Positions 1-43,526 of a stretch of 43,526 bases of DNA are shown here, piece by piece. The translations under genes and the position numbers were made by a program. The notes under the pieces are model-generated. The model did not search any database. It saw nothing but the letters and a program-made list of their open reading frames with translations, and was not told the DNA's origin. The stretch is from contig DASTWL010000031.1 in NCBI GenBank assembly GCA_035765895.1, forward strand, positions 1-43,526. The letters run 5' to 3'. Every line of letters starts with the position of its first letter. The stretch's first letter is position 1. Source of the DNA: Verrucomicrobiia bacterium (GTDB taxonomy: Bacteria; Verrucomicrobiota; Verrucomicrobiia; Limisphaerales; DSYF01).

Positions 1-481
1 ACACCGGCGATGCCGGATGCGTCACCGGCAGCATCTCGTGCGTGCCGTGGCAGTCCTTGCACGACGCCGCGGCGGACGCGCCGAGCTTGTGGCTCACGCC
101 GTGAATGCTGGCCGCGTATTGATTCGCCTCCGGGCCGTGGCAGCGCGCACAGTCAACCGACGCCACGGGTTTGTTGTCATCGGGATGCTGCGTGGTGATG
201 TCCTGGTGGCAACTGACGCAGTTGTTCGTGCGGTGGACCGAGGCCTTGAACAACGTCTCGTCCACGAACACGGAAACCTCCTTGCCATCCGGGCCGGTCT
301 TCGTGAGTGTCTTGTCGCTGTGACACTCCAGACAGTCACTGTTTTTAATGATGTCTGGCGCCGCGGCCGCCGCGTGGGCAAAAAAGAGGGCGCCGGCCAC
401 GAATGGCAGCGCCCCTGCAAAAAACGTCGTTCGCAGTTGTTGAATTCGCGTTACGTCACAAGCCGCCGGTGTGGCATTCAT
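1..481 (-). CDS. Multihaem c-type cytochrome, N-terminal part (runs off the window)
   Basis: This is an exported multihaem cytochrome; the 160 visible residues contain four CXXCH sites (CLECH, CVSCH, CARCH, CKDCH). The ATG at 481 begins MNATPAACDV and overlaps the end of the preceding seven-haem cytochrome gene by 26 bases in another frame. A hydrophobic stretch ending in FFAHAAAAAP is a likely signal peptide. No stop codon is reached before base 1, so the protein is longer. The spacing of haem sites with VFVDETLF and SVHRTNNCVSCH resembles periplasmic multihaem proteins that sometimes continue into a cytochrome b-like membrane domain, but that part would lie outside the window and is inference. 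The gene overlap and shared strand make it part of the same operon as the NrfD/ferredoxin module, so it is probably an electron carrier for that complex. Confidence 0.8.
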   Translation of the reverse strand, partial: MNATPAACDVTRIQQLRTTFFAGALPFVAGALFFAHAAAAAPDIIKNSDCLECHSDKTLTKTGPDGKEVSVFVDETLFKASVHRTNNCVSCHQDITTQHPDDNKPVASVDCARCHGPEANQYAASIHGVSHKLGASAAASCKDCHGTHEMLPVTHPASPV

Positions 482-1937
482 TGCACGTGGGATTCTCATC
501 CAGTTCGTCGCCCGGATGAGCAAACTTCAGCCCCTCGGGGTTCAGTTTTTCCAAATCTTTGCCCTGGCCCTGCGCCAGAATGGTGTGGCACGTGTTGCAA
601 TCGCTGGCCGTGACAGCCCGCTGGCCGTCGTCGGTCTTGTGCAGGCCGTCATGGCAGCGGAAGCAGCCGGGCCAGTCCTTGTGGCCGATGTTGTTGGGAT
701 ACGACCGCCAGTCGGCGTTCATCTCCGGGAAGAAATTCTCCTGATAGATGGTTTGCACGGCATCAATCGCACTGCGGACGCGCGGGTCGTTGGGATACTG
801 GCTGGCCAGATGCGTGGCGATGCCCTCCAGCGCCTCGGTTTCGTTCGTGTATTTTTGCGTCAGCACGTAAACCGCGTTCGTCTTGATCCAGCGCAGGCCC
901 GGGTCAATTTTGCCGAGTGACATGGCGAGGTTTACGGACGCGTTCGGCGTCTGGAACGTGTGCGCCGGGCGGTTGTGACAATCCATGCAATCCATACGGC
1001 GGATTTCCGCTTCCGGCGGCTGGTTGGTGAAGTTGCGTGTGTGATAAACAGTGACCACACCCTGCCGGTCCGTGACGCGCACCCACGGGATCTTCTGCCG
1101 GCTGGCGTCGGGCGCGTAATACTCCACCTTGTTGGCGATGTTCATGTGCCAGTGGATGCCGCCCACGGGACCGTGCGTCGGATCGGACCCGCCCACCTTC
1201 AGGAGCAGCCGCACGGAGAACGGCGTGTTGGTCGCATCGCCCAGAAAGTAGTTGTAAGTGCGGTCGAGGTTGCCGGTGAATTTCTTCGGCCAGTGACATT
1301 GCTCGCACGTCTCCTGGGCCGGGCGGAGGTTTTTGATCGGCGTCGGCACCGGGCGCGGATACTTGTTGAAGGCGACCGCGTAAAGCTGGTAGCTGCCGGA
1401 GAGCTTGGACTTCACGAACCACGTGGCGCCGGAGCCGATGTGGCATTCCACGCAGGCCACGCGCGCATGGGGACCGTGCTGATACGAGACCAGCTCCGGC
1501 TTCATCACCGTGTGGCAGGCCTCGCCGCAAAAGGTGACCGACTCGGTAAAGTGATACGTGTGGTAGCTGCCCACCGCGGATATCAGCAGGAACAGCACGG
1601 CGCCGGTCAGGAAGAAGGCCATCATGCGCCGGTCACGCGGCCGGGACAAATCCACCACGATCCGGGGAAGCAATCCGCCGGCGGACGCGCCCCGACGACG
1701 ACGTTCGCGCCAGACGCCCACGAACGTCAGGATGAGCCCCGTGACAAAGAAAAAGGGCGCGACAAAATAGGTCAGGATGCCGATATACGGGTTGGCCCCG
1801 TGCGAAAGGGCATCCATGGTGAACAGCAGCAACGTGGAAAACAGGCTGCCGATCACGACCACGAGGCCGGTCAAACTGAGCCAGTTGCGCAACAGCGATG
1901 GCCGCTGGGCTTTGGGGGTGGAGACATCTTGGTTCAT
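456..1937 (-). CDS. Seven-haem NapC/NirT-type membrane cytochrome c
   Basis: The 493-residue protein has three hydrophobic segments near residues 18-42, 51-75 and 105-124, followed by a long periplasmic haem domain. The segment FCGEACHTVMKPE ... VACVECH closely resembles the first haem pair of NapC/NirT/NrfH quinol dehydrogenases, including the Met after the first site. Haem sites are at residues 137-142 (CGEACH, a CX3CH spacing), 162 (CVECH), 211 (CEQCH), 317 (CMDCH), 425 (CFRCH), 447 (CNTCH) and 485 (CNECH). Classical NapC proteins have four haems and one membrane helix, so this is an enlarged relative. It likely passes electrons between menaquinol and periplasmic carriers. It sits between a monohaem cytochrome and another multihaem gene, with which it overlaps by 26 bases. 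Confidence 0.85.
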   Translation of the reverse strand: MNQDVSTPKAQRPSLLRNWLSLTGLVVVIGSLFSTLLLFTMDALSHGANPYIGILTYFVAPFFFVTGLILTFVGVWRERRRRGASAGGLLPRIVVDLSRPRDRRMMAFFLTGAVLFLLISAVGSYHTYHFTESVTFCGEACHTVMKPELVSYQHGPHARVACVECHIGSGATWFVKSKLSGSYQLYAVAFNKYPRPVPTPIKNLRPAQETCEQCHWPKKFTGNLDRTYNYFLGDATNTPFSVRLLLKVGGSDPTHGPVGGIHWHMNIANKVEYYAPDASRQKIPWVRVTDRQGVVTVYHTRNFTNQPPEAEIRRMDCMDCHNRPAHTFQTPNASVNLAMSLGKIDPGLRWIKTNAVYVLTQKYTNETEALEGIATHLASQYPNDPRVRSAIDAVQTIYQENFFPEMNADWRSYPNNIGHKDWPGCFRCHDGLHKTDDGQRAVTASDCNTCHTILAQGQGKDLEKLNPEGLKFAHPGDELDENPTCNECHTGGL

Positions 1938-2002
1938 ACGTCCTGGTCCTGCGTTACAACTCCCGCCGATCCGGTCTGCGACCGTGCATTGTTCCTAAAC
2001 AA

Positions 2003-2033
2003 CCGCCGCGCCTCGGCACAGACAGCGCGGCGG
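2003..2033 (-). terminator. GC-rich hairpin between cytochrome genes; possible attenuator
   Basis: A perfect 9-bp stem (2003-2011 with 2025-2033) closes a 13-base loop 18 bases after the stop of the monohaem cytochrome gene. In the minus-strand transcript the stem is followed only by a short TTGTTT tract, so it is at best a weak terminator, attenuator or mRNA-stabilising structure that would change the ratio of upstream and downstream products. Confidence 0.35.
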
Positions 2034-2050
2034 CAAAATGTTGGCCTGAC

Positions 2051-2380
2051 TTACTTCTTGAACGAGCGCATGTGCTCCACAAGCCCCTTGATATCTGCGT
2101 CGCTCAAATCCTCGGCCGGCTTCATCAAAATCTTGCCGTCCTTGTCCTTCAACCCTTCCTTGATCGCTTTGGTGGCGGCGGCATCGGTCAGGGCTTCCTG
2201 CACCTTGGCGTCGGTGTAATCCTTCGCCCCCATCTTCTGGCCCATCTTGGTCTGCCCCTTGCCATCGGCGCCGTGACATTTCTGGCAGCCCTTTTCATAG
2301 AGTGCCTTGGCGTCTTCAGCAGTTGCGCAAACAGCCGTAACCACCAACAACGCCAGACCCAGCAGCAGTTTTCGTTTCAT
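2051..2380 (-). CDS. Periplasmic monohaem cytochrome c (class I)
   Basis: The 109-residue protein has a signal peptide (MKRKLLLGLALLVVTAVCATAE) and one haem site, CQKCH, followed by GADGKGQTKMG. A distal Met in ILMKPAEDLSD is the likely sixth haem ligand, and the C-terminal helix DADIKGLVEHMRSF is typical of small class I cytochromes. It is probably a soluble electron shuttle for the NrfD/ferredoxin and multihaem proteins encoded around it. It is a clear paralogue of the monohaem cytochrome at 5221-5541, sharing the KCHG-DGKGQTKMG and EGLKDK segments. It lies 117 bases downstream of the NrfD gene; no strong terminator is visible in that gap. Confidence 0.88.
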   Translation of the reverse strand: MKRKLLLGLALLVVTAVCATAEDAKALYEKGCQKCHGADGKGQTKMGQKMGAKDYTDAKVQEALTDAAATKAIKEGLKDKDGKILMKPAEDLSDADIKGLVEHMRSFKK

Positions 2381-2497
2381 GGCTTTCGTCTTTTGTTTGT
2401 TGTTGTTACTGGCGCGACGGAACAGATCGCATCAGTGAAACCAGTCTCGGCGCAAACCAGCCGGCGGGCATTGCCTATCTTGGCAAAGGCTTACCCT

Positions 2498-3736
2498 CTA
2501 TTGCCGGACGATGGCAGAGACCGGTGGGCGGCCGGTCTCCTGCCCGCGCTCCGCCAGAAACAATTTCACCATCATGATCAGAATGAGAAAGGGCAGCAGC
2601 AGCAGGAAGCCGCCCATGAACCAGCCTTCCATGCCCGCAAAATCCATCTTGTAACTCATGAAGCCCCGCAGGCTCTTGGAAAACAACTGGCCGCCAATGA
2701 CCACGTTCCAGCGCATGGCCAGCACGCCGGCGAGAATGAGCACCGCCGCCACAAAATAGAGACGGCGACGGACCGGCTCGGCCACGAACCGGCGCAGGAT
2801 TTGCAGGCATCCCAGGACCAGCAGCGGCACCAGCGTGCCCAGCAGCGCCTGGCCGATGTTAAGCGTGTAAAACAATTTGTGCGTGGCCACGTGACGGATG
2901 ACCTGGAAGCTTTCGTCGGCGGAATAAATGCGATGGATCCAATCCAGGCCCTCAATCGCCGCGTCAATCACGAGCGCGTAGAACAGGAACATGCCCATCG
3001 CATCCAGGCAGCGCATGTCGACCGGTTTGCGGCGCACCCAGTTCAAAACGACATAATTGAAGACGCACAGCGCAATGCCCGAAACCATGGCCGACAGGAT
3101 GAAAATAACCGGCATGAGCACGTTGCCCCACCACGGATTGGCCTTGATCGACCCGAAGATGAAGCCCACGTAGCCGTGCAACAAGAAGGCGGAGGGGATG
3201 CCCAGGATGGAGATGATCCAGCCGATTTTGTGATCCAGCTTCACCGCCTTTTCCGACTCGTCGGAAACGCCGAGCAAAAGCAACCGATACAACAATCCGC
3301 GCAAACCGGTCTCGGTTCGGGCCCAGACCACAAAGTCCTGCCGGTAATCAAACCACAGCTCCAGCAGCAGCACCGCCATCAAATACCACGCATACACAAA
3401 CCCGAAGATGGCCATCGGCGACGTCAGATGCGGCGTCATCATGATCTGATAGCACCGCTCGGGATGTCCCAGATGGAACAGCAGCGGCAGTGTGGCGCAG
3501 AGCAGAAAGGACAGCGCGGTCAGCAAGGAAAGCCGATACACCGGCTCCAGCGCCTGCACACGGAAGACCCGCACCAGCGAGGCCATGATGAACGCACCCG
3601 CCACCAGGCCGGTGACATAGGGATAGACCACGATCAAAAAACTCCACAACGGCTCGCGCGTGGCTTCGTTGGGATAAACATATCCTTGGAAATGCGGAAT
3701 CGCTTCCACGACTGCATTGGTCAAATCGGCCGCCAT
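2498..3736 (-). CDS. NrfD/PsrC-type quinone-interacting membrane subunit
   Basis: The 412-residue, strongly hydrophobic protein has about eight to ten membrane segments. These include LWSFLIVVYPYVTGLVAGAF near the N terminus, where NrfD proteins carry a similar YP-VTGL-AGA pattern, and GGFLLLLPFLILIMMVKLFL near the C terminus. NrfD-family subunits (NrfD, PsrC, DsrP, QrcD, ActC, CbcU) exchange electrons between menaquinone and a partner iron-sulfur subunit without carrying haem. The partner is present: the ferredoxin-like gene ends one base before this ATG. The charged loop FLLHGYVGFIFG and the acidic residues in helices resemble the quinone site of the family, but no site is assigned. Whether the complex oxidises or reduces quinone cannot be read from sequence. 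Confidence 0.9.
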   Translation of the reverse strand: MAADLTNAVVEAIPHFQGYVYPNEATREPLWSFLIVVYPYVTGLVAGAFIMASLVRVFRVQALEPVYRLSLLTALSFLLCATLPLLFHLGHPERCYQIMMTPHLTSPMAIFGFVYAWYLMAVLLLELWFDYRQDFVVWARTETGLRGLLYRLLLLGVSDESEKAVKLDHKIGWIISILGIPSAFLLHGYVGFIFGSIKANPWWGNVLMPVIFILSAMVSGIALCVFNYVVLNWVRRKPVDMRCLDAMGMFLFYALVIDAAIEGLDWIHRIYSADESFQVIRHVATHKLFYTLNIGQALLGTLVPLLVLGCLQILRRFVAEPVRRRLYFVAAVLILAGVLAMRWNVVIGGQLFSKSLRGFMSYKMDFAGMEGWFMGGFLLLLPFLILIMMVKLFLAERGQETGRPPVSAIVRQ

Positions 3737-3737
3737 G

Positions 3738-4547
3738 TTAACGCACCTCCTTGTCTATGCCGGCATACTGCACCCGCGGTTCCGTGCCGAGATACGGTTT
3801 GAGGCTTTGCACGCGGTGCTCGGCAAAGAATTTCTGCAACGGATCGTCCGGCACCGGGTTTTTCAAGTCCCCGAAGATGCGGGCCTGCGACGGACACACC
3901 TCCACGCACGCCGGCTTCAATCCGCGGGTGATCCGATGATAACACAACGTGCACTTGTTGGCCGTGTGCGTGACCGGGTCCATGAAGCGACAGCCGTAGG
4001 GACATGCCTGGATGCAGAAGCCGCAACCGATGCAGTAATTTGGATCCACGAGCACGACGCCGTCCGGCGACTCAAACGTGGCGCCCACCGGGCACACCTG
4101 CGAACAGGGAGAATGCACGCAGAGATTGCACAGCTTGGGCACAAAGAACGACTGGAGGATGTCCTCCTTGGGCACCGGCAAGTCAGGGAATCCATGCATC
4201 CCCCCTTCCGGCGAATCCACCAGCACCTCGCCCCGTGTTTCCGCCGAGCCGGGCTCCGGTTTTTTGACAATGTAACGCTCGATCCATGTGCGGTAGTAGG
4301 GCCCGATCGGCACGTTGTTCTCCTTCTTGCACGCCTCCACACAGGAGCCGCAACCAATGCAACGGTTCGCATCAATCGCCATTTGCCACTTGTGCTTTGA
4401 GGGATCATACCCCTTGGGTGCGCCGGCGGAGGCAAACACTTTCTGCACGGTGGTCTTGGCCGCTTTGGCGGCGGGCGCAGCCGCCACGGCAGCGGCGGCC
4501 AGCCCCAGTTTGGCAAGCAGACTGCGACGGGTGATTGGCTCTTTCAT
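3738..4547 (-). CDS. Tat-exported four-cluster 4Fe-4S ferredoxin subunit
   Basis: The 269-residue protein starts with a twin-arginine signal (TRRSLLAKLGL then an Ala-rich stretch), so it is folded before export and acts on the periplasmic side. Cysteine groups CIGCGSCVEAC (63-73), CNLCVHSPCSQVC (140-152), CIGCGFCIQAC (172-182) and CTLCYH...CVEVC (199-218) provide ligands for four 4Fe-4S clusters, the DmsB/NrfC/PsrB/DsrO pattern. The start at 4547 is chosen because its ATG overlaps the TGA of the upstream tetrahaem gene (ATGA) and it is followed at once by the Tat motif; a longer in-frame extension exists but lacks any signal. It should wire the NrfD subunit to the multihaem cytochromes. No molybdopterin catalytic subunit is visible nearby. 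Confidence 0.93.
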   Translation of the reverse strand: MKEPITRRSLLAKLGLAAAAVAAAPAAKAAKTTVQKVFASAGAPKGYDPSKHKWQMAIDANRCIGCGSCVEACKKENNVPIGPYYRTWIERYIVKKPEPGSAETRGEVLVDSPEGGMHGFPDLPVPKEDILQSFFVPKLCNLCVHSPCSQVCPVGATFESPDGVVLVDPNYCIGCGFCIQACPYGCRFMDPVTHTANKCTLCYHRITRGLKPACVEVCPSQARIFGDLKNPVPDDPLQKFFAEHRVQSLKPYLGTEPRVQYAGIDKEVR

Positions 4548-5005
4548 GGAACCTCCGAGGGGGCGTGGGGCACGTGACACTCGACGCACTTTTGCCCCGA
4601 ATAATGATCCCGAACGTTGATTTGTTTCAGCCACTTGGGGCGGGTGGGGTTCTCCTCGTGGCAACGCAGACACGACGTCGTGTTTTTCTTGTCCGGCTTG
4701 AATTTGTCCACGTCTGGCGCATCGACATGCTGCTGGCCAGGTCCGTGACAGACTTCGCAGGAAAGCGACTTGTGTTCGAACTTGGCGAGTTGCTTCGCCT
4801 TGTCCTCGTGACATTCGGAGCAGGCTTCCTTGCCGGCGTAATGGCGCGGCAGGCTGGCCCGCTCCTCGAGCGCATCCCCGCGATACCAGCCGAATTCACC
4901 GAAGGAGGGCGGCGTGAGAAAATAGCGCGCCGCCAGGTAGCTGCCCACGATTCCCATGGTCAGAAGAACCAGACGAACAATTTGTGGAGGAAGTTTGAAT
5001 CGCAT
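4544..5005 (-). CDS. Membrane-anchored tetrahaem cytochrome c
   Basis: The 153-residue protein has one N-terminal membrane anchor (about residues 8-30, VRLVLLTMGIVGSYLAARYF) and four haem sites: CSECH 62-66, CEVCH 83-87, CLRCH 112-116, CVECH 140-144. The ATG at 5005 is preferred over an in-frame one nine codons upstream because it places the hydrophobic anchor at the N terminus after MRFKLPPQ. Its stop overlaps the ferredoxin start by four bases, indicating translational coupling. It is the first gene of the operon and probably forms the cytochrome arm of the ferredoxin/NrfD complex, comparable in layout to Cbc- or Dsr-type cytochrome/ferredoxin/NrfD complexes. The exact family is not certain. 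Confidence 0.87.
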   Translation of the reverse strand: MRFKLPPQIVRLVLLTMGIVGSYLAARYFLTPPSFGEFGWYRGDALEERASLPRHYAGKEACSECHEDKAKQLAKFEHKSLSCEVCHGPGQQHVDAPDVDKFKPDKKNTTSCLRCHEENPTRPKWLKQINVRDHYSGQKCVECHVPHAPSEVP

Positions 5006-5161
5006 GGCCGCCTCTACATTCAGCCGGGTCATGTCCGCCTCATGCGGAACCGTTTGTCAGCTGTGGCACGACCGTAGAGGCGTTTGCCAGCTGCGACTCT
5101 CCGTTGCTTGGCGTTCTCTTCGCATATTTTGGCGGTGGCGTTCAAACGATGCGAAGCGGGC

Positions 5162-5198
5162 GCCAAAAAGAAAAAGCCACGGACCGAAGTCCGTGGCT
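5162..5198 (-). terminator. Rho-independent terminator after the monohaem cytochrome gene
   Basis: A perfect 10-bp stem (5175-5184 with 5189-5198, loop CGAA) is followed in the minus-strand transcript by TTTTTCTTTTTGG. It begins 23 bases after the stop codon at 5221. This separates the single cytochrome gene from the operon that starts at 5005. Confidence 0.92.
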
Positions 5199-5220
5199 CA
5201 AACGCAGAAAGGAAACCGGT

Positions 5221-5541
5221 TTACTTTTTCAAGCCCGCGAGATGCTCAACGGCGGCCTTGATCTCCTCATCGGAAAGACTCTCCCCAAACGCCTTCATCT
5301 GCGTCTTGCCCTCTTTGTCCTTCAGGCCCTCTTTGACCGCCTTCACGCCTTCCTCCACCTTGATGGCTTCCTTGGTGTAGTCCTTGCACCCAAGTTTCTC
5401 GCCCATCTTGGTCTGGCCCTTGCCGTCTTCACCGTGGCACTTGGCGCAGTTCTTGGCATAAACTTCACCGCCGTCAGCCGCCTTGGCACTCAAAATCGCC
5501 GCACAGGCGAACGCACTCGCGAGCAGGATGATCTTTTTCAT
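5221..5541 (-). CDS. Periplasmic monohaem cytochrome c, paralogue of 2051-2380
   Basis: The 106-residue protein has a signal peptide (MKKIILLASAFACAAILSAKA), a single CAKCH haem site followed by GEDGKGQTKMGEKLG, and a second Met in TQMKAFGESLSD that could be the axial ligand. The ATG at 5541 is chosen because it starts the signal peptide; the longer reading frame upstream shows no coding character. It forms its own unit: an AT-rich promoter-like stretch lies upstream and a strong terminator lies downstream. The likely role is a diffusible electron carrier working with the adjacent respiratory operon, possibly as an alternative partner to the second cytochrome. Confidence 0.88.
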   Translation of the reverse strand: MKKIILLASAFACAAILSAKAADGGEVYAKNCAKCHGEDGKGQTKMGEKLGCKDYTKEAIKVEEGVKAVKEGLKDKEGKTQMKAFGESLSDEEIKAAVEHLAGLKK

Positions 5542-5592
5542 AATGTTTTGTGTGTTGTGTCGGACGCCACGCTTGGGGCGCTTTGAACATAT

Positions 5593-5620
5593 AAAATATC
5601 CCTCGCCCAGCCGGAAGCAA
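5593..5620 (-). promoter_or_regulatory. Possible sigma-70-like promoter of the 5541 cytochrome gene
   Basis: On the minus strand TTGCTT (5620-5615) is followed after 16 bases by TATTTT (5598-5593), inside an ATATAAAATAT stretch that stands out from the GC-rich surroundings. The distance to the ATG is about 50 bases. The -10 match is imperfect, so this is a suggestion only. Confidence 0.35.
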
Positions 5621-5731
5621 CTACCCCTCCTTTGTTCAAGATTCGCCCTATTTTGCACGCCGACGCCAAATTGTGCATACCGCGGATGGTGACCATTTAA
5701 GCCAAATGTGCCGCCCTCGCACGCAATGGGC

Positions 5732-6748
5732 TCACTCACGCACAGCGTTAAGACCGCTGCGGACAATCCGGTCAATCAACTGCGGATATTCGATTCCGGC
5801 TTTGCGCGCTGATTGCGCAAAGTCCTCGTCCGCGGCCAGGATGGGATTGGGGTTGGCCTCGATGAAGTAGATTTCGTTGCGCGGCGTCACCCGCAGGTCG
5901 ATGCGGGCGTAGCCATCGATGGTCAACAGGCGATAGATGCGCTTGCAGGTCTGCTCGATGGCGCGAGCCAGCACCGGGTCGAGGCCTTCGGCAAACTGGT
6001 TTTGCAACCCCCAGCGCTGGCGATAGCTCTCATCCCACTTGGCCCGGTAAGTGGCGATTTTGGGTTCGTCCGGCGGAACCTCCTTGAACACCAGCTCGCG
6101 AATCGGCAGCGCCTGCAGCCGCTGGTTGCCGAGAATGCTGACGTAAAGCTCCCGCCCTTCGATGTATTCCTCGGCGATGACGTCGTTGTCGTATTTCTCG
6201 TGAATGAACTGCACACGCTCGCGAAACTGATCATCACTCTCGACAAACGAAGCCTGGGATATGCCGTAGGAGGCCTCCTCCTTCAACGGCTTGATCAGAA
6301 TGGGAAACTGCAGCCGCCTGGGACGCACGCCGCGGCGCCCGCGCGGGATGACCGTGAACTCGGGCACGCGGATGCGGTGGTAGCCCAGGATTTTTTTGGA
6401 GATGGCCTTGTGTTTGCAGAGCGTCAATCCGGTGGAGCCACAACCGGTGAAGGGAACGCCGTGCATTTCGAGAAAGGAAACAATGTTTTGGTCGAATGCC
6501 CGATTGTTGCGGAACTGGTCGGCGAGATTGAAGATGATGTCGGGCTGGAAGCTTTGCAGCTTCTGCCGCAGCAGTTCGAGATCATCAAAGATGACCAGGT
6601 GTTCGGTGAGATGGCCGAGCTGCCCGAAGGCCGCCAGCACGTCGGCCTCCGTCTTGCGGTCCCCGGCCAGATACGTGGCCAGATCATGATCGGGCGGGAC
6701 GGGTTCCACCGCGTCACACAGGACAAGGATTTTCAACTTGTTCTTCAC
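5732..6748 (-). CDS. ATP-grasp ligase, D-Ala-D-Ala-ligase-like
   Basis: The 338-residue protein has the ATP-grasp layout. An N-terminal Rossmann-like part (KILVLCDAVEP..., DIIFNLADQF) ends in the GVPFTGCGSTGLTLCKHKAISKKIL segment that resembles the D-Ala ligase loop. The ATP-binding lysine segment FPILIKPLKEEASYGI follows, then the adenine-binding EEYIEGRELYVSILG. Last is the metal-binding end YARIDLRVTPRNEIYFIEANPNP, with the D-R and E-x-N-x-N residues of the family. Such enzymes join a carboxylate to an amine through an acyl-phosphate. It is unlikely to be the cell-wall Ddl, because the sequence differs in the substrate loop and no mur genes are nearby. It starts with GTG six bases after the metallopeptidase gene, so the two form an operon. 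The substrate is unknown. Confidence 0.85.
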   Translation of the reverse strand: MKNKLKILVLCDAVEPVPPDHDLATYLAGDRKTEADVLAAFGQLGHLTEHLVIFDDLELLRQKLQSFQPDIIFNLADQFRNNRAFDQNIVSFLEMHGVPFTGCGSTGLTLCKHKAISKKILGYHRIRVPEFTVIPRGRRGVRPRRLQFPILIKPLKEEASYGISQASFVESDDQFRERVQFIHEKYDNDVIAEEYIEGRELYVSILGNQRLQALPIRELVFKEVPPDEPKIATYRAKWDESYRQRWGLQNQFAEGLDPVLARAIEQTCKRIYRLLTIDGYARIDLRVTPRNEIYFIEANPNPILAADEDFAQSARKAGIEYPQLIDRIVRSGLNAVRE

Positions 6749-6754
6749 GGAAAA

Positions 6755-7774
6755 TTATTTGGTGCGTTTGAACTTGCCGGTGAACAGGTGGTTCATGACG
6801 AGGGTGGTGATGTAGGCGGACACCTGCAAGTTCTGCCGCGGATCGTAGGCCTTGATGTGCAGGCCAAGCGCGTCACAGCGGTTTATCAAGCGGACCAGCA
6901 ACTGGTCCACACGATAGCGGTTTTCATTTGTCCACTGGCAAACGGCGTTGGTCAGCTGGTGACGGTGGCGGCGGAGATAATCGGAGGCCAGCACGCGGCC
7001 GTCCGCTCCGGGCGGTCCGTCGAACAACTGGCGCAGGTCGTTGTCGTAAAAATCCGGGAACGAGTGCTCGTAAGCCTTGCGCTTGCGCGCGTAGTAGGTC
7101 TTGAGCTTGACGCGCAGGCAGTCGTAATCCGGCACGCGATACTGGGGTTGATGCACCGGCGGCTTGCCGACGAGAGAGCGCATGAGTTCGTCCACGTATT
7201 CAAGCTTGTGAACCGCCTTCCAGCCGGCGTAACGCTGGCGCCAGTTCAGCCCCGGGGTTAGCCAGACCGCAAAGGTTTCCGCGAAGTCCTCGTCGGGATG
7301 ACTTTGGGCATACCAATCGTCCAGATGCACCACGAAACTCCGGCTATAGGGTCGCGGACGGTAGAAGGAAGGCGTTTCCTCCGCCGAGGTGCGCCCGAAA
7401 AATCGCTGCCATTTCCGCTTCTTGAACACCTGATAGGCATACGCATACGCGTGCGCCGCCTCGTGCCGGATGAGCTTCATGAACCATTCGGGCGTTTCTC
7501 CTTCCACTTCGAGGATGATTTTCCGCTCCAGTTCGCGCAGCCGGTCATGGGCCAGAAAAAAGGGAATGAAAATCGCCGGAACGCCCACGGGCACAAACCA
7601 TTCGTCCCCCAAATGACAGGGCGGATGGAAGCTCAGCCCCTGCTGCGTCAGTTCGTCATACAACTGCCGGACCAATGGCTCGAGCGGACCGCCGGCGAGC
7701 TTGAGCCCGAGCGTTGAGATGCGCTGTTCGAGCAACTCGTTGTCGCTCAGGCTCGCCCAGTCCGGGTTGTCCAT
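6755..7774 (-). CDS. Putative zinc metallopeptidase paired with the ATP-grasp ligase
   Basis: The 339-residue protein has an HEAAHAYAYAY zinc motif (H104, E105, H108) and a downstream HPDEDFAETFAVWL segment (about 159-172) whose acidic residue probably is the third zinc ligand. This arrangement is seen in a group annotated as putative zinc-binding metallopeptidases. No signal peptide or membrane segment is visible, so it is probably cytoplasmic. The C-terminal part is rich in Arg, Lys and aromatic residues and is not recognised. It starts at ATG 7774, is the first gene of the operon and is followed at six bases by the ATP-grasp ligase. The pairing suggests synthesis and trimming of a peptide or an amide-linked compound, which is inference. 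Confidence 0.72.
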   Translation of the reverse strand: MDNPDWASLSDNELLEQRISTLGLKLAGGPLEPLVRQLYDELTQQGLSFHPPCHLGDEWFVPVGVPAIFIPFFLAHDRLRELERKIILEVEGETPEWFMKLIRHEAAHAYAYAYQVFKKRKWQRFFGRTSAEETPSFYRPRPYSRSFVVHLDDWYAQSHPDEDFAETFAVWLTPGLNWRQRYAGWKAVHKLEYVDELMRSLVGKPPVHQPQYRVPDYDCLRVKLKTYYARKRKAYEHSFPDFYDNDLRQLFDGPPGADGRVLASDYLRRHRHQLTNAVCQWTNENRYRVDQLLVRLINRCDALGLHIKAYDPRQNLQVSAYITTLVMNHLFTGKFKRTK

Positions 7775-7874
7775 GGGCCAAGGCTAACACGCCGTCGCAC
7801 CGGCTCACAAGCGCCCCCTGCGCGCGTTTTGCCTTTTGACGCTAAGGCTCGTTTGGGATACGGTCGGAAGACTC

Positions 7875-8891
7875 ATGAGAGCTTCGTTTCAACGCACCTT
7901 CTGGCTCGGCACGCTGGCCGTGCTCGCGTTGTGCGAAGGAGTGCTGGCGGATGGTGAACCGATGCGGCCGATCGAGTATTCCGCCCCGAAAGACACCCGC
8001 GGATTGGGCACGGCGGGCTCACTGCTTCCCGGTCACTCGCCGCTGGATCAACTGGAGTCCGACTTGAACAACCCGCTCAAGGCGCCGGTATCCGGCAATT
8101 CACTGGGCGGCATGATCATGACCACCCCGCCGCCTGTTCCGCCCCCGGCCGTGCAAAACCCGAAACTCAAGCAGCTCATTCAAAAGGAAGAGGACTGGAT
8201 GTTTCTCAAGTCGGACGAAGTTTTTTCCATCAAATCCCCCGACGACCAATACAAGCCTGAGGAGCTGACTCCGGACGGCCGGAAGCGCAGCGAGCTGCGG
8301 CCGATGGAACGCCGCATGCTGGACATCTTCAGCGGAAACAACCCGGCCCAGACCAACGTGGCGGGCGCCGGCGCCGCCTTCGGAGGTTCGCCATTCGATG
8401 GCAATGACAGTTATCCGTCAACCTTGAGTCCGGTGGAGAAGGGCATCCGCCGCGCCTTCGGTCTTGACGCCGCGGGTTCCGCCGGCCGTGGCTCGGCTGA
8501 CGCCGCAAGTTTTTTCGGCTTCAACAACGGTTACAAGCCGCCGGCCAAGCTGAGTGATGCGGAATTGCAGCGCGCGGAAGACTTCAAGAAAATCCTCGAC
8601 TTCAACAACACCCGGCCGGATGCCACGGCGCCCCTGGCGGACAGCCCGTTCGCCTCGCCTTACGTGGACAGTTCATTCTACGATCCCCCAAAGCCGACGG
8701 CGCCCACACTGACGCCCGCGCCTTCCGCCCGGGCCAGTGGCAATTCGTTGAATGGCAGCTTGAGTGACAACACCACCACGGCGCCATGGTGGACCCCGGC
8801 AACGCAGCCCACGCCACCTACGCCGCCGCCCACCCGGGCGATGCCGGCGCCAGTGTCGCCGTTCATGAACATCCCGCGCCGCAACTTCTGA
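7875..8891 (+). CDS. Secreted proline-rich protein of unknown function
   Basis: The 338-residue protein has a signal peptide (MRASFQRTFWLGTLAVLALCEGVLADGE) and then a low-complexity Pro/Ala/Ser/Asn-rich chain with segments such as PPPVPPPAVQNP and PTPPTPPPTRAMPAP. The ATG at 7875 is chosen because GGAAG lies a few bases upstream and the signal peptide follows directly; an in-frame TTG at 7836 would lengthen the N terminus without reason. No catalytic motif is visible. A central stretch (RRMLDIFSGNN, EDFKKILDFNN) has helical character. It converges on the pilB gene with 15 bases between stops and is divergent from the metallopeptidase operon. No function can be assigned. Confidence 0.72.
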   Translation: MRASFQRTFWLGTLAVLALCEGVLADGEPMRPIEYSAPKDTRGLGTAGSLLPGHSPLDQLESDLNNPLKAPVSGNSLGGMIMTTPPPVPPPAVQNPKLKQLIQKEEDWMFLKSDEVFSIKSPDDQYKPEELTPDGRKRSELRPMERRMLDIFSGNNPAQTNVAGAGAAFGGSPFDGNDSYPSTLSPVEKGIRRAFGLDAAGSAGRGSADAASFFGFNNGYKPPAKLSDAELQRAEDFKKILDFNNTRPDATAPLADSPFASPYVDSSFYDPPKPTAPTLTPAPSARASGNSLNGSLSDNTTTAPWWTPATQPTPPTPPPTRAMPAPVSPFMNIPRRNF

Positions 8892-8906
8892 TTGCGGCCC
8901 GCCGCG

Positions 8907-10646
8907 TCAGTGCGCGGCCGTCAGCACCAGCACCTGTTCGAGTGTGGACACACCTTCGCGCACGCGGTCCAGTGCCACCATGCGCAGTGTGCGCATCCCC
9001 TGACCGATGGCGACCTTCGACATTTCCCGCGTATTGGCGCGTGCAATGATCAGTTTGCGAATTTCATCCGACACGGTCATGGCCTCGATGATGGCAATGC
9101 GCCCGGCGTAACCGGAGTTCTTGCACCGGTCGCAGCCGCGACCGCGATACAACGTGATGCCGTCAAACAGGCTGGGGTCGATGTTCAGATCCTGATACAT
9201 CTTGGGCGGATAGACCACGGGCTCCTTGCAATGGGAGCAGATGCGGCGCATGAGCCGTTGCGCGCAGGACAAAATCACCGAGGAGGAAATCAGGAACGGC
9301 GCAATGCCCATGTCGTCGAGCCGCGCGATGGCGCCCGGCGCATCATTACAATGCATCGTGGAAAGCACCTGGTGCCCCGTCAACGCCGCTTCAATCGCGA
9401 TTTCCGCCGTTTCGGTGTCGCGGATTTCACCGATCATGACGATGTCCGGATCCTGGCGGAGAATGGAGCGAAGCGCGTTGGCAAAGGTGAGGCCAATCTC
9501 CTTTTTCACCGGCACCTGGTTGATGCCGGGCACCTGAAATTCGACGGGGTCTTCGACTGTTACAATGTTGTAAACCGGGTTGTTCAGTTCGTTCAGCGCC
9601 GAATACAGCGTGGTGGTCTTGCCGGAACCGGTCGGTCCCGTGACCAGAATCAGACCGTGCGGCGCATCAACTGCGGCCTTCACCTGCTGGAACGTGTCGG
9701 AGTCGAGCCCCAATTTGTCGAGGCTGGCGGACAGGTTCGACTTGTCCAGCACGCGGAGCACGATTTTCTCGCCGTGCACCGTGGGCAGCACGGACACCCG
9801 CAGGTCGTAATCCTTGCCGCCGACGCGAACGCGCATGCGGCCGTCCTGCGGCAGCCGGCGCTCGGCGATGTCCAGATTGCTCATGATCTTCAGGCGCGAA
9901 GCCAGGGCGAGCTGCATCTGCTTGGGCGGCGGCGTGGCGTCGGTGAGCACGCCGTCCACGCGGTAGCGCAGCCGCATCGTCTTTTCAAACGGCTCCAGGT
10001 GAATGTCGCTGGCGCGGTCCTTGATGGCCTGCACGAGGATCAGGTTGGCAAGCTTGATGACCGGCGCCTCCTCGGACGAGGCCGCGAGCTGGTCAAGGTT
10101 CACCTCTTCCATCGATTCCTTGACCGTCTCGATGTTGTCGGCGTCCCCATCCCCGTCGGCGCGCTTTTGCGCGTCCTGAATGATGTCCTCGATGCTGCCG
10201 CTCTTGGCCGCGTCAATGCCGTTGAGCTTGTCGAGAATGGCCTTCTCGGCCGCGATCATCGGCGCGACTTCCAGCTTGGTGATGCGCTTGACGTCGTCGA
10301 GCGCGAGCACGTTCAACGGGTCGGCCATCGCGATGAACAGCTTGTTCTCCAGCCGGGAAACGGCAATGACCTTGTGGTTCTGGGAAATTTCGCGTGGCAG
10401 CAGGTCGGCCACCTCCGCGGGAATGCTGACGCGCGCCAGATTGATGGGCGAGACGTTCAAAACCCGCCCCATCGATACAGTCATGTCCTGCTCGCTGACG
10501 AGCGCCTTGTCGAGCACGAGCTTGAGCAGCCGCGTGCCCTCCTTCTTCTGCATTTCGAGCAGTTCCTCGACCTGCTTGTGGGTCAGCAGGCCGTCCTCGA
10601 CCAGGGCGTCCGCGATGCGTTCACCGAATGATTTTACGGGCGGCAT
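8907..10646 (-). CDS. pilB: Type IV pilus assembly / type II secretion ATPase (PilB/GspE)
   Basis: The 579-residue protein carries an N-terminal MshEN/GspE-N domain (about residues 1-150, starting FGERIADALVEDGLL) followed by the secretion ATPase core. The core shows Walker A GPTGSGKTTT, the Asp box, Walker B DIVMIGEIRDTETA, the His box TMHCNDAPGAIARL, and a zinc-binding tetracysteine pair CSHC...CDRC. The ATPase powers pilin or pseudopilin assembly at the cytoplasmic membrane. PilB and GspE are closely related, and no pilin or secretin gene is in the window to separate them. The start at 10646 (MPPVKSFGER) fits the family; it lies two bases after the stop of the TPR/GspE-N gene, so both are co-transcribed. 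Confidence 0.92.
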   Translation of the reverse strand: MPPVKSFGERIADALVEDGLLTHKQVEELLEMQKKEGTRLLKLVLDKALVSEQDMTVSMGRVLNVSPINLARVSIPAEVADLLPREISQNHKVIAVSRLENKLFIAMADPLNVLALDDVKRITKLEVAPMIAAEKAILDKLNGIDAAKSGSIEDIIQDAQKRADGDGDADNIETVKESMEEVNLDQLAASSEEAPVIKLANLILVQAIKDRASDIHLEPFEKTMRLRYRVDGVLTDATPPPKQMQLALASRLKIMSNLDIAERRLPQDGRMRVRVGGKDYDLRVSVLPTVHGEKIVLRVLDKSNLSASLDKLGLDSDTFQQVKAAVDAPHGLILVTGPTGSGKTTTLYSALNELNNPVYNIVTVEDPVEFQVPGINQVPVKKEIGLTFANALRSILRQDPDIVMIGEIRDTETAEIAIEAALTGHQVLSTMHCNDAPGAIARLDDMGIAPFLISSSVILSCAQRLMRRICSHCKEPVVYPPKMYQDLNIDPSLFDGITLYRGRGCDRCKNSGYAGRIAIIEAMTVSDEIRKLIIARANTREMSKVAIGQGMRTLRMVALDRVREGVSTLEQVLVLTAAH

Positions 10647-10648
10647 GA

Positions 10649-11503
10649 TTATGAACGAAATACTTTGCGGAGGTTTTTGACGATTTCCACCGGCGGCGCC
10701 ACATACCACAGAATCCGGTTGTGCGTCGCCTCGGACAACTCCTTCGCCGCCTGCGGATTGAACGGATTCGCCGTGGCGACGAGCACGGATTTGCTCATGC
10801 GGTCGAACGGCAGCACGCACCAGCGACGGCAGGTTTCCGCCGGAAAGGAGCGGGAAAGCTCGATGTCGATGTCGTATTTTTCGAGCGGGATGTAGCCCAC
10901 GCGGCTTTTATCCACCAGCACGCGGAGCGACTTTTCAATCGGGTAAATGGCCTTGTCGGCCAGCCGCTGAATGAACGGTTCGACCACATCCGCCGGCGCC
11001 AGCATGGGATCAGGCGTTGTCCAGCACAGATCAAAGTCGGCACCGGTAATGTGCTTGCCGTCCACGAACAGCTTGTGCAGGGCCTTGCGCCCATCGTCGA
11101 TTTCGCCAACGGGCATGCTCCGGCGGCTGCGAACGGTGGTGTCAGAACTTCGCCCGGGCACCAAGGGCGCCGGACTGATGGGCGTCATGGCATCAACCGG
11201 GAAGCTCGAAGCCTTGCTTTCAATTTCGAGCAGGGCGGCTTTGACGTCGGGATCGTCGGGAAAACGTTGCAGGATGGTTTCGTATTCCAGAATGGCCGAG
11301 GAGAGCTGGCCCATCTGCACATAGGCCTGGGCAATGCGCTTGGAGGTGCCGATGACGTCCTGTTCCCGGCCGAGCTTGCTGTAAGCCTCCTTGAGAATTT
11401 CGAGCGACTGGTAGTCCTGCGGCTGCGACTGGGTGATGACCTCGAACATCTCAATTGTTTGATTCAATTGAGCCGCTTCCTCAGAACTTAAGGTGGTTGC
11501 CAT
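10649..11503 (-). CDS. TPR protein with a C-terminal GspE-N/MshEN-like domain
   Basis: The 284-residue protein begins MATTLSSEEAAQLNQ and has TPR-like helices in the first ~110 residues (LEILKEAYSKLGREQ, AQAYVQMGQLSSAILEYETIL). The C-terminal ~130 residues resemble the N-terminal domain of GspE/PilB ATPases: a basic region ending in GYIPLEKYDIDIELSRSFP, then CVLPFDRMSKSVLVATANPFNP and EIVKNLRKVF. No ATPase core is present. The domain can bind c-di-GMP in some MshE/PilB proteins, but that is not shown here. It directly precedes pilB (two-base gap), so it probably regulates or scaffolds the assembly ATPase. The start is chosen at 11503 because the upstream extension is without coding character. 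Confidence 0.75.
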   Translation of the reverse strand: MATTLSSEEAAQLNQTIEMFEVITQSQPQDYQSLEILKEAYSKLGREQDVIGTSKRIAQAYVQMGQLSSAILEYETILQRFPDDPDVKAALLEIESKASSFPVDAMTPISPAPLVPGRSSDTTVRSRRSMPVGEIDDGRKALHKLFVDGKHITGADFDLCWTTPDPMLAPADVVEPFIQRLADKAIYPIEKSLRVLVDKSRVGYIPLEKYDIDIELSRSFPAETCRRWCVLPFDRMSKSVLVATANPFNPQAAKELSEATHNRILWYVAPPVEIVKNLRKVFRS

Positions 11504-11685
11504 GCTTTGCTGAGTCTTTGCCCGCTCCACAACGCCGTTGGGCGGACGGGATTGGAGCAATCTTTCGGCCAGTCTAGTTCCCCGGGTTTCATGTGGCAAC
11601 TGAGAGTTCCGCGTCAAAAAATTCGTCGCTTGTGTCCCAAAGTTGAACCGTGTTGCATTCCGCCGGATTTCGAGAAACTGTGTGC

Positions 11686-11704
11686 GCGGCCCGAATCGGG
11701 CCGC
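11686..11704 (+). promoter_or_regulatory. Perfect hairpin just upstream of the debranching-enzyme ribosome binding site
   Basis: A 9-bp perfect inverted repeat (11686-11694 with 11696-11704, one central base) ends two bases before the Shine-Dalgarno AAGGA (11706-11710) of the gene starting at 11715. In mRNA it could place a stem against the ribosome binding site; as DNA it could be an operator. No known motif is recognised. Confidence 0.45.
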
Positions 11705-11714
11705 CAAGGAAGGC

Positions 11715-14700
11715 ATGTCCAACCAAACTCCGTTGATGTCCCCTGCCCCGGGCGGGCGGCTGGTGCGCTTTGTCGGCGACCAAATCCGCTTTCAACTGCG
11801 GCTCGCCGGCGGCGAGGCTCATCCCCGCAGCTGGCGCGCCCGGCTGCGCACGAATCTGGGCCGGGCCGATGCCCTGCGCCGGGAGATCGTGAATGCGCAC
11901 GCCAAGGGCGCCCCACCCGCGGGCGCCGCGTGGCGGGATCTGCCAATGGAACAGGACGAACAGGGCTGGTTTTTGCAGATGCCCCTGGCGGAAACAGGCT
12001 ACTTCAAGGCCAAGGGTTATTTGCTCGACGACCGCGGCTGGCAGCACTGGCCCTCCGGACCAGATTATGGGATTGCCGTCCACCCCGACTGGACGCGCAC
12101 GGCGAACATCATCTATTGCGCGTTTCCCCGCTTGCACGGACGCAGCAAAAGTGCGTTGCGTCTGGACGACCCGCAACGGGACACCCAGTTCAAGCAGCTC
12201 GAGGCGGAAGGCCACGCCATAATTTCACCCTCGGGCAAGCTGCGTGATCTCATCCCGCAACTGCCGCACATCGTCAGCACGCTGGGTTGTCGCATTCTGC
12301 ATTTGCTGCCCATCGGTCCCACGCCGACCACCTTTGCGCGGTTTGGCCGTTTCGGCAGCCCTTACGCCTGCCTGGATTTGACGGCCATCGATCCGGCACT
12401 CGTTGAATTCGACAGGCGCACCACGGGCGTGGATCAATTCCGCGAACTGGCCCTGGCGGTTCATCGTCACGGTGCCCGCGTTTTTCTGGACATCGTGATC
12501 AACCACACCGGCTGGGGCTCCACCTTGCAGGAGCAGCATCCCCAATGGTTCGTGCGGAATCCGGGCGGGGAATTTCACAGCCCTGGTGCCTGGGGCACCA
12601 CGTGGGAAGACCTCGTTGAATTGAAGCAGGACAGCGTCGCCCTCTGGGACGTGATCGCGGAGAGTCTGCTCGTCTGGTGTCGCCGCGGCGTCGATGGATT
12701 CCGGTGCGACGCGGGCTACATGGTTCCGATGCCCGCCTGGCAATACATCATCGCCCGCGTCCAGCAGGAGTTTCCCGATGTGGTTTTTTTGCTGGAAGGT
12801 CTGGGCGGCGCGTGGGAGGCCACCGAGACCCTCCTGACCGAAGGCGGCATGCAGTGGGCCTACAGCGAATTGTTCCAAAACTACTCCGCGGTGCAGGTCG
12901 GCGGGTATCTGGACCACGCCCTCAAGCAAAGCCAGCGGGTCGGCATGCTCATTCATTACGCCGAAACCCACGACAACGCCCGCCTGGCCGCCCGCGGGCG
13001 GGCATGGTCCCTCCTGCGCAACCGGCTGTGTGCCCTCGCCAGCGTCAGCGGCGGTTTTGGCTTCACCGGTGGTGTTGAGTGGCTGGCCGAGGAAAAAATC
13101 AAGGTTCACGGCTGCACGGGCCTGAACTGGGGTGCGCCCAACAACATCATTCCGGAGCTGGCCCAGTTGAACCGGCTCCTCGCCTGGCATCCCGCCTTCT
13201 TCGATGGCGCCACCCTGACGCGGGTCAGCACGCTCGATTCCGATGTGTTCGCGTTGTTCCGCGAATCGGCCGAGGGCAAGGATGCCGTGCTGGTGCTGGT
13301 GAATCTTGATCCGGACCAGCCGCGCGAAATCAAACTGCCCGTCGCCAAGCTGGCGCACGCGACGCCGGCCCACGTGGGCGCGGAAGGTCGTTGGCTGAAC
13401 GCGTTCGACCTGTTGGGCCAGCCCGTGCCCGAAATGGCACACCACGCGAATCAACTGCGGTTCAAACTGCCGGCCGGCGCCGCCTATTGCCTGGCCGCCA
13501 CGCTCGAACCGATGGGTCTCCACGGCGACGGTTACCGGCAGGCCCGCGCGCGCGCCGCCTGGGCCGTGGCGTGCCTGTGCCAGGTTCATCCACCCGAAAC
13601 CGTGGGCGCGTTCGACTGGCTGACGCTCGCCGCCGAGGTCGAAGCCTCGCCGGCCCGGTTTCTGGCCGCCGCCAGCCGGCGGGGGCCACGCACCGAGACC
13701 TCCGGCGCCGCGCCATTTCCCAATGTCATTCGCTGGGCCCGCGAGGATGCGCGCCGCATCACGCTGATTCCGCCGCACCATTGGTTGCTGCTGGAGGACG
13801 ACGCCCCGTTCCGCGCCACGCTGGCCGCGGCGCAACCCGAAAATGCGCCACCCAACGATTCTCCGGCGCAGCACATTTGTTCCGTGGTCGGAGGCAAAAC
13901 CCGCTTCGCCTGCTTTCCTCCCCGCACCGAACCGCTCGACGCTGTCCTGACGCTCGAACGATTGACGGAACCGTTTGAGCCCGTCATCGCGGCGGTGCGC
14001 TTTCTCCCGGCCGAGCCGGTCGTCCCGCAACGTCGCCCGCTGCCCGAGGATCTGGTGCTGCTCACCAACGGGCGCGGCGGCATGGCGCGGCTTTGCGTTG
14101 ATCTGGGCCGGGTGAACTCCAAATACGACTGCGTGCTCGGCGCCAATCTGCATCCCACGTTGCCGGTGGACCGCCACGTTTTCGCGAAGCGCCTGCGGGT
14201 CTGGGTGAATGCCGACGGCTTCATCACGCCGCTGGACTACCACAACCTCGCCAGCTTCCATCCGGGACCGCCCGCCGTCTGGCAGTTTGTGGCGCAAGCC
14301 GGTGACGGCCGCACCGTGGAATTGCAACTTGCGGCGGACATGCTGCCCGGGCGCAACACCACCCTGTTTCGTTTCAGCCGGCCGAATGTCAGCGAAGCTC
14401 ACGGCAAACAACTCCCCGCCGAAGCCAACGTGCGCCTCACGGTGCGCGTGGACATCGAGGACCGCAATTTCCATTCGGAAACCAAACACAACGGCGGCGC
14501 GGATCATCACTTCACAGTCAACACGCACCCGCTCGCGGCCCCGGCCATAGGCTTCGCGTTCACACCCGCCCGGGATCGCCAACTGCGCGTGGTGGCCGGC
14601 CACGGCATTTTCCATCCGCAACCGGAATGGTGTTTCAACGTGCCGCACCCCGTCGAAGCCACGCGTGGGCAAACCGGTGCGGGCGATGTTTACAGCCCGG

Positions 14701-16055
14701 GCTGGTTTGAACTGGCCATCAACAAGGGCGACGCCATCAATTTGATCGTCACCGCGGAGGCGGCTGACCCGACGGACGCCGAAGTCCGGACTCTGGCCGA
14801 CGCGGCAGGCCGGTGGCAGGCCGCCCGTGAAGCCGGCCGGCCGCTGGACAGTTCGGCCCTGCAACAAGCCGCACGTGCGTTCGTCGTGCGCCGCGGCGAA
14901 GGCCGCACGGTCATTGCGGGTTACCCGTGGTTTCTCGACTGGGGCCGCGACACGCTGATCTGCGCGCGTGGCCTGCTTGCCGCCGGCATGATCGAGGAAG
15001 TGCGCGAAATCCTGCTCACCTTCGCGCGCTTCGAGGAAAAGGGCACCCTGCCCAACATCATTCATGGCGAGCACGTGGGAAATCGCGACACCTCCGATGC
15101 GCCGCTGTGGTTTGGCATCGTGTGCGAGGAACTGGCCGGGCGGCGCGGCGCGGCCGACTTTTACGCAACGCCCGTGGAGGCCGGCAAACGGCCGCTGGCC
15201 GAAGTGTTGCGCAGCATCGCCGCCGGCTATCTGGCGGGCACCCCCAACGGCATTCACGTGGACGCCGCTTCAGGACTCGTCTGGAGTCCCGGCCATTTCA
15301 CGTGGATGGACACCAATTATCCCGCCGGCACGCCCCGCGAAGGTTATCCCATCGAAATCCAATGCCTCTGGATCCGGTTGTTGCGGCAGCTGGACCGCAT
15401 CGGGGCCCGGCCCGCCGGCGAACCATGGTCCGCGCTGGCCGACCGCGCCACCCGCTCGCTGGAGCAATTCTTCTGGCTCGAAGAACCGGGCTGGTTTGCC
15501 GATTCCCTCCGCGCAGAACGCGGCATGCCCGCCGCCCGGTCGGCCGTGGATGATGCACTGCGCAGCAACGGCCTGTTCACCGTCAGCCTCGGGTTGATCC
15601 ACGGTGAGCGCGCGCAACGCATGACCGAAGCCGTGCGTCGCTGGCTGGTGGTGCCGGGCGGATTGCGGTCGCTCGCGCCGCTGCCGGTGAAACTGCCGCT
15701 GGACATCCGCCACCACGGTCAGCTGCTGAACGACCCGCGCCGGCCGTATTGCGGCCGCTACGAGGGCGACGAGGACACGCGCCGCAAGCCCGCATATCAC
15801 AACGGCACCGCGTGGACGTGGACGTTTCCGGTGTTCTGCGAAGCCCTGGCCCGCGCATGGGAGGCTTCGCCCGAAGCCGTCGCCGCCGCCCGCGCCTACT
15901 TGACCAGCAGCTTCCGCCTGCTTGACGAAGGCTGCCTCGGTCAAATCCCGGAAGTGCTCGATGGCGATGCCCCGCACCGCCAGCGCGGGTGCGATGCCCA
16001 GGCCTGGGGCGCGACTGAAGCGTTGCGCGTGTGGCAATGGCTCGCCGGATGCTGA
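11715..16055 (+). CDS. Two-domain glycogen debranching-type enzyme (GH13 plus amylo-1,6-glucosidase domain)
   Basis: The 1446-residue protein joins two glucan-active domains. The N-terminal half is a GH13 alpha-amylase-type barrel with the conserved regions DIVINHT (from residue 259), GFRCDAGY (nucleophile D332), FLLEGLGG (acid E361) and YAETHDN (transition-state D420), so all three catalytic residues are present. The C-terminal part contains GYPWFLDWGRDTLI (about 1069-1082) and GTAWTWTFPVFCEALARAW, the signature of the glycogen debranching enzyme C-terminal (amylo-alpha-1,6-glucosidase) domain. The layout resembles the bifunctional eukaryotic AGL enzyme, although the N-terminal domain also resembles bacterial maltosyltransferases. 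There is no signal peptide, so it probably works on cytoplasmic glycogen. The ATG at 11715 follows AAGGAAGG and is preferred over an upstream ATG at 11643. Confidence 0.85.
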   Translation: MSNQTPLMSPAPGGRLVRFVGDQIRFQLRLAGGEAHPRSWRARLRTNLGRADALRREIVNAHAKGAPPAGAAWRDLPMEQDEQGWFLQMPLAETGYFKAKGYLLDDRGWQHWPSGPDYGIAVHPDWTRTANIIYCAFPRLHGRSKSALRLDDPQRDTQFKQLEAEGHAIISPSGKLRDLIPQLPHIVSTLGCRILHLLPIGPTPTTFARFGRFGSPYACLDLTAIDPALVEFDRRTTGVDQFRELALAVHRHGARVFLDIVINHTGWGSTLQEQHPQWFVRNPGGEFHSPGAWGTTWEDLVELKQDSVALWDVIAESLLVWCRRGVDGFRCDAGYMVPMPAWQYIIARVQQEFPDVVFLLEGLGGAWEATETLLTEGGMQWAYSELFQNYSAVQVGGYLDHALKQSQRVGMLIHYAETHDNARLAARGRAWSLLRNRLCALASVSGGFGFTGGVEWLAEEKIKVHGCTGLNWGAPNNIIPELAQLNRLLAWHPAFFDGATLTRVSTLDSDVFALFRESAEGKDAVLVLVNLDPDQPREIKLPVAKLAHATPAHVGAEGRWLNAFDLLGQPVPEMAHHANQLRFKLPAGAAYCLAATLEPMGLHGDGYRQARARAAWAVACLCQVHPPETVGAFDWLTLAAEVEASPARFLAAASRRGPRTETSGAAPFPNVIRWAREDARRITLIPPHHWLLLEDDAPFRATLAAAQPENAPPNDSPAQHICSVVGGKTRFACFPPRTEPLDAVLTLERLTEPFEPVIAAVRFLPAEPVVPQRRPLPEDLVLLTNGRGGMARLCVDLGRVNSKYDCVLGANLHPTLPVDRHVFAKRLRVWVNADGFITPLDYHNLASFHPGPPAVWQFVAQAGDGRTVELQLAADMLPGRNTTLFRFSRPNVSEAHGKQLPAEANVRLTVRVDIEDRNFHSETKHNGGADHHFTVNTHPLAAPAIGFAFTPARDRQLRVVAGHGIFHPQPEWCFNVPHPVEATRGQTGAGDVYSPGWFELAINKGDAINLIVTAEAADPTDAEVRTLADAAGRWQAAREAGRPLDSSALQQAARAFVVRRGEGRTVIAGYPWFLDWGRDTLICARGLLAAGMIEEVREILLTFARFEEKGTLPNIIHGEHVGNRDTSDAPLWFGIVCEELAGRRGAADFYATPVEAGKRPLAEVLRSIAAGYLAGTPNGIHVDAASGLVWSPGHFTWMDTNYPAGTPREGYPIEIQCLWIRLLRQLDRIGARPAGEPWSALADRATRSLEQFFWLEEPGWFADSLRAERGMPAARSAVDDALRSNGLFTVSLGLIHGERAQRMTEAVRRWLVVPGGLRSLAPLPVKLPLDIRHHGQLLNDPRRPYCGRYEGDEDTRRKPAYHNGTAWTWTFPVFCEALARAWEASPEAVAAARAYLTSSFRLLDEGCLGQIPEVLDGDAPHRQRGCDAQAWGATEALRVWQWLAGC

Positions 16056-16104
16056 GATGAATTTCCGTTTTGCGTTTCCGAGGTCCGTCGTTAATGTTGC
16101 GGCC

Positions 16105-16566
16105 ATGCGCCGGTGGCTGTTTCCCCTGATGATTTTTTGCAGCGTCCTGCTGGTGACGTCCGCCTCGGCGGCCACCGGCAAGGTCGTGAAGGTGCTCCCC
16201 CATTTCCTGGACTTGCAGGGCCGGCATACGAAATCTCCGAGCCTCTACGACCGCGACGCCTATCAGGCATGGCTGCGGCGGCATCCCGACCAGCAATCGG
16301 GCATCCGCTACGACGTGGAATGGCGTGCCAAGGGTGTGCAGGGTGCGCTTAAACTGCGCGTTGAACTGCGGGGCATCGCACAGGGCAATCTGCCCCGGCA
16401 GAAAACCATCGAATCGGAAGTCAACACCGGCCACGGCGGCACGCACTGGTCCGGCGTGGCGTTGAAGGGTGATGATTTCAAGACCTTCGGTGAAGTCACC
16501 GCCTGGCGCGTCACGTTGTGGCACGGCGACCAGCTCTTGGGCGAACAAAAATCCTTCCTATGGTGA
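16105..16566 (+). CDS. Small secreted protein of unknown function
   Basis: The 153-residue protein has a signal peptide (MRRWLFPLMIFCSVLLVTSASAA) followed by a compact, charged domain that begins GKVVKVLPHFLDLQGRHTKS and contains RDAYQAWLRRHPDQQSGIRYDVEW. Alternating polar and hydrophobic residues suggest a beta-sandwich fold. An in-frame ATG at 16057 lies two bases after the stop of the debranching-enzyme gene; the start at 16105 is preferred because it opens the signal peptide directly. Its stop overlaps the next gene (7 bases), so the two are translated together. Function is unknown; co-transcription links it to the membrane sensor-like protein downstream. Confidence 0.72.
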   Translation: MRRWLFPLMIFCSVLLVTSASAATGKVVKVLPHFLDLQGRHTKSPSLYDRDAYQAWLRRHPDQQSGIRYDVEWRAKGVQGALKLRVELRGIAQGNLPRQKTIESEVNTGHGGTHWSGVALKGDDFKTFGEVTAWRVTLWHGDQLLGEQKSFLW

Positions 16567-18005
16567 ACCGTCGCGCCAGCCTGCTGCTCGCCGTGGCTCT
16601 GCTGGCTCCCGCGCGAACCGTTCCCGCGCAAGTTCCCGCTTACCGGCTGGGTGATGTCGCCACCCAGGAAGTCGTCACCCCCGTGCCGCTGATGATAATT
16701 GATCCCGAGCGCACGGCCGCGTTGCAGCAACGCGAGGCCCTCAAGGTGCCGGTGGTCGTGCGTTTCCAGGCCGACGCCGCGGCCGACGCCGAAGCCGCGC
16801 TCAGCCATGCCTTCGCCAATGCCCGCAGCAATTTTCTGGACGCCCTTTACCGCACGATGAAGGGCAGGCCCGAAAGCGAACGCCAAATCGGCGGGGCGTT
16901 GTTTCAGCGCGCCGTCGAATCAGCCCGCCGCCGGACGGATGGCTTCCCGCTGCTGGATGCCTTGGCGCCGGTGTGGGCCCGCGATGAAAGCGACGCCGAC
17001 GCGCAGGACGATCTCGCAGCAAAACTGCGGGCCGTCATGGAGCGGCCCATCATCGCCGGCAAGGCGCCTGCCATTTTCAACGCCAAGAACTCCATCCGCC
17101 TCGTGCCGGTGGACGTGTTGACGGATCAGCCGACGCCGGAGACCGTCGAAAAAAGCGGCACCATCGTCCGGGGAACGCAACTGGCCTCGCTGGCGGCGGC
17201 CCGCAGCGAGCTGCTGCACGCCTTCGCCCGCGAGGAACAGGCCAGCGCCCGTTTCCTGGCACGATTTCTAACCACCAACGCATGGGTGGACGCGGACCTG
17301 ACCCAGCTGCTGCGCACGCGGCGGGTGGAAGCCCTGTGCATCACGGAAAGCTACGCGCCGGCCCAGGTCATCGTGACGCAGGGCCAGGTGGTGGATGCCA
17401 AAACCCTCGCCGCGCTGAATCAGTTGCGCGAAAAGAGCCTCATCGGCACGCTGCAAACCCAGCTCGTCCAGGCCAAAACCGCAACGCAACAATCGCGTTC
17501 ACGCGGCCGCTGGCTGGCCGGCGGTGCTGCTACGTTGACGTTGCTCTGTTTGCTGGTCTTGTGGCGCGTGCGCGCCCGGCGTCCGATGGTGGGCGTGCCC
17601 GCGCTGGCGCCCGCGGCCGCGGCTTCCGTGACGCAGTGGCAAAGCCGCGCCCTCGCCGCGGAAGCCCGCGTCGAGCAGACGCAGCAGGCCATTCGCGGCG
17701 GGTTTCTGGAATGGATGCGTCAACGCGTGGTGCAGGGCTTGTTTCGGCAACGGGCTGAATTGCTCTCCGCACAAGAAGGGGCCGAAGCTGAAATGCGCAG
17801 CCTGGAGCAGCGTCTGGAACAACTCCACGCCCCATTGCAGGAACGCATTGCCGCCTACGAACGACGGATCGCCGAGTTGGAGAAGGAACTGGCGTCCAAG
17901 GGCGAAGAGAACCGGGAACTGATCAAGGCCAAGATCCTGCTCGCGAAGCATCAACTCAATGCCGCCCGCGAACGCGGCGAAGCCGGCCATTTTGGCCGGA
18001 ATTGA
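16560..18005 (+). CDS. Membrane protein with 7TMR-HDED-like extracytoplasmic domain and coiled coil, no HD domain
   Basis: The 481-residue protein has a signal or anchor segment (MVNRRASLLLAVALLAPA), an extracytoplasmic domain of about residues 25-300, one membrane helix (about 317-336, RWLAGGAATLTLLCLLVLW), and a cytoplasmic coiled coil (about 355-475, e.g. RSLEQRLEQL, RRIAELEKELASK). The external domain starts YRLGDVATQEVV...DPERTAALQQREALKVPVVV and ends VIVTQGQVVDAKTLAALNQLREK, which matches the 7TMR-HDED pattern of PgpH-type proteins by eye. In that family seven helices and an HD phosphodiesterase follow; here they are replaced by one helix and a coiled coil. The ATG at 16560 overlaps the preceding stop. 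A scaffold or sensor role is inference. Confidence 0.72.
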   Translation: MVNRRASLLLAVALLAPARTVPAQVPAYRLGDVATQEVVTPVPLMIIDPERTAALQQREALKVPVVVRFQADAAADAEAALSHAFANARSNFLDALYRTMKGRPESERQIGGALFQRAVESARRRTDGFPLLDALAPVWARDESDADAQDDLAAKLRAVMERPIIAGKAPAIFNAKNSIRLVPVDVLTDQPTPETVEKSGTIVRGTQLASLAAARSELLHAFAREEQASARFLARFLTTNAWVDADLTQLLRTRRVEALCITESYAPAQVIVTQGQVVDAKTLAALNQLREKSLIGTLQTQLVQAKTATQQSRSRGRWLAGGAATLTLLCLLVLWRVRARRPMVGVPALAPAAAASVTQWQSRALAAEARVEQTQQAIRGGFLEWMRQRVVQGLFRQRAELLSAQEGAEAEMRSLEQRLEQLHAPLQERIAAYERRIAELEKELASKGEENRELIKAKILLAKHQLNAARERGEAGHFGRN

Positions 18006-18029
18006 TCCAGCCGCACCGGCAGCCTTTCG

Positions 18030-19025
18030 TCAAGCCGCGCTGCCCTGGACCTTCAAGGCCTGCTCGTAGCATTCCAGCGCTTCGTTGTAGCGTTCGAGCC
18101 GGTTGTAGATGCCGCCCTTGTAGAGGTAGGCGATGGTCAGCTTGCCGTTCGCGGCAATCGCGCGGTCGTAACACCGCAGCGCCTCATCATCCTGTTTGAG
18201 CCGTTCCAAAGCCGCCCCTTTTTTCACCAGGGTTTCCGGATGATTTTCGTCGAGCTTCAAGGCCTCTTCGTAGGCGGCCAGCGCCTCTTCCACCTGGTCC
18301 GCGTTGAGAAGCGTCTGCCCCCGGTTGAGCAAGGCGGCAATGCGCCCGGCCACGCCGTCTGCCGGTTCATCCTCCGCCGGCGTTTCCGTCTCCACCCCGC
18401 CGGGCTCACCTGCGGGAAGCGGCTTCGCGGCGGTATGTTCGAGTTCGTAAACCCGGCGCTCGAGACGATCGATTACGGACATCAGGCGTTGATTGGACAC
18501 TTCAACGGCGGAGGCGGCCTGCCCGTCCGCTTCGACCGCCAGCAGTCCCTGGGGCAGTCGCGCCACCAGTTGCGTGTGCGTGGTGGTCATGTCGGCCAGT
18601 CGGCTCATGGTGCGCCACTGAAAGACGGCCGTGAACAGCATGGCCAAGAGCCCAAGGCCGCCGAATGCGGAGGCCACTCCCAGCAAGGTGCGGTTCGAGC
18701 GCTGCATTTCCTCCTGCTGGCGCTGCCGTTCCAGATCAAGCGCGGTCTGGATGGCGTTCAACTTGTCGGTCATGGCGGTCACCTGCGCGCGGGCGGATTC
18801 CTGATATTCCTGCCGGTTCTGTTCGATGGCGAGCTGGGCGGCGTGCAACTGCTCCTGCAAATGCACGTAGGACTTCAAGAGCTCGGCTTGGAGGAGATCG
18901 TCAGCCTTCGCCGCCGCGGGCACGTCGTTGGTGGTTTGCGGTTCCGCGTGACCACGATTGGCAACGAGCAGGAGCAGCGCGATTCCGAGGGCGCCAAAGC
19001 GGGAGAACTGGACGACGTTTTTCAT
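18030..19025 (-). CDS. Membrane-anchored coiled-coil protein with C-terminal TPR repeats
   Basis: The 331-residue protein has a signal peptide (MKNVVQFSRFGALGIALLLLVANRGHA), a coiled-coil stretch (HLQEQLHAAQLAIEQNRQEY through LDLERQRQQEEMQ), one membrane helix (VASAFGGLGLLAMLFTAVFQW), a second helical region and an acidic linker. Two to three TPRs (EEALAAYEEALKLDENHPET, DEALRCYDRAIAANGK, NEALECYEQAL) lie at the C terminus. TPRs bind protein partners; with the helix in this orientation they would face the cytoplasm. The start is placed at ATG 19025 because it opens the signal peptide. It converges with the preceding membrane protein gene, 24 bases between stops, and may be a partner of it, but only proximity supports that. 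Confidence 0.75.
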   Translation of the reverse strand: MKNVVQFSRFGALGIALLLLVANRGHAEPQTTNDVPAAAKADDLLQAELLKSYVHLQEQLHAAQLAIEQNRQEYQESARAQVTAMTDKLNAIQTALDLERQRQQEEMQRSNRTLLGVASAFGGLGLLAMLFTAVFQWRTMSRLADMTTTHTQLVARLPQGLLAVEADGQAASAVEVSNQRLMSVIDRLERRVYELEHTAAKPLPAGEPGGVETETPAEDEPADGVAGRIAALLNRGQTLLNADQVEEALAAYEEALKLDENHPETLVKKGAALERLKQDDEALRCYDRAIAANGKLTIAYLYKGGIYNRLERYNEALECYEQALKVQGSAA

Positions 19026-19119
19026 GGCAAACCGTGGCCGGAGGTTGAAACCGCCCGGCGATGATGTCAAGGCGACCCATGTTGGTAATCCTACGGACGA
19101 CGGCGGCCGCGGCGGTGGC

Positions 19120-19157
19120 GCAAAAGAAAAGGAGGCCGGGCGGATGCCCGGCCTCCT
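19120..19157 (-). terminator. Rho-independent terminator of the large surface protein gene
   Basis: A perfect 12-bp stem (19130-19141 with 19146-19157, loop GGAT) is followed in the minus-strand transcript by TTTTCTTTTG. It begins 38 bases after the stop of the gene ending at 19195. Confidence 0.92.
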
Positions 19158-19194
19158 GTCGAAGTTTTCCCGCTGCGGGAAACGTTGCCGCCGA

Positions 19195-22100
19195 TTACGG
19201 CAGCGGCAGCACCAGCCGGTAGAATTGCCGGCCGGTTGGCGATACGATCAACTGATTCTGATCCCCGACCTGCGTGATCGGCGCCGTCACGTCCTGCCAG
19301 GTGCCCGTCGTCAGATCCGGGCGGGATTGCAGGACGTAGCCGCCGACCGTGGACGGCCAGTAAATGACCGTCGAGTTGGGACCGGTGTGCGCTGCGCCCA
19401 GCACTGTGAACGGCGTGTAAACGAAGTTGCTCACGGTCTGGCTGGAGGTGATGCCGCCCGTGGCTCCGCTGAAGCCGACGTAGGCGGAGTCGCTGCCGAC
19501 GGACGCCGGCAGGTCCACATTGAGGTTCGTGGAGAACGACACCGCATAGGTCACGTCGGTGAGGTCCAGGTGCAACACCCCCGGCGTGTAGCGCAGGTGA
19601 ACATCGATCGGCCCGCCGCTGGAGATGCCGACCGGCGTGGTGTTGATGTAATTGCTCAACCGCGTTCCATTGGTGCCCAGGGCCACCCCGACACCGCCGG
19701 GGGCGCCGCTGTAAATGTTGAACATCACCGCGGCACTGGGAGTGATCCCCTCGTAACCGAGGGCGCCGCCCGCGCCGCCCAGCGCGGCCGGACCGTCCGG
19801 CGAGTTCTGGACGATGAACGCGACACCGTCCGCGCCACCGCCGCCCACCGTCGTGTCCTGATAGCGGAAGCTGGCATCGAACGCGCCGATATAGACCGGA
19901 TACGGGAAGAAGCTGCTGCGGGCTTCGCCGCCGGTTCCGTCCGTCAGCGTCAGCACGCCCGTGTAGTCAAAGACAGGCGCTGAAACGTTGCCGTTGAGGC
20001 TCCATCCCAGACCGTTCGTGTTGAAGGTGGGAATGGCCCCGACAATCAGCGTGCCCAGGCTGCTGGGCACCGGACCGCCCTGGTTGTTGCTGGCGAACAA
20101 CTGGTAGCCGCCCGCGTCACCGACCTGCGCGTTGGCAATGGTCAGCACGTTGCTGTGCGCGCCCGCGATGCGGCCGCCGTCGGACAACGGGTTGTTGTCC
20201 TTATACCACTGATACGAGATCGGCGGACTGCCGCCAAAGGAGGCCGACAGGCGGACCGTGTTGCCCGCGAACACATAGGTTTCGTAGGGAATGTCCGTCA
20301 GCAACGTGGGCGGCCCCGCAATCACGGAGAGCTGTGCCATCGTGCTCTGGGCGGTGCCGTAATCATTGCTCACGTTCAACTGATAGATGTAGCCGGTGTA
20401 AGTCGCCGGCACATTGGGAATCACGAGGCTGGCGTTGGTTTCGCCCGGCAGCGGATTGAAAGAACCGCCGCTGTCGGTGGAGAGATACCACTGATACGAC
20501 AGGTTCGGCGTGCCCATGACAACCGGCTGGAACGCCACGGTGGAGCCTTCCGGCACGGTCACCAAGTTGGTGATGTCCTGAACGAAGGACGGTCCGATGC
20601 CCGCCGCATAGTAGTGGTTCAACACCTGGTTCGAACTGAGCGCGTAACCGTAGATGGCCACCTCATCAATGCTCCCATAGAACTGGTTGTTGTAGGTCGG
20701 GCTGCCGCTGCTGCTGCGGCGCGACCCGATGCTGACCGGTTCAGTCGAATTGAGCAGCCCGGTCAACGGCGTGATGGTCGCCGTCGAACTCCGCCGGCCG
20801 TCCACATAAAGCACCACGTTGCTGTGAGCCTGGTCGCAGACGCCCACCACATGATGCCAGAGGCCGTCCAACTGGTTGGTGCCGGTGTTGGCACTGTGCA
20901 CCGCGCCCGCGGCGTCGCGGACGTAGAAGCGGATGCCGTGCGTGCCAGCACCCGTTGAGCCCGTGTCGAGGCAGAATTGCTCGCCACCACCGCCAGGGCC
21001 CTTCGTGACCAGCCCCGCGTCCGTGGTCTGGTCAAAGGCGTTGCCCTTGACCCAGGCTTCCACGGAGAAGGCCGCGTTGTTGTTGCTGGGGGTGGAGAAA
21101 CCCACGCCATTGATTGAGCCGGCGTAGCTGTTGCTCGGTGACACCAGACCAAACGCGGCGGCCGTGTTGGGATCGTTCAAGCTGTAACCGGCCTGCGCCA
21201 GGGTCGTGTTGCTGTAAACACCGCCGTGGCCGCCCCAGTAGTCGTTGGCGATGGCCCCGTTGTTGCCCACGCCGTCGTCCGCCTCATCCAGACGCCAGAA
21301 GCCGACCGGCTGATCCGCCAGAATGGTGAGCGGATAGTTCTCTGTTGGAGCGGCAATGACTGTGAGGGTCGAGGTGATGCTGTTGGTGGACCCGCTGCTG
21401 TTGACCACGGTGCACATGAACGTTTTGCCCGAATCCGCCAGTTGCACGTTGGTAAGCTGGTAATCGGCATTCGTGGCATTTGGAATCTGCGTTGCGCCGT
21501 TCAGATACCACTGGTAGGTGAAGTTCGTGGGATAACCGATGGCCCGCACATGGAGCACGGGCGATGCTCCCACGAACACCTTGTTGTTCACCGGCGGCTG
21601 ATCGACGATGATAGGTGGCGTCGGCGTTTGCACGCCGAGCAGTTCGACTTCGCCGATCTGCATGCTGTTCGCGCTTGCATTGTTCTTCACGTTCGCGAAG
21701 GTGATGCGGTAGGTGCTGTAACCTTGGGCGTTCGCAAAGCGAACCTCCTGAATTGCCTGATTGATGGGATTCAACGCCTGGCCGCCGGCGTTGCGGGTCG
21801 AAGGCAGCGCCAGGGAGTTGGACGAAACCATGGCGTAGGTCGTGCCGCCATCATTGGAGCCTTCGATCAGATAATCGGCGGGATCACGATTTTCGGAATC
21901 ATTCGCGGTGTAGAACCGGATCGCGGACAACGTGGTCCGCCCGATGGCCGGCGTGACAATGAAGCCAACCGGTCCCGTGTAAGGCGTGCCGTTGCTGAGC
22001 CCGAAGTTGAGATACTTCGTGGTGGTATTGTCCAGCGCGTTGGCGGGCGGCTCCCCGCCCGAGGGCGTGCCCTGATAAATGGTGATGACATCGCTTGGCT

Positions 22101-24441
22101 TCGTCACATCGGGCAAGGTGGTGAGCACGGTCACCGTCGCCACCAGGCTGGTTACCGAACCGCCTGGGCTGGTGGCAATGACCCGATAATCACCCGCATT
22201 CGGGAAACTGGCCCCGGTCAGCGCGAGATTCGTGGTCGTGACGCCAGAATACACGCCGCCGTTGGCGAGATCGTTGAAAACCCCATTGGTGCCGAACTGC
22301 CATTGGTAGGTAATCGGCGGGGTGCCGCCACCGATGCCGACGGAAACCACCGCGTTGGAACCATCCCACATCTTGAAGCCGGCGGGTTGCACTACGATCA
22401 ACGGCTTGACGTTGTTGGTGGTGCCGCTGACGGCCAGCACGACCATGCGTCCGTTGGCGCTCGCCGCGCCGAGGAACTTCAAAACGATGTTGGTCAGTGG
22501 GCTGCTGAAGTTGTTGAGAGAAAACTCGGCTTCATACAAGCGCGGATTGGATGAATTCAACACCGCATCCAGCGTCCGCCGGGTCAGGTTCACGCGGCCG
22601 CGCGAAGTGAAGGCATAAGGAGCGTTGTTGAACCAGTCGCGCGAGACGAATGTGTTCGTTTCTTGCGTGCCGTCCTGGAACTGCATGATGCACTGGTTGG
22701 TCACATTCCCGTTGGCGGTGGCGCTCAAGAAGGACAGGCCGGTGTAAGCGGAAGGCGTGGCCAGCGTCAGGTTGGCGTTGGTGTAGAACGAATCCACGAA
22801 AATCACGTTGTTGCCCGCGTAGGTCGAAGGCATCTGATAATTGTGATCGCCCTGGGCCAGGCTCGTGATGGTGGAACCCGCCGGCGGCAGACCACTGGAG
22901 GGATAGTTCTTGGAATACCCCTGCTCATACCACGTGGCCTCAAAATTGTTCGTGCCACGATCCATGGAAACCGTGGTGGCGGTGGTCAGGCCTTTGGGGC
23001 CCCACGGCGGATTGGCTTCCATGATCAGATCGGCGTTGTAGCCAGTGACCGCCACCGGACTATAGTTGCCGCCGCCCGTTGATTGGCCGCTCACGGAAAA
23101 GATTCCCGCGCGACCGCCGCTGGAGTATGCAAAATCGATGCTTGTAACGGGACTGGAACTGGCCAGGACGATATCATTCGCGAACAGTTTGCAGCCACCG
23201 CCGTTGACGTTGTTGAGGGCCAGGTTTTCCGGCTGCACCCGCCCGTTGGCCACCCAAGCCGCTGTGGAACCGCTGAACCAGTCCAGCACATTGATGGTAA
23301 AACCTTCAGTGGACGAATCAGCGTGGTGGACGGTCACGTTGATACCCACCGGCCCGTTGCCCGCACTGGCAAGGAAAGAGAGCCCGGTGTAAGCCGCCGG
23401 CGAACTCAAGGTCAGCGTGCCGGCCGTGTAAGTGCCGAAGCCGGCCACATACATCACGTCGTTCGACTTGTAGCTGGGCGCCATCGTGTAGGTGTGATTG
23501 CCAAACGTCCACGTGGAGCCCGCGGCCGGAACGCCCGTCGTCGGCGCATCGCGGTTGAAGCCGACCTCGTAAAAGGTGTTGGCCGTGTTGTTGGGCGAAC
23601 CACCGTCCATGGTGACGGTTGTTTCAGAGAAGGTAAAACCGGACGTGGGCGCACCGTTGTTCGCCTCAATGATCACGTCCCGATTGAACCCGCTCATTGC
23701 GATGGGCGAAAACGTGCTGCCATCGACCGAGGCGCTCGTCCCGAAAATCGACACGCGATTGCCGCTGCTCGACGTAAAGGTGATGCTCGTGACGGGATTC
23801 ACCGTGTCGGTCAGGAAAATGTCCTTGTAGCAAAGATTGGGCACGTTGTTGCTCACGTTGTCCAAACCGCCATTGTCCACGTTCACGCGGCCGTTGATGT
23901 TCCAGGCCCGCGGTCCGGTCGTGTTGTCGAACCAGTCAGGCACACCGAGTGTCCCGGTTTCATCGGCGCCGCCCGAGTGATGCACGGTGTAGTTGATGGT
24001 GGTCGCGCCGCCCGCACTGGTCATCAGGAACGAAAGTGCACTGTAAGCCGTCGGCGTGGTCAGCGTGACCGTGCCGGTCGGGATGCCCGTGTAAACGAGG
24101 ACCGCATCATTCGTCGTATAGTCGGCGGGCATCTGGAACTGATGGTTGGGTTCATCCAACGCCGCGAAGGTGGTGCCGTGGACGGGCAGGCCGATCCCCG
24201 GCTTGTTGGTGACGTAACCCTGCTCAAAGTAGGTCACCGAGTTGATGTTGGTGCCGCCATCAACCGTGGCGGTCACAAAGTTCTGCAACGGCGGCGGCGC
24301 CGTTTTTTCGACGACCGCATCGGCGGTAAAACTGCCCGGGGTCAGGGGAACGGGTTTGTAGTCGGCGCGAACTGCACCGGCCGCGAGGAGCGTAAGGGCC
24401 AGTGGAGCTGCATGACGCCAGTCGATTGTGGGTATGCGCAT
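19195..24441 (-). CDS. Giant secreted protein: three tandem modules, Ig-like, discoidin-like, LamG and L-type lectin domains
   Basis: The 1748-residue protein has an N-terminal signal (LALTLLAAGAVRAD). Residues about 52-255, 262-469 and 486-672 are three copies of a ~200-residue module, each with a (V/M)D-G/R-G start, a YE(Q/V)G(Y/F) turn, NY/HTYQM-type and DWF motifs. Next come an Ig-like domain (680-772), a discoidin/F5-8-like domain (780-937), another Ig-like domain (942-1030) and a LamG-like domain (1045-1283, with FSVEAWVKG and DGLWHHVVG). Two further Ig-like domains (1285-1468) precede an L-type lectin domain (1473-1678, ADGVAFIVQ). The C-terminal ~65 residues end in GRQFYRLVLPLP, a tail common in Verrucomicrobia secreted proteins. 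It probably binds carbohydrate at or beyond the cell surface; no hydrolase domain is visible. A terminator follows. Confidence 0.88.
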   Translation of the reverse strand: MRIPTIDWRHAAPLALTLLAAGAVRADYKPVPLTPGSFTADAVVEKTAPPPLQNFVTATVDGGTNINSVTYFEQGYVTNKPGIGLPVHGTTFAALDEPNHQFQMPADYTTNDAVLVYTGIPTGTVTLTTPTAYSALSFLMTSAGGATTINYTVHHSGGADETGTLGVPDWFDNTTGPRAWNINGRVNVDNGGLDNVSNNVPNLCYKDIFLTDTVNPVTSITFTSSSGNRVSIFGTSASVDGSTFSPIAMSGFNRDVIIEANNGAPTSGFTFSETTVTMDGGSPNNTANTFYEVGFNRDAPTTGVPAAGSTWTFGNHTYTMAPSYKSNDVMYVAGFGTYTAGTLTLSSPAAYTGLSFLASAGNGPVGINVTVHHADSSTEGFTINVLDWFSGSTAAWVANGRVQPENLALNNVNGGGCKLFANDIVLASSSPVTSIDFAYSSGGRAGIFSVSGQSTGGGNYSPVAVTGYNADLIMEANPPWGPKGLTTATTVSMDRGTNNFEATWYEQGYSKNYPSSGLPPAGSTITSLAQGDHNYQMPSTYAGNNVIFVDSFYTNANLTLATPSAYTGLSFLSATANGNVTNQCIMQFQDGTQETNTFVSRDWFNNAPYAFTSRGRVNLTRRTLDAVLNSSNPRLYEAEFSLNNFSSPLTNIVLKFLGAASANGRMVVLAVSGTTNNVKPLIVVQPAGFKMWDGSNAVVSVGIGGGTPPITYQWQFGTNGVFNDLANGGVYSGVTTTNLALTGASFPNAGDYRVIATSPGGSVTSLVATVTVLTTLPDVTKPSDVITIYQGTPSGGEPPANALDNTTTKYLNFGLSNGTPYTGPVGFIVTPAIGRTTLSAIRFYTANDSENRDPADYLIEGSNDGGTTYAMVSSNSLALPSTRNAGGQALNPINQAIQEVRFANAQGYSTYRITFANVKNNASANSMQIGEVELLGVQTPTPPIIVDQPPVNNKVFVGASPVLHVRAIGYPTNFTYQWYLNGATQIPNATNADYQLTNVQLADSGKTFMCTVVNSSGSTNSITSTLTVIAAPTENYPLTILADQPVGFWRLDEADDGVGNNGAIANDYWGGHGGVYSNTTLAQAGYSLNDPNTAAAFGLVSPSNSYAGSINGVGFSTPSNNNAAFSVEAWVKGNAFDQTTDAGLVTKGPGGGGEQFCLDTGSTGAGTHGIRFYVRDAAGAVHSANTGTNQLDGLWHHVVGVCDQAHSNVVLYVDGRRSSTATITPLTGLLNSTEPVSIGSRRSSSGSPTYNNQFYGSIDEVAIYGYALSSNQVLNHYYAAGIGPSFVQDITNLVTVPEGSTVAFQPVVMGTPNLSYQWYLSTDSGGSFNPLPGETNASLVIPNVPATYTGYIYQLNVSNDYGTAQSTMAQLSVIAGPPTLLTDIPYETYVFAGNTVRLSASFGGSPPISYQWYKDNNPLSDGGRIAGAHSNVLTIANAQVGDAGGYQLFASNNQGGPVPSSLGTLIVGAIPTFNTNGLGWSLNGNVSAPVFDYTGVLTLTDGTGGEARSSFFPYPVYIGAFDASFRYQDTTVGGGGADGVAFIVQNSPDGPAALGGAGGALGYEGITPSAAVMFNIYSGAPGGVGVALGTNGTRLSNYINTTPVGISSGGPIDVHLRYTPGVLHLDLTDVTYAVSFSTNLNVDLPASVGSDSAYVGFSGATGGITSSQTVSNFVYTPFTVLGAAHTGPNSTVIYWPSTVGGYVLQSRPDLTTGTWQDVTAPITQVGDQNQLIVSPTGRQFYRLVLPLP
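22428..24288 (-). repeat. Three tandem ~200-residue coding repeats in the giant protein
   Basis: The repeats are read from the translation: module 1 at 23679-24288, module 2 at 23035-23658 and module 3 at 22428-22986. Each contains, in order, a (V/M)DxG strand, YE(Q/V)G(Y/F), a GLP/GVP turn, a TY(T/Q)M or QFQM strand, a (A/S)LTL-(S/T)-P-AY-(T/S)-(G/A)-LSFL strand, a DWF tryptophan, a GRV segment and a final SGxxR strand. The copies are clearly related but diverged, so the duplication is not recent. The module family is not recognised. Confidence 0.8.
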
Positions 24442-24834
24442 AGGTGAGTTAGTCGGGTTGCGTTGTGGTTGTCAGTTTCACCCGCAGCTTGGCCACCGGC
24501 TGTCTGGAGCTACATCGCGACAGGACTTCCTCAGAGTGCCTCATGACACGACGAGAAAAGCGCGTCGCAGCGCTGGCATGGCTTGATGGGTGACTGAGAC
24601 TGACAGTAAAGAATCGCCCGTTGCCGTCGCCACAGGACAATTGTTGCATTTATTGTATTCTTATCACCTGAGCCCTGTTTCAAATCCGCCAGGCAAAGGG
24701 GATTGCATCGGGTATGACGGCCGTGAATCCACGCATTGGCCGGCCGTGATCGGGCCGCGCCGCCACGGATGAACGCGGCCAAGCTTGTTCAACATGCCAG
24801 TGGCGCCCGCCGAAAAACCGGTTATAGTGCCGCC
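24442..24834. other. Intergenic region between the giant protein and the peroxidase gene (divergent genes)
   Basis: About 390 bases hold no supportable gene. The region contains an AT-rich island near 24639-24666 in otherwise GC-rich DNA, which is where the minus-strand promoter would be expected, but no good -35/-10 pair at normal spacing is visible on either strand. The peroxidase ATG has no Shine-Dalgarno sequence in front of it; a TATAGT hexamer ends seven bases before it, without a matching -35. Confidence 0.5.
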
Positions 24835-25380
24835 ATGAAATCCATGTTGTTCCTCGCCGTTTTGTTCGCCCTGCAAACCGTGACCTTCGCCGCGGATTCG
24901 CTTTACGACATCAAACTGAAGGATATTGACGGGAAGGACACCACCTTGAACGCCTACAAGGGCAAGGTGCTCCTGATTGTGAACGTCGCCTCGCATTGCG
25001 GCTTCACCAAGCAATACGCCGCACTGGAGGCGACCTACGAGAAATACAAGGACCAGGGCTTGGTGGTGCTGGGTTTCCCCTGCAACCAGTTCGGCGGACA
25101 GGAGCCGGGCTCCAACGCGGAGATCAAACAATTCTGCACGAGCAAATTCAACGTCTCTTTTCCGATGTTCGACAAGCTTGACGTGAACGGTCCGCAACGG
25201 CATCCGCTTTACGTCGCGCTGGCCGGCAAGGATTCGCCGTTCCCCGGAAACATCACCTGGAACTTCAACAAATTCCTCATCGGCCGGGACGGCAAAATCC
25301 TGCACCGGTGGGAATCCAAGGTGACGCCGGATTCCACCGAAATCACCCGGGCCGTTGAATCCGCACTGGCCGCGAAGTGA
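24835..25380 (+). CDS. Periplasmic Cys-type glutathione peroxidase (thioredoxin-dependent type)
   Basis: The 181-residue protein has a signal peptide (MKSMLFLAVLFALQTVTFA) and a full glutathione-peroxidase fold. The peroxidatic residue is Cys55 in NVASHCGFT; glutamine 89, Trp142 and Asn143 (TWNF) complete the catalytic tetrad. The peroxidatic position is cysteine, not selenocysteine. Cys101 in EIKQFC sits where the resolving cysteine of thioredoxin-dependent peroxidases such as yeast Gpx3 lies, so the true reductant is more likely a thioredoxin-like protein than glutathione. It should reduce peroxides in the periplasm, near the respiratory chain. The ATG at 24835 is chosen because it starts the signal peptide. 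Symbols such as btuE or gpx are used for relatives, but none is assigned. Confidence 0.92.
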   Translation: MKSMLFLAVLFALQTVTFAADSLYDIKLKDIDGKDTTLNAYKGKVLLIVNVASHCGFTKQYAALEATYEKYKDQGLVVLGFPCNQFGGQEPGSNAEIKQFCTSKFNVSFPMFDKLDVNGPQRHPLYVALAGKDSPFPGNITWNFNKFLIGRDGKILHRWESKVTPDSTEITRAVESALAAK

Positions 25381-25396
25381 GGGTCGCCCGGCCGCA

Positions 25397-25516
25397 TCAG
25401 TTCTGTTGCCAGCCTTTGCCCGGGGTGTATTCCCGGCTGCCCGCGTGCGATTTGCAGCCCGTGATCAGCGTGGCCACCACGGCCAGCAGGCTGGCGATCA
25501 AAAGCAGTTTCTTCAT
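25397..25516 (-). CDS. Small lipoprotein (39 residues)
   Basis: The 39-residue reading frame encodes MKKLLLIASLLAVVATL followed by a lipobox (LITGC, Cys21) and a short polar tail ending SREYTPGKGWQQN. Length, positive N terminus, hydrophobic core and lipobox match a small lipoprotein anchored in a membrane. It lies antisense-oriented between the peroxidase gene (stop at 25380) and yqgE (start at 25575), and shares a divergent promoter region with yqgE. The class is not recognised; small lipoproteins of this size occur widely in this phylum but without known function. A chance frame is unlikely because signal, lipobox and stop all fit. Confidence 0.72.
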   Translation of the reverse strand: MKKLLLIASLLAVVATLITGCKSHAGSREYTPGKGWQQN

Positions 25517-25574
25517 GGCACGAATTTAATCCAAGTTGCCCGCCCGGCAAGCTTGCGACACATTGCGGCGGGCC

Positions 25575-26135
25575 ATGAGCGAGACGTCCAAATACCTTCA
25601 GGGACAGCTGCTGCTGGATGCCGGCAGCTTGGGCGGTTCCTTCTTTGCCCGCACGGTGGTGTTGATCTGTCAGCACGACGCGGAGGGCGCGTTCGGCCTC
25701 GTGCTCAACCGCACCGCGGAAAAAAAGTTCGGCGAAGTCGTCTCAACCGAGCTCCCCGAATCCCTGAAGGACCAGCCGCTGTTCGTCGGCGGACCGGTGC
25801 AGCCCACGGCCATGAGCTATCTCCACTCCGATGCTTTTCTCCCGGACGCCAATGTCATGGCCGGACTCAGCCTCGGGCATTCGCTGGATGAGCTCATGGA
25901 AATCAGCAACGGTTACTCCCCCAGCCGCCGGCTGAAAACATTTGCAGGCTACGCCGGCTGGGCGCCGGGTCAGTTGGAAAACGAGATGAAACGCAAGGCC
26001 TGGCTGACGCATCCGGCAACCCTGGATCTGGTTTTCGATCCGGCGCCGGAGGGTTTATGGAAAACGATCATGCGCTCCAAAGGCTGGAAATGCCGCCTCC
26101 TCGCGGAAATGCCCGAAGACCCGTCGGTGAATTGA
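25575..26135 (+). CDS. yqgE: YqgE/AlgH family protein (UPF0301)
   Basis: The 186-residue protein matches the YqgE/AlgH family along its length. It starts MSETSKYLQGQLLLDAG (family: L-G-LL-A-P), then SFFARTVVLICQHDAEGAFGLVLNR (family: F-r-VvLi-eH-eegA-GlvlNr), LFVGGPVQPTAMSYLHSD, and GYAGWAPGQLENEMKRKAW (family: GYaGWgpGQLe-E). Biochemical function is unsettled; AlgH was named for an effect on alginate expression in Pseudomonas. The ATG at 25575 is chosen from the family N terminus; a TTG 13 codons upstream is in frame. It appears monocistronic, converging on the rhomboid gene with 34 bases between stops. Confidence 0.92.
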   Translation: MSETSKYLQGQLLLDAGSLGGSFFARTVVLICQHDAEGAFGLVLNRTAEKKFGEVVSTELPESLKDQPLFVGGPVQPTAMSYLHSDAFLPDANVMAGLSLGHSLDELMEISNGYSPSRRLKTFAGYAGWAPGQLENEMKRKAWLTHPATLDLVFDPAPEGLWKTIMRSKGWKCRLLAEMPEDPSVN

Positions 26136-26169
26136 GCGCAGGCTCCGTCCGGCTGGAACACGCTTTGGC

Positions 26170-27063
26170 TCACAGCTTCCGCTGTGCCCCCTGGGCCGAA
26201 ATCCAGCCCCACCCCATGCCCAGCAGCAAGCCGGCGGCGTGCGCATAGTTGGCCACCGGTCCCACCCAGCCGGTGAAGCACAGGAAAAACCAGCCGATGG
26301 CCAGCACCACGTTTTGCTGGTCAAGGTGCAGGCCCGAGGCGGGATCGAACTTGCCGCGAATCCAGACGTAGCCGATCAGCCCGTAGTTGACGCCCGACAT
26401 GCCGCCAAAGAGCGGATGCGAAAACGTATATTCGGCCAGGTTTGAACCCAGCGCGAAAAATGCGATCAGCAGCGCAAACCGGCCGGAGCCTTGGGCGGAT
26501 TCCACCATGCTGCCGAGGCTGAAAAGCCACATCATGTTGAACAGAATGTGGCCGATTGAAAAGTGCAGCAGGATGGGCGTGAAGAGCCGCCACACCTCAC
26601 CGTGCATCACTTCCGGCAGAAAGCCCGCACTGTGTCCCACGTAAAGGCTGATCAACAGCCGCTTCACCACCGCTTCATCCGTCCCCAACCGCGAGAACAC
26701 CGCGACCACCACACACGCAACAATCAAGGCATACGTGAACGGACCGGCACCGTGGCGCACGGAACCGGGAAACACCCGGCGCCGGTTGTGCACCCGCTTG
26801 CGCCAGTCGGCTTCGGCCTTTTCCTCGGCGGCGCGCAACCGCCCGGCATCCGCCGCCCGTCCGTTGAACTCGGCAGCATCCGGCTGCTGGCGAAACCGCT
26901 CCAGCAAGGCACGGCCCACGTCCACCTGTTCATCCTCCAGCACCCAAATCTCCCAAACGCCTCCCGCGTCATGCTCCACCTGATTGCGGATGCCCCGCGT
27001 GAGCAGATAGTCGCCAAAGGTCCGGGCCTGAGCTTCCGCAGGCAGATTTCCAATCGAACGCAC
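26170..27063 (-). CDS. Rhomboid-family intramembrane serine protease
   Basis: The 297-residue protein has an N-terminal cytoplasmic domain (about 1-105) and about six membrane helices. Catalytic residues fit the rhomboid dyad: Ser224 in GGMSGVNYG (GxSG) and His275 in NYAHAAGLLLGMGWG. The upstream HFSIGHILFNMMWLFSLG segment matches the H-x-xx-H-xxx-N region of rhomboids, and WRLFTPILLH the L1 loop. It cleaves membrane proteins within the bilayer; substrates are unknown. The cytoplasmic domain resembles that of GlpG-type proteins by layout. The start codon is GTG at 27063, with no closer alternative that preserves the N-terminal domain. Confidence 0.92.
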   Translation of the reverse strand: MRSIGNLPAEAQARTFGDYLLTRGIRNQVEHDAGGVWEIWVLEDEQVDVGRALLERFRQQPDAAEFNGRAADAGRLRAAEEKAEADWRKRVHNRRRVFPGSVRHGAGPFTYALIVACVVVAVFSRLGTDEAVVKRLLISLYVGHSAGFLPEVMHGEVWRLFTPILLHFSIGHILFNMMWLFSLGSMVESAQGSGRFALLIAFFALGSNLAEYTFSHPLFGGMSGVNYGLIGYVWIRGKFDPASGLHLDQQNVVLAIGWFFLCFTGWVGPVANYAHAAGLLLGMGWGWISAQGAQRKL

Positions 27064-27185
27064 GCCCTGTTCTAACGCTTTTGCCGCGCGGCTCCAAGTT
27101 CATTGCCACACTCTGGGGCACGATCTGAACTTGAACTGGCCCGGCCGGACCGTTTCACTGCCTGCGTCTCACGCATTACCTCATC

Positions 27186-28577
27186 ATGAAAATCACCTTG
27201 CACGGTGCCGCCGGCGACGTAACCGGTTCGGCGTATCTGGTTGAAACCGACCGCGCGCGGCTGCTCGTGGACTTCGGCATGTTTCAGGGCGGCGCCAAAT
27301 TGGAGGCCAAGAACGTCCTGCCCGCCGGGCTGCTCGCCAAACGGCTCGATGCCGTGCTGGTCACCCACGCCCACCTGGACCACGTCGGGCGCCTGCCGCT
27401 CCTCACCAAGCACGGCTACCAGGGGCCCATCCACGCCACAAAGCCCACCATCGAACTGGCCGGGCTGATCCTCCGCGATTCTGCCCACCTCCAACTGAAC
27501 GAAGCGGAGCGCAACAACCGTAAACGCCAGCGGGCCGGCAAAGCCGCCATCGAACCGCTTTACACCGCGGCCGACGTGGATGAAACAATGCCGCGCTTTC
27601 GTCCGGTCGAATTCAACCGGGACTTTGAACCGGCGCCCGGCATCAGCGCGCGTTACGTGCATGCCGGCCACATGCTCGGCTCCGCCAGCATCGCCTTGCG
27701 GATCCAGGAGGCGGGCCGGACCAGAACCGTCGTGTTCTCCGGCGACCTCGGCCCGGCCGGGCTGGCGATCATTCAGGATGCCGAACCCTTTCAACGCGCG
27801 GACCTCGTGTTTCTGGAGTCCACCTACGGCGACCGCGATCACAAACCCATTCAGGAAACGCTCGCCGAGTTCCGCGCCATCATCGCCGACGGCATCAACC
27901 GGCGGGCGCGCATGCTGGTGCCCGCCTTCGCCACCGGGCGCACCCAGCAGATCATCTACCATCTCGAAGAACTCTTCTGCGCCGGCACCGTCAAACCCTT
28001 TCCCATCTACCTCGACAGCCCTATGGCCATCGAAGCCACGAAGATTTACCGCAGCTACCCCGATTTGTTCGACGACGAGGCGAAGGCGATGGAGAAGGCC
28101 TGTGAATTTGTCCGCAGCCAGCGTTTCGTGAAGCCGACGCCTACGGCGCAGGACTCCATGAAACTCAACGACGTGGCGGGTCCGTGCCTGATCATGGCCG
28201 GTTCGGGCATGTGCAACGGCGGGCGCATCCTGCACCATTTGAAGCACGGCCTCTGGCGGCCGGAAACGTGCGTGTTGATCGTGGGCTATCAAGGCGAGGG
28301 CACCCTGGGCCGGCAGCTCGTCGATGGCGCCCAAACCGTGAAAATCTTTGGCGAGCCTGTCGCCGTCAAAGCGCACATCCACACGTTGAACGGCTTCAGC
28401 GCCCATGCCGGACAGTCTGAATTGATCAAGTGGCTGGCCCACCTGGCACCCTCAAAGCCGCAGGTGGTTCTGACCCATGGTGAAGCGAAGGGACGCGAGC
28501 CGCTGGCGGCGCTGATCCGGAAGCGGTTTGGCCTCAAAGCCGCACTGCCGATGCAGGGAGATGTGATCAAGCTGTGA
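27186..28577 (+). CDS. Metallo-beta-lactamase fold, beta-CASP RNA nuclease
   Basis: The 463-residue protein shows the full metallo-beta-lactamase/beta-CASP set. It has THAHLDHVGR (HxHxDH from H61), AGHMLGSASIAL, SGDLGP, FLESTYGDRDH, PAFATGRTQQIIYHL (beta-CASP motif A region), SGMCNGGRILHHLK (motif B region) and GFSAHAGQSELI with a final LTHGE. This is the RNA-processing nuclease group related to TTHA0252 and CPSF-73, acting on RNA 3' ends or as endo/exonuclease in the cytoplasm. No KH or other extra domain is present; length is normal. It starts at ATG 27186, divergent from the rhomboid gene with about 120 bases between starts. Confidence 0.92.
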   Translation: MKITLHGAAGDVTGSAYLVETDRARLLVDFGMFQGGAKLEAKNVLPAGLLAKRLDAVLVTHAHLDHVGRLPLLTKHGYQGPIHATKPTIELAGLILRDSAHLQLNEAERNNRKRQRAGKAAIEPLYTAADVDETMPRFRPVEFNRDFEPAPGISARYVHAGHMLGSASIALRIQEAGRTRTVVFSGDLGPAGLAIIQDAEPFQRADLVFLESTYGDRDHKPIQETLAEFRAIIADGINRRARMLVPAFATGRTQQIIYHLEELFCAGTVKPFPIYLDSPMAIEATKIYRSYPDLFDDEAKAMEKACEFVRSQRFVKPTPTAQDSMKLNDVAGPCLIMAGSGMCNGGRILHHLKHGLWRPETCVLIVGYQGEGTLGRQLVDGAQTVKIFGEPVAVKAHIHTLNGFSAHAGQSELIKWLAHLAPSKPQVVLTHGEAKGREPLAALIRKRFGLKAALPMQGDVIKL

Positions 28578-28598
28578 GGTAGGATTGCCGGACCCTCA

Positions 28599-28790
28599 TC
28601 ACTCAATAAGCACAGCGCGGTAGAACCTCTGCCCAAGAACTGCCGATGTGGTGTCCCCCCAGATGAATGTGCTGCTGGGAAGCGAAATGTTGGTCAACGT
28701 CAGCCAGTTCGTTCCTCCATTCAGAATGTTTGGCAACGGAATGGAATCGCCTTCATTCCCTTGCCAAATATTCCTCTGCCTGTCGGGAGC
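28599..28790 (-). pseudogene. Remnant: C-terminal tail of a secreted Verrucomicrobia-type protein
   Basis: The minus strand encodes about 64 residues reading APDRQRNIWQGNEGD...GGTNWLTLTNISLPSS...GQRFYRAVLIE before a TAA stop. The W-L-T-L-T-N-I/...QRFYR pattern is the C-terminal module found at the end of many secreted proteins in this phylum and is comparable to the end of the 1748-residue protein (GRQFYRLVLPLP). The reading frame has no start, signal peptide or upstream domains; it abuts the stop of the higA gene at 28796. It therefore looks like the surviving end of a gene whose main part was lost or replaced by the toxin-antitoxin pair. The upstream boundary is uncertain. Confidence 0.65.
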
Positions 28791-28795
28791 TTGGC

Positions 28796-29233
28796 TCAAA
28801 GCAAAACTCCGGGTTCGATGTTGAAGCGCCGGGCCAGCGTGCGGATGTGGTCCACCGTCAGGCGGCGTTCGCCCCGCAAAAGTTTCGACCCGAGCGAACG
28901 GTCGCTGCCGAGGATGCGCGAGAGGTCGGCGGCGGACAGGTCGTGTTGTTCGAGGAGGAACTGGAGTGTTTCCACCGGCTTGCCCTTGGGCCACTTCACC
29001 CGCGTCTGGTCGTAGGCTTCAATGAATGAACTCACGGCTTCGAGATAATCCGTCTGATCCGCGTTCAGGCGGTCTTCAAATCCCGCCAGCGGCTCGATGG
29101 CGCGGCGCGCGGCGGCGTAGTCGGTAGCGTCGTGCAGCGGGCGCGGGACGTAACGCTGGCAAAGGCCCGTGTAATCCTTCGGCAGGGACGCGAAGGTTTC
29201 TGGCGTGGCGACGGGTCGGCTGGCGGTTTTCAT
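28796..29233 (-). CDS. higA: HigA-type antitoxin with C-terminal helix-turn-helix
   Basis: The 145-residue protein begins MKTASRPVATPETFASLPKDY and has a C-terminal Cro/cI-type helix-turn-helix (about residues 85-145: LLEQHDLSAADLSRILGSDR...LRGERRLTVDHIRTLARRFNI). It neutralises the HigB toxin and normally represses the shared promoter. Its start overlaps the toxin stop by four bases (ATGA), and the toxin comes first, the order typical of higBA. The start at 29233 is chosen from that overlap; the longer in-frame extension would run back through the toxin gene. It ends at the boundary of a decayed secreted-protein tail. Confidence 0.9.
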   Translation of the reverse strand: MKTASRPVATPETFASLPKDYTGLCQRYVPRPLHDATDYAAARRAIEPLAGFEDRLNADQTDYLEAVSSFIEAYDQTRVKWPKGKPVETLQFLLEQHDLSAADLSRILGSDRSLGSKLLRGERRLTVDHIRTLARRFNIEPGVLL

Positions 29234-29538
29234 AATTCGTTTTTCCAGATGTCTTTGCTGTATTCCGCGTGCGTCAGGAACCGCAGGGCGAACACCGTGC
29301 CCGTGTTGAAGTGGACGGCGCACACGAGCCGGAACTCGTTGCCGCCCACGTTAAACACCGCCACCTTGCGCCCGCTCTCCACAGTGACCATGCCGGCGGA
29401 CGGAAAGGTTCGGCGCAAGGCTGCGAAAGCATCCCACTCGACCAGCCGCACCACCTTGACCCATTGACGGAGCGATGTCGCGGCCCGCGCATGATCCGCC
29501 GCCCACTGTCGGATGGTTCCTTCGGCGATGATTCGCAC
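29230..29538 (-). CDS. higB: HigB-type mRNA interferase toxin
   Basis: The 102-residue protein matches the HigB_toxin family: MRIIAEGTIRQWAADHARAATSLRQW at the N terminus, then VRLVEWDAFAALRRTFPSA, VESGRKVAVFNVGGNEFRLVCAVHF and FALRFLTHAEYSKDIWKNEL. The family member cuts mRNA at the ribosome. The conserved R-K...F-I/V-GGN-FRL...LTHAEY-K pattern is intact, so the toxin is probably active. It begins with GTG at 29538, which fits the family N terminus exactly. The start is immediately preceded by a perfect palindrome and a TTGACA hexamer; the transcript may be leaderless. Confidence 0.9.
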   Translation of the reverse strand: MRIIAEGTIRQWAADHARAATSLRQWVKVVRLVEWDAFAALRRTFPSAGMVTVESGRKVAVFNVGGNEFRLVCAVHFNTGTVFALRFLTHAEYSKDIWKNEL

Positions 29539-29573
29539 GGGGACAAATTGTCCCCGCTTGGAAATCTTGTCAA
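29538..29573 (-). promoter_or_regulatory. higBA promoter and probable HigA operator
   Basis: A perfect inverted repeat with 9-bp arms and one central base spans 29538-29556 (CGGGGACAA and its complement) and touches the GTG start of higB. On the minus strand a perfect TTGACA (29573-29568) is followed after 17 bases by CAATTT (29550-29545), inside the palindrome. Repressor bound there would cover the -10 region, as expected for an autoregulated toxin-antitoxin operon. Confidence 0.7.
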
Positions 29574-29583
29574 CTTGCGAAAC

Positions 29584-31725
29584 TTAGAATGGATCGCCGC
29601 CCGACTTGCCGCGTTGGCGCGGAGAAGGTTTGCGTTGTTTGTAGCTGACTGGTTGTGCTGAAGCCGTGGCCTCTTTGCCTCCACCCACCATCCGCTTCAA
29701 TTCCTTGATCTGGTCGCGCAACAACGCGGCTTTCTCGAACTCCAGGTTGTTCGCTGCGGCCAGCATTTCCTCTTCGAGTTCGCGCAAAGTCTCGGTGAGG
29801 TCCACGTCCATCCTAGCGTCATTCAACACTCCCGCGGCGACATTCCGTTGCTCGCTGCGAATCACCAGGCTGTCTTCCACCGCCCGAACCACGCTGCGCG
29901 GCGTGATGTTGTGTTCGGCATTGTAGGCAAGCTGCTTCTTGCGGCGATACTCGGAGACGGCGAGAAACTTCTGGATGCTCTGCGTCTTCACGTCGGCGTA
30001 GAGAATCACCTCGCCGTGCAGGTGGCGCGCGGCGCGACCGGCGGTCTGGATTAGGCTGGTCGCACTGCGGAGATAGCCTTCCTTGTCCGCGTCGAGGATG
30101 GCGACGAGCGAAACTTCCGGCAGGTCGAGGCCTTCGCGCAGCAGGTTGATGCCGACGAGCACGTCAAACTCACCCTTGCGCAGCGACCGCAAAATCTCCA
30201 CGCGCTCGATCGCTCCAATCTCGCTGTGGAGGTAACGCACGTTGATGCCAATGTCGCGCAGGTAATCGGTGAGTTCCTCTGCCGTGCGCTTGGTGAGCGT
30301 GGTGACCAGCACACGCTCCTTGCGCTCGACGCGCTTGCGCGCCTCCTCGATGAGATCGTCAATCTGCCCGGCGAGCGGCTTGAGCGTGATGGTCGGGTCA
30401 ATCAGGCCGGTCGGGCGCACAACGAGTTCGACAACGCCCGGAGCGCCCGTCTCCGATCCGGCGGGTTTGGCGTCGCTCGTCGGTTCGTGCCGGGTCGGAG
30501 ACCGGCGCTCCAATGCGCTCCGCCGCGTCCACTCCAACTCCCTCGGTCCCGGCGTGGCGCTGACGTAAATGGTCTGGCCCTGCATTTTCTGAAACTCCTC
30601 GAACTTCAGCGGGCGATTGTCCAGCGCGCTCGGCAGGCGGAAGCCGTAATCCACGAGCGTCGTCTTGCGCGACTTGTCGCCTTCATACATCGCGCCGACC
30701 TGCGGCACCGTTGCGTGCGATTCATCAATCACCAGCAGATAATCCTTCGGCAGAAAATCCAGCAGCGTCGTCGGCTTCGAACCCGCCGGACGCCCACCGA
30801 TGTGCCGCGAGTAATTCTCGATGCCGGAGCAGAAGCCCATCTCCTCCATCATCTCGAGGTCGTATTCCACGCGCTGCTTGATGCGTTGCGCCTCGATGAG
30901 TTTGCCGTGTTTCTCGAACCAGGTGATACGTTCGCCGAGTTCCTCGCGGATGGCCAGGATCGCGGGCCGCATCTTCTCGGCGGGCGTGACGAATTGCTTG
31001 CCGGGGAACACCGTGAGATGCGGCAACTGCTCATACTTGTTGCCGGTGAGCGGATCGAAACGCGTGATGCGCTCAATCTCGTCGCCGAAAAACTCCACGC
31101 GCACGGCGTCCTCGGTGTAGGCGGGGCGCAGCTCGATGACATCGCCGCGCACGCGGAACTGCGCGCGCTCGAACGTGATGTCATTCCGCGTGTATTGGAT
31201 GTCCACCAGCTTCGCCAGGAATTGCTCGCGGGTGAAATGCTGCCCGACCTGCACATGCACCAGCATCGCCTCGTAATCCTCCTTGCTGCCGATGCCGTAG
31301 ATGCACGACACGCTCGCCACCACCACGACGTCGCGGCGCGCGAACAGGCTGCTCATCGCGGAGAGCCGCAGCCGTTCGATGTCGTCGTTCGTCGAGGAAT
31401 CCTTCTCGATGAACGTGTCCGTGCGCGGGATGTAAGCCTCGGGCTGGTAAAAATCGAAGTAGCTGACGAAGTATTCGACGGCGTTGCGCGGGAAGAAACT
31501 TTTGAACTCCGCGTAAAGCTGGGCGGCGAGCGTCTTGTTGTGCGAGAGCACCAGCGTGGGGCGGTTCACCTTCGCGATGACGTTGGCGATGGTGAACGTC
31601 TTGCCCGAACCCGTGACGCCGAGGAGCGTCTGATGCTTCGCGCCCGCCTCGATGGCCGCGGCCAGTTTGGCGATGGCTTGCGGCTGATCGCCGGCGGGTG
31701 CGTAAGGTGAAACGAGTTCGAACAT
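29584..31725 (-). CDS. uvrB: Excinuclease ABC subunit B, with an in-frame insertion
   Basis: The 713-residue protein is UvrB of nucleotide excision repair. It loads damaged DNA from UvrA and recruits UvrC. Visible are Walker A GVTGSGKT (36-43), the beta-hairpin region [27 protein letters not shown], the DESH box [10 protein letters not shown] (334-341), helicase motifs through [17 protein letters not shown] and QTAGRAARH, and a C-terminal UVR domain ([19 protein letters not shown]). Residues about 400-429, between [10 protein letters not shown] and [11 protein letters not shown], contain roughly 25-30 extra residues not present in ordinary UvrB. They correspond to a palindromic DNA element at 30440-30511. 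The frame is kept and all motifs are intact, so the enzyme is probably functional. Confidence 0.96.
30440..30511. repeat. Palindromic element inserted in frame inside uvrB
   Basis: The arms 30440-30461 and 30490-30511 are inverted repeats, 20 of 22 bases matching, around a 28-base centre. The total of 72 bases equals 24 codons and lies exactly in the stretch where UvrB has extra residues (about 405-429, reading [10 protein letters not shown]...AGSETGAP). The structure resembles small palindromic elements known to insert in coding genes, such as Rickettsia RPE, but the family is not recognised. No second copy was seen in this window. Confidence 0.75.
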
Positions 31726-31955
31726 GCGCGGCCAAACTACGTGGCCGGCCGGTAAACGTCAAAATTCCGCCGCAGCGAGAAACCTCCGGGGCGGCGGCGG
31801 ACCAGGACGGATCATGGGAATGCTCCCAAATGCAAATCCGCACCTCCAATTTTACCGAGCCATGATTCCCTCGCTGGCCGGGAGCCCCTGAAACTTCCGC
31901 TTTACTGATGGCGAGCCGCGTTTAGCATGACCACAGAACCGAAAGGAAATTCACC

Positions 31956-32474
31956 ATGGACTTGCATCATCCCATCACCCGCGAGTTTCCCCGCCACCTG
32001 GAAACCATCAAACAGTTGAAAAACACGGACGATCAGTTCCGGAAGGCGTTCAAGGAGTATCACCGCCTGGATGACGCCGTGTATCGCATCGAGGAGGACA
32101 TTGACTTCGCCACAGATCAGGAGCTGGAGGAGCTCAAGCTGGAGCGCGCCCGGCTCAAGGACTGGCTCTACCACGCCATTCTTAAATCCGCCCCGCAGGC
32201 CGCCCCCACCTCCGCAACGGACGCCGGCCTGCACCACCCCATCAATCACGAGCTGCCCGAACGTTCCGCCATCATCAAACGGCTCAAGGGCACCAATCAT
32301 CAGTTCCGCAAAGCCTACGACGAATACCACCACCTCGACGACGCCATCTACCGCATCGAGGAGGAAATCGATTCCGCCAACGACCAGGAGCTGGAGGATC
32401 TGAAGCTGCGGCGCGCGCGGTTGAAAGACTGGCTTTACCACGCCATCAACCACGCGGAGCCCGCGGCCAAATAA
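31956..32474 (+). CDS. Tandem-duplicated YdcH/DUF465-like protein
   Basis: The 172-residue protein consists of two copies of a YdcH/DUF465-type helical hairpin. Residues 3-75 and 92-164 align without gaps, 52 of 73 identical, each running LHHPI...QFRKA...EYH-LDDA-YRIEE...DQELE-LKL-RARLKDWLYHAI. A 16-residue Pro/Ala/Ser/Thr linker joins them. YdcH proteins are normally about 70-80 residues and consist of a single copy; their function is unknown. The high-identity repeats indicate fairly recent duplication and fusion. An AAAGGAAA Shine-Dalgarno precedes the ATG at 31956. It lies alone between uvrB (divergent) and typA (convergent). Confidence 0.85.
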   Translation: MDLHHPITREFPRHLETIKQLKNTDDQFRKAFKEYHRLDDAVYRIEEDIDFATDQELEELKLERARLKDWLYHAILKSAPQAAPTSATDAGLHHPINHELPERSAIIKRLKGTNHQFRKAYDEYHHLDDAIYRIEEEIDSANDQELEDLKLRRARLKDWLYHAINHAEPAAK

Positions 32475-32569
32475 CGGGCCGCGGAAGTGCGGCCGGAGGG
32501 CTGGCAACGGTGGTTTTAACCCGGCGGATCCGCGTTTCCCCCCGGTCCATCCACAGTGAAGTTTTTGCG

Positions 32570-32611
32570 GCTCCAAAAGCAACAGCCGGCAGAGGTGGCT
32601 CTGCCGGCTGT
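32570..32611 (-). terminator. Intrinsic terminator of typA
   Basis: A perfect 13-bp stem (32582-32594 with 32599-32611, loop GTGG) lies 29 bases after the typA stop. In the minus-strand transcript it is followed by TGCTTTTGG, a short U tract. It could also stop transcripts of the convergent duplicated-DUF465 gene, although no U tract follows on that strand. Confidence 0.75.
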
Positions 32612-32639
32612 GTTGTTCCCCACTTAAATCCGTTTCGAT

Positions 32640-34472
32640 TTATTCCACGAACTTGATGGCGCGGTTTTTCTCGGCGCGCTTGCGCTTGTTTTCGTCCAGC
32701 TCCTTTTTGCGCAGGCGCAGGTTTTTCGGCGTGGCTTCCACGTATTCGTCCACGTCGATGTATTCGAGCGCGCGTTCCAGGCTCAGCTTCAGCGGCGGCG
32801 CCAGCTGGATGCCCTTGCCGTCGCCCTGCGAACGCATGTTGGTAAGCTTCTTTTCCTTCACCGGATTGACCGGGATGTCGTTCTCGCGCGCGTTTTCACC
32901 CACAATCATGCCGACGTAAACACTGTCGCCGGGCTCAACCATCAACCGGCCGCGTTCCTGGATCATGTTCAGCGCATAGCTGGTGGCTTCGCCGGCATCC
33001 ATCGAAACCAGCGAGCCGTTTTTGCGCGCGGCGATCTCGCCCCGGTCAGGCCCATATTCATGGAACAGATGGCTCATCACGCCCATGCCCTTGGTCTGGT
33101 TGACCAGGTCCGTCTCGAAGCCGATGAGGCCGCGCATCGGAATCAGCGCCTCGATGGTCACCTGGTCGCCGTGGTGGTTCATGTTCGTAATCTGCGCCTT
33201 GCGGAAGGCCAGGTTTTCCATGATCGCGCCCATGTTTTCCTGCGGCACTTCCACAAACAACTTCTCGATGGGTTCGAGCAGTTCACCGGCTTCATTCTTC
33301 TTCCAGAGCACTTCGGGGCGCGAAACGAGCACTTCGTAACCTTCGCGGCGCATTTGCTCGACCAGAATGGCGATCTGCATTTCACCGCGGCCGCTGACCG
33401 CAAAAATCTTGGGGTCGCTGGTCTGCGCGATGCGCAGGGCGACGTTCGTGCGCGTCTCCTTTACCAGCCGGTCCCAGATGTGGCGCGCGGTGACGAGCTT
33501 GCCGTCCTGGCCGGCGAGCGGACCGTCGTTCACGGCGAACTCCATCTGGATCGTCGGCGGATCAATCGGGATGTAAGGCAGCGCCGGGCGCTCCTCGCTG
33601 TCACACAGCGTTTCCCCGATGAACACGTCCTCGAAGCCGGTCACGCCCACGATGTCGCCGGCGTGCGCCTCCTGAATCTCGATGCGCTTCATGCCCTCGA
33701 AGTGGTAGAGCATGGTCACTTTGTTCTTGGTGATCCGGCCATCGCCGTGCCGGCAAACCGCCGCGTCGCCGACCTTGATTTTGCCTTCGACAATTTTGCC
33801 GAACGCGATACGGCCGAGGTAGTCGGAGTAATCGAGATTCGCGACGAGGATCTGGAAGCCATCGCCGGCCTTGGCGCGCGGCGGCGGGATTTGCTTCACA
33901 ATGGCCTCGAACAACGGCTCCATCGTGCCGCTGCTGTGTTCCAGCTCGGTCTTCGCGAAACCCTGCTTGGCCGAGCAATAAATGAACGGGAAATCGAGCT
34001 GTTCATCGGTGGCATTGAGCGAGATGAACAGTTCAAAGACCTGGTCGAGCACCTTCTTCGGATTGGCGTTCTCGCGGTCGATCTTGTTGATGACGACGAT
34101 GGGCTTGGCGCCGGCCTCGAGCGCCTTGCGAAGCACAAAGCGCGTCTGTGCCTGCGGGCCTTCGGCGGAATCCACAACGAGCAGCACCCCGTCAATCATG
34201 TTCATGATGCGCTCAACCTCGCCGCCGAAATCGGCGTGGCCGGGAGTGTCCACAATGTTGATGTGGTAGTTGTGATATTTGAACGCCGCGTTTTTCGCCC
34301 GGATGGTGATGCCCTTTTCCTTTTCCAGGTCCATCGAGTCCATGAGACGTTCGACCTGTGTTTCGGCCTGGTTGGCGCGGAAGGTGCCGGATTGCTTGAG
34401 CAGGCAATCGACGAGCGTGGTCTTGCCGTGGTCAACGTGCGCGATGATCGCGATGTTTCGGATGTGCTCCAT
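32640..34472 (-). CDS. typA: Translational GTPase TypA/BipA
   Basis: The protein (610 residues from this start) is a ribosome-associated GTPase of the EF-G family, involved in ribosome assembly and stress adaptation. It carries the P-loop [10 protein letters not shown], switch region [20 protein letters not shown], and NKIDRENA for guanine recognition. These are followed by the EF-G-like domains and the TypA C-terminal domain ([20 protein letters not shown], with [25 protein letters not shown]). All nucleotide motifs are intact and length is normal. Start choice is uncertain: ATG at 34472 ([10 protein letters not shown]) matches other TypA proteins, while an in-frame GTG at 34496 would add eight residues. 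No Shine-Dalgarno precedes either. A terminator follows. Confidence 0.95.
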
Positions 34473-34673
34473 ATCGTAAATGACCGGCTCGCTCACGGCG
34501 CAAAAAATAACCGACGCATCAATCCGATGCGACCGGGAAACGCTGGCGGAACACCAGCGGCTTGCGGAGGGCGACTAGCCGGGCCGCGTAGTGTGGCCAT
34601 AAAAGGCCAAAGGTCAAGCCGGGGAAAGAGTGATTTCCAGCCCCTTTCCGGCCGGTTTCACCACAGCGCACGG

Positions 34674-36860
34674 CTATTTTGCGGTGGGTTGCGGTGGCGC
34701 CACCTCCGTCGCTTGATAATCGACGTTCTTCGCCTGCCGGACCCACGCCGCGTCCCCGTAAACCCCGGCTTGGCCGGCATCAAAGGGGTGAAAACCCAAT
34801 TTGAGCGCAGGCGAGTTGGACTCCAGCTGGAAATTATTGTGCGCTGCATCCACGAACAGCGGATCGGCAATCAGCGTGCCCGCTTCACGGCCCTGCCCCG
34901 CCCACGCCGGCAGGCTCGTCGCGCTGTTGGTTGCGGGCGGTGGCACCGGTGTATGCTGCCAATCGGCGAGTGACTGGCCAAAAAAGGTCACCGGCGCACC
35001 GGACGCGTTCCAGTAGCAGTTGCTGCGGGTCAACTGGCGGTTCGCCGCCCAGGGACCGGCCAGTGCGGGGCTGTTGTTCGTCCAGTAAACGATGTTGTGT
35101 TCGAAGGTGAACGAAAGGTGGTCTTCGACGCGGGTAACCTGCAACTGATGCTCCGCGCTGTCGGCCAGGATGTTGTTCCGCAAAATATTTTCCCGGCCGT
35201 AATGCTGGTGAAAACTGCCGGTCTTCGTGTCATAAACCAGGTTGTCTTCAAAGAGAATGCCTGAGCTGCCTTCGTCGGTGTAAAGCCCCCAGCCCCCGTA
35301 GGAAAACGAATGGATGTCGTGGAAGACATTGTTCCGCACAACCGTGCCCGCGGACGGACCGAGCGTGTAAATCCCGCCCATGTCGCTCAACAGCCCCTGG
35401 CCGAGGTGGTGAACGTGGTTGAAGGCAATCAGATTTCGTTTGCAGTTGCTCTCCGCATAACCCCAGCGCCAGCCCACGCTGATGCCGGTGTAAAACAAAT
35501 CCGCGATTTCGTTGTGCGTAATCTGATTGTCCGGGCTGAAGCCAATCCACACGCCCACGGCGCACGGGAAAATGGCGCCGCCGTGCCGGATGATGTTGTT
35601 GTCCACGATGACCCGGCGCGTTTCGTCGGCGGGCACTCGCGGCAGATTCATCTCGCCAATGCGCACCCCGCCGGCACCGAAATCGTGAAGGTAACAGTGG
35701 CGGAGCACATCATCTTCGCAGCCACGACGAAACCAGATTGCGTAGGTGCCAATGTGACCGAGTTCACAGTTCTCAAACGCCACGTGCCGCGCGCCATCCG
35801 CCATGACAACCGCGTCAATCGTCGCCGCCGCCTGGGCGGGTTCAAAACCGCCACGAGGCGTAAGCCACTGGGCGTGTTGAAAGGCAAGCCCCTTGAACGT
35901 GATATGTTCGACGAACTGCCCGGCCGCCGGATCGCCACGCAACACGATGAATTTTTCGCATACGGGCGCCACCACCTCCGCCTTGGTCATGTCTTCGCCG
36001 GGACGCGGTTTGTAGAACAGCATCCCATCGCGGCGCAGAAACCATTCGCCCGGCGCGTCGAGAAAGCGGAAGGCATTTTCGAGAACGAAATGCGAATCCT
36101 TTTTCCACGGGTTCCATGACTTCATGCGCTCGCCACTCGTGCTGAGCGAGTGATTCGTCACGTCGAGACCGTCGATGAACCGGCGGGTGTTGTCCCAATT
36201 ATGATAAACCACCAGGTTCACGTCTTTGAGGTCTTCCGGCTCCAGACCGGCAAGCGCCCTGAAATCGTTGGGCCGGAGTTGCGCAATCTGGCAGGCCTGC
36301 GCTCCGGAATGCCCGGGCGCATTTGTCAGCGTTTCCTCGCGAACGTCGGCCAAGTAATACCAGAATTGATTCGGCGTGCGGGCGCGGGTGGCGCGATGGC
36401 CATTGATCCAGAGCTGCTCAAAATACCATTTGCCCTCGGCGACGCCCGGCACGCGCGTTTGCCAGAGGCCATTCTCTCCCCGACGCCAATCGGCAATAAT
36501 TCGCCCGCCACTAAAGACCGGCTGCGCACCAGGCGCGGCTTCGTAAGTAATCGGCGCGGCCGCCGTCCCGCTGTCGGCAGGCGTCAATTCAAGCGGCTCC
36601 GTCATCGAAAAGCGTCCGCCCGCGACGAGCACCTGGACGGGTTCATTGGTCTTTCCTTGTTCCTTGAGTTTACGAATCGCGTCTCGGGCGCCGGTTAGGG
36701 TGGCCAGCGGGCCATCGTTATGGGCGGCATTCGGGCGGGATAATTTCCCCGACCAGGCATCATTGCCATCCGGCGCTAAATGGAGGTCCAGAGCCGGTGT
36801 GCTTGAAACGAAGGCAGCCACCGAAGCGGCCACAATCCACCCAGGCAGCGCAATTTTCAC
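34674..36860 (-). CDS. Secreted right-handed beta-helix protein (pectate-lyase-like fold)
   Basis: The 728-residue protein has a signal peptide ([23 protein letters not shown]). An N-terminal [17 protein letters not shown]...[18 protein letters not shown] segment is typical of secreted parallel beta-helix proteins that act on polysaccharides. The middle and C-terminal parts repeat beta-helix turns rich in [33 protein letters not shown] and RNNILADS, with buried Asn ladders. The catalytic residues are not identifiable, so lyase, hydrolase or binding roles are all possible. The GTG at 36860 is chosen because it starts the signal peptide and is preceded by GAGG. It is divergent from glnS with about 100 bases between starts. 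Plant or algal polysaccharide use is inference from the fold. Confidence 0.82.
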
Positions 36861-36964
36861 AACAACCTCATAGTTCAGCCTTTCCCGGCAGGCAACGAAT
36901 AAGCAGCGCCGCTCCGTCCCCTCCTGCATTGCTTCAACTGCCGTTCATCGTTAAAACTCTGCCC

Positions 36965-38782
<1,818 letters not shown>

Positions 38783-38784
38783 CC

Positions 38785-39729
38785 ATGACGACCAACCTGC
38801 TCCGCACCTGTGGTATTGCTCTGCTGCTGGTTGCTGGATGCAGTCGCCAGCAAGACCTGTCGGAAGGCGGAAAGAAGACGCTCGCCGAAGGGCGGCAGGG
38901 CTTCGCAACCCATCTGGTTCGCCGCGAGAAGACGCGCGCGTCAGTTCCCCTGCCACCGCCGAATCTTTTCCGGCTCGCGTATTATCCCTCTCCGATCGGC
39001 GCGATGCCCGCCTACCTCAGCCCCCCGCCACGAGACGGACGAAAACATCCGGCGATCATCTGGATTTTTGGCGGTTTCGACAACAGCATCAACGAGACCG
39101 CGTGGGAGCCCGGCCCGCGCGAGAATGACCAGTCGGCCAGTGCCTTTCGCGAGGCGGGCATCATCACGATGTTTCCTTCGCTCCGCGGCGGCAACCTGAA
39201 TCCGGGCTGGCTGGAGGGCCTGTATGGCGAGGCGGACGACATTCTCGCCGCCGCCGCATTCCTGCGGCACCAGCCGGGCGTGGATCCGGACCGGATTTAT
39301 CTCGGCGGCCACAGCACGGGCGGCACGCTGGCCCTGCTGGTCGCCGAGCACACCAATGTGTTCCGCGCCGTGTTCGCGTTTGGCGCCGTCAGCGATGTCC
39401 GCGGCTACGGGCCGGACCATTTGCCGTTCGACCTTGCCAGCCGCCAGGAAACGGATTTGCGCGCACCGGTGAAATGGTTGAACGCGATTCACACACCCAC
39501 CTTTGTGTTGGAGGGTGCGGAGCGCGACAGCAACATTGGCGAACTCCGCACCATGGCCCGCGCCAACCGGAATCCGCTGGTTCATTTCCATCCGATCAAA
39601 GGCGCGGACCACTTCAGCGTGCTGCAACCGGTCACCCGGCTGATTGCGGCGAAGATTCTTGCTGACGATGGTCCCGCGGCGAACCTCACCTTTACCGACG
39701 CGGAACTGGCGGACGCCATGCGGCGGTAA
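38785..39729 (+). CDS. Alpha/beta-hydrolase lipoprotein
   Basis: The 314-residue protein has a lipoprotein signal (ALLLVAGC, Cys19) and an alpha/beta-hydrolase domain. The oxyanion region is WIFGGFDN (93-100), the nucleophile is Ser177 in GGHSTGG, and the general base is His276 in GADHFS. The acid is probably Asp248 or Glu243 in LEGAERDS. The family of esterases and prolyl-oligopeptidase-like peptidases shares this layout, and the substrate is unknown. It is likely anchored to a membrane in the cell envelope. It begins two bases after glnS, so transcription is shared, though the function is unrelated. The ATG at 38785 is chosen because it opens the lipobox signal. Confidence 0.85.
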   Translation: MTTNLLRTCGIALLLVAGCSRQQDLSEGGKKTLAEGRQGFATHLVRREKTRASVPLPPPNLFRLAYYPSPIGAMPAYLSPPPRDGRKHPAIIWIFGGFDNSINETAWEPGPRENDQSASAFREAGIITMFPSLRGGNLNPGWLEGLYGEADDILAAAAFLRHQPGVDPDRIYLGGHSTGGTLALLVAEHTNVFRAVFAFGAVSDVRGYGPDHLPFDLASRQETDLRAPVKWLNAIHTPTFVLEGAERDSNIGELRTMARANRNPLVHFHPIKGADHFSVLQPVTRLIAAKILADDGPAANLTFTDAELADAMRR

Positions 39730-39850
39730 CGACGCCAGGCCCAAAGACTTCCCCCGCATCGGTGGAGATCGGCAAACGGGGCATTCACTTCCGCGTGCGA
39801 GCCAATCCCCGGCGCGCTGGCATTTCACACCGCCTGCGGTAGTTTGTTCC

Positions 39851-40642
39851 ATGAAAGCTCCGCGCCATACGCTCGCCCTGGCCGTGCTGTTGAGTGGCTT
39901 TGCCGCCACTGCCGGACTACTGGACAATTTGAGGTCTGCCCTCCAGACCAACAACCCGGCGACGAACATCTCGCTGTCGTCCACCGCCCCCGCAGCCCTC
40001 ACCCAGGACCAGATGATCGGTGGCTTGAAGGAGGCGCTCGGCAAGGGCGTCCAGCACGCCGTGGCGACGCTTGGCCATACCGACGGTTTCCTCACCAATC
40101 TGGATGTGAAAATCCCGCTGCCGGAAAAATTGCAGAAGGTGGAATCCGTGCTGCGCGCGGCGGGCCAGGGCCAGCTGGCGGATGACTTCGTCGGCTCGAT
40201 GAATCACGCGGCGGAACAAGCCGTCCCCGTCGCCGCCGACGTCTTCGGTGAGGCCGTCCAGCAGATGACGATCAGCGACGCGAAAGCCATCCTCACCGGG
40301 CCTGCCGACGCCGCCACGCAGTATTTTCGCCGCACGACCCGGACGAACTTGCAGGCGAAGTTTTATCCCATTGTGCAAAGGGCGACCGATCAAGTGGGCG
40401 TGACGGCGCAATACAAGGCGATGATGGGCAAGTTCACCGCGCTCGACACGGTGAGCAGTTTCTTCGGCAGCAAAGCCGGCCCGCAGTTGAGCGCCGGCGA
40501 CATTGACGCCTACGTCACCGACAAAGCGATGGATGGCCTGTTCAAGCGGGTGGCCGAGGAGGAAAAAAGCATCCGCACCAATCCGCTCGCCCGCACCACG
40601 GATCTGCTGCAAACGGTGTTTGGCGCGGACGCGAAACCGTAG
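39851..40642 (+). CDS. DUF4197 domain protein, secreted
   Basis: The 263-residue protein has a signal peptide (MKAPRHTLALAVLLSGFAATAG) and then a helical DUF4197 domain: GGLKEALGKGVQHAVATLGHTDGFLTNLDVKIPLPEKL, MNHAAEQAVPVAADVF, ILTGPADAATQYFRRTT and a VTDKAMDGLFKRVAEEEKSIRTNP end. The family is conserved in Gram-negative bacteria but has no assigned activity. Length is normal. The ATG at 39851 starts the signal peptide directly; longer in-frame starts lie upstream but would run into the end of the hydrolase gene. It is 121 bases downstream of the hydrolase and may be monocistronic. Confidence 0.9.
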   Translation: MKAPRHTLALAVLLSGFAATAGLLDNLRSALQTNNPATNISLSSTAPAALTQDQMIGGLKEALGKGVQHAVATLGHTDGFLTNLDVKIPLPEKLQKVESVLRAAGQGQLADDFVGSMNHAAEQAVPVAADVFGEAVQQMTISDAKAILTGPADAATQYFRRTTRTNLQAKFYPIVQRATDQVGVTAQYKAMMGKFTALDTVSSFFGSKAGPQLSAGDIDAYVTDKAMDGLFKRVAEEEKSIRTNPLARTTDLLQTVFGADAKP

Positions 40643-40673
40643 CGTGCCCGCCCTGCGTTGACGAACAGCGTCA

Positions 40674-40690
40674 CGTTGCAATTTGCAACG
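40674..40690. promoter_or_regulatory. Perfect 17-base palindrome upstream of the beta-barrel gene
   Basis: Two 8-bp arms, CGTTGCAA and its complement, flank a single central T. A second, smaller inverted repeat (TGACG/CGTCA) lies just upstream at 40659-40673. The pair sits about 180 bases before the beta-barrel start and 32 bases after the DUF4197 stop. It may be an operator; no regulator is known. Confidence 0.4.
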
Positions 40691-40871
40691 CCCGGTCGCG
40701 AATTGTCCGACGCGCCGAGTCTCCCACGGACCGCCGCGCCTCCATCACTCAAATTCACAAAAGGTTCGTGCTGCTTCATTTGCGCCGGTCGGGACATCTT
40801 TTTTCCTCGGGCCGAAACCGGCTGGCACGTCAGCCGCTTGGAACCTGGCTGGACACGAAAGGGATCAAACT

Positions 40872-41471
40872 ATGAAAAAAACACTTCTCCTCACCATGAC
40901 GGCGGCGCTGGCTTGCGTAACGGTTCGTGCGCAAGAAAACACCACCGCCACCACCAATGCGCCGGCCAATGCGGCGCCGGAAACAACGTCCACAACGACG
41001 AATCCGGCCACGGCAGAGAGCATGAGCATGACCCACAGCTCCACCACGCCGCAGCCCATGAACGGTGCGATTGATTTGGATCATCGCTTCGAAGCCGGCC
41101 TGGTGATCGGCGAACCGACGGGCGCCTCGGTGAAATACTGGTTCAACAACACCCTGGCCATCGACGGTGCGTTCGGCTGGTCGTTTCACCACGACACCGA
41201 CTTCACGATTCAAAGCGACGTGCTCTGGCACAAGTATGACATCTTCCATGTCTCCCAGGGTGCGTTGCCGCTTTACTTCGGCGTCGGCGGCCGCGTGAAG
41301 TTTCGCGACAATCAGGACGACGAGGCCGGCATTCGCGTTCCGGTCGGGGTAACCTACCTGTTCCCCGACATTCCCGTGAGCCTCTTTGCGGAAGTGGCGC
41401 CGGTGCTGGACGTCACGCCATCGGTGCGCGGCGGTTTCACTGCGGGCATCGGCGCGCGCTATCGGTTTTAG
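40872..41471 (+). CDS. Outer-membrane beta-barrel protein
   Basis: The 199-residue protein has a signal peptide (MKKTLLLTMTAALACVTVRA). A ~40-residue Thr/Ala/Asn-rich, low-complexity linker precedes a domain of alternating strands: FEAGLVIGEPTGASVKYWF, LAIDGAFGWSF, FTIQSDVLWHKYD, LPLYFGVGGRVKF and VRGGFTAGIGARYRF. It ends in an aromatic residue (YRF), the usual outer-membrane barrel signal recognised by BamA. About eight strands fit a small OmpA/OmpW-like barrel. The role is unknown. A strong terminator follows at 41495-41530, so the transcript is probably monocistronic. Confidence 0.82.
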   Translation: MKKTLLLTMTAALACVTVRAQENTTATTNAPANAAPETTSTTTNPATAESMSMTHSSTTPQPMNGAIDLDHRFEAGLVIGEPTGASVKYWFNNTLAIDGAFGWSFHHDTDFTIQSDVLWHKYDIFHVSQGALPLYFGVGGRVKFRDNQDDEAGIRVPVGVTYLFPDIPVSLFAEVAPVLDVTPSVRGGFTAGIGARYRF

Positions 41472-41494
41472 TTCCTCCGAACAAACACAAACAC

Positions 41495-41531
41495 GGCCGG
41501 CCCGTCATCCACGGGCCGGCCCTTTTTGTTT
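41495..41531 (+). terminator. Rho-independent terminator of the beta-barrel gene
   Basis: A perfect 11-bp stem (41495-41505 with 41511-41521, loop CATCC) is followed by CTTTTTGTTTTG on the plus strand. It begins 24 bases after the stop codon at 41471. Confidence 0.93.
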
Positions 41532-41563
41532 TGTCGGGATCAGGAGGACGGTGTGGCGCCAGT

Positions 41564-42427
41564 TTATTTGGGCGGCGCCACGGAGGCATCGCCACCCAGT
41601 TCGTCAAAAACCACCGCGGCAAACGTGCGTTGGGCCGCCTTGATTTCCGCGCGAAACAGTCGGGCGTGATGGGCTCCCCAGCGTGTGAACTGCCGCCGCT
41701 CGCCCCGGTATTCGAGCACGTTCGCAAACAACACCGCGCCGTCCGCCACGCGCACCACTTCGAGCTGGAGTTTCAGATCCACCGCCATGACCGGATTTAA
41801 CGAGCGTTCGGTCGCGAATCCCTGATCCACGGCGCGGAGGATGAGCACGCTGTCGATCCCCGATCCGGCGAGGGCGCGAAAGTTCCCCTGGGCCAAATCC
41901 GCCTGGCTCAGCCGCGTCAGCACCGCCCCCGGAACCGCCACCACGTTCGTCGCCGGCGCGACCCGCGCGATCTCCAGGAGCTGCGCCCCGATTCCCGGTT
42001 CGACCGGATTGTCCACCAGCGCCTGTTGCACCTCCTTTTGAGCGCGTTTCAAATCGGCCTCGGGCACCCCGGTCAAAAGGCCGCCCACCACGCCGGCCGC
42101 AACCGCCAGCACCGCGCTGAAGGCCACGCCTTCGAGCTTTTCGCCGGCGCTCGCATCCTCGTCCTCCACCGCCGATTTGGCCAGCACGGCAAAACTGCCC
42201 GCGCCAATCTCCCCCATGGCTTCGCCCACATCGTCCGGCCGCGTGAACTGGAACTGCGCCGCGGCGTCCGCCGACAGGACACCCATGACGCCAAATTGCG
42301 ACTGCACGGCGGGCGGCACGGGTCCGGGTTCATTGACGATGCGCGCGAAATGATTCTCCGTGGTGTAACACCCCGTGAGCATCACACTCAGCCCCAGGGC
42401 CACGACCTGCCGCACTCGTGGTTTCAT
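41564..42427 (-). CDS. Lipoprotein of unknown function
   Basis: The 287-residue protein has a signal with a lipobox (LSVMLTGC, Cys20) and a mature domain of unknown type. It contains a glycine-rich hydrophobic stretch (AFSAVLAVAAGVVGGLLTG) and a C-terminal beta-rich part: ALAGSGIDSVLILRAVDQGF, MAVDLKLQLEVVRVADGAVLFANVLEYRGERRQFTRW. That C-terminal part resembles the pattern of proteins annotated as envelope or LPS-associated lipoproteins, but only weakly. The start is placed at ATG 42427 because the signal begins there; an upstream extension is not coding-like. It converges with the beta-barrel gene and is divergent from the GYF_2 gene. No function can be given. Confidence 0.75.
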   Translation of the reverse strand: MKPRVRQVVALGLSVMLTGCYTTENHFARIVNEPGPVPPAVQSQFGVMGVLSADAAAQFQFTRPDDVGEAMGEIGAGSFAVLAKSAVEDEDASAGEKLEGVAFSAVLAVAAGVVGGLLTGVPEADLKRAQKEVQQALVDNPVEPGIGAQLLEIARVAPATNVVAVPGAVLTRLSQADLAQGNFRALAGSGIDSVLILRAVDQGFATERSLNPVMAVDLKLQLEVVRVADGAVLFANVLEYRGERRQFTRWGAHHARLFRAEIKAAQRTFAAVVFDELGGDASVAPPK

Positions 42428-42563
42428 GGCCGCAGCCTGTCTGGAACGTGCGCAAAACGGAAGCCTGTTTCCCGTCGGCGGACAATGGCCAACGCGCACG
42501 ACGAACGCCCGGCGGGCCACGGTTGTCTTTCGCCAAGGGCTTTGGTAAACCACGGCCACGCCT

Positions 42564-43202
42564 ATGGAAAACACCTACACCGTGCGCGGCACCGATGGCC
42601 GGGAATACGGCCCCGTCACCTTGTCCCAGGTGGTCGCCTGGATTCGGGAAGGACGCCTCAACGGCCAGAGCGAACTCCGGCGCAGTGACCTGACCGCCTG
42701 GGCACGGGCGACGGATTTCAGCGAGCTGCAGGCGTTCTTTGCGTCCGCCGCGCCTCAACCCATCGCACCGCCTGCAAGCGCCGGCGGCGTGCCGGCCGCC
42801 ACGGCGTCCCAGTTGAAATCGGGCGCCTCGTGGTTCTACTGGATTGCCGGTTTGTCACTGGTCAACTCGATCGCCGCCACCTGGGGCAGCGACTGGCGGT
42901 TCATTGTCGGCCTGGGTGTGACGCAGATCGTGGACGCGGTGGGCGCCGAAATTGCCAATGGCGGCCGGTTCGTCGCGCTGGCCCTGGACCTGATGGTGGC
43001 CGGAGTGTTTGTGTTGTTCGGCGTTTTCGCGCACAAACGACACCTCTGGGCCTTCATCGTGGGCATGATCCTTTTCGGCCTGGACGGTTTGGTTTTTCTG
43101 CTGGGGCGGGACTGGATTGGCGTGGGCTTCCACGTGTTCGTGCTCTTCTGCCTCTTTCGCGGCTGCCAAGCCTGCCGCGCGCTGGCCGAAACTCGCGCAT
43201 GA
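42564..43202 (+). CDS. GYF_2 (DUF4339) domain membrane protein
   Basis: The 212-residue protein starts with a GYF_2-type domain: YTVRGTDGREYGPVTLSQVVAWIREGRLNGQSELRR. A proline/alanine linker is followed by about four hydrophobic segments: GASWFYWIAGLSLVNSIAATWG, FIVGLGVTQIVDAVGAEI, FVALALDLMVAGVFVLFGVF and WAFIVGMILFGLDGLVFLLG. GYF domains bind proline-rich peptides; in bacteria they are often fused to small membrane domains of unknown role. The start at 42564 gives the domain at the very N terminus. It is divergent from the lipoprotein gene and ends about 240 bases before an insertion sequence. Confidence 0.85.
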   Translation: MENTYTVRGTDGREYGPVTLSQVVAWIREGRLNGQSELRRSDLTAWARATDFSELQAFFASAAPQPIAPPASAGGVPAATASQLKSGASWFYWIAGLSLVNSIAATWGSDWRFIVGLGVTQIVDAVGAEIANGGRFVALALDLMVAGVFVLFGVFAHKRHLWAFIVGMILFGLDGLVFLLGRDWIGVGFHVFVLFCLFRGCQACRALAETRA

Positions 43203-43441
43203 ACGGCCAGTGGCTTTCGGGCGGTTCGTAAAGGCGGAAACGGGCTTACGCGCGGGGCACGCAGCGCCTCACGCCAGCACGTTCAGCGTGTCCCCGACCA
43301 TGGCCCAACCGTGCCTGCCGAAGCCGAAGGAAGACCGCCCGCCCCGGATCAGGACCGGCACGGAAATACTTTCCCCAGTAACGCGGACTGGGCCTCACCC
43401 GGTTTGATGGACACCTTGGAGGGGCGGTGCGCATAGGTGTT

Positions 43442-43526
43442 TTAGTTTAGTTGCAGTTCAAAGTCCACCGGGCTCTGGTAACCGAGGGCGCTGTGGCGCC
43501 GTTCCCGGTTGTAATACCGTTCCGCG
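43442..43526 (-). mobile_element. IS3-family transposase, C-terminal end (cut by the window edge)
   Basis: The last visible codons read AERYYNRERRHSALGYQSP then VDFELQLN and a TAA stop. The YYN-x-x-RRHSALGY-SP-x-FE pattern is the conserved C terminus of IS3-family OrfB DDE transposases. The rest of the element lies to the right of the window. On its downstream side, around 43403-43430, the GC-rich stretch with TGATGGACACC may contain the terminal inverted repeat, but the partner is not in view, so the element boundary is not fixed. Confidence 0.88.

What the first reader, a model, noticed from the sequence alone, without database searches (positions are those of the whole stretch)
5732..7774. 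Two-gene ATP-grasp ligase and zinc metallopeptidase operon
Seen in sequence: a putative zinc metallopeptidase (HEAAH plus downstream DEDFAETF) and an ATP-grasp ligase six bases apart, in the same strand and not near cell-wall genes. Established: ATP-grasp enzymes make amide bonds and often act with peptidases in peptide natural-product or modification pathways. Inference: a conserved pair making and trimming a peptide-like compound.
Basis: partly seen in the sequence, partly recalled or inferred. Interest (0 to 1): 0.55.

Follow-up and report, generated by a model that had tools for sequence, protein, structure and literature searches.

The report
Conserved ligase and metallopeptidase gene pair
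Two neighbouring genes, one for an enzyme that joins small molecules through an amide bond and one for an enzyme that probably cuts such bonds, travel together across many distantly related bacterial groups and share their history, but what they make and cut is still unknown.

Summary
On the minus strand a 339-aa HEAAH metallopeptidase (6755-7774) is followed after 6 bases by a 338-aa ATP-grasp ligase (5732-6748). The pair is a real, strongly conserved two-gene unit. Among 80 named loci found with the peptidase, 75 carry the ligase immediately downstream on the same strand, in 11 phyla. Four of the other five run off a contig end; in the fifth the ligase lies elsewhere in the genome. The two proteins share their history (distance correlation 0.94) and no third gene travels with them. 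The ligase has the D-Ala-D-Ala ligase fold but is not an ordinary Ddl: it forms its own clade, and the genome has a separate Ddl. It keeps the ATP/Mg residues but has replaced residues that in Ddl hold the second D-Ala. The peptidase is a distant Peptidase_Mx-type zincin; HExxH and a Tyr-x6-Glu motif spaced as in PPEP-1 and lethal factor are invariant in 103 of 103 relatives, so it is probably active. Best reading: a cytosolic make-and-cut pair acting on a small peptide-like compound, substrate unknown. I found no description of the pair in the papers searched.

The parts
6755..7774 (-). Zinc metallopeptidase gene, 339 aa, first gene of the pair; distant Peptidase_Mx (PF15887)-type zincin, no N-terminal hydrophobic signal by eye
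   Evidence: ORF; PF15887 22.3 bits, below cut-off; all 24 aligned relatives match PF15887 at E <= 0.01; model pLDDT 86.5
7451..7465 (-). HEAAH zinc-binding motif, residues 104-108
   Evidence: H104, E105, H108 in 103 of 103 aligned peptidases
7289..7312 (-). YAQSHPDE, residues 155-162: candidate catalytic Tyr155 and third zinc ligand Glu162, followed by the DFAETF helix
   Evidence: Y155, H159, E162, D163, E166, T167 each in 103 of 103; same YAxxxPxEDxAE pattern aligned in 4l7a; spacing compared with PPEP-1/lethal factor, whose ligand numbers are recalled
6749..6754 (-). Six-base intergenic spacer
   Evidence: in relatives 67 of 75 spacings lie between -11 and +20 bases, starts estimated
5732..6748 (-). 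ATP-grasp ligase gene of the Ddl fold, 338 aa, second gene of the pair
   Evidence: ORF; PF07478 E 9.4e-30; model pLDDT 90.3, pTM 0.90; VIA Z 32.2 to 3r5x, 292 residues, rmsd 2.7
6035..6040 (-). Lys237-Trp238, at the Lys-Tyr (Y216 in E. coli DdlB) position of Ddl
   Evidence: K 40/40 and W 40/40 in the pair ligases, K 20/20 and Y 20/20 in Ddl
5822..5827 (-). Glu308-Asp309, replacing the Ser-Leu of Ddl that contacts the second D-Ala (role recalled)
   Evidence: E/D in 39 of 40 and D/E in 40 of 40 pair ligases; S in 20/20 and L in 19/20 Ddl

Best explanation
The two genes form a bicistronic, accessory, cytosolic two-enzyme module. The ligase activates a carboxylate as an acyl phosphate with ATP and joins it to an amine, giving a small peptide-like amide. 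Its pocket is not the D-Ala-D-Ala pocket: the second-substrate site carries a conserved acidic pair, which suggests an amine-rich or otherwise different nucleophile. The zinc peptidase works on the same compound or its precursor, most likely hydrolysing the amide to set its level or trim it. Shown: the conserved pairing, shared history, the ligase fold (predicted) and the intact catalytic residues. Inferred: that both enzymes act on one compound, that the substrate is small, and that the peptidase cuts the ligase's product.
For: Linkage: 75 of 80 loci in 11 phyla, same strand, directly downstream. Four of the five others end at the contig edge; in the fifth (L087) and in G387, a genome of the window's genus, both genes are kept though apart. 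All 34 phylum genomes with the peptidase also have a ligase hit. Peptidase and ligase distances correlate at 0.94 over 72 loci; best of 1000 permutations 0.09. In the divergent (35-40% identity) peptidase group the partner ligase lies convergently instead in 10 of 13 genomes, so pairing goes along with a different gene order there (9 of the 13 placed in the tree). No third gene: apart from reading-frame shadows of the two genes, no ORF cluster spans more than 10 of 80 loci; among 86 nearest neighbours no Pfam family is matched by more than 4; neighbour strands look random (27 of 45 and 23 of 45). Active sites intact: 103 of 103 peptidases, and the ATP/Mg residues R282, D284, E297, N299 in 40 of 40 ligases.
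Against: No direct evidence of substrate or product. The peptidase could act before the ligase, not after it. One genome, G056 (about 94% complete), has a clade-member ligase and no peptidase hit. Three of the 34 phylum genomes have the ligase unlinked; in one of them, G124, the best ligase is a long-branch 27% match outside the pair clade. The peptidase fold match is weak (best Foldseek E 0.23).
Confidence: 0.45

Rival explanations
1. Supply model: the peptidase first releases or trims a peptide from a cellular protein and the ligase then modifies that peptide's end. The enzymes act in series, peptidase first.
For: The peptidase is the upstream gene in all 75 co-directional named loci. The graspetide survey PMC8939145 (passages read) proposes this for its ATP-grasp branches 7 and 8, which lie beside peptidases without precursor genes. 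The peptidase core weakly resembles endopeptidases (PPEP, lethal factor).
Against: Gene order does not show the order of action. The ligases of that survey are graspetide-type; the one here has the Ddl fold, whose known members use small substrates (recalled).
Confidence: 0.25
2. Writer and eraser of a protein tail: the ligase adds an amino acid to the C-terminus or a side chain of a cellular protein and the peptidase removes it.
For: Strict two-gene unit with no recurring transporter or precursor; both proteins look cytosolic by eye. ATP-grasp enzymes such as RimK modify protein ends (named in PMC8939145).
Against: The ligase is Ddl-like (VIA Z about 29-32) and Ddl pockets take small substrates (recalled).
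Confidence: 0.15
3. Secreted peptide natural product or RiPP: the pair is the core of a biosynthetic cluster.
For: ATP-grasp ligases occur in natural-product pathways (MysD, start of the abstract of PMC11983340 in the listing).
Against: No conserved transporter, precursor or tailoring gene in 80 loci or among 86 nearest neighbours; conservation in 11 phyla is unusual for such a cluster.
Confidence: 0.08
4. Cell-wall variant: a D-Ala-D-X ligase with a cytosolic dipeptidase that removes D-Ala-D-Ala, working like the VanA/VanX pair.
For: Ddl fold next to a zinc peptidase; VanA/VanX is a recalled precedent for such a pair.
Against: Ser-Leu of the D-Ala2 site replaced by acidic residues and Tyr216 by Trp; separate group from Ddl; the canonical Ddl lies in another cluster whose neighbours read, by eye, as MurB- and FtsQ-like; VanX has another fold (recalled); no cell-wall genes beside the pair.
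Confidence: 0.04

Closest known systems
D-alanine-D-alanine ligase (Ddl, PF07478; VanA/VanG)
   Same: Whole fold (Z about 29-32 over about 270-307 residues); ATP/Mg residues and the Ser of the GSSVG loop kept
   Different: Own clade; Tyr to Trp, Ser-Leu to Glu/Asp-Asp/Glu, Met to Arg and Leu to Asn at or near pocket positions; 114-121 bits against TIGR01205/NF002378, whose cut-offs are about 245
Peptidase_Mx / Peptidase_Mx1 putative zinc peptidases (PF15887, PF15890; solved relative 4l7a)
   Same: HExxH and YAxxxPxEDxAE pattern
   Different: Window protein below the family cut-off (22.3 vs 27 bits); cytosolic-looking, with a further C-terminal helical region
PPEP-1/Zmp1 and anthrax lethal factor catalytic domains
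   Same: Weak fold match of residues about 1-205 (VIA Z 6-8.6) and Tyr-x6-Glu spacing (ligand numbers recalled)
   Different: Those are secreted proteins (recalled); sequence identity 11-17%; Foldseek E above 0.2. A shared core shows no shared function.
Graspetide ATP-grasp branches 7 and 8 associated with peptidases (PMC8939145)
   Same: ATP-grasp beside a peptidase, no precursor gene
   Different: Those branches have several unrelated peptidase families; here a Ddl-type ligase goes with one peptidase family. The paper's main text held no 'D-Ala-D-Ala', 'Verrucomicrobi' or 'Planctomycet'.

Membership tests
Ddl (D-Ala-D-Ala ligase) | Ddl fold and PF07478 domain | tested here: met
   PF07478 104.1 bits, cut-off 24; VIA Z 32.2 on the predicted model
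Ddl (D-Ala-D-Ala ligase) | Score over the NCBIfam D-Ala-D-Ala ligase cut-offs | tested here: not met
   TIGR01205 114.2 of 245.65 bits; NF002378 121 of 243
Ddl (D-Ala-D-Ala ligase) | D-Ala pocket residues Tyr216 and Ser281-Leu282 (DdlB numbers, roles recalled) | tested here: not met
   W in 40/40; E/D in 39/40; D/E in 40/40, against Y 20/20, S 20/20, L 19/20 in Ddl
Ddl (D-Ala-D-Ala ligase) | Groups with Ddl of the same order in a tree | tested here: not met
   Pair ligases, 41 rows, one side of a branch (100/99); Ddl, 20 rows (100/100)
Ddl (D-Ala-D-Ala ligase) | Makes D-Ala-D-Ala | not testable with these tools
   needs an enzyme assay
Peptidase_Mx (PF15887) | Over the Pfam gathering score | tested here: not met
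   22.3 of 27 bits for the window protein; 24 of 24 aligned members match at E <= 0.01, best 1.8e-8
Gluzincin with lethal-factor/PPEP-like site | HExxH with a downstream Tyr-x6-Glu (rule recalled) | tested here: met
   103 of 103
Gluzincin with lethal-factor/PPEP-like site | Shared catalytic-domain fold | tested here: inconclusive
   VIA Z 6-8.6, Foldseek E >= 0.23
Graspetide/RiPP system | Precursor peptide gene conserved beside the ligase | tested here: inconclusive
   No recurring third ORF cluster of 80 aa or more; shorter ORFs were not scanned
VanA/VanX-type pair | VanX-type (M15) dipeptidase | tested here: not met
   Pfam scan of the peptidase listed only PF15887, PF15890 and PF16448, no M15 family

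The most novel reading that the evidence does not exclude
A previously undescribed, widespread two-enzyme system: a Ddl-fold ligase with a new substrate pocket and a dedicated cytosolic zinc peptidase that make and unmake an unknown amide metabolite (or reversible amide tag) in at least 11 phyla, passed on as a unit.
Probability: 0.45. Interest if true: 0.7.

Novelty: new variant of a known kind. Interest (0 to 1): 0.5.

Why it matters
By their family matches the ligase would be named 'D-alanine-D-alanine ligase' and the peptidase 'putative zinc-binding metallopeptidase', which hides that they are one unit. A module this compact (two genes, no other partner) and this widespread points to a common but unknown cell compound, and it can be tested with two purified proteins and two knock-outs.

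Tried and rejected
Ordinary Ddl: rejected by pocket residues, NCBIfam cut-offs and tree, and by the separate Ddl of this genome. Larger operon or biosynthetic cluster: no recurring neighbour. Plasmid-borne cassette: no peptidase match in 72,556 plasmid records and only 14 records with a ligase-like match (29-34% identity in the 10 rows seen). Known RNA family or tRNA in the window: none. One origin for all peptidase-linked ligases: the co-directional and convergent types do not form one clade in the best tree, but one clade is not rejected (p-AU 0.405), so I claim neither independent pairing nor a single pairing. Residue-level alignment of the Ddl N-terminal loop (Glu15 region) is too uncertain to use. 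The peptidase's C-terminal region (about 205-339) is barely covered by the matches and was not searched alone. Relatives beyond the best 80 of 446 confirmed hits were not examined, nor the 26 order genomes with a hit but no locus. Literature: the eight searches that ran gave no description of this pair. Iyer et al. 2009 on amidoligases, which may discuss ATP-grasp/zincin neighbourhoods, is not held and is only recalled.

Full report
Observation. The peptidase carries HEAAH (residues 104-108) and YAQSHPDEDFAETF (155-168). The ligase matches PF07478 with 104 bits; the peptidase matches PF15887 Peptidase_Mx at 22.3 bits, under the 27-bit cut-off. Downstream genes are a cytochrome c, a multihaem cytochrome, an Fe-S protein and NrfD; upstream are an ORF without a Pfam family and a T2SSE ATPase. 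There is no cell-wall gene beside the pair.

Linkage. In 387 genomes of the window's phylum the peptidase occurs in 34. By the coordinates the ligase lies next to it in 31 of these 34: downstream on the same strand in 21 and convergent in 10. In three (G309, G124, G098) it is elsewhere. A sequence check of the 30 loci returned found the ligase within about 4 kb in 28. In the window's order 46 of 196 genomes have the peptidase; of the 19 further loci returned, 18 have the ligase adjacent. The exception, G387 from the window's own genus, keeps an 83% identical ligase on another contig. In the collection of named genomes, 446 candidate stretches encode a relative and the best 80 were kept. Of these 80, 75 have the ligase directly downstream on the same strand, in Verrucomicrobiota, Planctomycetota, Nitrospirota, Acidobacteriota, Omnitrophota, Bdellovibrionota, Myxococcota, FCPU426, Pseudomonadota, Auribacterota and Nitrospinota (most are metagenome-assembled genomes, so a label may be wrong here and there). 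Of the other five, L043, L044, L086 and L091 end at the contig edge. L087 has no ligase in about 10 kb downstream, but its genome has a 45% ligase elsewhere; L043's genome has an 80% one, and the genomes of L044, L086 and L091 gave none. The collection was searched with the peptidase, so these 80 show what accompanies the peptidase, not how often the ligase occurs alone. In the phylum sample the ligase was found at E <= 1e-30 in 52 genomes: all 34 with the peptidase and 18 others. Of those 18 only G056 holds a match above 40% identity, and that ligase falls in the pair clade.

One unit and nothing more. Spacing is -11 to +20 bases in 67 of 75 loci, with starts estimated from alignment; the others range from -35 to 614, and one ligase (L061) is split between two frames. 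Over the 72 loci with near-full-length proteins, peptidase and ligase distances correlate at r = 0.94 against a maximum of 0.09 in 1000 permutations; the nearest neighbour is the same in 42 of 72. Shared ancestry of whole genomes also contributes to this value. ORF clustering found no other gene in more than 10 of 80 loci, once reading-frame shadows of the two genes are set aside; those shadows appear in up to 64 loci. The nearest gene on each side lies on the + strand in 27 of 45 and 23 of 45 loci (the 45 are those with at least 2.5 kb on both sides). Among 86 nearest neighbours (43 + 43; longer than 900 aa left out) no Pfam family is matched by more than 4.

Ligase. The model (pLDDT 90.3) matches Ddl structures over its full length (Z 32.2, 292 residues, rmsd 2.7 to 3r5x). 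The pair ligases (41 rows, including G056) and 20 Ddl of the window's order form separate, well supported groups. In 40 pair ligases against 20 Ddl, the invariant Arg, Asp, Glu and Asn of the ATP/Mg site and the Ser of the GSSVG loop are kept. Tyr216 (DdlB numbering, recalled; one search lists a Y216F structure) is Trp in 40 of 40. The Ser-Leu that contacts the second D-Ala (role recalled) is Glu/Asp in 39 of 40 and Asp/Glu in 40 of 40. A Met becomes Arg in 40 of 40 and a Leu becomes Asn in 40 of 40. The genome's own canonical Ddl lies on another contig, with neighbours that I read by eye as MurB- and FtsQ-like. So the enzyme probably works like Ddl (acyl phosphate, then amine attack; inferred from fold and residues) but is not a Ddl by the tested features.

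Peptidase. In 103 aligned relatives (80 named loci, 22 of the phylum loci and the window; L002-L008 were not put in) H104, E105, H108, Y155 and E162 are invariant. The model (pLDDT 86.5) gives weak matches to lethal factor (Z 8.6), PPEP (Z about 7) and the Bacteroides protein 4l7a (Z 6.2) over residues 1-205; Foldseek alone is not significant. A profile alignment places 4l7a's YAGSKPSEDIAE on the YAQSHPDEDFAE stretch (E 0.3). I take E162 as third zinc ligand and Y155 as the catalytic Tyr by analogy with PPEP-1; the ligand numbers are recalled.

Divergent partners. Nine peptidases (L022-L030) form one side of a branch (SH-aLRT 100); in seven of these loci the ligase is convergent. Their ligases group with the unlinked ligases of G098 and G309 and stand apart from the co-directional ones in the best tree, but one clade is not rejected (p-AU 0.405). 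They share K and W at 237-238 but have Gly in place of Ser160 (7 of 7) and lack the acidic pair, so the pocket argument above holds only for the co-directional type.

A hint from paralogues. Related ligases in other genomes of the phylum lie with a GNAT acetyltransferase and a lysine-2,3-aminomutase-type radical SAM enzyme (two ligases in L122, L123, L124; one in L126; two ligases and GNAT in L125). This suggests that this branch of Ddl-like ligases uses unusual small amines such as beta-lysine. It is a hint from association only, and no such gene accompanies the window's pair.

Interpretation. Most likely the pair makes and cuts a small amide compound in the cytosol (confidence 0.45). The strongest rival is that the peptidase supplies the ligase's substrate (0.25), as proposed for two graspetide ATP-grasp branches in PMC8939145 (passages read). 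Nothing here decides between them. In the papers searched (listings seen) I found no description of the pair; the library lacks most subscription journals.

Noticed in passing
L122:5384-9132; L126:1977-4666; L123:4444-8092; L124:1162-4994; L125:5429-7998: A different conserved gene group in the same phylum: one or two Ddl-like ligases, a GNAT acetyltransferase and a lysine-2,3-aminomutase-type radical SAM enzyme (no aminomutase seen beside L125's genes), reminiscent of N-acetyl-beta-lysine osmolyte genes but with added ligases.
   Followed up: partly
window 459-5586, minus strand: Respiratory gene run beside the pair: NapC/NirT-type multihaem cytochrome, NrfD, Fe-S protein, small multihaem cytochrome and cytochrome c.
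   Followed up: no
   Followed up: no
window 7836-8891, plus strand: Divergent ORF with no Pfam family, proline-rich and with a hydrophobic stretch near the N-terminus by eye.
   Followed up: no
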